Part shown: one piece after another, positions 1 to 51,534 of the stretch
Layout: every line of letters starts with the position of its first letter
Position numbering within the stretch: position 1 is the stretch's first letter
Origin: Halocatena pleomorpha
Lineage (GTDB): Archaea; Halobacteriota; Halobacteria; Halobacteriales; Haloarculaceae
Assembly (NCBI RefSeq): GCF_003862495.1
Contig: NZ_RRCH01000042.1
Span: 1 to 51,534, forward strand
DNA length: 51,534 nucleotides
Reading direction: 5' to 3'
Position numbers and translations under genes: made by a program
Notes under the pieces: model-generated
The model's database searches: none
Told to the model about the DNA's origin: nothing
Seen by the model: the letters and a program-made list of their open reading frames with translations, nothing else

Positions 1-13
1 TTTTTTGCCCCAT

Positions 14-59
14 CTTTTTTCCGGGAGTGGTGGCCGAAGGCCACCCGAGCGGAAAAAAG
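14..59. terminator. Long intergenic hairpin with A/T flanks
   Basis: An outer 10-bp perfect inverted repeat (14-23 with 50-59, six T then CCG against CGG then six A) encloses an inner 7-bp stem (29-35 with 39-45, loop GAA). It lies just upstream of the methionine aminopeptidase start. The T/A tracts make it look like a bidirectional terminator for the unseen upstream gene, but archaeal termination does not need hairpins, so the role is inferred. Confidence 0.4.
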
Positions 60-104
60 GTGGTAGAACACAACGCATATCCTCCGGTCGAACGGAAGAG
101 AACC

Positions 105-1001
105 ATGAGCGATGTCGACCTCACCGACGAACAGTACGAAAAACACCGGGAGGCCGGTCGGATCCTCGCGGAGGTTCGGGATGGGGCTGCCGACCGCGTT
201 GAGGTCGGCGCGAGTCACCTCGAAGTCGCCGAGTGGGCCGAAGAACGGATCCGAGAACTCGGCGGCGAGCCGGCATTTCCGGTCAACATCAGCGTCGATC
301 ACGAAGCCGCTCACGCAACACCCGCGATTGATGACGAAACCACGTTCGGTGAGGAAATGGTTAACCTCGACATCGGCGTGCACATCGATGGGTGGCTGGC
401 TGATACTGCGATCACTGTCGATCATTCCGGGAACGACGAGCTGAAAGAGGCTTCGGAGCAAGCCCTTGGGGCTGCGCTCGAAACGATTGAACCGGGCGTC
501 CACACCGGGGCGATTGGCGCCGAGATCGAGGACGTGATCAACGGCTACGGCTTCAACCCCGTCGTGAACCTCACCGGGCACGGACTCGGCCACTGGGAAC
601 AACACGTTCCGCCGAACATCCCCAATCGCGCCGTCGATTCCGGCGTCGAACTCGAAGTTGGCGACGTGGTCGCTGTCGAACCGTTCGCCACCGACGGCAG
701 CGGGAAGGTCAATGAGGGAGCCACCGAGGAGATTTTCGCGCTCGATCATGAACGGTCAGTCAGAAACCGTCGTGCCAGAACGGCGCTCGAACAGATCACA
801 GATCAGTTCAAAACGCTTCCGTTCGCCACCCGGTGGCTTGATGTCGACCGCGCCGAGATGGCCCTCCGGCGGTTGCAACGAGCGGACGTGGTTCACAGCT
901 ACCCCGTCCTCCAAGAGGACAACGGCAACCTCGTGAGTCAAAAAGAACACACGATCATCGTCACCGAGAACGGCTGTGAAGTGACGACTCGAACGCGCTG
1001 A
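105..1001 (+). CDS. map: Type II methionine aminopeptidase
   Basis: Removes the initiator methionine from new proteins in the cytoplasm; metallo-aminopeptidase of the pita-bread (M24A) fold, 298 residues, the normal archaeal size. The metal-ligand set is visible: Asp89 in DIGVHIDG, Asp100 in LADTAI, His159 in GHGLGHW, Glu192 in VEPFA and Glu281 in QKEHTI. The insert between about residues 195 and 265 is what separates type II (archaeal/eukaryotic) from type I enzymes. An in-frame ATG also exists at 27, but it overlaps the hairpin at 14-59, and protein-like acidic sequence (MSDVDLTDEQ) begins only at 105, so 105 is chosen. The next gene is convergent. Confidence 0.95.
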   Translation: MSDVDLTDEQYEKHREAGRILAEVRDGAADRVEVGASHLEVAEWAEERIRELGGEPAFPVNISVDHEAAHATPAIDDETTFGEEMVNLDIGVHIDGWLADTAITVDHSGNDELKEASEQALGAALETIEPGVHTGAIGAEIEDVINGYGFNPVVNLTGHGLGHWEQHVPPNIPNRAVDSGVELEVGDVVAVEPFATDGSGKVNEGATEEIFALDHERSVRNRRARTALEQITDQFKTLPFATRWLDVDRAEMALRRLQRADVVHSYPVLQEDNGNLVSQKEHTIIVTENGCEVTTRTR

Positions 1002-1016
1002 ATCGGTTATTTTGGT

Positions 1017-1232
1017 TCAGCCGAAAATCGGAGAGAACACCGGCACAGCCAGCGAAACGAACGAGCTGATCCCGAAGAGCCACAGCATTCCGGCGATGAG
1101 CGCCACGAGAACGACGACCTTGATCGCCAAGTTCATCAGGAACCGACCGACCAGCAACACGGCACCAACGACGACAAGCGTGATGAACGCGTCCGGAACG
1201 GTAAGCAACTGAAGTGGTAACACGTTGTTCAT
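1017..1232 (-). CDS. Small two-helix membrane protein
   Basis: 71 residues with two strongly hydrophobic stretches (about 11-30 and 34-65) and very few charged residues, so an integral membrane protein. No catalytic motif is visible and I do not recognise a named family; similar short hydrophobic ORFs are common in haloarchaea. A TATA-like TTTAA near 1257-1261 on this strand sits about 25 bases upstream of the ATG, which fits leaderless transcription. It is convergent with map (16 bases apart) and divergent from the ribonucleotide reductase gene. Confidence 0.7.
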   Translation of the reverse strand: MNNVLPLQLLTVPDAFITLVVVGAVLLVGRFLMNLAIKVVVLVALIAGMLWLFGISSFVSLAVPVFSPIFG

Positions 1233-1607
1233 GATTGGGCCACAGTATCCTGCTAGTTAAATCATACCACTATGGACGAGCACGCGGACGAAATACATTC
1301 GATTGCCGATCGATTCATCACTTCAATATCCTGATTAAACCCCGAATCATTTCCCCTCCAATCAGTCTCCCTGCCAGTGATTAGTAGACGTAAGGTTCAC
1401 TTTCACTCCGGTCTAAGAACCGTTATTGGGACGGGCACGAAGGAACTCAAACGTGCAGCCCAAGACCCGGAGAGATATATGTGATCATATTATCACATGC
1501 GACCTGAGCCGTAGCGTTGAAATGAGTTGCAATCGGACTCGCCTTTCATCGATGACTCGAAACGGAGACCAACAGGCCACCACACGAACCCGCACGGAGT
1601 GTACAGT
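1233..1607. other. Intergenic region upstream of nrdJ
   Basis: 375 bases between two divergent starts. It holds the promoter of the small membrane protein (1257-1261 region) and, nearer nrdJ, an AT-rich stretch with a 20-base imperfect palindrome at 1479-1498. I see no further ORF with haloarchaeal codon use and no cobalamin riboswitch (no recognisable B12-box), although the downstream enzyme is expected to use cobalamin. Confidence 0.5.
1479..1498 (+). promoter_or_regulatory. Inverted repeat, probable operator of nrdJ
   Basis: ATGTGAT, six spacer bases, ATCACAT: a perfect 7-bp inverted repeat about 110 bases before the nrdJ start. It overlaps an AT-rich, TATA-like stretch (GATATATG at 1474-1481), so a bound repressor would block the basal transcription machinery. 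It does not match the bacterial NrdR box consensus as I know it. Regulator unknown. Confidence 0.45.
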
Positions 1608-4600
1608 ATGAGCCAGCCACACCAGTCTGCGGAAGAGATCACGCTTCCGATCAAGCGGACCGAAGAGGAAACACTCGAAGGCCGGATGACCGAAAACGCG
1701 TACAACAACATCCTGCCTGCGCGCTATCTCCGCAAGGACGCGGAGGGTGCGCCGATCGAGACCCAAGAGGAACTGTTCGAGCGGATCGCAAAGAACATCG
1801 CACTAGCCGAAGCGGTGTTCGAAAGCGACCGACAGGGGATCGATATCACCGTCCAACCCGACCAGCTGAAACCTGATCACCCCCGCCGTGACGAACTCGC
1901 CGCCGAGGTGTTCGGTGCCGGTGTGACAGCCGACGACGACACCGAAACCCCGCTCTCTGTCTACAACGTCAACAAATTCGCGTACGATACGGTTGTCCCC
2001 GAACTCCCCACCGAGATCGCGGATCACGTCGAGTCCATGACCGACACGTTCCGTGAGCTGATGGAACGACTCGCGTTCATCCCGAACTCCCCGACGATCA
2101 TGAACGCCGGGGACGAACTTCAACAGCTCTCTGCTTGTTTCGTGATGTCGCCAGACGACGACCTGACAAACATTCATGAAACAGCAAAGAATGCCGCAGA
2201 AGTCTTCCAGTCAGGCGGCGGGTGCGGGTATGCGTTCTGGCAGCTGAGACCGTACGGCGACCCCGTTGGCTCGACCGGCGGCATCGCCTCGGGTCCGATT
2301 ACCTTTATGCGGACGTACGACCAGCTGTGTGAGACGATTGCCCAAGGTGGCACCCGCCGGGGCGCACAGATGGGCGTCATGCGCGTCTCCCACCCTGATG
2401 TGATCGAGTTCATCCATTCGAAGAACAAGGACGTTTCGTTGGCCCACTGTCTCCGCTTGAACGATCCCGACGACTACACCTACACCTCCTTTTCTGAGGC
2501 ACTCGAAGAGGCTCGCGGACTGATTGATGAGGAGGGCCGCGTGCCCAAACACCTCCGCAACGCCGTCGAAGGCCATCTTTCGAACTTCAACATCTCCGTC
2601 GGCGTTACGGACGAGTTCATGGAAGCGCTGTACGCGGACGAGGAATTCACGTTCACCAATCCCCGCACAGAAGAGCCACACATCGCCACCGCCGAAACCA
2701 AAGAGATGTACGAGCGGTACGATCTCGGCGAGCACATCGAGATCGGTGAAGAGCTGTCGATCCCTGCCGAACTCATCTGGGAGCGCATCATCGAGGGTGC
2801 ACACGAAAACGGCGAACCCGGCGTGATCTACCTCGAACGGGTGAATAAACAACACTCATTCGACGTGGAAGAACACCCAGACCACGAGATTTTAGCAACA
2901 AACCCGTGTGGTGAACAACCGTTGGAGGAGTACGAAGCGTGCAACCTCGGGCACATCAACCTCTCGACGCTCGCGGCGCGGAACGCACCCGACTGGCGGG
3001 TATGGTCACAAAACCACGCGAACGACTACGACTCACAGGCGGCAGCGGTCGAGGCGTTCTTAGAAGAAGCGATCGACACAGCGGAGTTCGACCGGCGGAT
3101 CGAGTTGGGCACCCGCTTTTTGGAGAACGTGGTGACGATGTCCGACTTCCCCGTCACGGAGATCGAGGAGAAGGTCCGAGAGATGCGCAAGATCGGACTC
3201 GGCATCATGGGGCTGGCACAGCTGTACATTCAGCTCGGTATCCGATACGGTTCGGACATCGGCAACGAGGTCGCCCGCCAGCTCATGATCCACATCAACC
3301 ACCACTCGAAACAGACGTCGCACGAGTTGGCCACAGAACGCGGAAGCTTTGCGGAATGGGGCGATTCCAAATACGCCGACCCGCTCGAATACCAAGAGTG
3401 GTTCGAACACCAGACGGGAGAGTCCGCCGAGGAGTGGGCGGATGGATTCCCGATCCGGAACCACAACACGGTGACGATCGCGCCAACCGGCACAACGTCG
3501 ATGGTCGGAAACACCACAGGCGGCTGTGAGCCAATCTACAACGTCGCCTACTACAAGAACGTTTCAGACGACGTGCAAGGTGATGAGATGCTCGTGGAGT
3601 TCGACGACTATTTCCTTCGCGTGTTAGAGGCCAACGACATCGATGTCGACGCCGTCAAGGCTGAAGCGACCGAGCAGATGGCGAGCAACACGTTCGACGG
3701 CGTGCGTTCGCTGACAACGGTGCCCGACGCCATCAGCGAACTGTTCGTCATCACCGCGGATGTCTCCGCTAAACAGCACGCGGCCGTCCAGTGTGCCTGC
3801 CAAAACGGAGTGGATTCATCGATCTCGAAGACGGTGAACGCTCCGAACGACTCCACGATGGCCGACGCAAAGGAAGTCTTCGAGTACATTTACGATCACG
3901 GCGGCAAAGGCGTCACGTACTACCGAGACGGAACACGCTCAAAGCAGGTGTTGACCACACGAGCCGACAACGCGGAGTTTGCCGACGAGCGCGAGGCCGC
4001 AGCGACGATCGTTGAGCAGATCCACGAGGTGTTCGGAGATGTCGAAGCGTTCCTCGATAACGAGGACGTGCGGGAGAAATTCGAAACCGATATCGAGGAG
4101 CTGTTAAAGGGACAGGCTGGTGGTGCATACGCGCGCGAACGGCCCCGGCCGGACGTGCTGTACGGTGTGACCCAGCGCATCGACACCGGCTACGGCAAGA
4201 TGTACGTCAACATCAACGAAGACGAGAACGGCGAGCCGTTCGAGCTGTTCGCCACGATCGGCAACTCCGGTGGCTTTACAGCGTCGTTCACTGAAGGGCT
4301 GGCAAAAACGATCAGCTACGCGCTGCGTTCGGGCGTCGATCCCCACGAGATTGCCGAAGATCTTCAGGGAATCCGGAGTCCAAAGGTCGCGTGGGACAAA
4401 GGCGAGCAGATCAACTCTATTCCCGACGCGATCGGCGTCGCAATGCGGCGATATCTCGACGACGAGATCAGCAAACCCTACCCACAACAGCAACAGTTGA
4501 CGGAAGTCGCTGAATCGGCTACCGAGACTGACGACCGATCGGCCGACGTCGACACGCAATCGCTCATCGACGCCGGGGAAAGTCCGGAATGCCCCGACTG

Positions 4601-4670
4601 TGGTTCTATGTCGTTGTACTTCAGCGAAGGCTGCAAAACCTGTGAAAACTGCGGCTGGTCGGAGTGTTGA
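1608..4670 (+). CDS. nrdJ: Adenosylcobalamin-dependent (class II) ribonucleoside-diphosphate reductase
   Basis: Reduces ribonucleotides to deoxyribonucleotides using a cobalamin-generated thiyl radical; oxygen-independent. 1020 residues. Visible hallmarks are SACF (Cys177, one of the redox pair), the glycine-rich GGGCGYAFWQLR and STGG...GPITFMR barrel segments, NPCGEQPL (Cys434, the expected radical-site cysteine), APTGTTSM, and a C-terminal zinc-ribbon-like tail with CPDC and CKTCENC that is thought to shuttle reducing equivalents. No intein is present, although reductase genes in halophiles often carry one. An upstream in-frame ATG at 1527 adds 27 residues rich in Arg/Thr/His that do not look like this protein; 1608 (MSQPHQSAEE) is preferred. 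Single-gene unit. Confidence 0.95.
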   Translation: MSQPHQSAEEITLPIKRTEEETLEGRMTENAYNNILPARYLRKDAEGAPIETQEELFERIAKNIALAEAVFESDRQGIDITVQPDQLKPDHPRRDELAAEVFGAGVTADDDTETPLSVYNVNKFAYDTVVPELPTEIADHVESMTDTFRELMERLAFIPNSPTIMNAGDELQQLSACFVMSPDDDLTNIHETAKNAAEVFQSGGGCGYAFWQLRPYGDPVGSTGGIASGPITFMRTYDQLCETIAQGGTRRGAQMGVMRVSHPDVIEFIHSKNKDVSLAHCLRLNDPDDYTYTSFSEALEEARGLIDEEGRVPKHLRNAVEGHLSNFNISVGVTDEFMEALYADEEFTFTNPRTEEPHIATAETKEMYERYDLGEHIEIGEELSIPAELIWERIIEGAHENGEPGVIYLERVNKQHSFDVEEHPDHEILATNPCGEQPLEEYEACNLGHINLSTLAARNAPDWRVWSQNHANDYDSQAAAVEAFLEEAIDTAEFDRRIELGTRFLENVVTMSDFPVTEIEEKVREMRKIGLGIMGLAQLYIQLGIRYGSDIGNEVARQLMIHINHHSKQTSHELATERGSFAEWGDSKYADPLEYQEWFEHQTGESAEEWADGFPIRNHNTVTIAPTGTTSMVGNTTGGCEPIYNVAYYKNVSDDVQGDEMLVEFDDYFLRVLEANDIDVDAVKAEATEQMASNTFDGVRSLTTVPDAISELFVITADVSAKQHAAVQCACQNGVDSSISKTVNAPNDSTMADAKEVFEYIYDHGGKGVTYYRDGTRSKQVLTTRADNAEFADEREAAATIVEQIHEVFGDVEAFLDNEDVREKFETDIEELLKGQAGGAYARERPRPDVLYGVTQRIDTGYGKMYVNINEDENGEPFELFATIGNSGGFTASFTEGLAKTISYALRSGVDPHEIAEDLQGIRSPKVAWDKGEQINSIPDAIGVAMRRYLDDEISKPYPQQQQLTEVAESATETDDRSADVDTQSLIDAGESPECPDCGSMSLYFSEGCKTCENCGWSEC

Positions 4671-4759
4671 ACCGCGGTAAGCCGAACTAGCGCGATCATC
4701 ACACTAACTCGGGGGATCCCGATCGAAAGCGTTTGTTCGTCAGTTCTCCTACCCTAGCT

Positions 4760-4873
4760 ATGAACGGCGGACGACCGTGTCCGATCTGTGACCGCCCGAT
4801 GACCCACCGCCACTGTAAGTACGTCTGTTCACAACACGGCGTCATCTACGACTGTTCTGATACGTTCTGGTGA
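4760..4873 (+). CDS. 37-residue zinc-finger micro-protein
   Basis: A very short ORF starting MNGGRPCPICDRPMTHRHC. It has CPIC, an HRHC segment, and two further Cys (VCSQHG and YDCSD), so four or more Cys/His ligands fit a single zinc site. It resembles the conserved haloarchaeal class of tiny CPxCG-type zinc-finger proteins (I recall an annotation of the HVO_2523 type, not verified). The reading frame is supported by codon use and by the conserved-looking tail DCSDTFW. It sits alone between nrdJ and the P450 gene. Function unknown; protein or nucleic-acid binding is plausible. Confidence 0.75.
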   Translation: MNGGRPCPICDRPMTHRHCKYVCSQHGVIYDCSDTFW

Positions 4874-4934
4874 GACCACACGCGGGTTGACCCCACCGCC
4901 GCCCACCCCCCGAACAACCAAAAAACCTACAAAA

Positions 4935-4952
4935 TGACTGAACGTTCATTCA
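4935..4952 (+). promoter_or_regulatory. TetR-type palindromic operator before P450 gene
   Basis: A perfect 10-bp palindrome TGAACGTTCA (4939-4948) extends to TGAcTGAACGTTCAtTCA, with one mismatched pair. It ends 5 bases before the P450 ATG and lies between a TATA-like stretch (about 4919-4931) and the start. The TGAnTGA...TCAnTCA form is typical of TetR/AcrR-family operators. In this position a bound regulator would block transcription. No TetR gene is in the window, so the regulator is encoded elsewhere. Confidence 0.55.
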
Positions 4953-4956
4953 ATAG

Positions 4957-6159
4957 ATGTCGTCTTCCAATTCGGAGGCTCCGCTCACAGCGCCACCGAC
5001 CGCAATCAGTGATCGAGAAAGTCAGCTCGATCCGTTCGACTGGTACGCCGAGATGCGACAGAACAACCCCGTTCGATACGATGAGCGGCGGCAGACGTGG
5101 GATGTCTTCCGGTATGAAGAGGTTGATCGCGTGCTCCGCGATCACGAGACGTTTTCGTCCGATCTCACCACGGCTACCGTCCAGCCACGAGGAAGAGACG
5201 ACGATTCAGGCGTTCTGACGATGCTCAGGGCCGATCCGCCGGAGCACGGGCGGCTTCGGGAGTTCGTCAACGAACGGTTCCAGCCAGGGGCGATCCGCAC
5301 GAATCGCGTACGGATCGAGGAGTTGACTGCCAAGCAACTGGCGCAGATCGAAGACAACGACCGGATTGACGTGGTTTCCGATCTCGCCTATCCACTTCCC
5401 GTCTCGGTCATCGCTGAATTGCTCGGGATTCCCATCGACCGCCGCGACCAGTTCAAACAGTGGTCGGACGCAATTGTCGCGCGTGCTCCGGAGGATACCG
5501 ACGCCCACACCGCAGTCCAGCAACGGCGATCGGACGCATGGACAGAGATGCGAACATATTTTTCTAAGCTAATCGAGGAGCGGAAAAACGGTACGCGCGA
5601 CGATCTCATCACTCTCGCAGCGACGGCAACGGAACTCGACCGGGATGAGACGATTGGGTTTTGCATCCTCCTGCTCATCGCCGGCAACGTGACGACGACG
5701 AATCTCATCACGAACGCCGTTTGGTGTTTCGAGGAGCACGACGTGACCGAACGAATCCGTGCCGGTGAGATCGATCGCGCACAAGCGATCGAGGAAGTAC
5801 TTCGTTACCGATCGCCGGTGCAGATGGTTCGTCGTGTCGCAACCGAAGATGTCGAACTCGGTGGACGACAGATCACGGCGGGCGAGCGAGTGACGCCGTG
5901 GGTCGGTTCCGCGAACCGTGATCCGGAGATGTTCGACGCCCCCGCGGCGTTCCGGCCGGAACGCCGCCCTAATCCACATCTCGCGTTCGGACGGGGGATT
6001 CACTTCTGTCTGGGCGCTCCACTCGCGCGTGTCGAAGCCGACGTTGTACTCGGTGCACTCCTCGATCGCTTCTCGACGATCGAACCGGATCTGACCGATC
6101 GAACGCCGCGACCGACGTTTCATGGACTCATGACCCTCCCGTGTGCAGTCGAGCGGTGA
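4957..6159 (+). CDS. Cytochrome P450
   Basis: A 400-residue soluble class I-type P450 monooxygenase that will need separate electron donors (ferredoxin and a reductase). The heme-binding loop is AFGRGIHFCLGAPLA with Cys351 as thiolate ligand, the K-helix motif is Glu280-V-L-Arg283, and the I-helix reads LLIAGNVTTTN. In the I-helix the acidic residue of the usual acid-alcohol pair is Val245, followed by Thr246, which is unusual for a proton-relay P450. No membrane anchor. Substrate unknown; carotenoid, terpenoid or fatty-acid oxidation are all possible. The start at 4957 follows the TetR-like operator directly. Confidence 0.93.
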   Translation: MSSSNSEAPLTAPPTAISDRESQLDPFDWYAEMRQNNPVRYDERRQTWDVFRYEEVDRVLRDHETFSSDLTTATVQPRGRDDDSGVLTMLRADPPEHGRLREFVNERFQPGAIRTNRVRIEELTAKQLAQIEDNDRIDVVSDLAYPLPVSVIAELLGIPIDRRDQFKQWSDAIVARAPEDTDAHTAVQQRRSDAWTEMRTYFSKLIEERKNGTRDDLITLAATATELDRDETIGFCILLLIAGNVTTTNLITNAVWCFEEHDVTERIRAGEIDRAQAIEEVLRYRSPVQMVRRVATEDVELGGRQITAGERVTPWVGSANRDPEMFDAPAAFRPERRPNPHLAFGRGIHFCLGAPLARVEADVVLGALLDRFSTIEPDLTDRTPRPTFHGLMTLPCAVER

Positions 6160-6207
6160 GACAGGACAAGCACACAGAGTTATTCACCTCCAGGAGATAG
6201 GAGGGGT

Positions 6208-6564
6208 GTGACCGACGATCCGGTCGAACTCGGCGTTCAACTGCTCGAACGACTTGAGCACGCGGAGCTGTCGCTGGCTGAAACCATCGATCGGCTGGAG
6301 ACGATCACGAGCCATCCCGCCACGACGCGCGAAATCCTCGAAACCGCTCAATCTCGGGGCGTGATCGATCGAGACGGGGACACCGTCACGCCGACTGAGG
6401 GCCAGTTTCTCCGGTTCCAGAGCGAGGTGGTTACAAAAGACGGAGAGTTCACCTGCCGGCGGTGTGGCGCAACCCTTTCGACAGGCCATTTCATGCGACT
6501 CCCCGCCGGGGACCACGGTCCCTTTGGCTCGACCTGCATCCGAAAAGTCACCGGACGGGAGTAA
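6208..6564 (+). CDS. Small zinc-ribbon protein (DUF5830-like)
   Basis: 118 residues from a GTG preceded by AGGAGATAGGAGG, a clear Shine-Dalgarno sequence that decides the start. The N-terminal half is helical (LLERLEHAELSLAETIDRLE) and looks like a winged-helix unit; the C-terminal part carries CRRCGATL and a downstream Cys (GSTCIRKV), suggesting a zinc site. I recall this as a haloarchaeal family annotated DUF5830, from memory only. It follows the P450 gene by 48 bases on the same strand but has its own ribosome site. Probable DNA-, RNA- or protein-binding role; not established. Confidence 0.8.
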   Translation: MTDDPVELGVQLLERLEHAELSLAETIDRLETITSHPATTREILETAQSRGVIDRDGDTVTPTEGQFLRFQSEVVTKDGEFTCRRCGATLSTGHFMRLPAGDHGPFGSTCIRKVTGRE

Positions 6565-6619
6565 GGAGATGGCTCGACATAGGAAGGTTAAAGAGGAGGA
6601 GTGTGATAAGAGCAAGTGA

Positions 6620-6759
6620 GCCCGGGTGGCTTAGCTGGACATAGCGCCGCACTCATAGGGTCACGAGACCGTGCGGTACCAACCCGCATCCCTGAGGTCG
6701 TGCCGAGGCCTCGTACCTGGGATATGCGGAGATCGTGGGTTCGGAGCCCACCCCGGGCA
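6620..6759 (+). tRNA. tRNA-Met(CAT), elongator, with intron
   Basis: Acceptor stem 6620-6626 pairs with 6752-6758 (discriminator A6759), with a good D arm (A14, G18G19, A21 present) and T arm 6735-6751 with loop TTCGGAG. The anticodon stem CCGCA (6647-6651) pairs with TGCGG (6725-6729); the loop is C-T-CAT-A-A once 66 bases (6658-6723) are removed. The intron therefore sits at the canonical position after base 37, as known for haloarchaeal elongator tRNA-Met. A TATA-like GGTTAAAG lies at 6586-6593. No C/D guide boxes are evident in the intron apart from isolated CTGA. No CCA is encoded. Confidence 0.95.
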
Positions 6760-6901
6760 TTGCGTCCCGCGTTCGTTTTCTGGAACTGTCGCTCGAAGAC
6801 ACCGAATGCGCTGAATTGATTCCAGTAGGTATTAATAACAATAAATAACCGGCAACACCCTCAATTGTGAATCGGTCTCATTTGTACTGGGGGATGATAT
6901 C

Positions 6902-7639
6902 ATGACTCATCAACAGGTCAGTCGAACGATCACTCGGAGGGGATTTCTCGCGGGACTCGGGGCCGCCAGCGTCACGGCAGCTGGCATTACGGGGATCGGT
7001 AGCGCTGCGCCAGCGAGCGACCGCTCACCAGTGCTCATGGTCCACGGCTTTCTCGATTCCAGGAGGACGCCGTGGTGGGACATCACCACGCATCGACTAC
7101 AAGAGATCGGCTACACAGACGATGAGTTGTACCTGTTGCGTCTCGGCGCGCTCGGCACGACAGTCGATTCACCAACGGTGTACGCTGAGGAGGTAACAGC
7201 AAAGCTCCAATCCATGAGCACCGATCACGGTAGCGATGTCGACATCATCGCTCATTCGATGGGAGGACTCGATTCCCGGTGGGCGATCGAAAAGATGGGA
7301 GCCGATCAGTACGTCGATTCGCTCATCACACTCGGCACGCCTCACCAAGGGACGTACGTCGCGTATCTCGCGTACATCACACCCGGCGGTCGGGACATGA
7401 TACCGGGCAGTGACTTCCTACGGGAACTGAACGACGGACAGCTCGCAGAAAGCGTCGACTACACGGCGCTTTGGTCGAATTTTGACGAACTGATCACACC
7501 CGACGAGTACGCGATGCTCCCAAGCCCGGAGTGTGAATCGGTTTCCAGCGCACGAAACGTCTTCATTCCGTACAAAGGCCACATCCAACTCGCCTTGGAT
7601 GAGGCGGTGTTCGAGGCGTACGCACCGTCTCTTGGGTGA
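6902..7639 (+). CDS. Tat-exported alpha/beta-hydrolase, lipase/esterase-like
   Basis: 245 residues. The N-terminus TITRRGFLAGLGAAS is a twin-arginine signal, followed by an Ala-rich region that is likely cleaved near SAAPAS, so the enzyme is exported folded. The mature part opens with SPVLMVHGF (oxyanion region) and has the nucleophile elbow AHSMGG with Ser119; the C-terminal His is probably His227 in KGHIQL. The triacylglycerol-lipase-like fold would hydrolyse lipid or small esters outside the cell; the substrate is not readable. It follows the tRNA gene with about 140 bases between, which include an AT-rich promoter-like TATTAATAACAATAAATA. Confidence 0.85.
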   Translation: MTHQQVSRTITRRGFLAGLGAASVTAAGITGIGSAAPASDRSPVLMVHGFLDSRRTPWWDITTHRLQEIGYTDDELYLLRLGALGTTVDSPTVYAEEVTAKLQSMSTDHGSDVDIIAHSMGGLDSRWAIEKMGADQYVDSLITLGTPHQGTYVAYLAYITPGGRDMIPGSDFLRELNDGQLAESVDYTALWSNFDELITPDEYAMLPSPECESVSSARNVFIPYKGHIQLALDEAVFEAYAPSLG

Positions 7640-7668
7640 GCATCGCTGTGTGATGATCGCTACGTCGT

Positions 7669-8940
7669 TCACAAGATCGCTTCAGGCACGGCACCGTATT
7701 CGGTCACGTGAGGTTCAGCGCCAGTCGGAATACGTGCGACTTCTGCTGCGGCTTCGTAGTTGATGACTGAAATCTCGTTTTCTTTACGGACAGGCACGAA
7801 CGCGTGTTCGCCGTCTGGAGCGGTTTGTACCCAGTAGGGAAATTTCCCAACCGGAATCATTTCGATCAACCGAAGATCCGACCGGCGGACGATCGCAGCG
7901 TACCACGACGTGGTCGCCGCGATACAGAGGTACTTGCCATCACCGGAGATGTCGATGCCGTGGTGCGCCGATTGGGCGGGATACTCGTGCTCTGCGTCCG
8001 GAACGTGGTCCGTCTTGGGTAGCCGCTTGGTGCGTGTAATCTGATCGTTGACAGCATCATATTCGTGAAAGCCGTGGAAATACGATAGTTGGACGTAGAT
8101 CCACCGCCCGTCATCTGTGATCGCAATGGGTCGAACACCCTCGTTGAACTGCACTGTCCGCATCGTCTCCATCGTCTCCGGGACGAGAAACGTGAGCTGG
8201 TGGTGAAACGGGTCTCCGAGCGCGGAATCCGGAAACACCATGTTTCCGAGGCTGCCGTTGATCAACAGCTGCTTGTCGAACCCCGCTACTCGGTGGAGGT
8301 GGTTGCCGTGGGGAAGGTTGTGGGCCACCCCGTCAGCGACAACGGCACCAGTTTCAGTGTCGATCTTGTCGATCTGGTCCGCGAGGAGGTCCGAAACGTA
8401 GAGATACGTCCCATCGGGAGAGATCGTCTGGTGGTCGGCGCGAAATCCGTCCAGATTCGTCTCCCAGAGCTTCTCCCCGGTTTCGATGTCGATAGCGACA
8501 ACGTCACCGACGTGGCCTCGTGAGGCGTACAGCGTCCGGCCGTCCGGCGAAAGGGAGGCGTGTTCAAGGTAGTTGTCCCGAACGACGGCGTTCAGAAACA
8601 CTGGTGAGATCGAATCGATCACGTCCTCAAGTGCGTCCTCTTTGTCTCTGTCTGGATAAACGTCGATCGTCCGGAGATCTGTGTACGTCTGCGCGTCTGA
8701 GACGCTGACAGTGCCGTTTTTCGCGTTCCCCGTGACCATCACGTCACGCGTCGGCGGAGAACGCCCGGCCCCACGAGTGGGTAGCCCTCCAGCCCCGACG
8801 ATGATCGCACTCGTGGTGGCGGTTCTCCGAAGAAACGCCCGGCGCGTCGGTTCTGATTCACCGTCCGTCACGGCCGTGGCTGCGTTCGATCGGGTGGTTG
8901 TGCGTCGATCACTCGTCCGTGTCGTATCAGGAGTCTGCAT
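7669..8940 (-). CDS. Tat-exported beta-propeller (YncE/lactonase-like) protein
   Basis: 423 residues. EPTRRAFLRRTATTSAIIVGAGG is a twin-arginine signal preceded by a long n-region. The mature part has repeated blade motifs (LSPDGRTLYAS, ISPDGTYLYVS, DGRWIYVQ, SGDGKYLCIA, APDGEHAFV), as in seven-bladed YVTN/YncE-type propellers; several His (GNHLHR, SAHHGID) might bind metal. Probably binds a ligand or partner in the envelope; no enzyme activity can be assigned. An in-frame ATG at 9114 would add 58 residues with no signal character, so 8940 is chosen. Convergent with the lipase gene. Confidence 0.8.
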   Translation of the reverse strand: MQTPDTTRTSDRRTTTRSNAATAVTDGESEPTRRAFLRRTATTSAIIVGAGGLPTRGAGRSPPTRDVMVTGNAKNGTVSVSDAQTYTDLRTIDVYPDRDKEDALEDVIDSISPVFLNAVVRDNYLEHASLSPDGRTLYASRGHVGDVVAIDIETGEKLWETNLDGFRADHQTISPDGTYLYVSDLLADQIDKIDTETGAVVADGVAHNLPHGNHLHRVAGFDKQLLINGSLGNMVFPDSALGDPFHHQLTFLVPETMETMRTVQFNEGVRPIAITDDGRWIYVQLSYFHGFHEYDAVNDQITRTKRLPKTDHVPDAEHEYPAQSAHHGIDISGDGKYLCIAATTSWYAAIVRRSDLRLIEMIPVGKFPYWVQTAPDGEHAFVPVRKENEISVINYEAAAEVARIPTGAEPHVTEYGAVPEAIL

Positions 8941-9170
8941 CGTTGATCGTGCGGTCGCATGCTCGTTTCTGCAGCGTGCGAGTAGCACCAGTAGAAACGA
9001 TTGTATTAATTTATTGCCGCATATACTAGTCAATTTAAAATCACAGTAGAGAATGCAGAGACGCTCGTCTTCACAGGAGGAGTGGCTAGGCTCAGCCAGT
9101 GGACTGGCGATCAAGAGTACGAGTAGCGTGAGAAGAGATCATTCGTGACGACACCGAAACACACGATTCC

Positions 9171-9182
9171 ATAAAAATTTTA
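9171..9182 (+). promoter_or_regulatory. TATA box for leaderless GNAT gene
   Basis: ATAAAAATTTTA lies 25-36 bases before the ATG at 9207, the spacing expected for a haloarchaeal leaderless transcript. No Shine-Dalgarno sequence is seen before that ATG. Confidence 0.55.
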
Positions 9183-9206
9183 CTTGATTGACCTGAAGAC
9201 CGATGA

Positions 9207-9749
9207 ATGCCTGGCCCGCCCTTTCTGGAGGGAGACGCCGTGACTCTCCGACCGATCGAACGAGCAGACATCGACTTTCTTCAGCGCGCCATGAACGACC
9301 CGAGGGTGTGGCGGCCCGCACTCGACATCAATCCGATGAACCACGAACAGGGTGCCGAATTCTTCGAAACGGTGATTTGTGACTCCGATAGCGTTCACTG
9401 TCTTGCCTGCGATGGGGAGGAGCCGCTGGGCGTCGTCTCGTTGACGGGGAGCCAGTACGGCCCAGACGAAACCGTTCGGTCGCGGGACGCAGAACTCGCC
9501 TACTGGTTCACGCCTGAGCACCACGGCGAGGGGTATGGATCAGACGCCGCTGCGCGAATGGTGCAGTACGCCTTCGAGGACCGGAATCTCCGGCGGATCA
9601 GCTCTAGAGCCGGGAGCTTTAACGACGCCTCGATCGGGCTGCTCGAATCGCTGGGCTTCGTACACGAGGGGACCCGGCGTCAGGCGGCGTGGTTTCGTGG
9701 CGAGTACCACGATATGCGCTTGTACGGCCTGCTACGCGAGGAGTGGTGA
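9207..9749 (+). CDS. GNAT-family N-acetyltransferase (RimJ/RimL type)
   Basis: 180 residues with the GNAT core: beta-strand LRPIERADIDFL at the start, AYWFTPEHHGEGYGSDAA (acetyl-CoA pyrophosphate loop, R/Q-x-x-G-x-G/A form here as GEGYGS) and RRISSRAGSFNDASIGLLESLGF (acceptor/CoA-side segment). This subclass transfers acetyl groups to amino groups of proteins or small molecules such as antibiotics; the substrate is not readable. Own promoter with TATA box; stands alone between a divergent Tat protein gene and a convergent small membrane gene. Confidence 0.85.
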   Translation: MPGPPFLEGDAVTLRPIERADIDFLQRAMNDPRVWRPALDINPMNHEQGAEFFETVICDSDSVHCLACDGEEPLGVVSLTGSQYGPDETVRSRDAELAYWFTPEHHGEGYGSDAAARMVQYAFEDRNLRRISSRAGSFNDASIGLLESLGFVHEGTRRQAAWFRGEYHDMRLYGLLREEW

Positions 9750-9786
9750 ACGAATCAGGGTGTTTCGAGACTGAGAATAGTGTGGT

Positions 9787-10038
9787 TCAGTGGCGCTGTT
9801 CGTCCTCATGAACCAATCCGACCCGGCGACGGAGGCGGGCGCAGCTACCACCCCAGACCAGCCAGTAAACGGGGAGAAGTCCAACGACAACGAGGAGCGA
9901 GAGCTGTAGCAGCTGTGTGAATGGATCAGGAGGAGACAGTTTAGCCCCGAGCACGAGAGCGAATAGCTGCGCAAGTAGCCCAAGAGGACCGATACAGCCA
10001 CCGATCTGACTCACGAGACACGGACGTATCCGCGCCAC
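9787..10038 (-). CDS. Small two-helix membrane protein
   Basis: 83 residues from a GTG at 10038. Two hydrophobic stretches (IGPLGLLAQLFALVLGA and LLQLSLLVVVGLLPVYWLVWG) are followed by an Arg-rich cytoplasmic-type tail (ARLRRRVGLVHEDEQRH). The open frame continues upstream to 10368, but that part is antisense to the PIN-like remnant and has no matching character, so the short form is given. No family recognised. The coding signal is moderate and the start uncertain. Confidence 0.45.
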   Translation of the reverse strand: MARIRPCLVSQIGGCIGPLGLLAQLFALVLGAKLSPPDPFTQLLQLSLLVVVGLLPVYWLVWGGSCARLRRRVGLVHEDEQRH

Positions 10039-10380
10039 CGGACCCTTCAACGGACGATCGAGGAAGGGTGGGCGAACATGGCGACCGTTCCCGACGATCC
10101 GATCACGGGGCTTGAGAAGCGTACCAGAGCATGCATCGCCACAACGACGAACCGACCACCATCTGCGATCGAAAGCACGGATATCCAACTCGTCGTGTTG
10201 GCTGCCGACCGACTCGAACGCGGTATCGATACCGATATCGGTGTCATCAGCAACGACATCGCGGCCGGCACCTGCTTCGACAGCGTGCTCACCGATGCCG
10301 GTTATGAGCGGTCGGAGTACATCGATGCGAAGCAATTCCTCACGAGACGCCGTGACTGGGACACGCAATCGAACGCGTGA
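10039..10380 (+). pseudogene. PIN-domain (VapC-like) protein, 3' remnant
   Basis: The frame reads RTLQRTIEEGWANMATVPDD... and then STDIQLVVLAADRLERG and IGVISNDIAAGTCFDSVL, ending DAKQFL. The spaced acidic residues (the Asp of STDIQLV and the Asp of VISND) fit the second half of a PIN nuclease. The first conserved Asp and the N-terminal half are absent: the frame closes at a stop at 9976-9978 and the sequence just upstream does not look like PIN. An ATG at 10078 could still give 100 residues. Read as a 5'-truncated toxin-like gene; a divergent small protein cannot be excluded. Confidence 0.45.
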
Positions 10381-10490
10381 CGGTCACATCCGCCTTCCTC
10401 CGATTTTGAACTTGCATCAGACAGAAACACTACTTGCTACCTCGTATCCGAGGCCGAACCTATTTCCCGGTGCCCCTGTCGCCTGTTGGC

Positions 10491-11591
10491 ATGAAAATAA
10501 CAGGTGTTACCCAACACCACGTCGAGCACGCGATGGACGAGCCATTTCACCCGACGTGGATTCCGGGCTATCCCCAGGCGAGCCACGAGGCCGAGCTGTT
10601 CGAGATCGAAACCGACGCGGGAATCACGGGACTGGCAGCCAGTCCGAGCTTCGCGGGCGGACTGGACTACGAGGACCAACTATCGTACTTTCTGCTCGGT
10701 GAGGATCCCCACAACGTCGAGGGGATTTTGCGCAAGCTGGAGGGGTTCAATCTCGTCGGACCACGCCCGTGGCACATCGAACACGCGTTGTGGGACATCA
10801 TCGGCAAAGACGCGGGCAAACCGGTGTACGAGCTGTTGGGTGCAGAAAACCGTGAGATTCCGGTGTACGCGAGCACCGGGCAAGTGATCGACGCGGACGA
10901 ACGGGTCGACTACGTCCAAGAGCGCGTGAACGAGGGGTACGAGGCGGTGAAGCTGCGGATCACCGAGCCGGAGCACGTCGAGATCGTCCGCGCAGTGCGC
11001 AACGCATTCCCGGAGCTGACGCTGATGGTCGACGCGAACAAGGGGTGGGCCGTCCGGGTAATGGATGAGGAACAACAGTGGTCGTTCGCTGAGGCGCTGA
11101 CAGTCGCCCGCGAACTGGAAGAGATCGGCGGAATCGGATGGCTAGAGGAGCCGCTTCCCCGCCACGATTTCGAGGGATACGCTCGGCTCCGAGAGGCAAC
11201 CGACATCCCGATCGCCGGTGGAGAGTTCAACAACGGCGCGTGGCAGCTCCGGGAGCACCTCACCCACGACTCGCTCGACGTGGTCCAACCCGATGCTGCG
11301 CTCGCAACCGGTATCAAACGCGCCACTGAAATCGCGGCGATGGCGCGCCAGCACGGCGTGACGTTCGTGCCGCACACGTGGACCAACGGGCTGGGTTTTG
11401 TCGCAAACCTCCACGTGATGACCGCCGCCGGGAGCCCGTGGTGTGAGTTCTCGATCGATCCGCCGTGGACGCCAGCAGTCCGGGATTGCTTCCTGACTGA
11501 GACGCTCAACCACGAGAACGGCACCATCACCGCACCTGAAGAACCCGGACTCGGCGTCGAACTCGACCGGGAACAGCTCGCAGACGAGTAA
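10491..11591 (+). CDS. Enolase-superfamily (mandelate racemase/muconate lactonizing) enzyme
   Basis: 366 residues. An N-terminal capping domain (about 1-120) is followed by a modified TIM barrel. Predicted catalytic residues are Lys154 in VKLRI (second position Arg156), metal ligands Asp181 (VDANKGW), Glu219/Glu220 (WLEEPLP) and Glu245 (AGGE), and His295 in PHTWTNG. The K-x-R plus late His pattern fits the mandelate-racemase branch, which abstracts the alpha-proton of an acid-sugar or related carboxylate; dehydratase or racemase action cannot be told apart here. An upstream ATG at 10434 adds 19 non-family residues; 10491 (MKITGVTQ) is the natural start. No sugar-pathway neighbours. Confidence 0.88.
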   Translation: MKITGVTQHHVEHAMDEPFHPTWIPGYPQASHEAELFEIETDAGITGLAASPSFAGGLDYEDQLSYFLLGEDPHNVEGILRKLEGFNLVGPRPWHIEHALWDIIGKDAGKPVYELLGAENREIPVYASTGQVIDADERVDYVQERVNEGYEAVKLRITEPEHVEIVRAVRNAFPELTLMVDANKGWAVRVMDEEQQWSFAEALTVARELEEIGGIGWLEEPLPRHDFEGYARLREATDIPIAGGEFNNGAWQLREHLTHDSLDVVQPDAALATGIKRATEIAAMARQHGVTFVPHTWTNGLGFVANLHVMTAAGSPWCEFSIDPPWTPAVRDCFLTETLNHENGTITAPEEPGLGVELDREQLADE

Positions 11592-11679
11592 CGCGATCGC
11601 TGCAGCCGGTTGGGAAAAAGCGAAAAGAAATGTGGCTCGACCGAAGAAGTGTTTTGTCTGGGGGGCATCGGTTAAGGTA

Positions 11680-12924
11680 ATGAAAGCGAGCACTACCGAC
11701 CCGCTGGATATTGAGCATATCAGGGCGGACTTCCCGATCCTCCAGCGGGAGTTTGACGGCACGCAGCTCGTGTATCTCGACAACGCCGCGACCAGTCAAA
11801 CACCCGAACCAGTTATCGACACCATCGCGGAGTACTACCGCACGTACAACGCGAACGTTCACCGAGGACTCCACCAGCTGAGTCAGGAGGCGTCGATCGC
11901 CTACGAGGAAGCCCACGACCGCGTGGCGGAGTTCATCGGCGCGTCGGGCGGCCGCGAGGAGATCGTCTTCACGAAAAACACTACGGAATCGATGAACCTC
12001 GTGGCTTACGCGTGGGGACTTGCAGAGCTCGGTCCTGAGGACGAGATCGTGACCACCCAGATGGAACACCACTCCTCGCTCGTGACGTGGCAGCAGATCG
12101 GTAAAAAGACGGGCGCAGAGGTGAAGTACATCCAGATCGACGAGGAGGGCTACCTCGACATGGATCACGCGAGAGAGTTGATCACCGACGACACAGCGAT
12201 GGTGAGCGTTGCCCACGTCTCGAACACGCTGGGAACCATCAACCCCGTTTCAGAGCTGGCAGACATCGCTCATGACCACGGGGCGTACATCTTTGTCGAT
12301 GGTGCCCAGTCGGTGCCCCATCAGCCGGTTGATGTCGAAGCGATCGACGCGGATTTCTTCGCCTTCTCCGGTCACAAGATGTGTGGCCCGACGGGCATCG
12401 GCGTGTTGTACGGTAAGCGTGAACTACTCGAATCGATGCAGCCCTACCTGTACGGCGGCTCGATGGTACGGAAAGTCACCTACGAGGAGACGACATTCGA
12501 GGAACTGCCGTGGAAGTTCGAGGCCGGCACGCCGGTCATCGGTCAGGGCATCGCGCTCGCGGCCGCGTGTGACTACCTCGACGAGATCGGATTGGAACGC
12601 ATCCAACGGCACGAGCACGAGCTGGCTGAATACGCCTACGACAGGCTGACTGCGTTCGAGGACATCACGGTGTACGGTCCCCCTGGCAACGATCGAGTCG
12701 GACTCGTTTCGTTCAATCTCGACTCCGTCCACGCGCACGACCTTTCGAGCATCCTCAACGACCACGCAGTCGCCATCCGGGCAGGCGACCACTGCACGCA
12801 GCCGCTGCATGACACCTTGGGCACCGCAGCCTCCGCACGGGCTTCATTCTACCTCTACAACACCCGCGAGGAGATCGACGCGCTCATCGAGGGGATCGAC
12901 GACGCGCGCGAGTTGTTCGCCTGA
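11680..12924 (+). CDS. sufS: Cysteine desulfurase, SufS type
   Basis: 414 residues. PLP enzyme that takes sulfur from cysteine to supply Fe-S cluster assembly. Start region YLDNAATSQTPEPV and Lys233 in SGHKMCGPTG (Schiff base with PLP), with the active-site Cys372 in RAGDHCTQP. The short loop before this Cys marks the group II (SufS/CsdA) class. The start at 11680 is chosen over the ATG-frame start at 11632, whose extra 16 residues (MARPKKCFVWGAS) do not fit. The sufU-like scaffold gene begins 70 bases downstream on the same strand, forming a SUF-type pair. Confidence 0.95.
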   Translation: MKASTTDPLDIEHIRADFPILQREFDGTQLVYLDNAATSQTPEPVIDTIAEYYRTYNANVHRGLHQLSQEASIAYEEAHDRVAEFIGASGGREEIVFTKNTTESMNLVAYAWGLAELGPEDEIVTTQMEHHSSLVTWQQIGKKTGAEVKYIQIDEEGYLDMDHARELITDDTAMVSVAHVSNTLGTINPVSELADIAHDHGAYIFVDGAQSVPHQPVDVEAIDADFFAFSGHKMCGPTGIGVLYGKRELLESMQPYLYGGSMVRKVTYEETTFEELPWKFEAGTPVIGQGIALAAACDYLDEIGLERIQRHEHELAEYAYDRLTAFEDITVYGPPGNDRVGLVSFNLDSVHAHDLSSILNDHAVAIRAGDHCTQPLHDTLGTAASARASFYLYNTREEIDALIEGIDDARELFA

Positions 12925-12994
12925 GCTTGGCGCGCCGTGACACATCGTCACTCACGATACGTTTTTCCGGCTTTACCTGCTATCGAAGACAACG

Positions 12995-13411
12995 ATGGGA
13001 CTGGGCTCCGATATGTATCGCCAGCAGATCCTCGATCATTACAAGAACCCCCGAAACTACGGGGAACTCGAGGAGCCGACGTTCTCACACACTGGCGAGA
13101 ATCCGACCTGCGGCGACACGATCCAGATCGACGTTGTGCTTGCCGACGATGAGGAAACGATCGAACACATCGCCTTCTCCGGCGACGGCTGTGCGATCAG
13201 TCAGGCCAGCGCCTCGCTGCTCACCCAGCAACTTCAGGGCATGACGCTCACTGAACTCCACGAACTCGACCGCGACGACGTGATCGACATGCTGGGCGTC
13301 GAGATCAGCCCGATGCGCGTCAAATGCGCCGTGCTTGCCGAGAAAGTCGCACAGGACGGTGCGAAGATCCACACTGGTGACATCGAAATCGACACGACAC
13401 AAACCGAGTAG
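12995..13411 (+). CDS. sufU: Fe-S scaffold/sulfur acceptor, SufU (IscU/NifU N-domain) type
   Basis: 138 residues. Receives sulfur from SufS and helps build [Fe-S] clusters. The three conserved Cys are Cys39 (NPTCGD), Cys66 (GDGCAISQAS) and Cys111 (RVKCAV), with Asp41 next to the first, in the order expected for the zinc-binding SufU family. YRQQILDHYKNPRNYG is the family's typical N-terminus. It lies directly behind sufS. Either SufU-style sulfurtransferase or IscU-style scaffold; the partner and the lack of an HscA/B-binding LPPVK motif favour SufU. Confidence 0.93.
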   Translation: MGLGSDMYRQQILDHYKNPRNYGELEEPTFSHTGENPTCGDTIQIDVVLADDEETIEHIAFSGDGCAISQASASLLTQQLQGMTLTELHELDRDDVIDMLGVEISPMRVKCAVLAEKVAQDGAKIHTGDIEIDTTQTE

Positions 13412-13521
13412 TTCAGTCAGCATCCTCTGTTCTGAACGCAGCTCTTCCAAGACGCTCAACGGTCATCCCGAGGAAGGCAGAATGAGAAAGTGACATGTCG
13501 GTTCAGCGGATCTGAAGATCA

Positions 13522-14151
13522 ATGGCACACACGTTGTTTCCCGAACGGATCGAGACAGAGCGGCTCGCCTTCGAACGGGTGAGTCATCGAACCGTTGATC
13601 CGTTCGAACTGTACGAGTTCGTGAGTCGAGACGATTGGCACAGAGACGCGACCGAGCACATGCCGTGGTTTCAGTTCCAGCGGCTCGACCACGTCGCTGA
13701 GTTCATCGATCGAGCTGAACAGCGCTGGACGGACCGGGACAGTGCTCGGTATCTCCTGCGATCCAAAGAGGAAAACGGCGACATTATTGGCACGACGGCC
13801 TACAAACCGGAGTGGGAACAACGCCGCGCGGGATCGGATATCGTTCTCGCAAGGCAGTACTGGGGCCGGGAGTACGGAACGGAGCGGGCGTCGGTCTTCA
13901 TCGAGTTGACGTTCGAGCGGTACGACCTCGACGCATACTATACGACCTGTGCTACCGACAACGAACCTTCTCGACGCATGATAGAGAAGTACGTCGAGAA
14001 ATACGGCGGTCGCCACGAAGGGCTGTTACGGCAACACTCGGCGCGTCCGAACGGTACCGTTACTGATCAACACCGGTTCACTGTTGTGCGCAGCGAGTAC
14101 GCCACCGCAACTGAAGGAATCGAGACGATGGCGTTCGATGCAACGTGGTGA
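13522..14151 (+). CDS. GNAT-family N-acetyltransferase
   Basis: 209 residues of the RimJ/RimL class. The N-terminus is FPERIETERLAFERV; the CoA-binding segment is VLARQYWGREYGTERASVFIEL (positions about 110-132), with the R-E-Y-G-T form of the Q/R-x-x-G-x-G/A loop. DLDAYYTTCATDNEPSRRMIEKYVEKYGG is the helix that normally contacts CoA near the C-terminus. The substrate cannot be read. Stands between the sufU gene and the convergent radA gene. Confidence 0.82.
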   Translation: MAHTLFPERIETERLAFERVSHRTVDPFELYEFVSRDDWHRDATEHMPWFQFQRLDHVAEFIDRAEQRWTDRDSARYLLRSKEENGDIIGTTAYKPEWEQRRAGSDIVLARQYWGREYGTERASVFIELTFERYDLDAYYTTCATDNEPSRRMIEKYVEKYGGRHEGLLRQHSARPNGTVTDQHRFTVVRSEYATATEGIETMAFDATW

Positions 14152-14168
14152 ACGGAGATCAAACGCGG

Positions 14169-15197
14169 CTACTCGGGTTTCAGTCCTTCATTTTCAACGC
14201 GCATGACGGATTCGCCGTCAGGGAGGTTCGGCGCGTCGACAAGTTTGACGATGCGCTTGTTCGCCTTTGACTTGCGGAGATAGATGCGGAACGTGGATTT
14301 GTGACCGAGGATGTTGCCGCCGATGGGTTTCGTCGGATCGCCAAAGAAGGCGTCCGGATTCGACTGGACCTGGTTGGTTACGACGACAGCGGCGTTGTAC
14401 AGATTGCCGACCCGATCGATGTCGTGGAGATGCTTGTTGAGCTTCTGCTGGCGGTTAGCCAACTCGCCACGACCGACGTACTCAGCTCGGAAATGGGCAG
14501 TGAGCGAATCGACACACAACAACCGCACGGGATACTCGCTGTCTTCGTGTTCGCTCGCGATCTCTTGGGCCTTTTCCGCGAGCAGGATCTGGTGGTTGGA
14601 GTTGAACGCCTTTGCAACGTGAATGTGGTCGAGAAACGACTCGACGAGCGCAGAAACAGCTTCTTCGTCGTCCGGATCGCCGTCAATCTCCTTGTCGTCC
14701 ATGGCGGCAGCGATGAGCGAATCATCCAGCCCACGGACCATCTCGTCGATACGCTCGGGACGGAACGTGTCTTCGGAATCAACGAAGATGGCGCTCCCAC
14801 CCAATCCACCCACTTCAGGCGGCAGCTGGACGTTTACCGCCAGCTGGTGAGTGACCTGTGATTTTCCCGCGCCGAACTCGCCGTACACCTCCGTGATCGA
14901 CTGGGTTTCGACGCCGCCACCGAGCATCTCGTCGATCTCCGTTACCTGCGTTTCGAGCTTGCCAATCCGCTCGCGGCGCTGGAGCACCGACGCCCCCGTT
15001 TCGAACCCACCGATATCCGCCTGCTCTCGCGCCGCCTGAATGATGTCGTGCGCCGTGCTCTCACCCACGTCGGCGGTGTTCGAAAGCTCCGCCGGACTTG
15101 CGACGGCGATGCCCTGAAAGGAATCGTACCCGTTGTCTTGCAGTTTCTCCGCCGTTGCCGGGCCGACGCCCGGAAGGTTCTCCAAATCTGTTGCCAT
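14169..15197 (-). CDS. radA: RadA recombinase
   Basis: 342-343 residues, the size usual for haloarchaeal RadA. Archaeal RecA/Rad51 homologue that forms filaments on single-stranded DNA and pairs homologous strands. An N-terminal helix-hairpin-helix ([18 protein letters not shown]) is followed by an ATPase core with Walker [11 protein letters not shown] and Walker [13 protein letters not shown], the L1/L2 DNA-contact region ([11 protein letters not shown]), and the archaeal-typical [12 protein letters not shown]. No intein. The start at 15197 ([10 protein letters not shown]) is preferred; the nine extra residues available upstream (15224) are not family-like. Confidence 0.97.
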
Positions 15198-15310
15198 GGT
15201 TCTCCGTTGTTCCCCACCCTTCATAAAAACTCGTTAACACCCCAGTGAAAGTGAAACCGTGGGACAGCAGGGAGGTACGTGCAGAACACAGAAAACAGCA
15301 GTGAGTCAGT

Positions 15311-15913
15311 TCAGTCCCACGGATCGCCGGAACCGTCGGGCCAGAGCGGATACCAGTAGTCGGTGTCGTCTTCGAGTTCGATTTCGTTTTCAAGCGCGGT
15401 TTGGAGCTTGAACTCGGCGCTCGAATCGCGTTCGTTGCCGGGAAGCGGCGCGAACGGGTAGTACGCGCCGCGACGGAACGAGTACACCCAGTAGACGGGA
15501 GTAGCATCCTTCTGGAAGGCGAACACAGCGGCAAGCAGCCGGCTTCCAAATCCTTCCTCAACGAACGTGTCTGCCGCGAAATGCATACTCGTGATCAGGT
15601 CTTCGAAATCCGGATCCTCAAGGATGACCCACTGATAGCCGTGTGAATCGGTGTTAAACCGGGCTTCGGTGCCCGTTTCTTGGCGACCAGCTTCGAGGAT
15701 GCGCTTGACTTCCCGTTCCGCTTCTTCGAACGCCGCGCTGTCAACGTTTGAAAAGCAGAGTGCGGCCTCCCCCGTCGGCGCGTAGCCGAGGTCGGCCTCC
15801 ATCGTGATGTACGCGGTGCTCATCCCGAACAGATCCTCCGGTTCGGCCGCGCGAGTGGCGTCCGCTTCGGCGCTGAGACCGAGCACCTGTCGAATCGAAT
15901 CAAAAACACCCAT
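15311..15913 (-). CDS. pspAB: PspA-associated protein PspAB
   Basis: 200 residues. Starts MGVFDSIRQVLGLSAEAD and carries a central AYITMEADLGYAP and the C-terminal WYPLWPDGSGDPWD. This fits the haloarchaeal family annotated PspAB, a companion of the PspA membrane-maintenance system (recalled, not searched). The gene directly upstream on the same strand is HtpX (gap about 90 bases), a pairing known for this family that suggests a shared role in membrane-protein quality control. No enzymatic residues are evident. Cytoplasmic, with no signal or membrane segment. Confidence 0.78.
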   Translation of the reverse strand: MGVFDSIRQVLGLSAEADATRAAEPEDLFGMSTAYITMEADLGYAPTGEAALCFSNVDSAAFEEAEREVKRILEAGRQETGTEARFNTDSHGYQWVILEDPDFEDLITSMHFAADTFVEEGFGSRLLAAVFAFQKDATPVYWVYSFRRGAYYPFAPLPGNERDSSAEFKLQTALENEIELEDDTDYWYPLWPDGSGDPWD

Positions 15914-16001
15914 GTGTTATTCACGGACGTGTGGCTGCTTGGGGTTTTCCATGCTGTAAGAAGAGAAAAACAATGGAAACAGTCAATCAATCAGGGACGG
16001 T

Positions 16002-16868
16002 TCACGCGAACTGAACTTCGCGCTCCATGTCCTGAAGCCGTTCGATCCGGCGTTCAGTGCTCGGGTGCGTGCTGAACAGCCGCATGATAGAGCTGCCCTT
16101 CACCGGGATGATGAAGAAGGCGTTCATCTCCGACTGTTCACGCATATCGCGGTCAGGAACCTTGTCCATGCGGCCCGAGATCTTCATGAGTGCGGAGGCG
16201 AGCGCGCTCGGGTTGCCGGTGATCATCGCCCCACCCCGATCGGCGGCGAATTCGCGGTAACGCGAAAGCGCCCGGATGAGGAAAAATGAGACGATCCAAA
16301 CGACGAGGGAGGCGAGGATAGCGACGAGCGCGCCGGGATTGTCGTCGTCGCCGCCACCGGTGAACAGCCACCCCCACCGGACGACCATGAACGCGATGGT
16401 CGAGAGGAACGAGGCGATCGTCATCACCATCACGTCCCGGTTTTTGACGTGGGCGAGCTCGTGGGCCAACACGCCTTCAAGTTCCTCTTGGTTCAGTGTG
16501 TTCAGGATGCCGGTGGTGACACAGACCGTCGCGCTGTCCTGTGACCGACCCGTGGCAAACGCGTTCGGGACCCGAGAATCCGTGACTGCGACTGTGGGTT
16601 TCGGGAGATCTGCCTGTTGGGAGAGGCGCGAAATCGAGGCGTGAAGCTCGGGATACTCCTCTTCGCTCACCTCACGTGCACCCATCGTATACAACGCGAG
16701 CTTGTCGCTGAAGAACAACTGGCCCAGCAAAAACACACCTACAACGGGCATGATTACCCACATCCCCGCTCTTGCCAGTACGGCGACAAACACGATATAG
16801 AGGGCGAACAACAGGAACATCGTGAAGGCCATCCGCCCTCTGAGGTTCCAATCCGATTTCCACTCCAT
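16002..16868 (-). CDS. htpX: HtpX-like membrane zinc metalloprotease
   Basis: 288 residues of the M48B family. Two N-terminal membrane helices (MAFTMFLLFALYIVFVAVL and MWVIMPVVGVFLLG) precede the HELAH zinc motif at about 136-140, and a second pair of helices (TIASFLSTIAF and LVAILASLVVWIVSFFLI) precedes RYREFAADRG, which supplies the third zinc ligand Glu. Degrades misfolded membrane proteins with the active site on the cytoplasmic side. A second start 8 codons upstream (16892) is possible; 16868 (MEWKSDW) is chosen because the extra residues are hydrophobic filler. Paired with PspAB. Confidence 0.93.
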   Translation of the reverse strand: MEWKSDWNLRGRMAFTMFLLFALYIVFVAVLARAGMWVIMPVVGVFLLGQLFFSDKLALYTMGAREVSEEEYPELHASISRLSQQADLPKPTVAVTDSRVPNAFATGRSQDSATVCVTTGILNTLNQEELEGVLAHELAHVKNRDVMVMTIASFLSTIAFMVVRWGWLFTGGGDDDNPGALVAILASLVVWIVSFFLIRALSRYREFAADRGGAMITGNPSALASALMKISGRMDKVPDRDMREQSEMNAFFIIPVKGSSIMRLFSTHPSTERRIERLQDMEREVQFA

Positions 16869-17231
16869 AGTCGGAATACCAGTCAAGAACATATAGCCTC
16901 TCCGCTATACGTACAGTGTCAGCATTTCACACAGGAATCAGGGTCTGACAGTGCTGTGCGCCACGGCTCAAAGGGCACGCCCGGTCCGGTCCCGCCCGCC
17001 ATGGGAAACGAAAGCGGGACCGTCTAGAACGAAACAGAGGGACTACATGACCGTTTCGACGTACAGTTAATCGCACAGCTAATCAGAGACAGGCACGCAC
17101 GCAAAGGGTCGAGTGCACCACGCGCGCCGCTGGCAACGGGAGAAGTCCAACACAGCTGTGTCGTTACACGTCGTGAATTAGTAACGATCGGAGCAGACGA
17201 GTTTAAACGCACTGGGACACTACCCTCGTCA
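16869..17231. other. Intergenic region with hairpin
   Basis: 363 bases between divergent htpX and NMD3-like starts. A 9-bp perfect inverted repeat, CGGTCCCGC (16987-16995) and GCGGGACCG (17014-17022), with an 18-base loop could mark an RNA or a terminator. The right end (17202-17207, TTTAAA) is the promoter of the NMD3-like gene. No ORF with haloarchaeal codon use is seen. Whether the middle encodes an RNA is unresolved. Confidence 0.4.
17202..17207 (+). promoter_or_regulatory. TATA box for NMD3-like gene
   Basis: TTTAAA lies 25-30 bases before the ATG at 17232, with no Shine-Dalgarno sequence between, as expected for a leaderless transcript. Confidence 0.55.
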
Positions 17232-18341
17232 ATGGGTTCCGGCGAATTCTGTCCTCGATGTGGCGAGCCTGTCGAACCGCGATCGGAACCACGCCCTGGT
17301 TCCCCCAGTGGTCACCGGGCGCGCCTGTGTGACGAGTGTTACTTCGCGGAGTTCGATCTCGTCGACGCGCCAGAAGAACGCATCGTCGAGATCTGTAGCA
17401 AGTGCGGGGCCGTCAGGCGCGGCGAGCAGTGGGTCGATGTCGGTGCAGACGACTACACCGATGTCGCAATCGAGGAGACCACCGACGCCCTCGGAGTCCA
17501 CGTTGAGGCCGAGGACGTGGAGTGGATAGTCGACCCTGAGCAGATCGATCAGAACACGATCGAGATGCACTGTTATTTCACGGGCGTGTTGCGCGATACG
17601 GTGATCGAAGCGGAACACGACGTTCGCGTGCGATTCAACCGAACAACGTGTACGCGCTGTTCGCGTATCGCTGGGGAGTACTACGCGAGTACGGTACAGG
17701 TCCGCGCCATGGACCGCACGCCGACTGAAACCGAGCGAACGCGCGCGGCTGAAATCGCCCGCGAGCGTGTCGACGAACGCGAGGGCGACCGCAACGCCTT
17801 CATCACCGAGATCAGCGAAAGCCACGATGGGGTGAACGTCCGGCTCTCAACCACACAGCTCGGTCGAACCGTTGCCACCCACATCCAGCGAGAACTCGGT
17901 GGAACAGTAACGGATTCCCAGACGCTAGTTACCGAAGACGAAGACGGAAACGAGGTGTACCGAGTCACCTACGCTGTCCGACTCCCGCCGTTTCCCGCCG
18001 GAACTATCATCGAACCGGACGAGGAGGAGCCGGTGCTCGTCCACAGCGCCCACAACAATCTGAAAGGACGACGACTCACGACTGGAGAACAGTACGAGGC
18101 CGACGCAGAAGACGGGATCGCCCCCGACGCTCGCCGGCTCGGTGATGTCACTGACGCCCGAGAAACGACCCTCGTTGCTGTTGAAGACGACCACGCCGTG
18201 CAAGTGCTCGATCCCGACACCTATGAGGCGAAAACCATCCCTCGACCGTCGTATCTCGATGCCGACGCCGACACCGTGACCGTCATAAAACACAGAAGCG
18301 GGCTGCACGTGTTGCCCACGGATGCGATCAGGGATCAGTGA
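17232..18341 (+). CDS. NMD3-like ribosome-associated protein
   Basis: 369 residues. Archaeal homologue of eukaryotic NMD3, the adaptor for late 60S subunit maturation; in archaea it probably acts on large-subunit assembly or quality control. Four zinc-binding CxxC units in the N-terminal half: CPRCG, CDECY, CSKCG and CTRCS (about residues 7 to 141). A middle RNA-binding-like domain is followed by an OB/SH3-like C-terminal part that includes NLKGRRLTTGEQYEADAEDG. Own leaderless promoter. The downstream gene is convergent. Confidence 0.9.
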   Translation: MGSGEFCPRCGEPVEPRSEPRPGSPSGHRARLCDECYFAEFDLVDAPEERIVEICSKCGAVRRGEQWVDVGADDYTDVAIEETTDALGVHVEAEDVEWIVDPEQIDQNTIEMHCYFTGVLRDTVIEAEHDVRVRFNRTTCTRCSRIAGEYYASTVQVRAMDRTPTETERTRAAEIARERVDEREGDRNAFITEISESHDGVNVRLSTTQLGRTVATHIQRELGGTVTDSQTLVTEDEDGNEVYRVTYAVRLPPFPAGTIIEPDEEEPVLVHSAHNNLKGRRLTTGEQYEADAEDGIAPDARRLGDVTDARETTLVAVEDDHAVQVLDPDTYEAKTIPRPSYLDADADTVTVIKHRSGLHVLPTDAIRDQ

Positions 18342-18413
18342 GTCTGATATCGCAGGTTTTTGACGCCTCGTGACGCAGGGATAACCGATCAGGGACCGAC
18401 CGATCAGTGCGGC

Positions 18414-18674
18414 TCATTCGCGTTGGTCTCGATACACGACGACATCCTGTCCGGCCCGGCGAACGGTGACAGCAACATCCCCATCGAGTCGTCGGCTCGC
18501 TGATCGGATCGTGGTCTCCAACCGGGCGAGTTGATCGGGGTCCGGATCACGATCAGCAAGAGACCGACACTGATCCGCGAGTCGCGCCAACCGTTTGCTG
18601 ATCAGTCCGTTCTCCACTGTTTCGCTTGCCTCCTCAAGTCGAATACCTGCGCGCCGGAGGGTCTCACCGCCCAT
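18414..18674 (-). CDS. Small conserved helical protein (DUF7553-like)
   Basis: 86 residues. Starts MGGETLRRAGIRLEEASETV and continues as Leu/Ala-rich amphipathic helices (ISKRLARLADQCRSLADRD, PDQLARLETTIRSASRRL), with a DPDP linker. It resembles a haloarchaeal family annotated DUF7553 (from memory). The frame stays open upstream to 19040, but that part is Arg/Ser-rich antisense sequence of the helicase gene. A start at 18686 (MEDSM) would add four residues; a TATA-like ATTATATTTGA about 18695-18710 supports a leaderless start in this zone. Function unknown; helical bundle. Confidence 0.6.
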   Translation of the reverse strand: MGGETLRRAGIRLEEASETVENGLISKRLARLADQCRSLADRDPDPDQLARLETTIRSASRRLDGDVAVTVRRAGQDVVVYRDQRE

Positions 18675-18780
18675 ACTATCTTCCATGAGAATATCAAATA
18701 TAATCATTCTGATCTTCGGTTTGGGATCAAGACTGAACGGCGTCCTCGATCCGGAAATCCATACAAAACATGATATTAAA

Positions 18781-20499
18781 TCACTGCCAGACATCATCAA
18801 GTGGATGGTTCTCGATCGAGGGCGTAGTCGAAGCGGCGGTCGACCGGCGTCGATCCGTGGCGGTCTCCAAACACGCTTCGCTCGGATCGAACGCCGGGAG
18901 CGACGGCGCACGCATGCGGTCGATCTGCGCTTGGAACCACGGTGGAACGTCAGAACGCGCCCGGTCGAACAGATCGAGGAGGCTTTCGTCAGCGAGGTAG
19001 GTTGCTCCCTCGTCGGTGGGAGATCTGACAACACGCCCACACGCTTGGATCACGGTTCGGAGCGCACTGCGGTAGTACCACCCCCACTGTCCGTCTTCGA
19101 GCCGGCGAGCCACACGAGAGTCGCGCGTGTTCGGAAACGGGGCCTTACACAGCACCTGCCACCGAGCGAGATCCCCCTCCAGATCGAGGGCTTCCTCCAT
19201 CTTCACGGAGAGCAACACCGTTGAGTCGTCGCGTTTCCACGAGGAGAGCACGGCGTTCCGATTCTCCCGGTCGTGTGATCGAACGCGTTCTCCGACCCCG
19301 AAGTCGGACAACAGCGTTGCGAGTCGCTCAGCGATCGCGTATGAATGACAGTGAACAATACCTTTCTGCTCATGGTGTTGCATGAGACGAACGAGAAGGC
19401 GTGCGAGTTTCGGAAGCGTCTCATCACGGTGTTCGTGTGTCATTTTCCCCTGTGTCACGTCGAACAGCGGTCGGTTCTCGACAGGGAACGTGTGTTCGAC
19501 ATCCACGAGGGCGACACGAGACGGATCGAGTCCGGTCTGGCGGCAGAACGCCGTCTTGTTCAGGATGGTCGCTGACAACAACGCGAAGGATGTGGCCCGA
19601 TCCCAGACAGTATGAACGAGGTACCGTTCGGGGTTCATCGGTTTAATGGTGAGGGGTGTTCCCTCGCCGCCGTGCTGGTCTGTGACCCACGTTGTTGCGC
19701 TCTCAGGATCGCGGACATCAGTGACGAACCACTGTAGTTCCCTGATAAGTTCGGCAAGCCGATCGCGCGTAGCCACGTCCGCGGCGCTGAGTTCGGGTTC
19801 GCGTTGGAGTTCCTGCCGCTTGCGGTCACAGACCGAGACCAACGTCTCGGCGTACTCGATGGCCCCATCCACACCCGTGACCTCCGGTGCCGGCGTGCGA
19901 TCCCAGACAGGAACCGTTTCGGGACCGAGTTCGATTGTGGCGTACATCTCCGCCCAGTCGACCAACCCGTGAGCTTCGTCGATAACGAGTACGTCGCGCT
20001 GGTCGAACACCGTAGAGCCGGCCGTTTGCATGAAATACGCCAGCGTCATCGCGGCGATCGGACGGTTTGCCGCGAGATCCCGGTCCGAAAAGTACGGACA
20101 CCGGTGTTTGACGGGGCAGTCAAACCCCGTTTCGCGAGCACACGGCGCGCGGTCAACGGGCGTCGTTGTCTCCCCCGGTAGAACACACGAATAGTTCCCT
20201 TTGCCCTGAATGACGTTCAGATCGTCGAGCAGCGGATCCGCCGCCACGTCGTCCAATTGGGAGACTTGTGGCGTAGTGTAGTACGCACCGATCGGTTGCC
20301 CGGCGTCGGCTTCTCCGGCCCGTCGGGCACAGCCAGCGATGGCCCGCGCGAGTAGCGACTTTCCGCTGCCGGTGGGTGCGCGAACGAGTACGATGTCGTT
20401 GCCCGCCGCGAACGCTGTCCGGATGTCGGTGAGGGCCTGCCGTTGCGCACCACGGTACGCGTCGGCTGGAAATTCGGATTCGATACGAGTCGGATTCAC
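18781..20499 (-). CDS. XPD/Rad3-like superfamily 2 helicase with Fe-S cluster
   Basis: 572 residues. DNA helicase of the FeS-XPD group: Walker A RAPTGSGKSLLA, four Cys (NYSC ... APCARETGFDC ... KHRC) that would bind a [4Fe-4S] cluster, Walker B IDEAHGL, and motifs V-VI with QACGRVVRSPTDEG. Probably a 5'-3' helicase in repair; archaeal XPD-like proteins also take part in recombination-linked processing, which is consistent with radA about 4 kb away but not shown by the layout. The C-terminal tail (from about 545) is low-complexity. Divergent to the decayed patch beyond 20600. Confidence 0.9.
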   Translation of the reverse strand: MNPTRIESEFPADAYRGAQRQALTDIRTAFAAGNDIVLVRAPTGSGKSLLARAIAGCARRAGEADAGQPIGAYYTTPQVSQLDDVAADPLLDDLNVIQGKGNYSCVLPGETTTPVDRAPCARETGFDCPVKHRCPYFSDRDLAANRPIAAMTLAYFMQTAGSTVFDQRDVLVIDEAHGLVDWAEMYATIELGPETVPVWDRTPAPEVTGVDGAIEYAETLVSVCDRKRQELQREPELSAADVATRDRLAELIRELQWFVTDVRDPESATTWVTDQHGGEGTPLTIKPMNPERYLVHTVWDRATSFALLSATILNKTAFCRQTGLDPSRVALVDVEHTFPVENRPLFDVTQGKMTHEHRDETLPKLARLLVRLMQHHEQKGIVHCHSYAIAERLATLLSDFGVGERVRSHDRENRNAVLSSWKRDDSTVLLSVKMEEALDLEGDLARWQVLCKAPFPNTRDSRVARRLEDGQWGWYYRSALRTVIQACGRVVRSPTDEGATYLADESLLDLFDRARSDVPPWFQAQIDRMRAPSLPAFDPSEACLETATDRRRSTAASTTPSIENHPLDDVWQ

Positions 20500-20620
20500 G
20501 GTCGTCGATATCGATAGATCGTCTGGCTCTCGATCACGCTACTACCTCACCGAACCGAACGACGAGGAGACGGAAAAACGACCCGGAGCGATGGCAGTCA
20601 GAGCACAGTATTCGATACGC

Positions 20621-21071
20621 TCAGTCCTCAAACTCGGTATCGAGATGCTGTGCGTTCTGTGTCATGATCTGGGTGGCTTCGCTGTACTGAAGAACGTTCT
20701 GAATATCGCCGTCGCGTTCGGACATCTCTTCAGGGCGTCCTTCGACCGCGTCGAGCTCACCCTGGATGAGGCGTTTCCAATGGACTGTCGGACCGTAGTA
20801 TCTGAACGCGGCAGTTTCCGTAGGCGGATAAGGTTTCCGTAGGCGGATAAGAGATCTGTCGCGCGCGGGTGCATCTGCCGTCGACGATATCGATGAGAAA
20901 GTACAACGGCTTACCGTCGTAGCGATCATCCGGTTGAATCTCAAAACGGAAGGAGCCGTCGAACTCGACGCCCTATCCCGACGCTGCCTGCTGGAACTCC
21001 TCGTTCTCGTTCAATCGATCGCGCCACCTCGTGATCCATTCGTCAGCTTCACTCAGGAGTGTGATTGCCAT
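20621..21071 (-). pseudogene. SCP2 sterol-binding-domain protein, inactivated
   Basis: The frame from ATG 21071 reads MAITLLSEADEWITRWRDRL... then stops at TAG (20973-20975, residue 33), in a place where GVEFDGSFRFEI continues in the same frame; a TGG to TAG change explains this. Further on, a perfect 19-bp tandem duplication (20814-20832 and 20833-20851) shifts the frame. Removing one copy joins the upstream half to YYGPTVHWKRLIQGELDAVEG...VLQYSEATQIMTQNA, which closes at 20621. The order FEIQPDDRYDGKPLYFLIDIVDG then WKRLIQGE and VLQYSEA fits haloarchaeal SCP2-like proteins. Two independent lesions point to a true pseudogene. Confidence 0.75.
20814..20851. repeat. 19-bp perfect tandem duplication
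   Basis: Two head-to-tail copies of GTTTCCGTAGGCGGATAAG without a mismatch. 19 is not a multiple of three, so the second copy shifts the SCP2-like frame. The absence of differences suggests a recent event by slippage or template switching. Confidence 0.95.
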
Positions 21072-21243
21072 CGGTGTGTACTCTCCGGCGTATTGTGGAT
21101 AAACACACTGCCAGTTATCGGCGGAACCTATTATTCATCTGCGAGCGCAGCGAGCGCTGTGGGTCGTGCATGGCGATCTCCGACCCGTTTTCCGAGAGAT
21201 CGTCGATCGTGCCGTTCATGCGGTTACGGACGACCACAGGCGT

Positions 21244-21546
21244 TCACGTCCTGACTGTCGATACGTCGGCTGTGATGATACCAAAGCCATCACAGAGCGC
21301 CGCTTCGACAGCCCCCGTTTCCGTCGTTGCCGTTCGGACCTGCACCTCGACGACGAGATCGACACGGATATCTGTCGCTGTGGGCCGACAGCCCACCACG
21401 TCAATCTCCTCAACGGCGGCGACCGGGGTGGCGCTTGTGAGGACATCCATTGCGCCAGCAGTGAGATCGCCCGCTGCTCCACGAGACACCCAGAGGGTGA
21501 TGTCGGTGCTCGCCGTGACAACGAGCACCGACTCCTCCATGGTCAT
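21244..21546 (-). CDS. Conserved hypothetical protein, about 100 residues
   Basis: Starts MTMEESVLVVTASTDITLWV (a second ATG lies two codons in, at 21540). Small acidic protein of alternating beta/alpha look: AGAMDVLTSATPVAAVEEIDVVGCRPTATDIRVDLVVEVQVRTA and GFGIITADVSTVRT. Third-position G/C and amino-acid use are haloarchaeal. No named family recognised; possibly a ferredoxin-like or ACT-like fold. Only one base separates the first ATG from the 3' end of the tRNA-like relic on the same strand, so its promoter would overlap that relic. Moderate confidence that it is translated. Confidence 0.55.
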   Translation of the reverse strand: MTMEESVLVVTASTDITLWVSRGAAGDLTAGAMDVLTSATPVAAVEEIDVVGCRPTATDIRVDLVVEVQVRTATTETGAVEAALCDGFGIITADVSTVRT

Positions 21547-21547
21547 A

Positions 21548-21616
21548 CGTTCCCGCCGAGACTCGAACTCGGGCTTCGGCCCCCGGCCGCGTGCGTACCT
21601 GCTACACCACGGGAAT
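21548..21616 (-). pseudogene. tRNA-like relic lacking a normal anticodon loop
   Basis: 69 bases fold into a near-perfect cloverleaf: acceptor stem of six pairs plus A1/C72, D stem GTGT/GCAC with G-G in the loop, T stem CCGAG/CTCGG with the conserved loop TTCGAGT, and discriminator G. The anticodon stem CGGCC/GGCCG is intact, but its loop is only GGG, four bases short. No anticodon can therefore be read, and an intron would not cure it because bases are missing, not added. Read as a deleted tRNA copy (or tRNA-derived element) rather than a working tRNA. Confidence 0.6.
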
Positions 21617-22032
21617 ATCGGTCGGATAGTCGATTCCGATCGGATTGGAGTATGGATATCCAACACCGAGCCACCGATCACAGAACAGTCCGTTCTCTAC
21701 ACCGTCGCCGGGACGGTCGTCTCTGGGATGAGAGACACGAGGAACGGACCCGACGTAACACTCACTTCCCGAATCGGGAAGCAGTGTCACGGCGGGCGTG
21801 TGGACAGGTAAGCGATGAACAACGCCCGTCCACACTGCCAAGAGATGTATTCGAGAACGGGCCTACCCCGTTCTCGAATTCCTCGGTGGCAACAGCGAAC
21901 AGTCGGTGTGTGGAAAGCGTGTTCATCATTCGTATCACCGGCCCACGATGTATCCCTTCGTATAATCGCAATTATATTAGTTTTTCCGATGGCGTGGTAA
22001 GTGATATCACACCTATGCAGAGGGGCATTCGG
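21617..22032. other. Intergenic region with three inverted repeats
   Basis: 416 bases without a convincing gene. Contains a 17-base palindrome CTTCCCGAATCGGGAAG (21764-21780), an 8-bp repeat GTGTGGAC/GTCCACAC (21797-21804 and 21827-21834) and a perfect 13-bp hairpin (21849-21861 with 21867-21879, loop CCTAC). AT-rich sequence near 21960-22010 may hold promoters. Short ORFs here on the minus strand lack family signs. Confidence 0.45.
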
Positions 22033-23295
22033 CTACCAGTGACTGTTATCAACGAACTGAGAGGGGGTGATAACGTCAACGTCCTTGTTGGCGACGTGAT
22101 CGATGACCTTCTTGAGGGCGTTTACCGGCAATCCCTCACCACCGATCTCGTGATAGTAGATGACAGCCAGTTGGTTGAATTCGGCAGCCATGTTAACGAT
22201 CTGGCGGGTACCACGGATAGACTCACCGTTCACACGGGAAATGAACGCGGGATTGCTGGGTCGGCGGGCGTTGTTCGGGCCGCCGCCCTGAAGATAGGCC
22301 GTTTTAAACAGCTCGTTAATATGCTTGAGACTCGCGCTGTTCACTCGATGGTATGGAACAATGAAATGTTCCGAGCCTCGTTTGAAACCCTTCACGTTGA
22401 GATAGCGTTTCGTTTCCTGGAGGATCCGTCGTTGTTTTTCAGAGGAGTATTTCGGGAGGAGTTCGCTAGCGTGGCCGACCATATCCCATCCGTTTTTGCC
22501 CATTTCGCGCATATTGGCCTCGGTGATGCGATCATCTCCGCCGACCGCGTCCGGGATGATGGCGACCGAACCCGTCCAATCTTTCTCTTTAAACAATGGA
22601 TACACCGTTTCGTAGGCGCTCACGTGTCCGTCGTCGAACTGGAACATCACCTTCCCCTTGTTCCCCTTGGGAACCTTCCGAAGATCGTCAATGAGCACTT
22701 CGAACGGCTTGTTCATCGGCCCGATCTGGAGGTTGATCTTCGCCACGTTACCCAACACTGGATTGCCTTGTTTGTCCGTGTAACCGAGATCGAACCGAAC
22801 CCACCCATTCAACTCCTTGGGAATATGGCGAGTCGCAGTGAGCATTGCACTTTGAGCCGGAGCAATGATCTCGGCCCGTATCTTGACGGTATCGGGCTTG
22901 TTCACTTTCGCCGCTAACGAAAGATCGTGGTTGCTCAGATCCAACGCCTCCGGGTAGAACGTGCGGGAAATCTTGGCAGTGGCCTGTTTTCCATTCTTCT
23001 TCGGCCGGAGTACGACCGACTGGTCGCCCTGAAACACGTCTTTCGTAGTGGTTGTTGGCTTACCGTACTGTACTTCCCACTGCGACGACATATTGTTGAA
23101 CTTATCAACTGATTTTCCAGAAGTGGAAATCCCATCGGGCGTGTCAGTATCGGTGGTAGAATTCGAGCTGTCGGTCGAATCGAGTAGATTCGACCCGTCC
23201 TTACCACCCAAGATCGATGAACAGCCGGCGAGTGACGCTGTTCCGATGGATCCGATTGCTGTGATGAACTTACGTCTATTTGAATAGTTTCTCAT
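22033..23295 (-). CDS. Tat-dependent lipoprotein with polysaccharide deacetylase-like domain
   Basis: 420 residues from MRNYSNRRKF. The twin-arginine signal ends in the lipobox SLAGC, so it is a lipid-anchored surface protein, followed by a Ser/Thr/Asp-rich linker. The N-terminal half is a beta-rich carbohydrate-binding-like domain; the C-terminal half has the polysaccharide deacetylase start FQFDDGHVSAYE, then VGHASELL and a C-terminal YYHEIG. The DDG motif is clear but the second His of the usual H-x-x-x-H pair is not, so activity is uncertain. Codons are visibly richer in AAA/AAT than neighbouring genes, hinting at transfer. Confidence 0.75.
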   Translation of the reverse strand: MRNYSNRRKFITAIGSIGTASLAGCSSILGGKDGSNLLDSTDSSNSTTDTDTPDGISTSGKSVDKFNNMSSQWEVQYGKPTTTTKDVFQGDQSVVLRPKKNGKQATAKISRTFYPEALDLSNHDLSLAAKVNKPDTVKIRAEIIAPAQSAMLTATRHIPKELNGWVRFDLGYTDKQGNPVLGNVAKINLQIGPMNKPFEVLIDDLRKVPKGNKGKVMFQFDDGHVSAYETVYPLFKEKDWTGSVAIIPDAVGGDDRITEANMREMGKNGWDMVGHASELLPKYSSEKQRRILQETKRYLNVKGFKRGSEHFIVPYHRVNSASLKHINELFKTAYLQGGGPNNARRPSNPAFISRVNGESIRGTRQIVNMAAEFNQLAVIYYHEIGGEGLPVNALKKVIDHVANKDVDVITPSQFVDNSHW

Positions 23296-23523
23296 ATCGG
23301 CAATGGAATCAAGAACTCCACGGATCATAATTATGTGGGTGATAGTTGGATAATATTGGTAAATATCTTCGTAAATTATGGTGTCAATTCAGAAATGGAC
23401 ATAGTATAATCATATACTGAATACCGTAACAGGATCAATAGCACTCAGTTGTGAGACGAATACAGGGAAAACACCGGACTGTCCACGGTTACAGTCGAAA
23501 AACGGACCGGGAGAGCACCGGCG

Positions 23524-24087
23524 TCAGTCGATCCGACATTCACGGGGGTCGCCAGCAAATCCGAGAAACAGGAGGAACAGGGCGATTCCAGCGACACGGA
23601 GCACGGTTTGCTGGAACGGAATGAACGACACCGCCCCTGTGAGACCGAAAATGGCAAAGAGACCAGGACCACAACTCGCACAGCCCGCAGCGAACAGTCC
23701 GGGAATAACGGCGCTGATGTTGGCAACGCTGCCCACCTGAAACATCCGCAGTTGTGCGACCATGTTCGTGATCGCGATCCCCGTCAACATCGCGTACGCG
23801 ACGTTCATCGCGATTGAGATGGTGCCGATCTGCTCGATGTTTATCAAGAAGATGCTTTTGAAATAATCGACAGTGACAAGCTGGGGATTGTTGAGGACCA
23901 TGTTGATCACACCCATCGACTGGGCGAACAGGACAAGCACGAAAAACGTGAGTCCAGCCACAACAGTCGTGAGTACAACTCGCCCCCCGGATAGAAACGG
24001 GTAGGAAAGCGCCGTCGACAACTCCTCACCGAATCGTTGGAGTCGGTTCGTGCCAGCTCGTGTGTACGTCCTGAAATCGCTACTCAT
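23524..24087 (-). CDS. Membrane protein with Cys-Ala-Ser-Cys motif
   Basis: 187 residues with about four to five membrane helices (VLTTVVAGLTFFVLVLFA, YFKSIFLINIEQIGTISIAM, NISAVIPGLFAAG, GLFAIFGLTGAVSF, VLRVAGIALFLLFLGFA). Between helices is GCASCGPGL, a CxxC pair at a membrane edge, and there is another Cys near the end (PRECRID). The start lies three bases after the stop of the DsbA-like lipoprotein gene, so the two are one transcription unit. A DsbB-like role in re-oxidising the partner is inferred from the pairing alone. No named family recognised. Confidence 0.75.
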   Translation of the reverse strand: MSSDFRTYTRAGTNRLQRFGEELSTALSYPFLSGGRVVLTTVVAGLTFFVLVLFAQSMGVINMVLNNPQLVTVDYFKSIFLINIEQIGTISIAMNVAYAMLTGIAITNMVAQLRMFQVGSVANISAVIPGLFAAGCASCGPGLFAIFGLTGAVSFIPFQQTVLRVAGIALFLLFLGFAGDPRECRID

Positions 24088-24090
24088 GGG

Positions 24091-24969
24091 TTATAGGTTG
24101 CGGTACGCATCGATCTGTTGTTTGAAGGTGGAGTACGGCTGCGCGCCGAAAAAGGAGGTGGTTTGGTCCGATCCCGAATGATACAGCACGAAGCCGGGGG
24201 TGTCCGAGAACCCCTCGTTTCGGGCGCGCTTTCGTTCTTGTTTGATCTTTGCTTCGTGTTGTTTGCGGTTCTGTTTCATACACTGATCGAGGGCATTGGC
24301 GTCAATCCCATCGATATCACGGGCGTAGCCCAGAAGGTTGCTCCGGGAGGACCACTCTCCGCCATCGAGTTGCTGATTCTCGAAGACGGTCCGGTGCCAC
24401 TCCCAGAAACGATCTGGACGATCGTCTTTCACGCGGTTCCAGAGACACGTAGCCATCACATCGGCCGTCCAAGAGTGGTCTCCGTAGTTCGGATAGTGAA
24501 GAAGGACGATCCGAGCTACCCCATCAGACACTTCGTTGCGGATGAGTTTCGGGAGCGCTCCGTTGTCCCCCATCTCGAACTGTTTACAATATGCACACTG
24601 GTAATCAGACCAGTAGTAGATGTCGACCGTCGGATCCGACGTGTTGGCTATGATGGGATTGCCCGCCAGCCCAATCCCGTAGCTCGTCGTTCCTGACTCC
24701 GAACGGAGCGGGGGCGAGACCGGTTCCGAAGGGGTCGAAGTGGTCGACGTCTCTGTCGACGTAGTCATCGGTGCGTCGTCGGATGGAGCAGTCTTCACTA
24801 CCTGTTCTGGGGTGTCCGTCTCCGGAGTTGCGCTTCTATCGTTCTGTGTCGTAGTAGGGGTCCCTGCGTCGTTGCCATCGCTTAAACACCCTGCAAGCCC
24901 GCCACAGACGCCGACGCCCACGCTCACAAGGAATCCTCGACGGTTCGTTAACGTTCCTTTCAAACTCAT
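24091..24969 (-). CDS. DsbA-like thioredoxin-fold lipoprotein
   Basis: 292 residues. Twin-Arg-type signal NRRGFLVSVGVGVCGG and lipobox GLAGC give a lipid-anchored surface protein; a long Thr/Ser-rich spacer runs to about residue 95. The thioredoxin-like domain starts GNPIIANTSDPTVDIYYWSDYQCAYC with active-site Cys125-A-Y-Cys128, followed by helical insertions (WEWHRTVFENQQ) and GFSDTPGFVLY with the cis-Pro loop (TPG). DsbA-family thiol oxidase or reductase of exported proteins. It is translated first in a two-gene operon with the CASC membrane protein (three bases between them). Confidence 0.88.
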   Translation of the reverse strand: MSLKGTLTNRRGFLVSVGVGVCGGLAGCLSDGNDAGTPTTTQNDRSATPETDTPEQVVKTAPSDDAPMTTSTETSTTSTPSEPVSPPLRSESGTTSYGIGLAGNPIIANTSDPTVDIYYWSDYQCAYCKQFEMGDNGALPKLIRNEVSDGVARIVLLHYPNYGDHSWTADVMATCLWNRVKDDRPDRFWEWHRTVFENQQLDGGEWSSRSNLLGYARDIDGIDANALDQCMKQNRKQHEAKIKQERKRARNEGFSDTPGFVLYHSGSDQTTSFFGAQPYSTFKQQIDAYRNL

Positions 24970-25225
24970 GTTGCTTCGTTGATCATATTACAGGACTGAC
25001 TCATCACCGTGTTCGTCGTGGACATCCTTCCGTTCTACTAGTAGTATTGCCGGGTTGTGTTTTATGACTTTTGCTGTAGTAAACCGATGCTAATTTATTA
25101 TTTACCATCTATATAGCTATAAAATCATATTGTGGTAAGTATGGTTAGTATTAATCGACGTTTCGTGACTTTATAGCGCCCTGTTACTAAATAATTGATC
25201 AAGCGTGTTATCTGTATTGCTATAG

Positions 25226-26119
25226 TTACTCAGCACGTTCGATCGGTGCGCGGATGGAGTTGCCCCACTCGGTCCACGACCCGTCGTAGTTTTCCACGTC
25301 GTCGAAGCCGAGCAGTTCAGTGAGGACGAACCACGCGATCGAAGAGCGTTCTCCAACCCGGCAGTACGTCACGACGGCTTGATCTTCGGTAACGTCGTGC
25401 TCTTCGTACAGTTGCTTGAGTTCTTCGGCGCTTTTGAACGTGCCGTCGTCGTCAAGCACCGACGCGGTTGGAACGTTACTTGCACCCGGAATGTGGCCGC
25501 CGCGTTGAGCGGTTTCTTGGAGACCCTCTGGTGCGATGATTTCTCCAGTGAACTCCTCGGGAGACCGAACGTCAACCATCGGAAGTCCGCTTTCTAAGGC
25601 TTGTTCGACATCCGCTCGATAAGCACGAATCCCCTCAAACGGACCGCGAGCAGTGTACTCCTGCGAAGAAAAATCAGTGGACTCCTCTGTGAGCTGGTAC
25701 TCGTTGTTAACCCAGTAGTCCTTGCCACCGTCGAGGACGCGAACGTCTTCGTGGCCGTAATATTTGAACTCCCAGTACGCAAACAGCGCAAACCAGTTCG
25801 GAATCCAACCGTTCCCGTAGAAGACGACCGTCGACTCCTCGGTGATCCCGGCCGCACCGACCGTCTCTTCGAATTCCGGTTTGTCGAGGATGTCTCGCTC
25901 GACTGCGTCGGAAAGATCCTCGTCCCACTGGAAACCGATCGCACCGGGAATATGGCCGTCCTCATACCGCGAAGGGAAGTCCTCTTCGGGCGACTCCGGA
26001 CTGTTTACCTCGACTAATCGCAGATCCGGCGCGTCCGTTTTGAATTCATCGAGACGATCTTCGACCCAGTCAGCTGACACCAACACGTCGTTGACGTAAT
26101 TGGAACTACTGGCACTCAT
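25226..26119 (-). CDS. Two-domain rhodanese (thiosulfate sulfurtransferase)
   Basis: 297 residues with tandem rhodanese folds. The second domain has the active Cys253 in TYCRVGERSS and the usual GHIPGASNVP and DVRSPEEF. The first domain has GHIPGAIGFQWDEDL but its active-site position reads FYGNGWIPNW with no Cys, so only one site is catalytic, as in classical TST enzymes. Transfers sulfane sulfur from thiosulfate or mercaptopyruvate to cyanide or thiols. The start at 26119 (MSASSSNYVND) is preferred: the 30-residue hydrophobic extension available upstream is not part of this family. Lies about 250 bases from the DsbA-like operon. Confidence 0.9.
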   Translation of the reverse strand: MSASSSNYVNDVLVSADWVEDRLDEFKTDAPDLRLVEVNSPESPEEDFPSRYEDGHIPGAIGFQWDEDLSDAVERDILDKPEFEETVGAAGITEESTVVFYGNGWIPNWFALFAYWEFKYYGHEDVRVLDGGKDYWVNNEYQLTEESTDFSSQEYTARGPFEGIRAYRADVEQALESGLPMVDVRSPEEFTGEIIAPEGLQETAQRGGHIPGASNVPTASVLDDDGTFKSAEELKQLYEEHDVTEDQAVVTYCRVGERSSIAWFVLTELLGFDDVENYDGSWTEWGNSIRAPIERAE

Positions 26120-26304
26120 AGACACGTGGTGTTCTCTGCCCACTGTAATGTATCTTCGTGACGCGTTCAATAGTATGGAAATAAATACACATAACACGAA
26201 TAAAAACAATCGAGATCTGGCGGATCTCCTCTAGGGTTGATTGTGGTGGTATTGCAGTGGTGTTCGACCGATTCGTTTTACACGATGCCTATCGTAGTGT
26301 AAGT

Positions 26305-26490
26305 ATGGCGAACAAACCCGGTGGCCGACCACCGAGAGAGAAACGCCAGCAACCCACTCGTCGACGGCGTTCGCCGTCCAAGGCGCGTCGTCACCGCCTT
26401 TTGCACACGACGCTTTTCATGGCTGGAGCGATCCTGCTCACGGCCGCCGTTGTCATCACAATCGTCTCGGTTGTGGACGCTATGCTTTGA
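26305..26490 (+). CDS. Small single-span membrane protein
   Basis: 61 residues. A strongly basic N-terminal part (KPGGRPPREKRQQPTRRRR) is followed by one membrane helix (HTTLFMAGAILLTAAVVITIVSVVDAML). ATG at 26305 with a TATA-like TTTTACAC about 25 bases upstream (from 26277) fits a leaderless transcript; the ATG-frame start at 26257 would precede that box. No family recognised. The basic tail could bind nucleic acid or membrane phosphates. Confidence 0.55.
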   Translation: MANKPGGRPPREKRQQPTRRRRSPSKARRHRLLHTTLFMAGAILLTAAVVITIVSVVDAML

Positions 26491-26600
26491 CCCGGTCGAT
26501 GCTCCCACCGCTTCGATTGTGGTGTTCGACTGTGACTGTAGTGACGACGTTCTGATACTCCCCAATAAATATCAAAGGGAACATATATGTCTGACGCAAT

Positions 26601-26606
26601 TTTATA
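26601..26606 (+). promoter_or_regulatory. TATA box for the SMC operon
   Basis: TTTATA lies 25-30 bases before the ATG at 26631, which opens the three-gene run to scpA. Confidence 0.55.
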
Positions 26607-26630
26607 CGGTTTGGGCGATCCCTAGCGAAC

Positions 26631-26945
26631 ATGGGTCGCAGTGATCGTGTCGAGGAACTCGAAACGCAGGTTCGGGAATTGGAAGCGACCGTCACCGGAC
26701 TAACTGAGGAACTGTTAGAGTGCAAACAGCGCCTCAGCGAAGTCGAGGACACTCTTGAGGAGGGGTCCGACGCTGAGGGATCGTCATCGGGGATGTACGC
26801 CCCGTCTGAGTCGTCACCGACTGGTGAATCGGTCACCAGTTCGATGTCGATCCTGGACGAAGTCGACACGTATACGACGGAGGGAGAAGAATCCCATTCA
26901 GAAACGGAGACCGAGGAAGACGGCGACGGGATCATCGTCGCATAG
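26631..26945 (+). CDS. Short coiled-coil protein (DUF7518-like) before smc
   Basis: 104 residues. A leucine-rich heptad segment (VEELETQVRELEATVTGLTEELLECKQRLSEVEDTLEE, about 6-45) is followed by a Ser/Glu/Thr-rich, highly acidic tail of about 55 residues. I recall the family as a haloarchaeal DUF7518 or bZIP-like annotation. It ends 27 bases before smc, so the two are probably co-transcribed, pointing to a role in SMC loading or function; this is inference from position. The coiled coil suggests dimerisation. Confidence 0.7.
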   Translation: MGRSDRVEELETQVRELEATVTGLTEELLECKQRLSEVEDTLEEGSDAEGSSSGMYAPSESSPTGESVTSSMSILDEVDTYTTEGEESHSETETEEDGDGIIVA

Positions 26946-26972
26946 GCCGGTTGTCGTCTCGATCAACTATCG

Positions 26973-29900
26973 ATGCACATCAAAGAACTCGTTTTGGACG
27001 ATTTCAAGAGCTTTGGTCGGAAGACACGGATCCCATTCTACGAGGATTTTACCACGATCAGCGGTCCCAATGGATCTGGAAAATCGAACATCATTGATTC
27101 GATCCTCTTTGCGCTCGGGCTTGCGCGCACATCGGGTATCCGTGCGGAGAAGCTCACGGACCTCATTTACAATCCGGATGACACCGACGAGAAACCATCC
27201 GGTACGCGTGAAGCGAGCGTCAAAGTGATTCTCGACAACAGTGCCGGAGCGGTGTCGCGCTCACAGGTGGTCAACGCAGCCGGCACGGACAACGTCGGGG
27301 ATACCGAAGAGATCACCGTCAAACGACGGATCAAACAGACCGAAGACAACTACTATTCGTACTACTATCTCAACGGTCGATCGGTGAATCTCTCGGATAT
27401 TCAAGACCTATTGGCTCAGGTCGGTGTCGCTCCGGAGGGGTACAACGTGGTGATGCAGGGCGACGTAACCGAGATCATCAACATGTCGGCGGGCGACCGC
27501 CGTCGGATCATCGATGAGATCGCGGGCGTGGCGGAGTTCGACGCTCGCAAAGAGGACGCTGCCGAGGAGTTAGAGGTGGTTCGAGAACGACTCGAAGAGG
27601 CTGATCTCCGGATCGAGGAGAAACGCGAGCGGTTGGAACAGTTGGAAGACGAACGGGAGACGGCCCTCGAATACCAGACGCTCAAAGATGAGAAATCCGA
27701 GTACGAAGGGTATCTCACGGCCGCAGAACTCGAAGAAAAGCGCGACCGCCTCGATAGAATCACGGAGACGATCGTCGACACTGAAGCGACGCTCACTGAC
27801 CGCCAAGCAACGCGCTCACAGCGGGAGGACCGGGTGTCTCAACTGGAGGCGGAGCTGTCGGAGTTAAACGCTGAGATCGAACGGACAGGTGAGGACGAAC
27901 AGCTCCGCGTCAAACAGGAAATTGAGGAGATCAAAGGCGAGATCGCACGGAAAGAAAACGCCATCGAGACCGCTACCGAGCGCGCAGAAGAAGCAGAACG
28001 GAAGCGTAGCCAAGCGTTCGTAAAGCTCGATGGGAAACAGGAGGATATTGAGGAGTTGGCCGGCCAGATCAAAGCACAAAAGGTCGAAAAGGTCTCGATC
28101 AAAGCCGAGATTCAAGACCACGAGTCCGAGCTTGCAGAAGTCGAAAACGAGATCGAAGCAGTCGACACGGAGTACGAGCGGCTAAAGACGGAGTTGGCCG
28201 ACGCGCGTGACCGGCTCGAAACGGCGAAATCGGAGCGAAACGACAGCCAACGCGAACAGGATCGGCTGCTTGACGCGGCCCGACGCCGGTCGAACGAACG
28301 GCGCGACCTCGAAGCGGAAATCGAGTCGCTCGAAGAGACGATCCCCGAACTCGAAGCGAAACGCACGGACATCGAAGCAGAGCTCGAAGCGGCCAATGAA
28401 AACAAAGCCACGATCCAGTCGGCGGTCAACGATCTCAGGGACGAAAAATACGAACTACAAGCGGAAATCGACGAGATCGAAGACGAGCTGAGCGCGGCCC
28501 AACAGGAGTACGCCGAACTCGAAGCGAACACCGACGACACGAGCAGCTCGTACGGCCGCGCGGTGTCGACGGTCCTCAACAGCGGGATCGACGGTGTTCA
28601 CGGAGCGGTGAGTCAACTCGGTAGCATCTCCGGCCGGTACGCAGTCGCGTGTGAGACGGCAGCCGGGGGACGACTCGCCCACGTGGTCGTCGAGGACGAT
28701 GGCGTTGGACAGCACTGTATCGAACACCTCCAGTCCCGCAACGCGGGCCGCGCAACGTTTCTCCCGATCTCGGAGATGCAGCACCGCTCGTTGCCCTCGC
28801 TTCCGGGACACACGGGTGTGGTCGATTTCGCGTACAACCTGGTGGAGTTCGACCGTCGGTACGCAGGTGTTTTTTCGTACGTGCTGGGTGACACCCTTGT
28901 CGTCGAAGACATCGACACCGCCCGCGAGCTAATGGGCGAATTCCGGATGGCCACGCTCGGCGGAGATCTGGTCGAAAAAAGCGGCGCGATGACAGGCGGT
29001 TCGAACAACGGAACCCGGTACTCGTTTTCTTCCGATACCAGCCGGCTCGAACAGGTCGCAGAGCGCATTACTGAACTCGAAGACCGGCGTCGATCGCTTC
29101 GTGAAGACCTTCGATCGGTCGAATCACAACTCGACGACGCACGGGAGCGCCAGTCTGCTGCCACCGATCAGGTGCGCGATATCAAGGCCGAGCGCACAGA
29201 GATCGATGAGCGCATCGAATCCACCGAGGCGGCAATCGAGGACAAAAAAGCGGAGATCACGGAGATCGGACGCGCCCGCGAGGAGACCGAAGAGCAGATG
29301 CGGACGATCGAAGCCGAGATCGAAGAGAAAGACGAGACGATCGCCGGGATTGAAGCGGAGATCGACGATCTCGAAGCCGAACTCCGATCCTCGGCCGTCG
29401 CGGAACTCACCGACCACGCTGAAACCCTTCGGGAAACGATCACCGATCTCGAAGACGAGATGCGGCGGATCGACGACGATCTCAACGAGTTGAAGCTGGA
29501 ACGAGAGTACGCGGAGGAGACGATCGACGATCTTGAAGGCGAGATCGAAGCCGCAGAGGAACGCCACGCAGCCGCGACCGAGCGTATCGAGGAGCGCAAA
29601 GCGGAGATCGGAGACGAGGAGGCACGCCTCGAACGCAAACACGAGCAGGTAGCGGAACTAGAAGAAGAGCTGGCTGATCTCAAAGACGAGCGAACGGATC
29701 TCAAAACGGAGCTACAGGACGCCCGCGAGAGCTACGAAACGGCCGCCGACGCGGTCGACCGCGCAGAAAGCCGGCTCGAATCGCTACGGGAGCAGAAAAC
29801 GCGGCTCAGCTCGGAGATCGAGGAACTGGCCGAACAGGTCGGTTCGTACGACCCCGAGGAGATTCCTGCTCACGAGACACTCGAACGCGAGATTGCGCGG

Positions 29901-30545
29901 CTCGAAGAGGAGATGGCTGCGCTCGAACCAGTCAACATGCTCGCTATCGATGAGTACGATCGCGTTTCCGGGGAGCTGTCCGACCTCGAAACGCGCCGGA
30001 AGACGCTCACAGAGGAGCGTGACGCTATCCAGACCCGCATCAAGGAATTCGAGACCAAAAAGAGGGCGACGTTCATGGACGCGTATGAGGGCATCAACGA
30101 ACAGTTCGAGGAGATCTTTGCGCGGCTGTCCGATGGGTCTGGGACGCTGTTTCTCGAAGACGAGGATGATCCGTTTGCGGGCGGTCTGACGATGAAGGCC
30201 CAACCCGGCGACAAACCGGTCCAACGACTCGCAGCGATGTCTGGGGGTGAAAAATCGCTGACGGCGCTCGCGTTCATCTTTGCGATCCAACGACACAATC
30301 CCGCGCCGTTTTACGCGCTCGATGAAGTCGACGCGTTTCTGGACGCGGCCAACGCCGACGCCGTCGGTGAACTCATCGACGAACTCGCCGGCGATGCCCA
30401 GTTCGTCGTCGTCTCACACCGGTCGGCGCTGCTTGAACGGTCCGAGCGGGCCATCGGCGTCACCATGCAGGGCAACAACATCAGCGCGGTCACGGGAATC
30501 GATCTGAGTGGCGACACGGACAGAGAGGTACCCGCAGATGACTGA
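26973..30545 (+). CDS. smc: Chromosome segregation protein SMC
   Basis: 1190 residues, the full architecture: N-terminal ATPase half with Walker A G31-P-N-G-S-G-K37-S, coiled coil (about 170-520), hinge domain (about 520-670, with LGSISGRYAVACETAAGGRLAHVV), return coil, then signature MSGGEKSLTALAF (from about 1089) and Walker B YALDEVDAFLD (Asp1117/Glu1118). The dimer and its ATPase extrude or clamp DNA to organise the chromosome. The stop overlaps the scpA start by 8 bases, so expression is coupled. No truncation or odd residue seen. Confidence 0.97.
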   Translation: MHIKELVLDDFKSFGRKTRIPFYEDFTTISGPNGSGKSNIIDSILFALGLARTSGIRAEKLTDLIYNPDDTDEKPSGTREASVKVILDNSAGAVSRSQVVNAAGTDNVGDTEEITVKRRIKQTEDNYYSYYYLNGRSVNLSDIQDLLAQVGVAPEGYNVVMQGDVTEIINMSAGDRRRIIDEIAGVAEFDARKEDAAEELEVVRERLEEADLRIEEKRERLEQLEDERETALEYQTLKDEKSEYEGYLTAAELEEKRDRLDRITETIVDTEATLTDRQATRSQREDRVSQLEAELSELNAEIERTGEDEQLRVKQEIEEIKGEIARKENAIETATERAEEAERKRSQAFVKLDGKQEDIEELAGQIKAQKVEKVSIKAEIQDHESELAEVENEIEAVDTEYERLKTELADARDRLETAKSERNDSQREQDRLLDAARRRSNERRDLEAEIESLEETIPELEAKRTDIEAELEAANENKATIQSAVNDLRDEKYELQAEIDEIEDELSAAQQEYAELEANTDDTSSSYGRAVSTVLNSGIDGVHGAVSQLGSISGRYAVACETAAGGRLAHVVVEDDGVGQHCIEHLQSRNAGRATFLPISEMQHRSLPSLPGHTGVVDFAYNLVEFDRRYAGVFSYVLGDTLVVEDIDTARELMGEFRMATLGGDLVEKSGAMTGGSNNGTRYSFSSDTSRLEQVAERITELEDRRRSLREDLRSVESQLDDARERQSAATDQVRDIKAERTEIDERIESTEAAIEDKKAEITEIGRAREETEEQMRTIEAEIEEKDETIAGIEAEIDDLEAELRSSAVAELTDHAETLRETITDLEDEMRRIDDDLNELKLEREYAEETIDDLEGEIEAAEERHAAATERIEERKAEIGDEEARLERKHEQVAELEEELADLKDERTDLKTELQDARESYETAADAVDRAESRLESLREQKTRLSSEIEELAEQVGSYDPEEIPAHETLEREIARLEEEMAALEPVNMLAIDEYDRVSGELSDLETRRKTLTEERDAIQTRIKEFETKKRATFMDAYEGINEQFEEIFARLSDGSGTLFLEDEDDPFAGGLTMKAQPGDKPVQRLAAMSGGEKSLTALAFIFAIQRHNPAPFYALDEVDAFLDAANADAVGELIDELAGDAQFVVVSHRSALLERSERAIGVTMQGNNISAVTGIDLSGDTDREVPADD

Positions 30546-31446
30546 ACACGTCGACGGCGTTACGATCGATCTCACCAGCGGTGATCCCGAGAGCACAGCC
30601 GAGGACACGAACGAACCGGCCACCGAAGCGGATGCGACGGACGAGGAAGTCGAACCGGTCGAGTTGCTCGTGCAACTCGCAGAAGACGAGGAAATCGATC
30701 CATGGAACATCGACCTCGTGGCTGTCACCGACAAGTTCCTCGGTGCGCTCGATTCAGCCGATCTCCGGGCGGGTGGGCGGGCGCTGTTTTACGCCAGCGT
30801 TCTGTTGCGCATGAAAAGCGAAGCGTTGACAGAGGCGAGCGAACCGGAGGAGTCGGCAGACATCGAGGAAGAGCACCAATGGATAGAGCCGACAGCGACC
30901 GAGGCGCCGGGAACAGCCCCCGAAAACGGCCGGGATCCGTTCGACGCGCTCGAACAGGAGATGGATCGGCGGCTCGATCGGAAACGCGCACGTGGCACGC
31001 CCCAAACGCTCGACGAACTCGTTCGAGAACTCAGAGAGCGCGAGCGAAACACACACTGGAAGGAATCACGGACCTACGACACGAGTGACTCGCCGCGTGG
31101 ATTCAGCCGTGGTACCCAAACACTCGATTACCGCGACGACGACGCCCGCCGGATGGACGAGGAACCATCAGAAACGGAGGTCACTGGTACGACCCACACA
31201 GAAGACATCGAAACAACCATTCAAACCGTCTATCGTGCGCTGTGTGAACAGTACGACCGAGGACGGGATGCAGTGCTGTACGCCGAGATCAATGCGGTTG
31301 GTGGCTCACGCGTCGAAACGTTTCTCGCGCTGCTGTTCCTCGGGCACCGGGGGCAAGTTCGCCTCGAACAGGACGAACTCTTCGGAGACCTCTGGATACA
31401 CGACCAAACAGCCGGATCGACGGCAGATGAAGCCGTTGCGGATTAA
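30538..31446 (+). CDS. scpA: Segregation/condensation protein A (kleisin)
   Basis: 302 residues. Kleisin subunit that bridges SMC heads. The N-terminal domain has VELLVQLAEDEEIDPWNIDLVAVTDKFL (contact with the SMC neck) and RAGGRALFYASVLLRMKSEAL; a long acidic, probably disordered linker (about 105-205) is followed by a C-terminal winged-helix (VYRALCEQYDRGRDAVLYAEI...ETFLALLFLGHRGQVRLEQDE). The ATG overlaps the end of smc (ATGACTGA), giving tight translational coupling. The frame start at 30508 lies inside smc and is not chosen. No scpB is seen next to it. Confidence 0.93.
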   Translation: MTEHVDGVTIDLTSGDPESTAEDTNEPATEADATDEEVEPVELLVQLAEDEEIDPWNIDLVAVTDKFLGALDSADLRAGGRALFYASVLLRMKSEALTEASEPEESADIEEEHQWIEPTATEAPGTAPENGRDPFDALEQEMDRRLDRKRARGTPQTLDELVRELRERERNTHWKESRTYDTSDSPRGFSRGTQTLDYRDDDARRMDEEPSETEVTGTTHTEDIETTIQTVYRALCEQYDRGRDAVLYAEINAVGGSRVETFLALLFLGHRGQVRLEQDELFGDLWIHDQTAGSTADEAVAD

Positions 31447-31493
31447 TATTCGAACAACACACCAAAAATTACGCTACTTTCTTCGTAGTAAGA

Positions 31494-31504
31494 TTTATAT
31501 TATA
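31494..31504 (+). promoter_or_regulatory. TATA box for the 34-residue ORF
   Basis: TTTATATTATA lies 20-30 bases upstream of the ATG at 31524, the spacing seen at other leaderless starts in this window. No Shine-Dalgarno sequence lies between. Confidence 0.5.
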
Positions 31505-31523
31505 CCGGTATCTATGTCACAGT

Positions 31524-31628
31524 ATGACACCCGACCGGCTCCAAGAACGATTGGCGGAAACGGAAGGGCGCGTCGATCCCCAGGAGTTGGCGCAAGCGCT
31601 CATGTACGTCCGTGAGGACGGATCGTGA
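31524..31628 (+). CDS. 34-residue acidic micro-protein
   Basis: An ORF encoding 34 residues, beginning MTPDRLQERLAETEGRVDPQ. It is amphipathic, acidic and helical in look, with typical third-position G/C. The strong TATA box upstream (31494-31504) and the leaderless spacing support it. It lies 77 bases downstream of scpA but has its own promoter. No family recognised; function unknown. Confidence 0.45.
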   Translation: MTPDRLQERLAETEGRVDPQELAQALMYVREDGS

Positions 31629-31707
31629 TCCGGCTTCGATACCGATCAATAGCGTAGCCAGCAAGGCGTCGCTACTTATTTTAAACTATACAATAAGTTC
31701 AATAGAA

Positions 31708-32553
31708 TCACAGATAGTCGCCAACGAGCAGTTCAGTTTGTCGTTTCGTCTCCTCTGGAATCGCCGCAGACGGGGTGTTGATCGCGTTCGCAAGCGCCTG
31801 GTGACATTCACAGTCGTGTTCGTCTGGCAGCGTCTCGATCGCGCGTTCGATGACTCGTTTGATAGCGCGTTCGTTCGCAGTCGCGTTGTCGAGTACCTCC
31901 TGAAGGGTGACCTGTTCGTCCTGTTTCCAAACGTCGTAGTCGGTGACGCCGGTGACAGTCGCATAACACAACTCGGCCTCGCGGGCGAGTTTCGCCTCCG
32001 GAATGGCGGTCATACCGATAACGTCCCAATCGTTGGCGCGGTAGAACTCGCTTTCGGCGCGCGTCGAGAACTGGGGGCCTTCGATACAGACGTACGTCCC
32101 GCCATCGACGACCGTCGTGTCGGTTGCCTCGTGACACCCAGCGAGGTGAGTTGTCAGTTGCGGGCAGTACGGCTGGGCGAAACTCATGTGGACCACGAAA
32201 TCCTCGAAAAACGAGGACTGACGGTGACAAGTTCGATCGAAGATCTGGTCCGGAATCACGAGCGTTTGGGGTGGGAGATCCTCTCTGAGGCTGCCGACAG
32301 CGTTGCTTGAGAGGATTCGATCGACGCCGAGCTGTTTGAGCGCGTGGATGTTCGCGCGGTAAGGCACTGTTGTCGGTGAGTACTCGTGGTTACGGCCGTG
32401 TCGGGGGAGAAACGCGATCTCGGTGTCGGCTACCGTTCCGATGGTGATCGGCGCGCTGGGGTCTCCAAACGGCGTTTCGACGCGTTTCTCGCGGGAGTTC
32501 TTGATATCGAGCGATTCGTAGATGCCGCTTCCACCAATGAATCCAACTGTCAT
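31708..32553 (-). CDS. mtnP: S-methyl-5'-thioadenosine phosphorylase
   Basis: 281 residues of the purine nucleoside phosphorylase family. Cleaves methylthioadenosine to adenine and methylthioribose-1-phosphate. Start MTVGFIGGSGIYESL, phosphate-binding RHGRNHEYSPTTVPYRANI, substrate loop NAVGSLRED, IEGPQFSTRAESEFYR and VIGMTAIPEAKLAREAELCYA with the conserved GMT-PEA block. MTAP versus PNP/6-oxopurine phosphorylase (MTIP) cannot be fully separated by eye. A phosphoribosyltransferase gene lies 45 bases upstream on the same strand, giving a purine salvage pair, with a possible own promoter (TTAATAGTC) between. Confidence 0.92.
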   Translation of the reverse strand: MTVGFIGGSGIYESLDIKNSREKRVETPFGDPSAPITIGTVADTEIAFLPRHGRNHEYSPTTVPYRANIHALKQLGVDRILSSNAVGSLREDLPPQTLVIPDQIFDRTCHRQSSFFEDFVVHMSFAQPYCPQLTTHLAGCHEATDTTVVDGGTYVCIEGPQFSTRAESEFYRANDWDVIGMTAIPEAKLAREAELCYATVTGVTDYDVWKQDEQVTLQEVLDNATANERAIKRVIERAIETLPDEHDCECHQALANAINTPSAAIPEETKRQTELLVGDYL

Positions 32554-32598
32554 GGCCGGTCGTATGAGCCATGACTATTAACACACCGGGACTTTCGG

Positions 32599-33291
32599 TC
32601 AGTGTCGCTGTCGCCACCCATCAGCAGTCCGTTCGAGGAGATCCCGGCGCACCATCTCCGCAAGCACCTCTTCGAGACGGTCGGGCTGTGCGATCTCCAT
32701 CTCGATCCGGTCGATCCGGTGGTATTTACGGAGAAGGTGACGGACATCGTGGCGGGTGAACGTCTTCGCGTCCGCTTTTTCCATCACACCGCCGATCAGA
32801 TCGATCATATCCTCAATGAAGTTCCACGGGTAGACCACCCACGCCCATTCTTCGAGGCGCTCACCGACGAAATCCGGTTCGAACTCGCTCGTCCCCAACA
32901 GTTGAAGCGTCGCCGTCCGGACTTCGTTGGGATTGCGGTCGGTGACGTACTCCTCGGCGTGTCGGATCGACCCCCCCGTATCAGCGATGTCGTCAATGAT
33001 GAGTACGTCCTTGCCCTCGACGCTGCCCTCCGGCATCGGATACCGAACCTGTGGCTCGTCGGTCTTCTCGGCCGTTCCGACGTAATGTTCCATCTTGAGA
33101 CTCGCAAGGTCGTCCAACCCGATGAAATCACACAAACACCGACCAGCGAACCACCCTCCGCGCGCCAACGCCACGATCACATCTGGCTCGAACGACGCCC
33201 CCGTGACCTGCTGTGAAACGTCTCGACAGAGATCGTAGATGTACTCCCAGGTGGTGATCGTGCATTTGAACTCCTCTGGAAGATCGCTCAT
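32599..33291 (-). CDS. Phosphoribosyltransferase (purine type)
   Basis: 230 residues of the type I PRTase fold. The PRPP motif is VLIIDDIADTGGS, with the flexible-loop region ASLKMEHYVGTAE and VALARGGWFAGRCL upstream; the long C-terminal extension (from about 165, FTRHDVRHLLRKYHRIDRIEME) contains a winged-helix-like segment. It converts a purine base plus PRPP to a nucleotide. Base specificity (guanine/xanthine or hypoxanthine) cannot be read. It sits beside MTA phosphorylase, whose product adenine or hypoxanthine it might recycle. Confidence 0.85.
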   Translation of the reverse strand: MSDLPEEFKCTITTWEYIYDLCRDVSQQVTGASFEPDVIVALARGGWFAGRCLCDFIGLDDLASLKMEHYVGTAEKTDEPQVRYPMPEGSVEGKDVLIIDDIADTGGSIRHAEEYVTDRNPNEVRTATLQLLGTSEFEPDFVGERLEEWAWVVYPWNFIEDMIDLIGGVMEKADAKTFTRHDVRHLLRKYHRIDRIEMEIAQPDRLEEVLAEMVRRDLLERTADGWRQRH

Positions 33292-33415
33292 ATCGGGTGT
33301 CTCACCACGGAGTACGGATAAGAATTGTCAGAGACGATGGTACACGCGACACAAGCACACACCCGGCTGTGTCCCGAACGTCGCTCACGCTGTACACACA
33401 ACAGTAGCTAAACCA

Positions 33416-33661
33416 TTGGCTCACAATGTACATGTAATAGATGCTAATAAGAAACGCGTCCAGTTTCGCGCCCCTCACAGACCGATTGACCGAACTGACG
33501 CAGTTGCGGCCGTTTCCGGTGACGACCGGACGGATCTCCTCGTGACCGCGATTCGGGCGTATCTCCAAGCGGCTGCGCACGACGCTGACCTCGTTCAGGA
33601 AATCGCGGCCGCTTACTACGACGGCGAGATCACCTATCCCGTACTATTAAAAGTGAAGTGA
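33416..33661 (+). pseudogene. Ribbon-helix-helix antitoxin-like protein, degenerate
   Basis: The frame reads KRVQFRAPHRPIDRTDAVAAVSGDDRTDLLVTAIRAYLQAAAHDADLVQEIAAAYYDGEITYP and closes with VLLKVK. The pattern fits haloarchaeal RHH regulators, in which an N-terminal strand is followed by two helices and a YYDGEI segment. No in-frame ATG is near; only TTG (33416) or much more distant codons could start it, and the tail after YYDGEI is far shorter than I would expect. Most likely a remnant of a regulator or antitoxin gene. No toxin partner adjoins it. Confidence 0.5.
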
Positions 33662-33760
33662 AAGTAAAGAAGCAAGTAATTGTGTTACACTGCCCCTTCT
33701 GCCCGCCATAATCAACAACTTAAGTTCGAGTTAATTCTATTCGCGTCGGTCGGAAGGTTC

Positions 33761-33766
33761 TTTATT
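33761..33766 (+). promoter_or_regulatory. TATA box for ppsA
   Basis: TTTATT, 27-32 bases before the ATG at 33793, with no Shine-Dalgarno sequence. Confidence 0.45.
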
Positions 33767-33792
33767 GGCCTTGGCGACCCTTCGAATACGCA

Positions 33793-36096
33793 ATGGCTGT
33801 ACTCTGGCTGGATACGATCGGGTCGGATGACCTCGATTCCGTCGGCGGAAAAGGGGCGTCGCTCGGTGAGCTTACAGGGGCGGAGCTGCCCGTTCCGCCG
33901 GGATTCGTGGTGACGGCGGGGACGTATCGATCGTTCATCGAGCAGACGGGGATCGACGACGCGCTGTTCGAAGCAGTCGATATCGATCCGGACGATTCCT
34001 CGGCACTGGCCGACGCCGAGGAAACGGCTGAGGAGCTCATTATGAACACGGAGCTGCCTGAGGAAATCGCCTCCGGAATCCTCGAAGCGTACGACGAGGT
34101 GGGTAACGGTGAGGCGTTCGTTGCGGTGCGGTCTTCGGCCACAGCAGAAGACCTCCCGGACGCGAGCTTCGCGGGCCAACAGGAGACGTTTCTGAACATC
34201 ACCCGTGAAGCGCTGCTTGACCGGGTGAAACAGTGTTGGGCGTCGCTGTTCACGAAACGCGCGATCTACTACCGCGAAGAGCAGGGATTCGACCACGATA
34301 TAGTGGATATCGCCGTCGTCGTGCAGGAGATGGTCGACGCGGAGAAAAGCGGCGTCATGTTCACCAGTCACCCATCGACCGGTGACGACGAGATCATCGT
34401 CGAAGCCGCGTGGGGATTGGGCGAGGCTGTCGTCTCCGGGTCGGTCTCACCGGACAACTACGTCATCGATCCCGCGACTGCCGAGCCGACGACCATCACC
34501 ATCGCTGATAAGAAAGCGATGCACGTGAAAGATTCAAAAACAGGCGAAACCGTCGAGACGGAGGTGCCCGACGAGAAGCGCACCGAGCGCGTACTGACCG
34601 ACGAGGAGATCGCTCGGCTCACTGAACTCGGCCGGCGAGTCGAAGACCACTACGGCACGCCGCAGGACGTGGAATGGGCGATCATCGACCCCTCAGAGGA
34701 CGAATCCGGAGACGGAGTGTTCATGCTCCAATCACGGCCGATCACAACGATCTCCGATGAGACCACGACGCCACAGGCCGAGGCGACGGACGGAAGCGGT
34801 CTCGAAGCGAAACAACGCAGCGAAGTGCTGTTGAAGGGTCTCGGTGCGAGTCCGGGCGTCGTCTCGGGACCGGCACAGATCGTAACGAAACTCGATCAGC
34901 TCGATAAGGTCGGGGAGGGCGACATCATCGTGACTGAGATGACAACGCCAGATATGGTGCCGGCGATGAAGCGCGCGGCGGGGATCATCACCGACGAAGG
35001 TGGAATGACCTCTCACGCCGCTATCGTTTCGAGAGAGTTGGGTGTGCCCGCCGTCGTCGGATCCGGCAGCGCAACCACCCAGATCGACGACGGGCAGGTT
35101 CTCACGATCGACGGTGACAAGGGAACCGTCGAGGAGGGCGCGACCGAAGAAGACACCGAGGACCACGAGCCACACGAGGATGTCAGACCACAAAGTCCCG
35201 TCAAGCCGATGACGGCGACCGAGGTGAAGGTGAACGTCTCCATTCCGGAGGCCGCCCACCGTGCCGCTGTCACGGGTGCCGACGGCGTTGGACTGCTCCG
35301 ACTGGAGCACATGATCCTTTCGACCGACAAAACGCCCGAGCGCTACATCCGTGACCACGGGGCTGATGCGTACATCGAGGAGATCGTCAGCGGCGTTCGG
35401 GGCGTTGCCGACGAATTCTATCCCCGACCTGTGCGGGTTCGCACGCTTGATGCGCCCACCGACGAGTTCCGCCAACTCAAAGGCGGCGAGGACGAACCGG
35501 ACGAACACAATCCAATGCTCGGCTATCGCGGTATTCGGCGGAGTCTCGACCGCCCGAACGTGTTCGAGCACGAACTCGAAGCGTTCCGACGGCTGTTCGA
35601 CATGGGGTACGACAATGTCGAGATCATGCTGCCGCTCGTGAACGATGTCGAAGACGTTCACCGTGCGAAATCACTCATGAAAGACGTCGGTATCGATCCG
35701 AGCATCCGGACGTGGGGCGTAATGATCGAGACGCCTGCAAGCGCGCTGTGCGTCGAGGAGATGGCCGACGCCGGCATCTCCTTTGCCTCCTTCGGTACGA
35801 ACGATCTCACGCAGTACACGCTGGCGGTCGACCGGAACAACGAGAACGTCGCGTCCCGATTCGACGAACTCCACCCTGCGGTGTTGAAACTCATCGGAGA
35901 CACCATCGAAACGTGCCGAGAAAACGGCGTGGATACGAGCATCTGCGGTCAAGCCGGGTCGAAACCACAGATGGTCCGGTATCTCGTCAACACTGGCATC
36001 AGCTCTATCAGCGCCAATATTGACGCCGTCAGGGATGTTCAACACGAAGTCAAACGCGTCGAGCAGAAACTGCTACTCGAATCCGTCCGCGAGTAG
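33793..36096 (+). CDS. ppsA: Phosphoenolpyruvate synthase
   Basis: 767 residues. Converts pyruvate, ATP and water to PEP, AMP and phosphate for gluconeogenesis. Three domains in order: N-terminal ATP-grasp-type pyrophosphorylase domain with VGGKGASLGEL and SSATAEDLPDASFAGQQ, the swivelling phosphohistidine domain with His408 in GGMTSHAAIVSREL, and the C-terminal PEP/pyruvate-binding barrel with the catalytic Cys718 in ICGQAGSKP. Complete and of normal length. Single gene with its own promoter. Confidence 0.96.
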   Translation: MAVLWLDTIGSDDLDSVGGKGASLGELTGAELPVPPGFVVTAGTYRSFIEQTGIDDALFEAVDIDPDDSSALADAEETAEELIMNTELPEEIASGILEAYDEVGNGEAFVAVRSSATAEDLPDASFAGQQETFLNITREALLDRVKQCWASLFTKRAIYYREEQGFDHDIVDIAVVVQEMVDAEKSGVMFTSHPSTGDDEIIVEAAWGLGEAVVSGSVSPDNYVIDPATAEPTTITIADKKAMHVKDSKTGETVETEVPDEKRTERVLTDEEIARLTELGRRVEDHYGTPQDVEWAIIDPSEDESGDGVFMLQSRPITTISDETTTPQAEATDGSGLEAKQRSEVLLKGLGASPGVVSGPAQIVTKLDQLDKVGEGDIIVTEMTTPDMVPAMKRAAGIITDEGGMTSHAAIVSRELGVPAVVGSGSATTQIDDGQVLTIDGDKGTVEEGATEEDTEDHEPHEDVRPQSPVKPMTATEVKVNVSIPEAAHRAAVTGADGVGLLRLEHMILSTDKTPERYIRDHGADAYIEEIVSGVRGVADEFYPRPVRVRTLDAPTDEFRQLKGGEDEPDEHNPMLGYRGIRRSLDRPNVFEHELEAFRRLFDMGYDNVEIMLPLVNDVEDVHRAKSLMKDVGIDPSIRTWGVMIETPASALCVEEMADAGISFASFGTNDLTQYTLAVDRNNENVASRFDELHPAVLKLIGDTIETCRENGVDTSICGQAGSKPQMVRYLVNTGISSISANIDAVRDVQHEVKRVEQKLLLESVRE

Positions 36097-36166
36097 CCAA
36101 CCTGACTGAATGGGATAGCCGCGTTACAAATAATTTTTTACCCGTGAATATTCGTAATAACACTAT

Positions 36167-36637
36167 ATGGTAACCATTCCTGATCGGCTGACTGAGAGGG
36201 TATCGTCGTTGTTGGGTCCGGCGGGGAGCGGCGTCCGGTGGCTGGGTGGAGTGATCGTCGTGTGCGGCGTCACACTCAAAGGCGTCCTCCTGCAGTCCGG
36301 GCGGGAGGATATCCGCACGGCGACCATCGTTTCGATCGGACTACTTGGACCTGTGTGGCTCGCATTCGGCGGGATGGAAATGCTCGGCGCGAACAACAGC
36401 ATGCTCTGTACGACTGGCGAAATGGGAATCCCGACACTGGTCGTGACGACGATGTTCGAGGCACTCGTTGCGTTGTTCGTCCTCAAAGGACTCCTGCGAA
36501 CGATGATAGCCCTCTCCCAAACCAGAGACGACCTCGTCGATCCCGTGTTGTCGATCGGTGCGGCGATCCTCCCCGTGTTACTCGGATCAGTGCTAGTCGT
36601 GGGGAACGGCAGCCTCATTGCGTGTTTGTATCCGTGA
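36167..36637 (+). CDS. Small multi-span membrane protein
   Basis: 156 residues with about four membrane helices (WLGGVIVVCGVTLKGVLL, TIVSIGLLGPVWLAFGGMEML, LVVTTMFEALVALFVLKGLL and IGAAILPVLLGSVLVVGNG). The short N-terminal part (MVTIPDRLTERVSS) is cytoplasmic-looking. No catalytic motif. The start ATG follows an AT-rich stretch (TAATTTTTTACCC and CACTATATGG). Family not recognised; probably unrelated to PEP synthase. Confidence 0.65.
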   Translation: MVTIPDRLTERVSSLLGPAGSGVRWLGGVIVVCGVTLKGVLLQSGREDIRTATIVSIGLLGPVWLAFGGMEMLGANNSMLCTTGEMGIPTLVVTTMFEALVALFVLKGLLRTMIALSQTRDDLVDPVLSIGAAILPVLLGSVLVVGNGSLIACLYP

Positions 36638-36742
36638 ACGCATCCCCGGAACGCGATGCTCGCCTCTCACGATGTCGATGATTGATTAGTGATCGTTTCG
36701 GACGTGTTGTATGGTAGGAAATTCAATCTCCAGTGAGTGTCG

Positions 36743-37879
36743 ATGATCGATGGCGTTCGTTCGTCCGCTCCGTTACTCAGTCGTCGAGTGACTGAACTGA
36801 GCGCCCTCATCGGGGGTGGAAGCTGGCTCGCGCTCGTCGCGTGGGGATCGGTCGGTCGGCTCGAACGCCTCTTTTTGCTGGCACCGCTGGTGATCGTGCC
36901 GCTGGTTTTCGTGTTGCTTGGACGCGGGGTGCGGTCGCGTTGGTACCGCGCTGCCGTGTGGCTCCAACCGATCGGGGCTGCCTTCGTCGTGGTCTCGTTC
37001 ACTCTCAGTCGGGGAATACTCGCCGGGCTGTCGATCGTTCCGTGGCTCATCGTGACAGTTACAGTAGCGGCGTGGGGATTCGGGCGACTCGTTTCTCGGG
37101 ACCGTGTATCGGTCTCCGCCCTCGCCGTCGACGCCGGACTGTTGTACGTCGTCGTCGGGAGCAGCTGGTTGTTGTGCAGTCGTCTTGGACTCGAACCGAT
37201 GGGCTTCAGTGACGCGATCGTGTTTTTCACAGCGGTGCACTTCCACTACGCCGGGTTCACTCTGCCGATCCTCACGGGCGTGACCGGCCGCGTGGTCAAG
37301 GTAATCGGACGGTCGAGTCTGCGGCGCGTCTATACGGGGGCAGCCACCACGATCATCGTCGGTCCAGGGCTGATCGCCGCTGGGATCACGCTGTCGCCAC
37401 TGGTCGAGATTGTCGCTGTAACCACGCTTGCCGGAGGAGTGATCGCGTTCGCGCTCGTCACGCTGTGCATCGTTCCTGAACGCTCGAATCGGATCCAGCA
37501 GGTGGCGCTGACGATCTCGTCGATCGCGGTCGCGGTGTCGATGCTGTTTGCCTTCGGCTACGGACTCTCACAGTTTCTCGGCCAGACGATCGCCGGGCTT
37601 CGGATCGACACGATGGTGGCGATCCACGGTCAGTTGAACGCGATCGTGTTCGGGCTGGTGGGTGCACTCGGCTGGGCTGTCTCCGTACCATCCGCTGACA
37701 CACACCGAACACCGCCGCTCAGTTCGCTCACATCCAGCGGTCGGGTGGGAGCGGCGTTCCTCAAACGGAACGGACTCCAGGGACCGGGCGCTCCGATCGG
37801 ACAGATGGAACAGCTAGCGGCGTACGCCCGACCGGGATTCGATCCAGAAGCCGTCCATCCGGCTGTTCGAACGTTTTAT

Positions 37880-37882
<3 letters not shown>
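36743..37882 (+). CDS. YndJ-family membrane protein, N-terminal part, interrupted by IS
   Basis: 379 residues remain, with nine to eleven hydrophobic helices from about residue 20 to 325, then a short hydrophilic stretch ending AVHPAVRTFY. The helices and sizes resemble YndJ-type proteins (recalled). The stop TAA at 37880-37882 belongs to the inserted IS605-type element. Joining codon TAT (37877-37879) to GAG (39245) continues the frame into EETAAYELQYDVQYH, so the full gene is 36743-37879 plus 39245-39865. GTG at 36737 is an alternative start two codons earlier. Truncation of the C-terminal domain makes function doubtful. Confidence 0.75.
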
Positions 37883-39865
<1,983 letters not shown>

Positions 39866-39889
39866 ACCCGAGAGTTCGATAGGGTAGCT

Positions 39890-40954
39890 ATGCAGCGGGC
39901 CGACCCGCAGGATTTCGCTCGCGTTCTCTCATCGATGTGTACGATCCCTCATCCGGAGGCCCGCGCCGCAGCACAGCGGTTTCTGGCGACCAATCCCGGT
40001 GATCCAGGAACGTACGAGACGGTTGCGGCGCTCGAAGCGGAGGCGATCGAGACGCTCGGACGGATTGCTGGACTCTCCGACGCGGCCGGATACGTCGCGT
40101 CTGGAGGGACAGAAGCGAACATTCAGGCCGTTCGAATTGCGCGAAACCGTGCACGGGACCGCGACGGCGTCACCGATCCGAACGTCGTCGCCCCCGAAAG
40201 CGCTCACTTCAGTTTCACGAAGGCCGCCGATGTGCTCGGCATCGAACTCCGACGCGCGCCGCTCAGGGACTATCGAGCCGACGCCGACGCAATGGCCGAG
40301 TTCATCGACGATCAGACAGTGTTAGTGGTCGGCGTGGCCGGAACGACCGAGTACGGCCGGGTTGATCCCATCCCCGAGATCGCCGCGCTCGCGGAGGCAC
40401 ACGACGCACTCTGTCACGTCGACGCCGCATGGGGGGGGTTCGTGCTTCCGTTCACGGACCACGACTGGAACTTCGAACACGCGTCGATTGACACGATGAC
40501 GATTGATCCGCACAAGATGGGCCAAGCGGTCGTCCCCGCCGGTGGACTGCTCGCACGGTCTTCGGAACTGCTCGATCCGCTGGCTATCGATACACCGTAT
40601 CTCGAATCAACGGGGCAAGTGACGCTCACTGGTACGCGAAGCGGGGCTGGGGTCGCAAGCGCCGTTGCCGCAATGGAAGCACTGTGGCCCGACGGCTATC
40701 GGACGGCCGCACGAACCGCACAGGAGAACGCCGAATGGTTCGCGACCGCCCTCACGGAACGAGGATACGATGTTGTACCCCCCGAACTCCCACTCGTTGC
40801 AACCGACATCCCACAATCCACGATCAAGAAACTACGCGATCGTGAATGGCGCGTCTCGAAAACCGGTGCTGGCGAACTCCGCGTTGTAATGATGCCCCAC
40901 GTCACGCGGGAGATGCTTCGGTCGTTCCTCGACGATCTAGACCGACTGGATTGA
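39890..40954 (+). CDS. mfnA: L-tyrosine/L-aspartate decarboxylase (MfnA type)
   Basis: 354 residues, PLP-dependent group II decarboxylase. Visible: [20 protein letters not shown] (phosphate-binding), [14 protein letters not shown] (PLP Asp), and Lys209 in DPHKMGQAV (Schiff base). In haloarchaea the likely role is aspartate decarboxylation to beta-alanine for coenzyme A; in methanogens the homologue makes tyramine for methanofuran. Substrate cannot be decided here; the aspartate role is the likelier one. Starts 24 bases after the split YndJ gene ends. Confidence 0.9.
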
Positions 40955-41020
40955 TCCGCGGGCACCACCGTGGGTGTGCATGGCACAGAGCTAAGTACCA
41001 CTGTGAGGTATATACAACTC

Positions 41021-41311
41021 ATGTGGGGGATGCGACTCGGGCGCGAGGCGCGCGTCACATGTATCGCCTGCGGAACGCGAGTCGCTCGATCGGACGCTCG
41101 GGAATACGACAAAGAGGGAGATCGATGGGAACGAAGTGGCAAGGAATTCGAACACCTCTGTAAACCGTGCCACAATGACATCGATCACCATCCGCGTGGT
41201 GAACTCGAACGTCTCCTAATCGACATCGAGCAACCACAGCACATGACGCAGGTGGAATTCATTCACCACTACCACCGTCTGGTCGAGGAACGCTATGGGC
41301 GCTCGGAATAG
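41021..41311 (+). CDS. Small zinc-finger protein (DUF7562-like)
   Basis: 96 residues. MWGMRLGREARVTCIACGTRV, then HLCKPCHNDI, gives two CxxC knuckles for one zinc. The helical C-terminus (MTQVEFIHHYHRLVEERYG) is typical of a haloarchaeal family annotated DUF7562 (from memory). A TATA-like TATATACA lies at 41009-41016, close to the ATG at 41021; ATG 41030 (MRLGREA) is an alternative start that would suit a leaderless transcript better. Function unknown. Confidence 0.75.
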   Translation: MWGMRLGREARVTCIACGTRVARSDAREYDKEGDRWERSGKEFEHLCKPCHNDIDHHPRGELERLLIDIEQPQHMTQVEFIHHYHRLVEERYGRSE

Positions 41312-41418
41312 TCGAGACAGTTCGATCCAGTCCATCCCACCCTGATTGGAGGCTCTGTGGCGTGCGAACGCACACCGATACCCGATACGGCTAACTGTCC
41401 CACCCTAGTAGCTCTTCT

Positions 41419-42726
41419 ATGAGCGATTCTCAGGACCAAGCGGAGGCAGGAACTGCCGAGGGACAAGGGCCAGTTACGATCGATCAAGAACTGGCGCGTC
41501 ACCTCGATAACAAGCGCCAAGAGCTGTTCGAGAAGTTCGAGATCCGGGACGAGTTCCCTCCCGAAGTGATCGAGGAAGCCGAAGAACGGACGGCGAACGT
41601 CCAAGCGGAGATCGAAAACGAGATCGATAATCGGGTCGATCTCCGTGACCGAACGACGTGGACGACCGATCCGATCGACGCTCAAGACTTCGACGACGCC
41701 ATCAGCATCGAACGCACCGACGAGGAGTACATTCTGTGGGTGCATATCGCAGACGTGACCCACTACGTCCACCCCGACAGCGCCATGTGGACCGAAGCGA
41801 TCGAGCGCAGCAACACCGTCTATCTGCCTGCCTACACGATCCATATGCTCCCACCGGTGCTCGCTGAAACGGTCTGTTCGCTCGTTCCGAACGAGGATCG
41901 ACTCGCCCACACCGTCGAAATGCATCTGGATCCCGAAACGCTCACCTATGAGTCGATCGACATCTACAAATCCGTCATCACCTCCGACGAACGGCTGACG
42001 TACACCCAGTGTGAGCGTCGTCTCGACGATCCCGACGCACCGCTTCACGAGGAGTGTGCCCTGGTGTACGAGTTGGCTGAGCAGATGCACGAGCAGCGCA
42101 AGGCAGACGGATCGCTCGTGTTGAATCCGAGTCGTGACCGTGCACACACCATCATCGAAGAGTGCATGTTGAAAGCGAACAAGGCTGTCACCCACGAACT
42201 CATGTGGGACCGAGGCGTTGAGGCGATGTACCGCGTCCACCCCCAGCCCGCACCCGAGGAGTGGGACGAAGCCCTACAAGAGATCCAAGAGCTCAATGGT
42301 GTTTCGATCCCTGCAGGGAGTTGGGACGATCCTCGCAAGGCGGTCAACGCCACCCTCGAACAGGCACCCGACCGCCAACTCGACAAGATCCAACGCGCCG
42401 TGATGCGGGTGATGCCCCGCGCGAAATACATGAACGATCCCTTTGGCGGTCACCACGCGCTGAACTTCGAAATCTACGGCCATTTCACCAGCCCGATTCG
42501 TCGGCTGTCAGATCTCATCAACCACTGGATCGTCTACACCAACGACGTGCCCGTCGATCTTATCCAGCTCTGTGACCGGGCTTCCGATAAACAGACCGAC
42601 GCGGAACACTGTGAGCGGGAGTACAAACAGTTCCTCGAAGAGGTCGGGCTTGATCCCTACGCCGTCAACAACCGCGGACTCGAAATCGTCGACGAGGACG
42701 ACGACACCGACTCGGAGACGAGTTAA
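41419..42726 (+). CDS. RNB-domain exoribonuclease (RNase R/II-like)
   Basis: 435 residues, shorter than bacterial RNase R: no cold-shock or S1 domains, only the RNB catalytic core. Active-site Asps sit in TTDPIDAQDFDDAISI, and the second conserved block is HFTSPIRRLSDLINH (Arg and His of the barrel). N-terminal helical part (RHLDNKRQELFEKFEI). Degrades RNA from the 3' end. The acidic tail (EIVDEDDDTDSETS) is typical of halophiles. Forward-strand gene standing alone; the next gene starts 48 bases on. Confidence 0.92.
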   Translation: MSDSQDQAEAGTAEGQGPVTIDQELARHLDNKRQELFEKFEIRDEFPPEVIEEAEERTANVQAEIENEIDNRVDLRDRTTWTTDPIDAQDFDDAISIERTDEEYILWVHIADVTHYVHPDSAMWTEAIERSNTVYLPAYTIHMLPPVLAETVCSLVPNEDRLAHTVEMHLDPETLTYESIDIYKSVITSDERLTYTQCERRLDDPDAPLHEECALVYELAEQMHEQRKADGSLVLNPSRDRAHTIIEECMLKANKAVTHELMWDRGVEAMYRVHPQPAPEEWDEALQEIQELNGVSIPAGSWDDPRKAVNATLEQAPDRQLDKIQRAVMRVMPRAKYMNDPFGGHHALNFEIYGHFTSPIRRLSDLINHWIVYTNDVPVDLIQLCDRASDKQTDAEHCEREYKQFLEEVGLDPYAVNNRGLEIVDEDDDTDSETS

Positions 42727-42774
42727 GAACTCCGACGCCGAAAGATACACCGCCATTCTCGGCGTACCCGTGGC

Positions 42775-43071
42775 ATGATCTCCCGTGCCGTGTTATCCCA
42801 CCCATCAGAACTGAGTGAGTGGGGACGGCTCCAGATCGATCAGACCCATTTCCGGGCGTGGCTTGTCCGATCGCACGATTCCTTCAGCGAGGGCGAACGC
42901 TTCGAGGAGTTCGTGGATACGGGCTGTTGTGGAAACACTCACTACATTGAGTTCGTCGTCGAATGCGTCGACGGCGACGGTCCTGTGAGCCGCGAAACCG
43001 ATATTGAATACACTGAACGAGACGGCTGTGATCGCGGCGGCGGCTGGACTGCTCAGAGCACCGTGGAGTGA
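42775..43071 (+). CDS. Small acidic hypothetical protein
   Basis: 98 residues, starting MISRAVLSHPSELSEWGRLQ. It has the segments DTGCCGNTHYIEFVVE and TERDGCDRGGGW, so three Cys, possibly metal-linked. Codon use is haloarchaeal. No family recognised. It follows the RNB gene by 48 bases; possible operon. Its end approaches the repeated hairpins behind isocitrate lyase on the opposite strand. Confidence 0.65.
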   Translation: MISRAVLSHPSELSEWGRLQIDQTHFRAWLVRSHDSFSEGERFEEFVDTGCCGNTHYIEFVVECVDGDGPVSRETDIEYTERDGCDRGGGWTAQSTVE

Positions 43072-43116
43072 AGCAGTACGGTCTGCTCCTCTCGGCCCAG
43101 TTGTGAGATCGAGTCG

Positions 43117-43209
43117 TCGTCGGAGTACAATCCGACTCGATTAGTCATCGTCGGAGTACAATCCGACTCGATTAGTCATCGTCGGAGTACAATCCGACTC
43201 GATTAGTCG
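43117..43209. repeat. Three tandem 31-bp hairpin repeats behind aceA
   Basis: Three head-to-tail units (43117-43147, 43148-43178, 43179-43209), nearly identical (only the last base differs in the third). Each contains the inverted repeat GTCGGA-gtacaa-TCCGAC, so the array gives three stem-loops. The aceA stop codon TAA (43203-43205) lies inside the third unit; the first two are in the aceA 3' untranslated region. Terminator or mRNA-stability role is inferred. Confidence 0.9.
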
Positions 43210-44264
43210 TCGTCGGACGAGATGGGATCGGACTGTTCGTCACTGAACCCTTCGGAGGCTTCCATGCGGGCCTTCGCTTCTGGATCGAATTCGGCTTCGA
43301 TATCCTGATAGCGGCTGACGAACGAGAGTTCGTGGTGACTCTCGGTCTCGTGCCCGAGATACCGGTCTTCGAGGTCGAATTGAGCCTTTTCGTCGTTTTC
43401 AGCGATGTTCGCGTAGTCTTCGTAGGCGGAATGGGCACCCGAGTGCAGTCCGTACAGCGTGATGAAGATGTATTTGTACCCCAGCTCACCCAGTTCCTCG
43501 AACGTGAGCGGGTCCTCCTCTTCGGACCACGCGAAGCTCGACGAGTAGTTGAACGCGAGCTTCAGGTCGGGGTGGGTCTCGTGGATGGTTTCGGCGTAAT
43601 TGACGGCGTCCTCTCGCGATGGATCGGGCATCTCCGGCCAGACGAGATCCACGCCAGCATCAGCGTACAGTCGGCCGCGAGCGAGATGTTCGTCCCAATC
43701 GCCGTTTGCCGACCCGTAGGCGTCCGTCCGCGCGATGATGACCGTATCCTCCGATTGCTTTGCGTCGACAGCTGCGGAAAACCGGGACTCGGCCTGTTCG
43801 CGCGAAACGATCTGCTTGCCAGCGATGTGACCACACCGCTTGGGTGTGGTCTGGTCCTCGATGTGAACCGCCGCGACGCCGGCCTTCTCGTACTCCCGCA
43901 CTGCCCGGCGAACGTTGTGGACGCCACCGTACCCCGTGTCACAGTCCGCGATGACCGGCAGGTTCGTCGCCTCCACCATGCGCTTTGCGTTCTCGACCAT
44001 CTCGGTCATCGTCACCATCTCCAGATCCGGGAATCCGAACTGACCCAGCACGGTCGAGTAACCGCTCATGTACGCTGCGTCCAACCCCGCCATCTCCGCG
44101 AGTCGGGCGTCGAGCGCGTGGTACATTCCCGGTGCGAACACGAAATCCTGCGAATCGAGTAGCTCGCGGAACTCCCGCCCGGCGCTGTTGTCCACGTCAC
44201 GAATGCTTGCCTCTCTGTTATCAACGAGCTGTTTGACCTTGTCCTCGTCTGTGTCGTTTGTCAT
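43203..44264 (-). CDS. aceA: Isocitrate lyase
   Basis: 353 residues, near the length of other haloarchaeal isocitrate lyases. Cleaves isocitrate to succinate and glyoxylate (glyoxylate bypass). The signature KRCGH is present in [13 protein letters not shown], with DTGYGG (metal site) upstream and the C-terminal NYSSSFAW. Acidic C-terminal tail. Malate synthase is not in the window; isocitrate dehydrogenase, the branch-point competitor, lies 4 kb away, reverse strand as well. Likely promoter: GAATATTATC near 44380-44400, giving a leader of about 100 bases. Confidence 0.95.
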
Positions 44265-44562
44265 GGTTAGTGTTGTCTGTAGTCCCCGCCGAACCGCTGA
44301 GACTGTGCCAACGGGGGAGCGCTGTGTTGCTTCTGTGCGTTTGACGATGCCATTGCTGCAGTGAAAACTGTTATGATTGATAATGATAATATTCTTTAAT
44401 CGGTTTACAAGGTGTAAATGGTGGGGATGAATTAAAGGGAGTGTGAATAACTAGCAATGGTAGTCGTATCGCGCGTCGTCTGTTGTGTTCACTCGAAGGT
44501 CGATTTCCAACAACCGACAGGAGTATGCGAGTGATTTCAGGACTAACGTAGAATGAACGACA
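44265..44562. other. Intergenic region upstream of aceA
   Basis: 298 bases, AT-rich (ATTGATAATGATAATATTC at about 44375-44395, with a direct repeat of TGATAA). It is the probable promoter and leader of aceA and also the 3' end of the opposite gene. I see no ORF with haloarchaeal character. Confidence 0.45.
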
Positions 44563-45093
44563 TCACAGCAGTCGATACCGACCGTCGGTTTCGGTTACGA
44601 CACCGTTTCTGGCGAGTTTGTCGAGTGCCTCGTGGACGTACTTCTCAGGAACGCCTGCAGCACCAGCTTGATCCACGACCGCCTGGCGTGTCGGCCGATC
44701 GAGATCGGAGAGCACATCGAGCACGATTTCTTTTCGACTGCCGCCACGTGTCGACCCGGTGGCAGTCGTGGCGCGCTCTGCGGCGGCAGCAGTGGCGTCC
44801 GTGTCGATCCCTTCGCGTTCGAGGTATTCCTCGTGGCTCATGCCCGCGTCATCAGCTCGCGCGTCGAGTTCAGCGAAGCTGTCCACCGCAGCGTACGCGT
44901 CGCTGTGGCCGCTGCGCTCAGCGAGTAGTCGAGCACGGATTTCCCGAGCGGCGTCGAGATCGTCGCTCTGGTAGATCGTCCGCAACTTCTCGAATGCGGT
45001 TCGACGACGACACCGGGGACACTGCGTCGTCTCCGGACGGTCTTCCACGATCTTCAGCGCCGAACACTCCGGACAGCCGACCACACTGTACAT
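44563..45093 (-). CDS. Zinc-ribbon plus winged-helix protein (DUF5817-like)
   Basis: 176 residues. The N-terminal ribbon MYSVVGCPECSALKIV...QCPRCRRRTAF has two CPxC pairs for zinc; the middle is helical (DAAREIRARLLAERSGHSDAYAAVDSFAEL); the C-terminal part (IVLDVLSDLDRPTRQAVVDQAGAAGVPEKYVHEALDKLARNGVV) is a clear winged helix. Resembles a haloarchaeal family annotated DUF5817 (recalled). Probably a DNA-binding or replication/repair accessory protein. The start at 45093 is chosen: the open frame continues upstream to 45387 but is Val/Ser-rich antisense sequence of the lipoprotein remnant. Confidence 0.82.
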   Translation of the reverse strand: MYSVVGCPECSALKIVEDRPETTQCPRCRRRTAFEKLRTIYQSDDLDAAREIRARLLAERSGHSDAYAAVDSFAELDARADDAGMSHEEYLEREGIDTDATAAAAERATTATGSTRGGSRKEIVLDVLSDLDRPTRQAVVDQAGAAGVPEKYVHEALDKLARNGVVTETDGRYRLL

Positions 45094-45205
45094 ACGAGCG
45101 CATTCGGTGGGATCGTAGTTAAACCACGGGACCGGTCGCTCGCAGACGACCGCCCAAAGTCGAAACGACACAGAACAGGTGACAAGACGCACAAACCCGA
45201 ACGGT

Positions 45206-45487
45206 GATGAATACGAGGCGGCGGGGACGGTCACTCGTGACGGTGAAACGTTGCTCCGGTACAATTCGACCGGCGGAGCTAACCCAACGATGAACACCAA
45301 CGAGCCGGTCAACAGCACGCTTCTCATTGACGAAGAGGGAATTATCAGACAGTTTACCGTCACGATAACGCACTTCTCGAACAGCAAGATACCGACGGTA
45401 ACGATCAGCTACCGCACCACCGATATCGATTCAACCACTGTCGAGAAACCTGACTGGGTCGAAACCGCACGGAAACAAGCGAATTGA
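45206..45487 (+). pseudogene. Lipoprotein-family 3' remnant
   Basis: The frame reads DEYEAAGTVTRDGETLLRYNSTGG... to PDWVETARKQAN and aligns by eye to the C-terminal third of the three paralogues that follow (SFEAAGTVTRDGATLYRYNSTG...KPDW). The signal peptide, lipobox and N-terminal two thirds are absent. A GTG at 45179 would give 102 residues but no export signal. Left over from a tandem duplication or deletion of the array. Confidence 0.75.
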
Positions 45488-45597
45488 ATCCGTTCAGGCC
45501 CAAACAACACTGCATACGATTGTTGATCGATCTAATCAACATACATCCCAGATATTTTGTTTCAAATATCAGATACCAAAAAATCCATGCAACCACA

Positions 45598-46416
45598 ATG
45601 GTTACAAAGAGCATGGAAATGAAATCATTCCAGTGTGCAGTGCTTCTCATCCTCGTGGTCGGGCTTGCAGGCTGTTCGGGACTGTCTCCATCCGAATCTA
45701 CCTCCTACCCGACGGGATACAACGAGTCCGGAATCGTCGATCCTGAGCTGGCTGCTGACCAGCACGCGACCGCGTTGTCCGAACACGACAATTACACCGA
45801 ACGGATGAGAATCACGAGTCCGACACTCGATGGGTTCGTCACAACGACGATCCGAACCGACACCGTTGAGAACCGATCAGCAGCGGCGTTGGAGATCAAC
45901 AACTCCGGAGAGACGTTCATGGACTCGAAAATGTACCACGACGGCACGAAGCGATACACGAACACTCAGATAGACGTGTACGGTGACACGTATGCAACGG
46001 GGAACGAATCACTGTCATCGTTCCAGGACAGCCTGGTGAACACCTCCCAAATCGATAATTGGCTCGCAAACATCAGTTTCGAGGCAGCGGGAACGGTGAC
46101 CCGTGACGGTGCAACGCTCTACCGGTACAACTCGACCGGGGTGGACGACCCTGAAGCGTTCTTCTACACCACCGAATTCGTCACGATCGACGCCATCGAG
46201 TCGGTCGACAGCACGCTCCTCGTTGACGAGAAAGGACTCATCCGCGTGTTCGAAGTCACGGTAACGCACAGTTCGGATGGCGAGACCGAGGAGGGAACGA
46301 TCAGCTACCGCGTTACCGACATCGACGCCACGGCCGTCGAGAAACCCGACTGGCTCGGAGCGGCCAAGGCCTACGCCGAACCGAACGGCTCCGAACCGGT
46401 CGTGAAAAAGCAGTGA
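45598..46416 (+). CDS. Secreted lipoprotein, array member 1
   Basis: 272 residues. Signal with lipobox GLAGC (VLLILVVGLAGCSGLSPSES), so lipid-anchored on the outside. The mature part opens YPTGYNESGIVDPELAADQHATALSEHDNYT and ends with TVTRDGATLYRYNSTG, then TVEKPDW in the paralogues' form (AVEKPDWLG). Family recalled as haloarchaeal DUF7537, unverified. Starts at 45598 (MVTKSMEMKS) or 45619 are both possible. No catalytic residues; beta-rich, ligand-binding-like. The next paralogue follows 140 bases on. Confidence 0.8.
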   Translation: MVTKSMEMKSFQCAVLLILVVGLAGCSGLSPSESTSYPTGYNESGIVDPELAADQHATALSEHDNYTERMRITSPTLDGFVTTTIRTDTVENRSAAALEINNSGETFMDSKMYHDGTKRYTNTQIDVYGDTYATGNESLSSFQDSLVNTSQIDNWLANISFEAAGTVTRDGATLYRYNSTGVDDPEAFFYTTEFVTIDAIESVDSTLLVDEKGLIRVFEVTVTHSSDGETEEGTISYRVTDIDATAVEKPDWLGAAKAYAEPNGSEPVVKKQ

Positions 46417-46555
46417 ACTACTCCGTCTACCTGTCACCGTTCGTAGCGTCATTCAGGTAACTACTATCTATATAAACTGTTTAAATCACGCAAGTGATGA
46501 ACTCAGTTTGGTATGAAAACGTAACTATTATATTTAGATCTGATGCGTTTTACGC

Positions 46556-47377
46556 ATGAAAGCGCGGTACGTGTCGACGTTGTGTCTTGTCGTTGCGATC
46601 ATGCTGGCCGGTTGTGCAGGCGTCTCTCCGTTTGGGAGTAACGCGTCTGATACCAGCACGCCACCGAACCAGACTGAGGCGACAGTTACCACGACTGACG
46701 AAGCCGATATTTCGTTCCCCGCTGGCTATGCTGAATCGGGGATCGCTGATCCCGAAACGGCGGCCGACCAGCACCAGGCGGCGTTGTCCGAGTACGACAA
46801 CCACACCCGGAACCTGACGATCATGGACGGTGCATCCAAATCGAAGATATATATCACGTCTCAGATCGATGTCGCTGAAAAACGTGGCGCTATGAAGATC
46901 TCGACCGTTCGGGCTGGAAACAGCCTATTTAATGAGACAACATATCACGAAGAAGGCACCACTTACGACAGTTCGAGTATTCTCGGTGCTGATCGGTACA
47001 ACACGACCAAGGAACCGTTTTCATCGTTCAAGGCGAATAACTCGAACGTCTCCGGTCTGGAAAATATGTTGGAAAACGTCAGCGTCAGAAACGCTGGGAC
47101 CGTTACTCATGACGGTGAAACGCTTTTCCGGTACAACGCGACCAACGTGAGCAAAGCAGAACCGTTCGTTTCAACAGTTCAACCGGTTGATATCGACGCC
47201 GTTGAGTCGTTCAACGGGACGGTACTCGTTGATGAGGAAGGGATCATCCGGCAGTTTAAGACCACAACGACGTACGTAGATGAGGGCAAAACCGAAACCG
47301 CAACGATCAGCGTTCTGTTTACCGATATTGGGTCAACAGCCGTCAACAAGCCTGACTGGATCGAAACGGCCGAGTAA
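46556..47377 (+). CDS. Secreted lipoprotein, array member 2
   Basis: 273 residues with signal VSTLCLVVAIMLAGCAG (lipobox MLAGC). A Ser/Thr/Asn-rich linker (SNASDTSTPPNQTEATVTTT) leads to the common core: GYAESGIADPETAADQHQAALSEYDNHT, AGTVTHDGETLFRYNATN, and KPDWIETAE at the C-terminus. Many N-x-S/T sites are consistent with glycosylation in the envelope. It shares a 42-base stretch without a mismatch with member 3 near the 3' end (gene conversion or recent duplication). Confidence 0.85.
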   Translation: MKARYVSTLCLVVAIMLAGCAGVSPFGSNASDTSTPPNQTEATVTTTDEADISFPAGYAESGIADPETAADQHQAALSEYDNHTRNLTIMDGASKSKIYITSQIDVAEKRGAMKISTVRAGNSLFNETTYHEEGTTYDSSSILGADRYNTTKEPFSSFKANNSNVSGLENMLENVSVRNAGTVTHDGETLFRYNATNVSKAEPFVSTVQPVDIDAVESFNGTVLVDEEGIIRQFKTTTTYVDEGKTETATISVLFTDIGSTAVNKPDWIETAE

Positions 47378-47461
47378 CCGCCTAAGAGAAGTAGAGCAGT
47401 TCTGTTTGTTGTGCATCGATAATCACAAGAATAATACTACCACTCTATAATCCTTGAGTGT

Positions 47462-48262
47462 ATGAACACACGTTCACGGTTGGTCCTTGCTGTCGTTCTC
47501 GTAGTCGGATTGACGGGGTGTTCAGGACTGTCCCCGTTCGGTTCAGGCACTGCCTACCCGGACGGATACAACGAATCCGGGATTACTGATCCCGAGACAG
47601 CGGCCAACCAGCACAGTAAGGCGTTGTCCGAGTACGACTCCTATACATACAAAATGAATGTATCGAGTTCGAAGGATGTGGAGATGAACTTCACCATTCG
47701 AATTGACGAAGCCAACAAACAGTCTATTGCTGACATCACGGCCAACAGGAAAGAACAGGAAGTGATTCGTATGGAAATGTATCAAGAAAACAATACAACA
47801 TACGAGAAGACACAGATGCCCCTGCTCGGCACCATCTACAACACGAGTGAGGAGTCGTTCTCCTCGTTCCAGGAGAATCAGACGAACACGACTGATATGA
47901 ACGGGTGGTTCGCTAACGCCAGTTTCGAAGGGGCGGGAACGGTCACCCGCAACGGTGAAACGCTCTACCGGTACAACGCGACGGACGTGGACAATCCAGA
48001 AACGTACACTGACCTTACACAGAGTGCAACGATCGACTCCGTCGAAACGTTCAACGCCACAATCCTAGTCGATAAGGAAGGTATCCTCCGATCGTTAACG
48101 TTCGATATAACAGCCACCTCCTTCGGAAAAACGCAGAAGATGTCATCTGAAATTCGTATCACTGATATCGGGTCAACAGCCGTCAACAAGCCTGACTGGA
48201 TCGAAACGGCCAAATCACAATCCGGGTCGAACGACACGACTTTCTTCGAGATCGCGGCATAA
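47462..48262 (+). CDS. Secreted lipoprotein, array member 3
   Basis: 266 residues. Signal LVLAVVLVVGLTGC (lipobox GLTGC); the mature part begins SGLSPFGSGTAYPDGYNESGITDPETAANQHSKALSEYD. The C-terminal core is AGTVTRNGETLYRYNATDVDNPETY, then GSTAVNKPDWIETAK, as in member 2, with a short extra tail (SQSGSNDTTFFEIAA). Codons are more AT-rich in the middle third than in members 1 and 2. Divergent in the central region, conserved at both ends. Role unknown; surface receptor or substrate-binding protein are possible. Confidence 0.85.
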   Translation: MNTRSRLVLAVVLVVGLTGCSGLSPFGSGTAYPDGYNESGITDPETAANQHSKALSEYDSYTYKMNVSSSKDVEMNFTIRIDEANKQSIADITANRKEQEVIRMEMYQENNTTYEKTQMPLLGTIYNTSEESFSSFQENQTNTTDMNGWFANASFEGAGTVTRNGETLYRYNATDVDNPETYTDLTQSATIDSVETFNATILVDKEGILRSLTFDITATSFGKTQKMSSEIRITDIGSTAVNKPDWIETAKSQSGSNDTTFFEIAA

Positions 48263-48355
48263 GTGCGAAAGCAGTGGTAGAACAGGAAAGCCGCCAACAA
48301 ACGATTCCGAAACGGATGGGTTGTATGGTATTTTTCAATCGAATCGCGAGTAGCG

Positions 48356-49621
48356 TTAGGCGAGGTCGTGGATCGTGTCCGCGACTTTGCCGGCGAAATC
48401 GCTGGTAGAGAGTTTGGTGCCGCCGCTGATCTGGCGTTCGATGTCGTAGGTGACCTGTTTCGAGGTGATCGTTTCTTCGAGTGCGTCACGGATGAGGTCG
48501 GCGGCGTCGTCCCACCCCATGTAATCGAGCATGATGCGCCCAGAGAGGATCATGGCCGTGGGGTTGACCTTGTCCTGTCCAGCGTATTTGGGTGCCGACC
48601 CGTGAACGGGCTCAGCGAGGAACAAGCCGTCACCGATGTTTGCACCAGGTGCGATGCCGAGACCGCCGATCTGTGCGCCACACGCGTCCGAGAGGTAATC
48701 CCCGTTGAGGTTCGGCAGGGCGAGCACGTCGTACTGTGGGGTACGGGTGAGAATCTGCTGAAGCATGTTGTCCGCGATGCGGTCGTTGACAACGACCGCG
48801 TCCTCTGGTGGCTCGCCGTCGCGTTCCTCCCAGAGCGTATCCTCAGTGATGACCGCGTCGCCGTACTCCTCTGCGACTTCATAGCCCCAGTCGCGGAACG
48901 CCCCTTCGGTGAACTTCATGATGTTACCCTTGTGAACCAACGTCACCGAATCCCGATCGTGTTCAAGGGCGTAGTCGATCGCCTTGCGGACCAGCCGCTT
49001 AGTGCCGAACTCCGAGATCGGTTTGATCCCGATTCCGACTGGGCCATCATGAATGGTGTCGTCGTATCCCATCTCCTGTTCGACGAACTCACGAACCTGT
49101 TCGACTTCCTCGGTCCCTGCCTCCCACTCGATGCCAGCGTACACGTCCTCGGTGTTCTCCCGGAACGTCACCATATCCATCTGATCCGGTCGAGAGACGG
49201 GAGAGGGAACACCGTCGAGATGGAACGTGGGCCGCATGTTCGTGTACAGATCAAGGCGCTTGCGCAACGCGACGTTCAGACTCCGAAAGCCTGCGCCGAC
49301 GGGCGTCGTCAGCGGTCCCTTGATCGAGACCTTGAACTCCTTCATCGCGTTGATCGTGTCGTCCGGCAGGTTCTCGTCGTATTTTTCGCGGGCGGACTCG
49401 CCAGCGAACACGCGCATCCAATTGATCTCTCGTCCCGTCGCCTCCGCAGCGGCCTGGAGCACAGTCTGAGCAGCCGGGCCGACGTCCGTTCCGATTCCAT
49501 CTCCGTAGATGATCGGAATAATCGGGTTGTCAGGAACATTGAGGTCGTCTGATTCGGCGTCTACCACCTCGATAGCCGCACCATCCTCTGGCACTTCAAC
49601 GCTATCGTAAACGGAAGCCAT
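48356..49621 (-). CDS. icd: Isocitrate dehydrogenase (NADP-type)
   Basis: 421 residues. Oxidative decarboxylation of isocitrate to 2-oxoglutarate in the TCA cycle. N-terminal GDGIGTDV, substrate-binding SLNVALRKRLDLYTNMRP (Ser at the phosphorylation-type position and Arg ligands), FRENTEDVYAG, and the metal-binding/NAD(P) block LNGDYLSDACGAQIGGLGIAPG. EPVHGSAPKYAG and AMILSGRIMLDYMG are family hallmarks. Homo-dimeric, cytoplasmic. The tail SDFAGKVADTIHDLA is typical of the bacterial-like Icd branch. Complete. Confidence 0.96.
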   Translation of the reverse strand: MASVYDSVEVPEDGAAIEVVDAESDDLNVPDNPIIPIIYGDGIGTDVGPAAQTVLQAAAEATGREINWMRVFAGESAREKYDENLPDDTINAMKEFKVSIKGPLTTPVGAGFRSLNVALRKRLDLYTNMRPTFHLDGVPSPVSRPDQMDMVTFRENTEDVYAGIEWEAGTEEVEQVREFVEQEMGYDDTIHDGPVGIGIKPISEFGTKRLVRKAIDYALEHDRDSVTLVHKGNIMKFTEGAFRDWGYEVAEEYGDAVITEDTLWEERDGEPPEDAVVVNDRIADNMLQQILTRTPQYDVLALPNLNGDYLSDACGAQIGGLGIAPGANIGDGLFLAEPVHGSAPKYAGQDKVNPTAMILSGRIMLDYMGWDDAADLIRDALEETITSKQVTYDIERQISGGTKLSTSDFAGKVADTIHDLA

Positions 49622-49943
49622 ACCAAAACTTCCGTCGTCAGGCTAAAAATTCTGCCGTTATCACCCCACCAACCTGAATGAACGATGAGGAACAATCGGC
49701 TTAGCGTTTGTATTCATCGATTACACGCCGCTCATCGCTTGTCAACTCACTACGAGTTCAAAGTACGATGAAAATTCAGGGTTGTGTCATTGTCGTGTCT
49801 CATCCCAAAACAGTCACGATCCGAAAAATATGGGCTGTCATTTCCGACATAGCTGTTCATTCGAACCGGACGATCAATCGATTACTCAGCGTTAACACCA
49901 TACATAGATGAAATATTTATGTTTTCATTGACGATACGAGATC
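49622..49943. other. Intergenic region between icd and methyltransferase
   Basis: 322 bases between divergent starts. A 67-codon open frame (49708-49911) has no haloarchaeal codon bias or family signs and is not called. The right end holds the TATA-like AATATTTATG at 49912-49921 for the methyltransferase. I see no strong hairpin. Confidence 0.4.
49912..49921 (+). promoter_or_regulatory. TATA box for methyltransferase
   Basis: AATATTTATG, centred 27 bases before the ATG at 49944; leaderless layout. Confidence 0.5.
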
Positions 49944-50672
49944 ATGTGTGATGATTTAGATCCGTTCGGTCGTGCGATCTACGATCACCATCGTGGAGAT
50001 CGGGGGGAACCGTTGCTCCAACATGGTGGGAACGAAACACGAGCGCATCCGATCGAGTCGTTCTACTTCGAGCGGTACGATCCGGACAGCGATCGGGGTG
50101 CGTTTCTGGATGCGTGGCTTTCGGGACCGCTTCTCGATATCGGAGCCGGTGTGGGACGCGACAGCCTGTATTTCCAACAGCAGTTCGAGACGGTTGCGAT
50201 TGAGGTGAGTGATCACCTCACAGAGACGATGCGCGAGCGCGGCGTAGCCGACGCCCGAACGGTCGACATGTTCGCGTTGGAGGAGGCGTTCGACAGGGAT
50301 CGATTCGGGTCGGTGCTCGTCTACGGCACACAGATCGGATTAACGCGATCGATGCAGGGCCTTCGACAATTTCTTGGTGCTCTCGCGTACGTCACAGACC
50401 ACGAGGGGACCGTCGTACTCCACGGCATCGATCCCGACCGGGGGGAGCCATCGGAACTGCCGGGCTTCCGGTCGGATCCGACGCCCGGCCTCGCTTACCG
50501 CGTGTTGCAGTTCGAATACGAGGGACAGAGGGGTGAGCCGCTGCTGTTCCGTCTGTTCAGCCCCGACCGACTCCGAGAAGCTGTCGTCGGCACCGGGTGG
50601 CGTGTCACCGAACTCGGAGGATCGTCGGATTTGGACGACCCGCATTATCAGGCCGCGCTGACGAAATCCTGA
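49944..50672 (+). CDS. SAM-dependent methyltransferase
   Basis: 242 residues, class I Rossmann fold: motif I LLDIGAGVGRDSLYF, motif II-like VAIEVSDHL, then ADARTVDMFALEEAF and VLVYGTQIGLTRSMQGLRQFLGALAYV. Binds S-adenosylmethionine; the acceptor is unknown. The C-terminal part (LPGFRSDPTPGLAYRVLQFEYEGQRG) is a substrate-side cap. No neighbours point to a pathway. Confidence 0.85.
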   Translation: MCDDLDPFGRAIYDHHRGDRGEPLLQHGGNETRAHPIESFYFERYDPDSDRGAFLDAWLSGPLLDIGAGVGRDSLYFQQQFETVAIEVSDHLTETMRERGVADARTVDMFALEEAFDRDRFGSVLVYGTQIGLTRSMQGLRQFLGALAYVTDHEGTVVLHGIDPDRGEPSELPGFRSDPTPGLAYRVLQFEYEGQRGEPLLFRLFSPDRLREAVVGTGWRVTELGGSSDLDDPHYQAALTKS

Positions 50673-50676
50673 CCCA

Positions 50677-50913
50677 CTACTGCGAACCTGACGACTCGGG
50701 AATGACTGCGTCCGCTTCGATCTCGACGCCCAGGCACGGATCGATGAGCCGTTGGACGTGGACCATCGTAGCAGCCGGTTGGATCTCTCCGAACACCTCC
50801 CAGTGTGCTCGGCCGATCTCCTCCCAATCATCAATAACGGTGACGAACAGTTGGGTCCGGGTCACGTCCTCATCGGTTGCGGTCGTCTTCGCCACATGGA
50901 CGACGCCGACCTT
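50677..50913 (-). pseudogene. RidA (YjgF)-family protein with internal deletion
   Basis: Reads HVAKTTATDED directly followed by VTRTQLFVTVIDDWEEIGRAHWEVFGEIQPAATMVHVQRLIDPCLGVEIEADAV. The C-terminal half (PAATMV...RLI..LVEIEADAV) is a good RidA match. In normal RidA proteins about 40 residues lie between TTATD and the V-x-R-T region, so this copy has lost them, and the first strands before HVAKTT are poor. A GTG at 50895 allows 72 residues. Enamine/imine deaminase activity is unlikely. It is convergent with the methyltransferase gene, with only 4 bases between them. Confidence 0.65.
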
Positions 50914-50956
50914 TCCGAATTGAAATGAAGACTCTTTCGAAGATCAAAACGGCGCG

Positions 50957-51534
50957 TTAGCTGCCAGCGTACCCTTTCTCGATGTCTTCGAGATCCTCGC
51001 CATCGACGGATGAGCGGAGGCTGTCCATACCGTCGTCACGGGAAACGTTAAAGTTGGTTTCTGCGAGTCCACTGACGCGCTCGGTTTCCTCGGGCGAGAG
51101 CGGCGGCGTTTCAGACGCAGCAGCCCACTCGTCAATGTCGGCAGTGGTTCGGAAGGTGGGCGTGACCGTGGCGACCTCGTCATGGCTGAGCAGCCACTGG
51201 ATGGCGGCTTGACCCATCGTTCGCTCCCCATCGCGTTCGAGGAACCGGAGTGAATCGACTTTCTCCCAGCCGGTTTCGTACCATTCGTCAGGACGGTACG
51301 CGCGGTGGTCGTCGTCGCCAAGCTCAGTGTCAGGAGTGACCTGCTCGTTGAGCAGACCGGAGGAGTGGGGAACACGAGGGATGAGACTCGTCTCCGCGTT
51401 CTGGTCACGGATCGTATCGATGAAATGCTGTCCCGGAACCTGTTCAAAAAGGTTGAACACGGTCTGAACGGCGTCAAACTCTTCTTCGATCGCGAACTCG
51501 CCTTCCGCGAGCCAACCGATCGAGGGACCGATCG
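50957..51534 (-). CDS. Aldo/keto reductase, C-terminal part (runs off window)
   Basis: The open frame extends to the window edge: IGPSIGWLAEGEFAIEEEFDAVQTVFNLFEQ... Features of the aldo/keto reductase C-terminal half are SLIPRVPHSSGLLNEQ (the GxL-type substrate/NADPH loop), the ETGWEKVDSLRFLERDGERTMGQAAIQWLLSHDEVATVTPTFRT block (helix that binds the cofactor) and the tail SGLAETNFNV. About 190 residues seen; the N-terminal catalytic Tyr/Asp/Lys lie upstream of the window. NAD(P)H-dependent carbonyl reduction; substrate unknown. Confidence 0.85.
   Translation of the reverse strand, partial: IGPSIGWLAEGEFAIEEEFDAVQTVFNLFEQVPGQHFIDTIRDQNAETSLIPRVPHSSGLLNEQVTPDTELGDDDHRAYRPDEWYETGWEKVDSLRFLERDGERTMGQAAIQWLLSHDEVATVTPTFRTTADIDEWAAASETPPLSPEETERVSGLAETNFNVSRDDGMDSLRSSVDGEDLEDIEKGYAGS

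Follow-up and report, generated by a model that had tools for sequence, protein, structure and literature searches.

The window analysed here, that is, the whole stretch of 51,534 nucleotides from Halocatena pleomorpha (contig NZ_RRCH01000042.1), carries a pair of adjoining genes on its minus strand. The first (24091-24969, ATG start, 292 aa) codes for a DsbA-like lipoprotein of the Thioredoxin_4 type that is predicted to be exported, and the downstream gene (23524-24087, ATG start, 187 aa) for a membrane protein with four predicted spans, hereafter MemP, whose family has no name. The open reading frame coordinates leave 3 bp between the two genes, as an earlier sequence-only reading of this DNA had it. 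That reading also remarked on a rhodanese gene close by; a two-domain rhodanese (PF00581, 6.5e-32) is indeed encoded on the minus strand upstream of the DsbA-like gene (25226-26209) and is linked to the pair within the genus, but a general rhodanese link of MemP was rejected, as the same rhodanese family occurs in only 6 of 112 MemP loci. The gene that follows MemP (22033-23328) codes for a lipoprotein of Tat type that includes a polysaccharide deacetylase domain, and a similar gene occupies this place in other members of the genus, where the window's relatives include Halocatena and Actinarchaeum.

The product of the first gene, which had been proposed to be an exported thiol protein with a C-A-Y-C motif, scored above the Pfam cut-offs for PF13462 (9.5e-12, 45.9 bits, cut-off 23.2) and PF01323 (6.3e-6, 26.5 bits, cut-off 25.6) and matched BdbD (3eu3, 2.7e-8), in agreement with a DsbA/thioredoxin fold. 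Its putative redox motif, Q-C-A-Y-C-K, lies at 24586-24597 on the minus strand, with C125 at 24595-24597 and C128 at 24586-24588, and T-P-G-F stands at the presumed cis-proline. Export is predicted from a Tat-type signal with a lipobox read directly from the sequence (24886-24969, minus strand; N-R-R-G-F, R10-R11...L-A-G-C28), for which the TIGR01409 TAT_signal model gave 13.4 bits, under its cut-off of 16.7. Like BdbD and the lipoproteins of NF041057 (Rcas_1661 lipoprotein), the protein combines a Thioredoxin_4 fold and a CxxC motif with predicted export as a lipoprotein, but it falls below the curated NF041057 cut-off (94 bits against 190, E 1e-26). All 98 DsbA-like partners that adjoin MemP carry R-R before the CxxC motif, 91 have Thr before the presumed cis-proline and 85 have CPFC, CAYC of the window being a minority form found in 3; a simple pattern detected a lipobox-like stretch in 20 of them.

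The window's MemP has no match in Pfam or NCBIfam, and a MemP profile search of the PDB returned none either; when 47 aligned members were compared with Pfam, DUF5676 was hit in 7 (best 4.7e-5) and the rest gave stray matches. The GCASCGPG segment that had been noticed in this multi-span protein proved to contain invariant cysteines: C136 (23680-23682) and C139 (23671-23673), which delimit the CASC motif at 23671-23682 on the minus strand within G-C-A-S-C-G-P-G, occur in every one of the 119 aligned sequences. The only other cysteine conserved in this alignment is C184 (23536-23538, minus strand) in G-D-P-R-x-C near the C-terminus, kept in 118 of 118. A structural model of MemP contains two half-helices (121-134 and 142-153), a break at CASCGPG between them (135-141) and a last helix (160-178), and a second model, built from a more typical member, shows the same layout and a likewise weak break; the CxxC region is of low confidence in both (pLDDT 47-59 by blocks, 55-57 at the break). 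Loop charges, counted as K+R/D+E per sequence over 114 sequences, amount to 2.04/0.11 for residues 112-122, 0.96/3.47 for residues 56-88 and 2.44/2.04 after residue 176. This bias suggests that both termini lie inside and loop 56-88 outside, and is the reason why C184 is predicted on the cytosolic side. Structure searches with the first model against the PDB (Foldseek, VIA-align) and with the second against the PDB and BFVD (Foldseek) returned background matches only, and the DsbB, VKOR, CcdA and MerT folds were not among the matches listed for either model, the CxxC region of which is low-confidence.

DsbB and VKOR are four-span partners of DsbA-type proteins, DsbB with two cysteine pairs on the outer face, while CcdA has a cysteine at a broken helix. 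By eye MemP had looked like neither DsbB nor VKOR, and profile methods agree: none of the 47 members matched PF02600 (DsbB), PF07884 (VKOR) or PF02683 (CcdA/DsbD), and hhalign scores against DsbB (15.8), VKOR (15.2) and three CcdA sets (14.6-21.7 overall, 14.6-16.1 for the main MemP subfamily) were at background. For comparison, the two MemP subfamilies scored 94.9 with each other and 11-22 against DsbB, VKOR, the CcdA sets and unrelated membrane families taken as controls. We therefore rejected membership of MemP in any of the three families. MemP shares four spans with DsbB and VKOR but, on the predicted topology, has neither DsbB-type outer cysteine pairs nor any conserved cysteine in its outer loops. 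With CcdA/DsbD it shares a place beside a thioredoxin-fold protein and cysteine at a helix break, but differs by its four predicted spans and by its CxxC motif combined with a C-terminal cysteine.

A MemP match was found in 128 of 391 genomes of the class. We fetched 120 loci, comprising matches to about E 1e-15 and three weaker ones and thus part of all matches in these genomes, and counted the 112 that contain a clear main-subfamily MemP. Excluded were L149, L150 and L151, with broken or partial frames (DsbA-like sequence adjoins the first two, none L151), the distant L153, L154 and L156 (a DsbA-like gene adjoins all three), and L152 and L155, in which no frame was found. Contig C1 has one and the same length (3,915,224) in the species-level genomes G002 and G003, and its identical MemP locus was counted once. 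In 98 of the 112 loci the distance from MemP to a DsbA-like gene is at most 500 bp (71 on the same strand, 27 on the opposite strand) and in a further 10 it is at most 3.1 kb, while the fetched stretches of the remaining 4 contain none; searching these four genomes whole placed a DsbA-like gene at 4.6, 6.1 and 7.3 kb in three of them and at over 1 Mb in G035, whose sole DsbA-like gene of this type has no MemP beside it. Among 43 non-redundant loci, defined as less than 72% identical rather than by a tree, 42 have a DsbA-like neighbour (36 same strand, 6 opposite) and 1 has none. A second collection of 76 named loci, which overlaps the first, gave a DsbA-like gene within 500 bp in 68, at 2.1-2.3 kb in 6 and none in the stretch in 2. 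The distant second MemP subfamily has, at 15 of 16 loci, a DsbA-like gene of another type immediately upstream. The survey of gene neighbourhoods that had been proposed as a check on the pair thus returned a near-constant DsbA-like neighbour. Linkage between the two genes is strong, and the invariance of C136, C139 and C184 together with recurrence in 98/112 and 42/43 loci makes the pairing more than chance.

Looking from the other side, we used a DsbA-like partner from another genus as query against 59 genomes. Matches with E<1e-40 occurred in 13 genomes, which coincide exactly with those that have a main-subfamily MemP, and one more, partial match (2.2e-25) was found in G053. MemP, its second subfamily or a further family, MemP2 (see below), lies within 1.5 kb of 17 of the 24 DsbA places found in this test, and the other 7 are without one; in the window's own genome (G000), 3 of 6 DsbA-like paralogues have no MemP-type neighbour (L322, L323 and L324, on contigs C6, C56 and C61). 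MemP thus implies this DsbA type, though additional DsbA copies may occur by themselves.

At 77 of the 112 loci MemP is accompanied by MemP2, a second unnamed membrane family (for example L106:4672-5181), usually as its immediate neighbour. MemP2 has a CxxC at the C-terminus and the motif G-C-P-x-C-N at a broken helix, and its profile scores 28-36 against that of MemP, which is above the controls but weak. Its relatives amount to 67 records, archaeal ones included, the bacterial ones residing on plasmids of, among others, Rhodococcus, Streptomyces and Arthrobacter; outside haloarchaea, Actinomycetota (among them Rubrobacter), Alphaproteobacteria and Thermomicrobium have relatives. The idea of a separate DsbA partner in haloarchaea consequently stands as a gene linkage but not as something limited to haloarchaea. 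One MemP relative from outside the class and within the same phylum (G671, L292:4026-4553) carries C-P-I-C-T; its short contig also encodes an 89-aa C-x-x-C protein and has ORFs for HTH-type regulators nearby.

A profile built from 13 of the bacterial MemP2 relatives and one protein from outside the class scored 213.9 against MemP2, 56.5 against MemP and 49.9 against a MerT profile, the last made from 6 sequences of which 4 are close. As controls, reversed targets gave 24.2 for MemP and 20.1 for MerT, and forty column shuffles per profile pair did not exceed 18.5 and 20.1, respectively. The pooled family scored 41.1 against MerT and at most 19.6 against 13 other profiles. Haloarchaeal MemP compared directly with MerT reached only 15.8, which is background, and for this reason the MemP-MerT relation rests on a transitive chain. 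In the alignment, the cysteine helix of the MemP relatives, the next helix and the C-terminal cysteine correspond to residues 12-80 of MerT. The bacterial relatives also gave a sub-threshold MerT signal in Pfam and NCBIfam (best 9.5e-5), PF02411 appearing in 4 of 10 at 9e-4 to 0.018, each under the cut-off. PF02411 had no match in the 47 haloarchaeal members; the vicinal CC of MerT is absent from MemP, which has CxxC in 119 of 119 sequences; and of 97 haloarchaeal genomes searched for MerT, 18 had places that scored below threshold, all of them distinct from the MemP places. When a bacterial relative was used in tblastn (E up to 10), no MerT annotation appeared among the best 60 of 63 records. 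Two stretches of pMOL28 that we inspected were without mer genes, and a further stretch had them. Judging from these profile scores, the bacterial relatives probably share ancestry with MerT, and the same scores suggest, by transitivity only, a MerT ancestry for MemP itself, which we do not place as a MerT member because it stays under the MerT cut-off and lacks the CC motif. Placement of MemP in a known family of transporters unconnected with thiol genes would have contradicted the sequence-only reading; what emerged is a remote link to MerT, yet a strong linkage to thiol genes.

Within 4 kb of MemP, raw counts over the 112 loci were 77 for MemP2, 58 for DUF7521, 57 for a winged-helix regulator, 34 for a small S-L-C-C membrane protein, 25 for DUF302, 15 for rhodanese-MBL, 14 for SCO1, 13 each for TusA and TauE, and 9 for a TlpA-like protein. 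Thioredoxin was present in 37/112 loci (5/43 non-redundant, raw counts) and CcdA-like proteins in 17/112, as two families (10 and 7). At least one sulfur-handling gene (DUF302, rhodanese-MBL, TusA, TauE or YgaP-like) was found in 46/112 loci and 11/43 non-redundant ones (raw counts), the searched sulfur genes being absent within 4 kb at the other 32 of 43. A scan of the 20 neighbour families met most often showed no mer family. At the second complete MemP copy of the window's genome, rhodanese-MBL, DUF302 and SCO1 genes adjoin. The S-L-C-C protein (70-110 aa; L075:2821-3060 and 33 other MemP loci) reaches no cut-off in Pfam or NCBIfam, and a 79-aa representative compared with MerT scored 19.9, which is background. 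One CcdA-like protein of about 310 aa, missed by Pfam, is encoded directly downstream of MemP at L141:2878-3834 and 10 further loci, Halococcus and Halobacterium types being among them.

At 13 bacterial plasmid loci, the gene next to the MemP relative codes for DsbA, a thioredoxin-domain protein, TlpA or CcdA in 6 (Arthrobacter D5-1, Arthrobacter pA58H2, Streptomyces, Pseudonocardia, Azospirillum and Mycolicibacterium), DsbA lies about 3 kb away in 2 (Tabrizicola and Gemmobacter), and the stretch contains no such thiol gene in 5 (Rhodococcus oxybenzonivorans, Rubrobacter, Thermomicrobium, Sinorhizobium and Rhodococcus erythropolis). Rhodanese, TauE, DsrE, DUF302 or TusA-type genes occur at 5/13 of these loci, CcdA within two genes of the relative at 4/13, and CsoR-type regulators or copper genes at part of them. 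The cysteine after the last helix is missing in 4/13 relatives (Tabrizicola, Thermomicrobium, Sinorhizobium and Gemmobacter). A CYT module of Arthrobacter is described in PMC6305408 as comprising five proteins, a regulator, two CcdA, DsbA and DsrE, with a proposed role in sulfur oxidation. Like the window's locus, it pairs a relative of MemP with an adjoining DsbA-type gene: the pA58H2 record contains one annotated CcdA, a DsrE and, next to the DsbA-type gene, this relative, annotated as a hypothetical protein, against the two CcdA counted in the paper, so that one of the two is probably the MemP relative.

In the mercury system, as outlined in PMC5715351, MerP with its CxxC outside the cell hands mercury to a cysteine pair in the first helix of MerT, from where it goes to a cysteine pair at the cytoplasmic face and then to MerA. 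MemP would repeat this layout with its intramembrane cysteine pair, the helix that follows, a cytoplasmic-face cysteine and an outside partner bearing CxxC, but has CxxC in place of CC, two extra N-terminal spans, a single C-terminal cysteine and a DsbA-like protein in the place of MerP. Because MemP and its DsbA-like neighbour repeat the MerT layout, we regard a cysteine-to-cysteine relay as the most likely reading, and give nearly an even chance to the view that the two proteins form a dedicated MerT-type relay across the membrane, with a load moving inward. The Tat-exported DsbA-like protein would exchange through its CxxC, outside the cell, with C136/C139 in the broken third helix of MemP, and the load would be handed on to C184 at the cytosolic face and from there to cytosolic thiols. 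This load would be carried on thiols, sulfane sulfur being the first candidate because of the neighbour genes and a soft metal the second. The relay builds on gene pairing, co-occurrence, fixed cysteines and the transitive similarity to MerT as observations; the topology, contact between the two proteins, the direction of transfer and the kind of load are inferred. Somewhat more tentatively, a cross-domain family related to MerT and paired with DsbA-type proteins may serve as a general thiol relay for sulfane sulfur, a soft metal or reducing power, distinct from DsbB/VKOR and from CcdA, and carried by several haloarchaea without DsbB or VKOR.

The recurrence of thioredoxin, TlpA and CcdA genes near MemP makes an electron conduit of the CcdA/DsbD kind the strongest rival of the relay. 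Electrons would then pass from cytosolic thioredoxin to C184, to C136/C139 and to the DsbA-like protein, and exported substrates would be reduced. The SCO1 genes, the CcdA genes close to bacterial relatives, the broken helix with cysteine that MemP has in common with CcdA, and the apparent counting of a MemP relative as CcdA in PMC6305408 are all consistent with this scheme. Nonetheless we consider it unlikely, though worth keeping in view, as MemP has no profile similarity to any CcdA set, a conduit would be redundant wherever a true CcdA is present, and most non-redundant loci have neither thioredoxin nor CcdA nearby.

Re-oxidation of the DsbA-like protein by MemP, with electrons delivered to quinone or another acceptor as by DsbB or VKOR but in an unrelated protein, appears still less probable. 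Among 97 genomes, DsbB was found in 41, VKOR in 18 and a DsbD-type protein over cut-off in 18. DsbB is rarer in genomes with MemP (4/20 against 37/77 others, Fisher p 0.04), 8 of the 20 lack both DsbB and VKOR, and the Thr before the presumed cis-proline in most partners would also fit an oxidase; VKOR, on the other hand, is commoner with MemP (8/20 against 10/77, p 0.01) and the presence of either shows no difference (p 0.80), all three tests ignoring ancestry. Together with background profile scores against DsbB and VKOR and a C184 predicted inside, the outer loops, predicted to hold no conserved cysteine, make a DsbB-like oxidase less likely than either relay or conduit. The two genes might also be mere neighbours on accessory islands or plasmids, with no joint function. 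Many MemP loci do lie on plasmids or secondary contigs and some DsbA-like copies stand alone, but same- and opposite-strand arrangements are both kept over the 43 diverged loci, presence and absence of the two genes agree in 59 of 59 genomes (E<1e-40), and the diverged second subfamily keeps the pairing, which leaves this explanation very improbable.

Thiol chemistry outside the cytoplasm has seldom been described in haloarchaea, and in the open-licence full-text literature, which excludes most subscription journals, we found no publication on this gene pair in haloarchaea. If the relay is real, a large class of DsbA-like proteins now regarded as orphans would gain a candidate partner in the membrane, and mercury-type transport helices would become connected with DsbA-type proteins. 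A remnant of MemP comprising its last 33 residues was also detected on contig C12 of G000 (L281:12445-12543), in an island that encodes a DUF411 protein, a multicopper oxidase, a DUF302 protein, a VKOR-SPW fusion and an ArsP-type permease.
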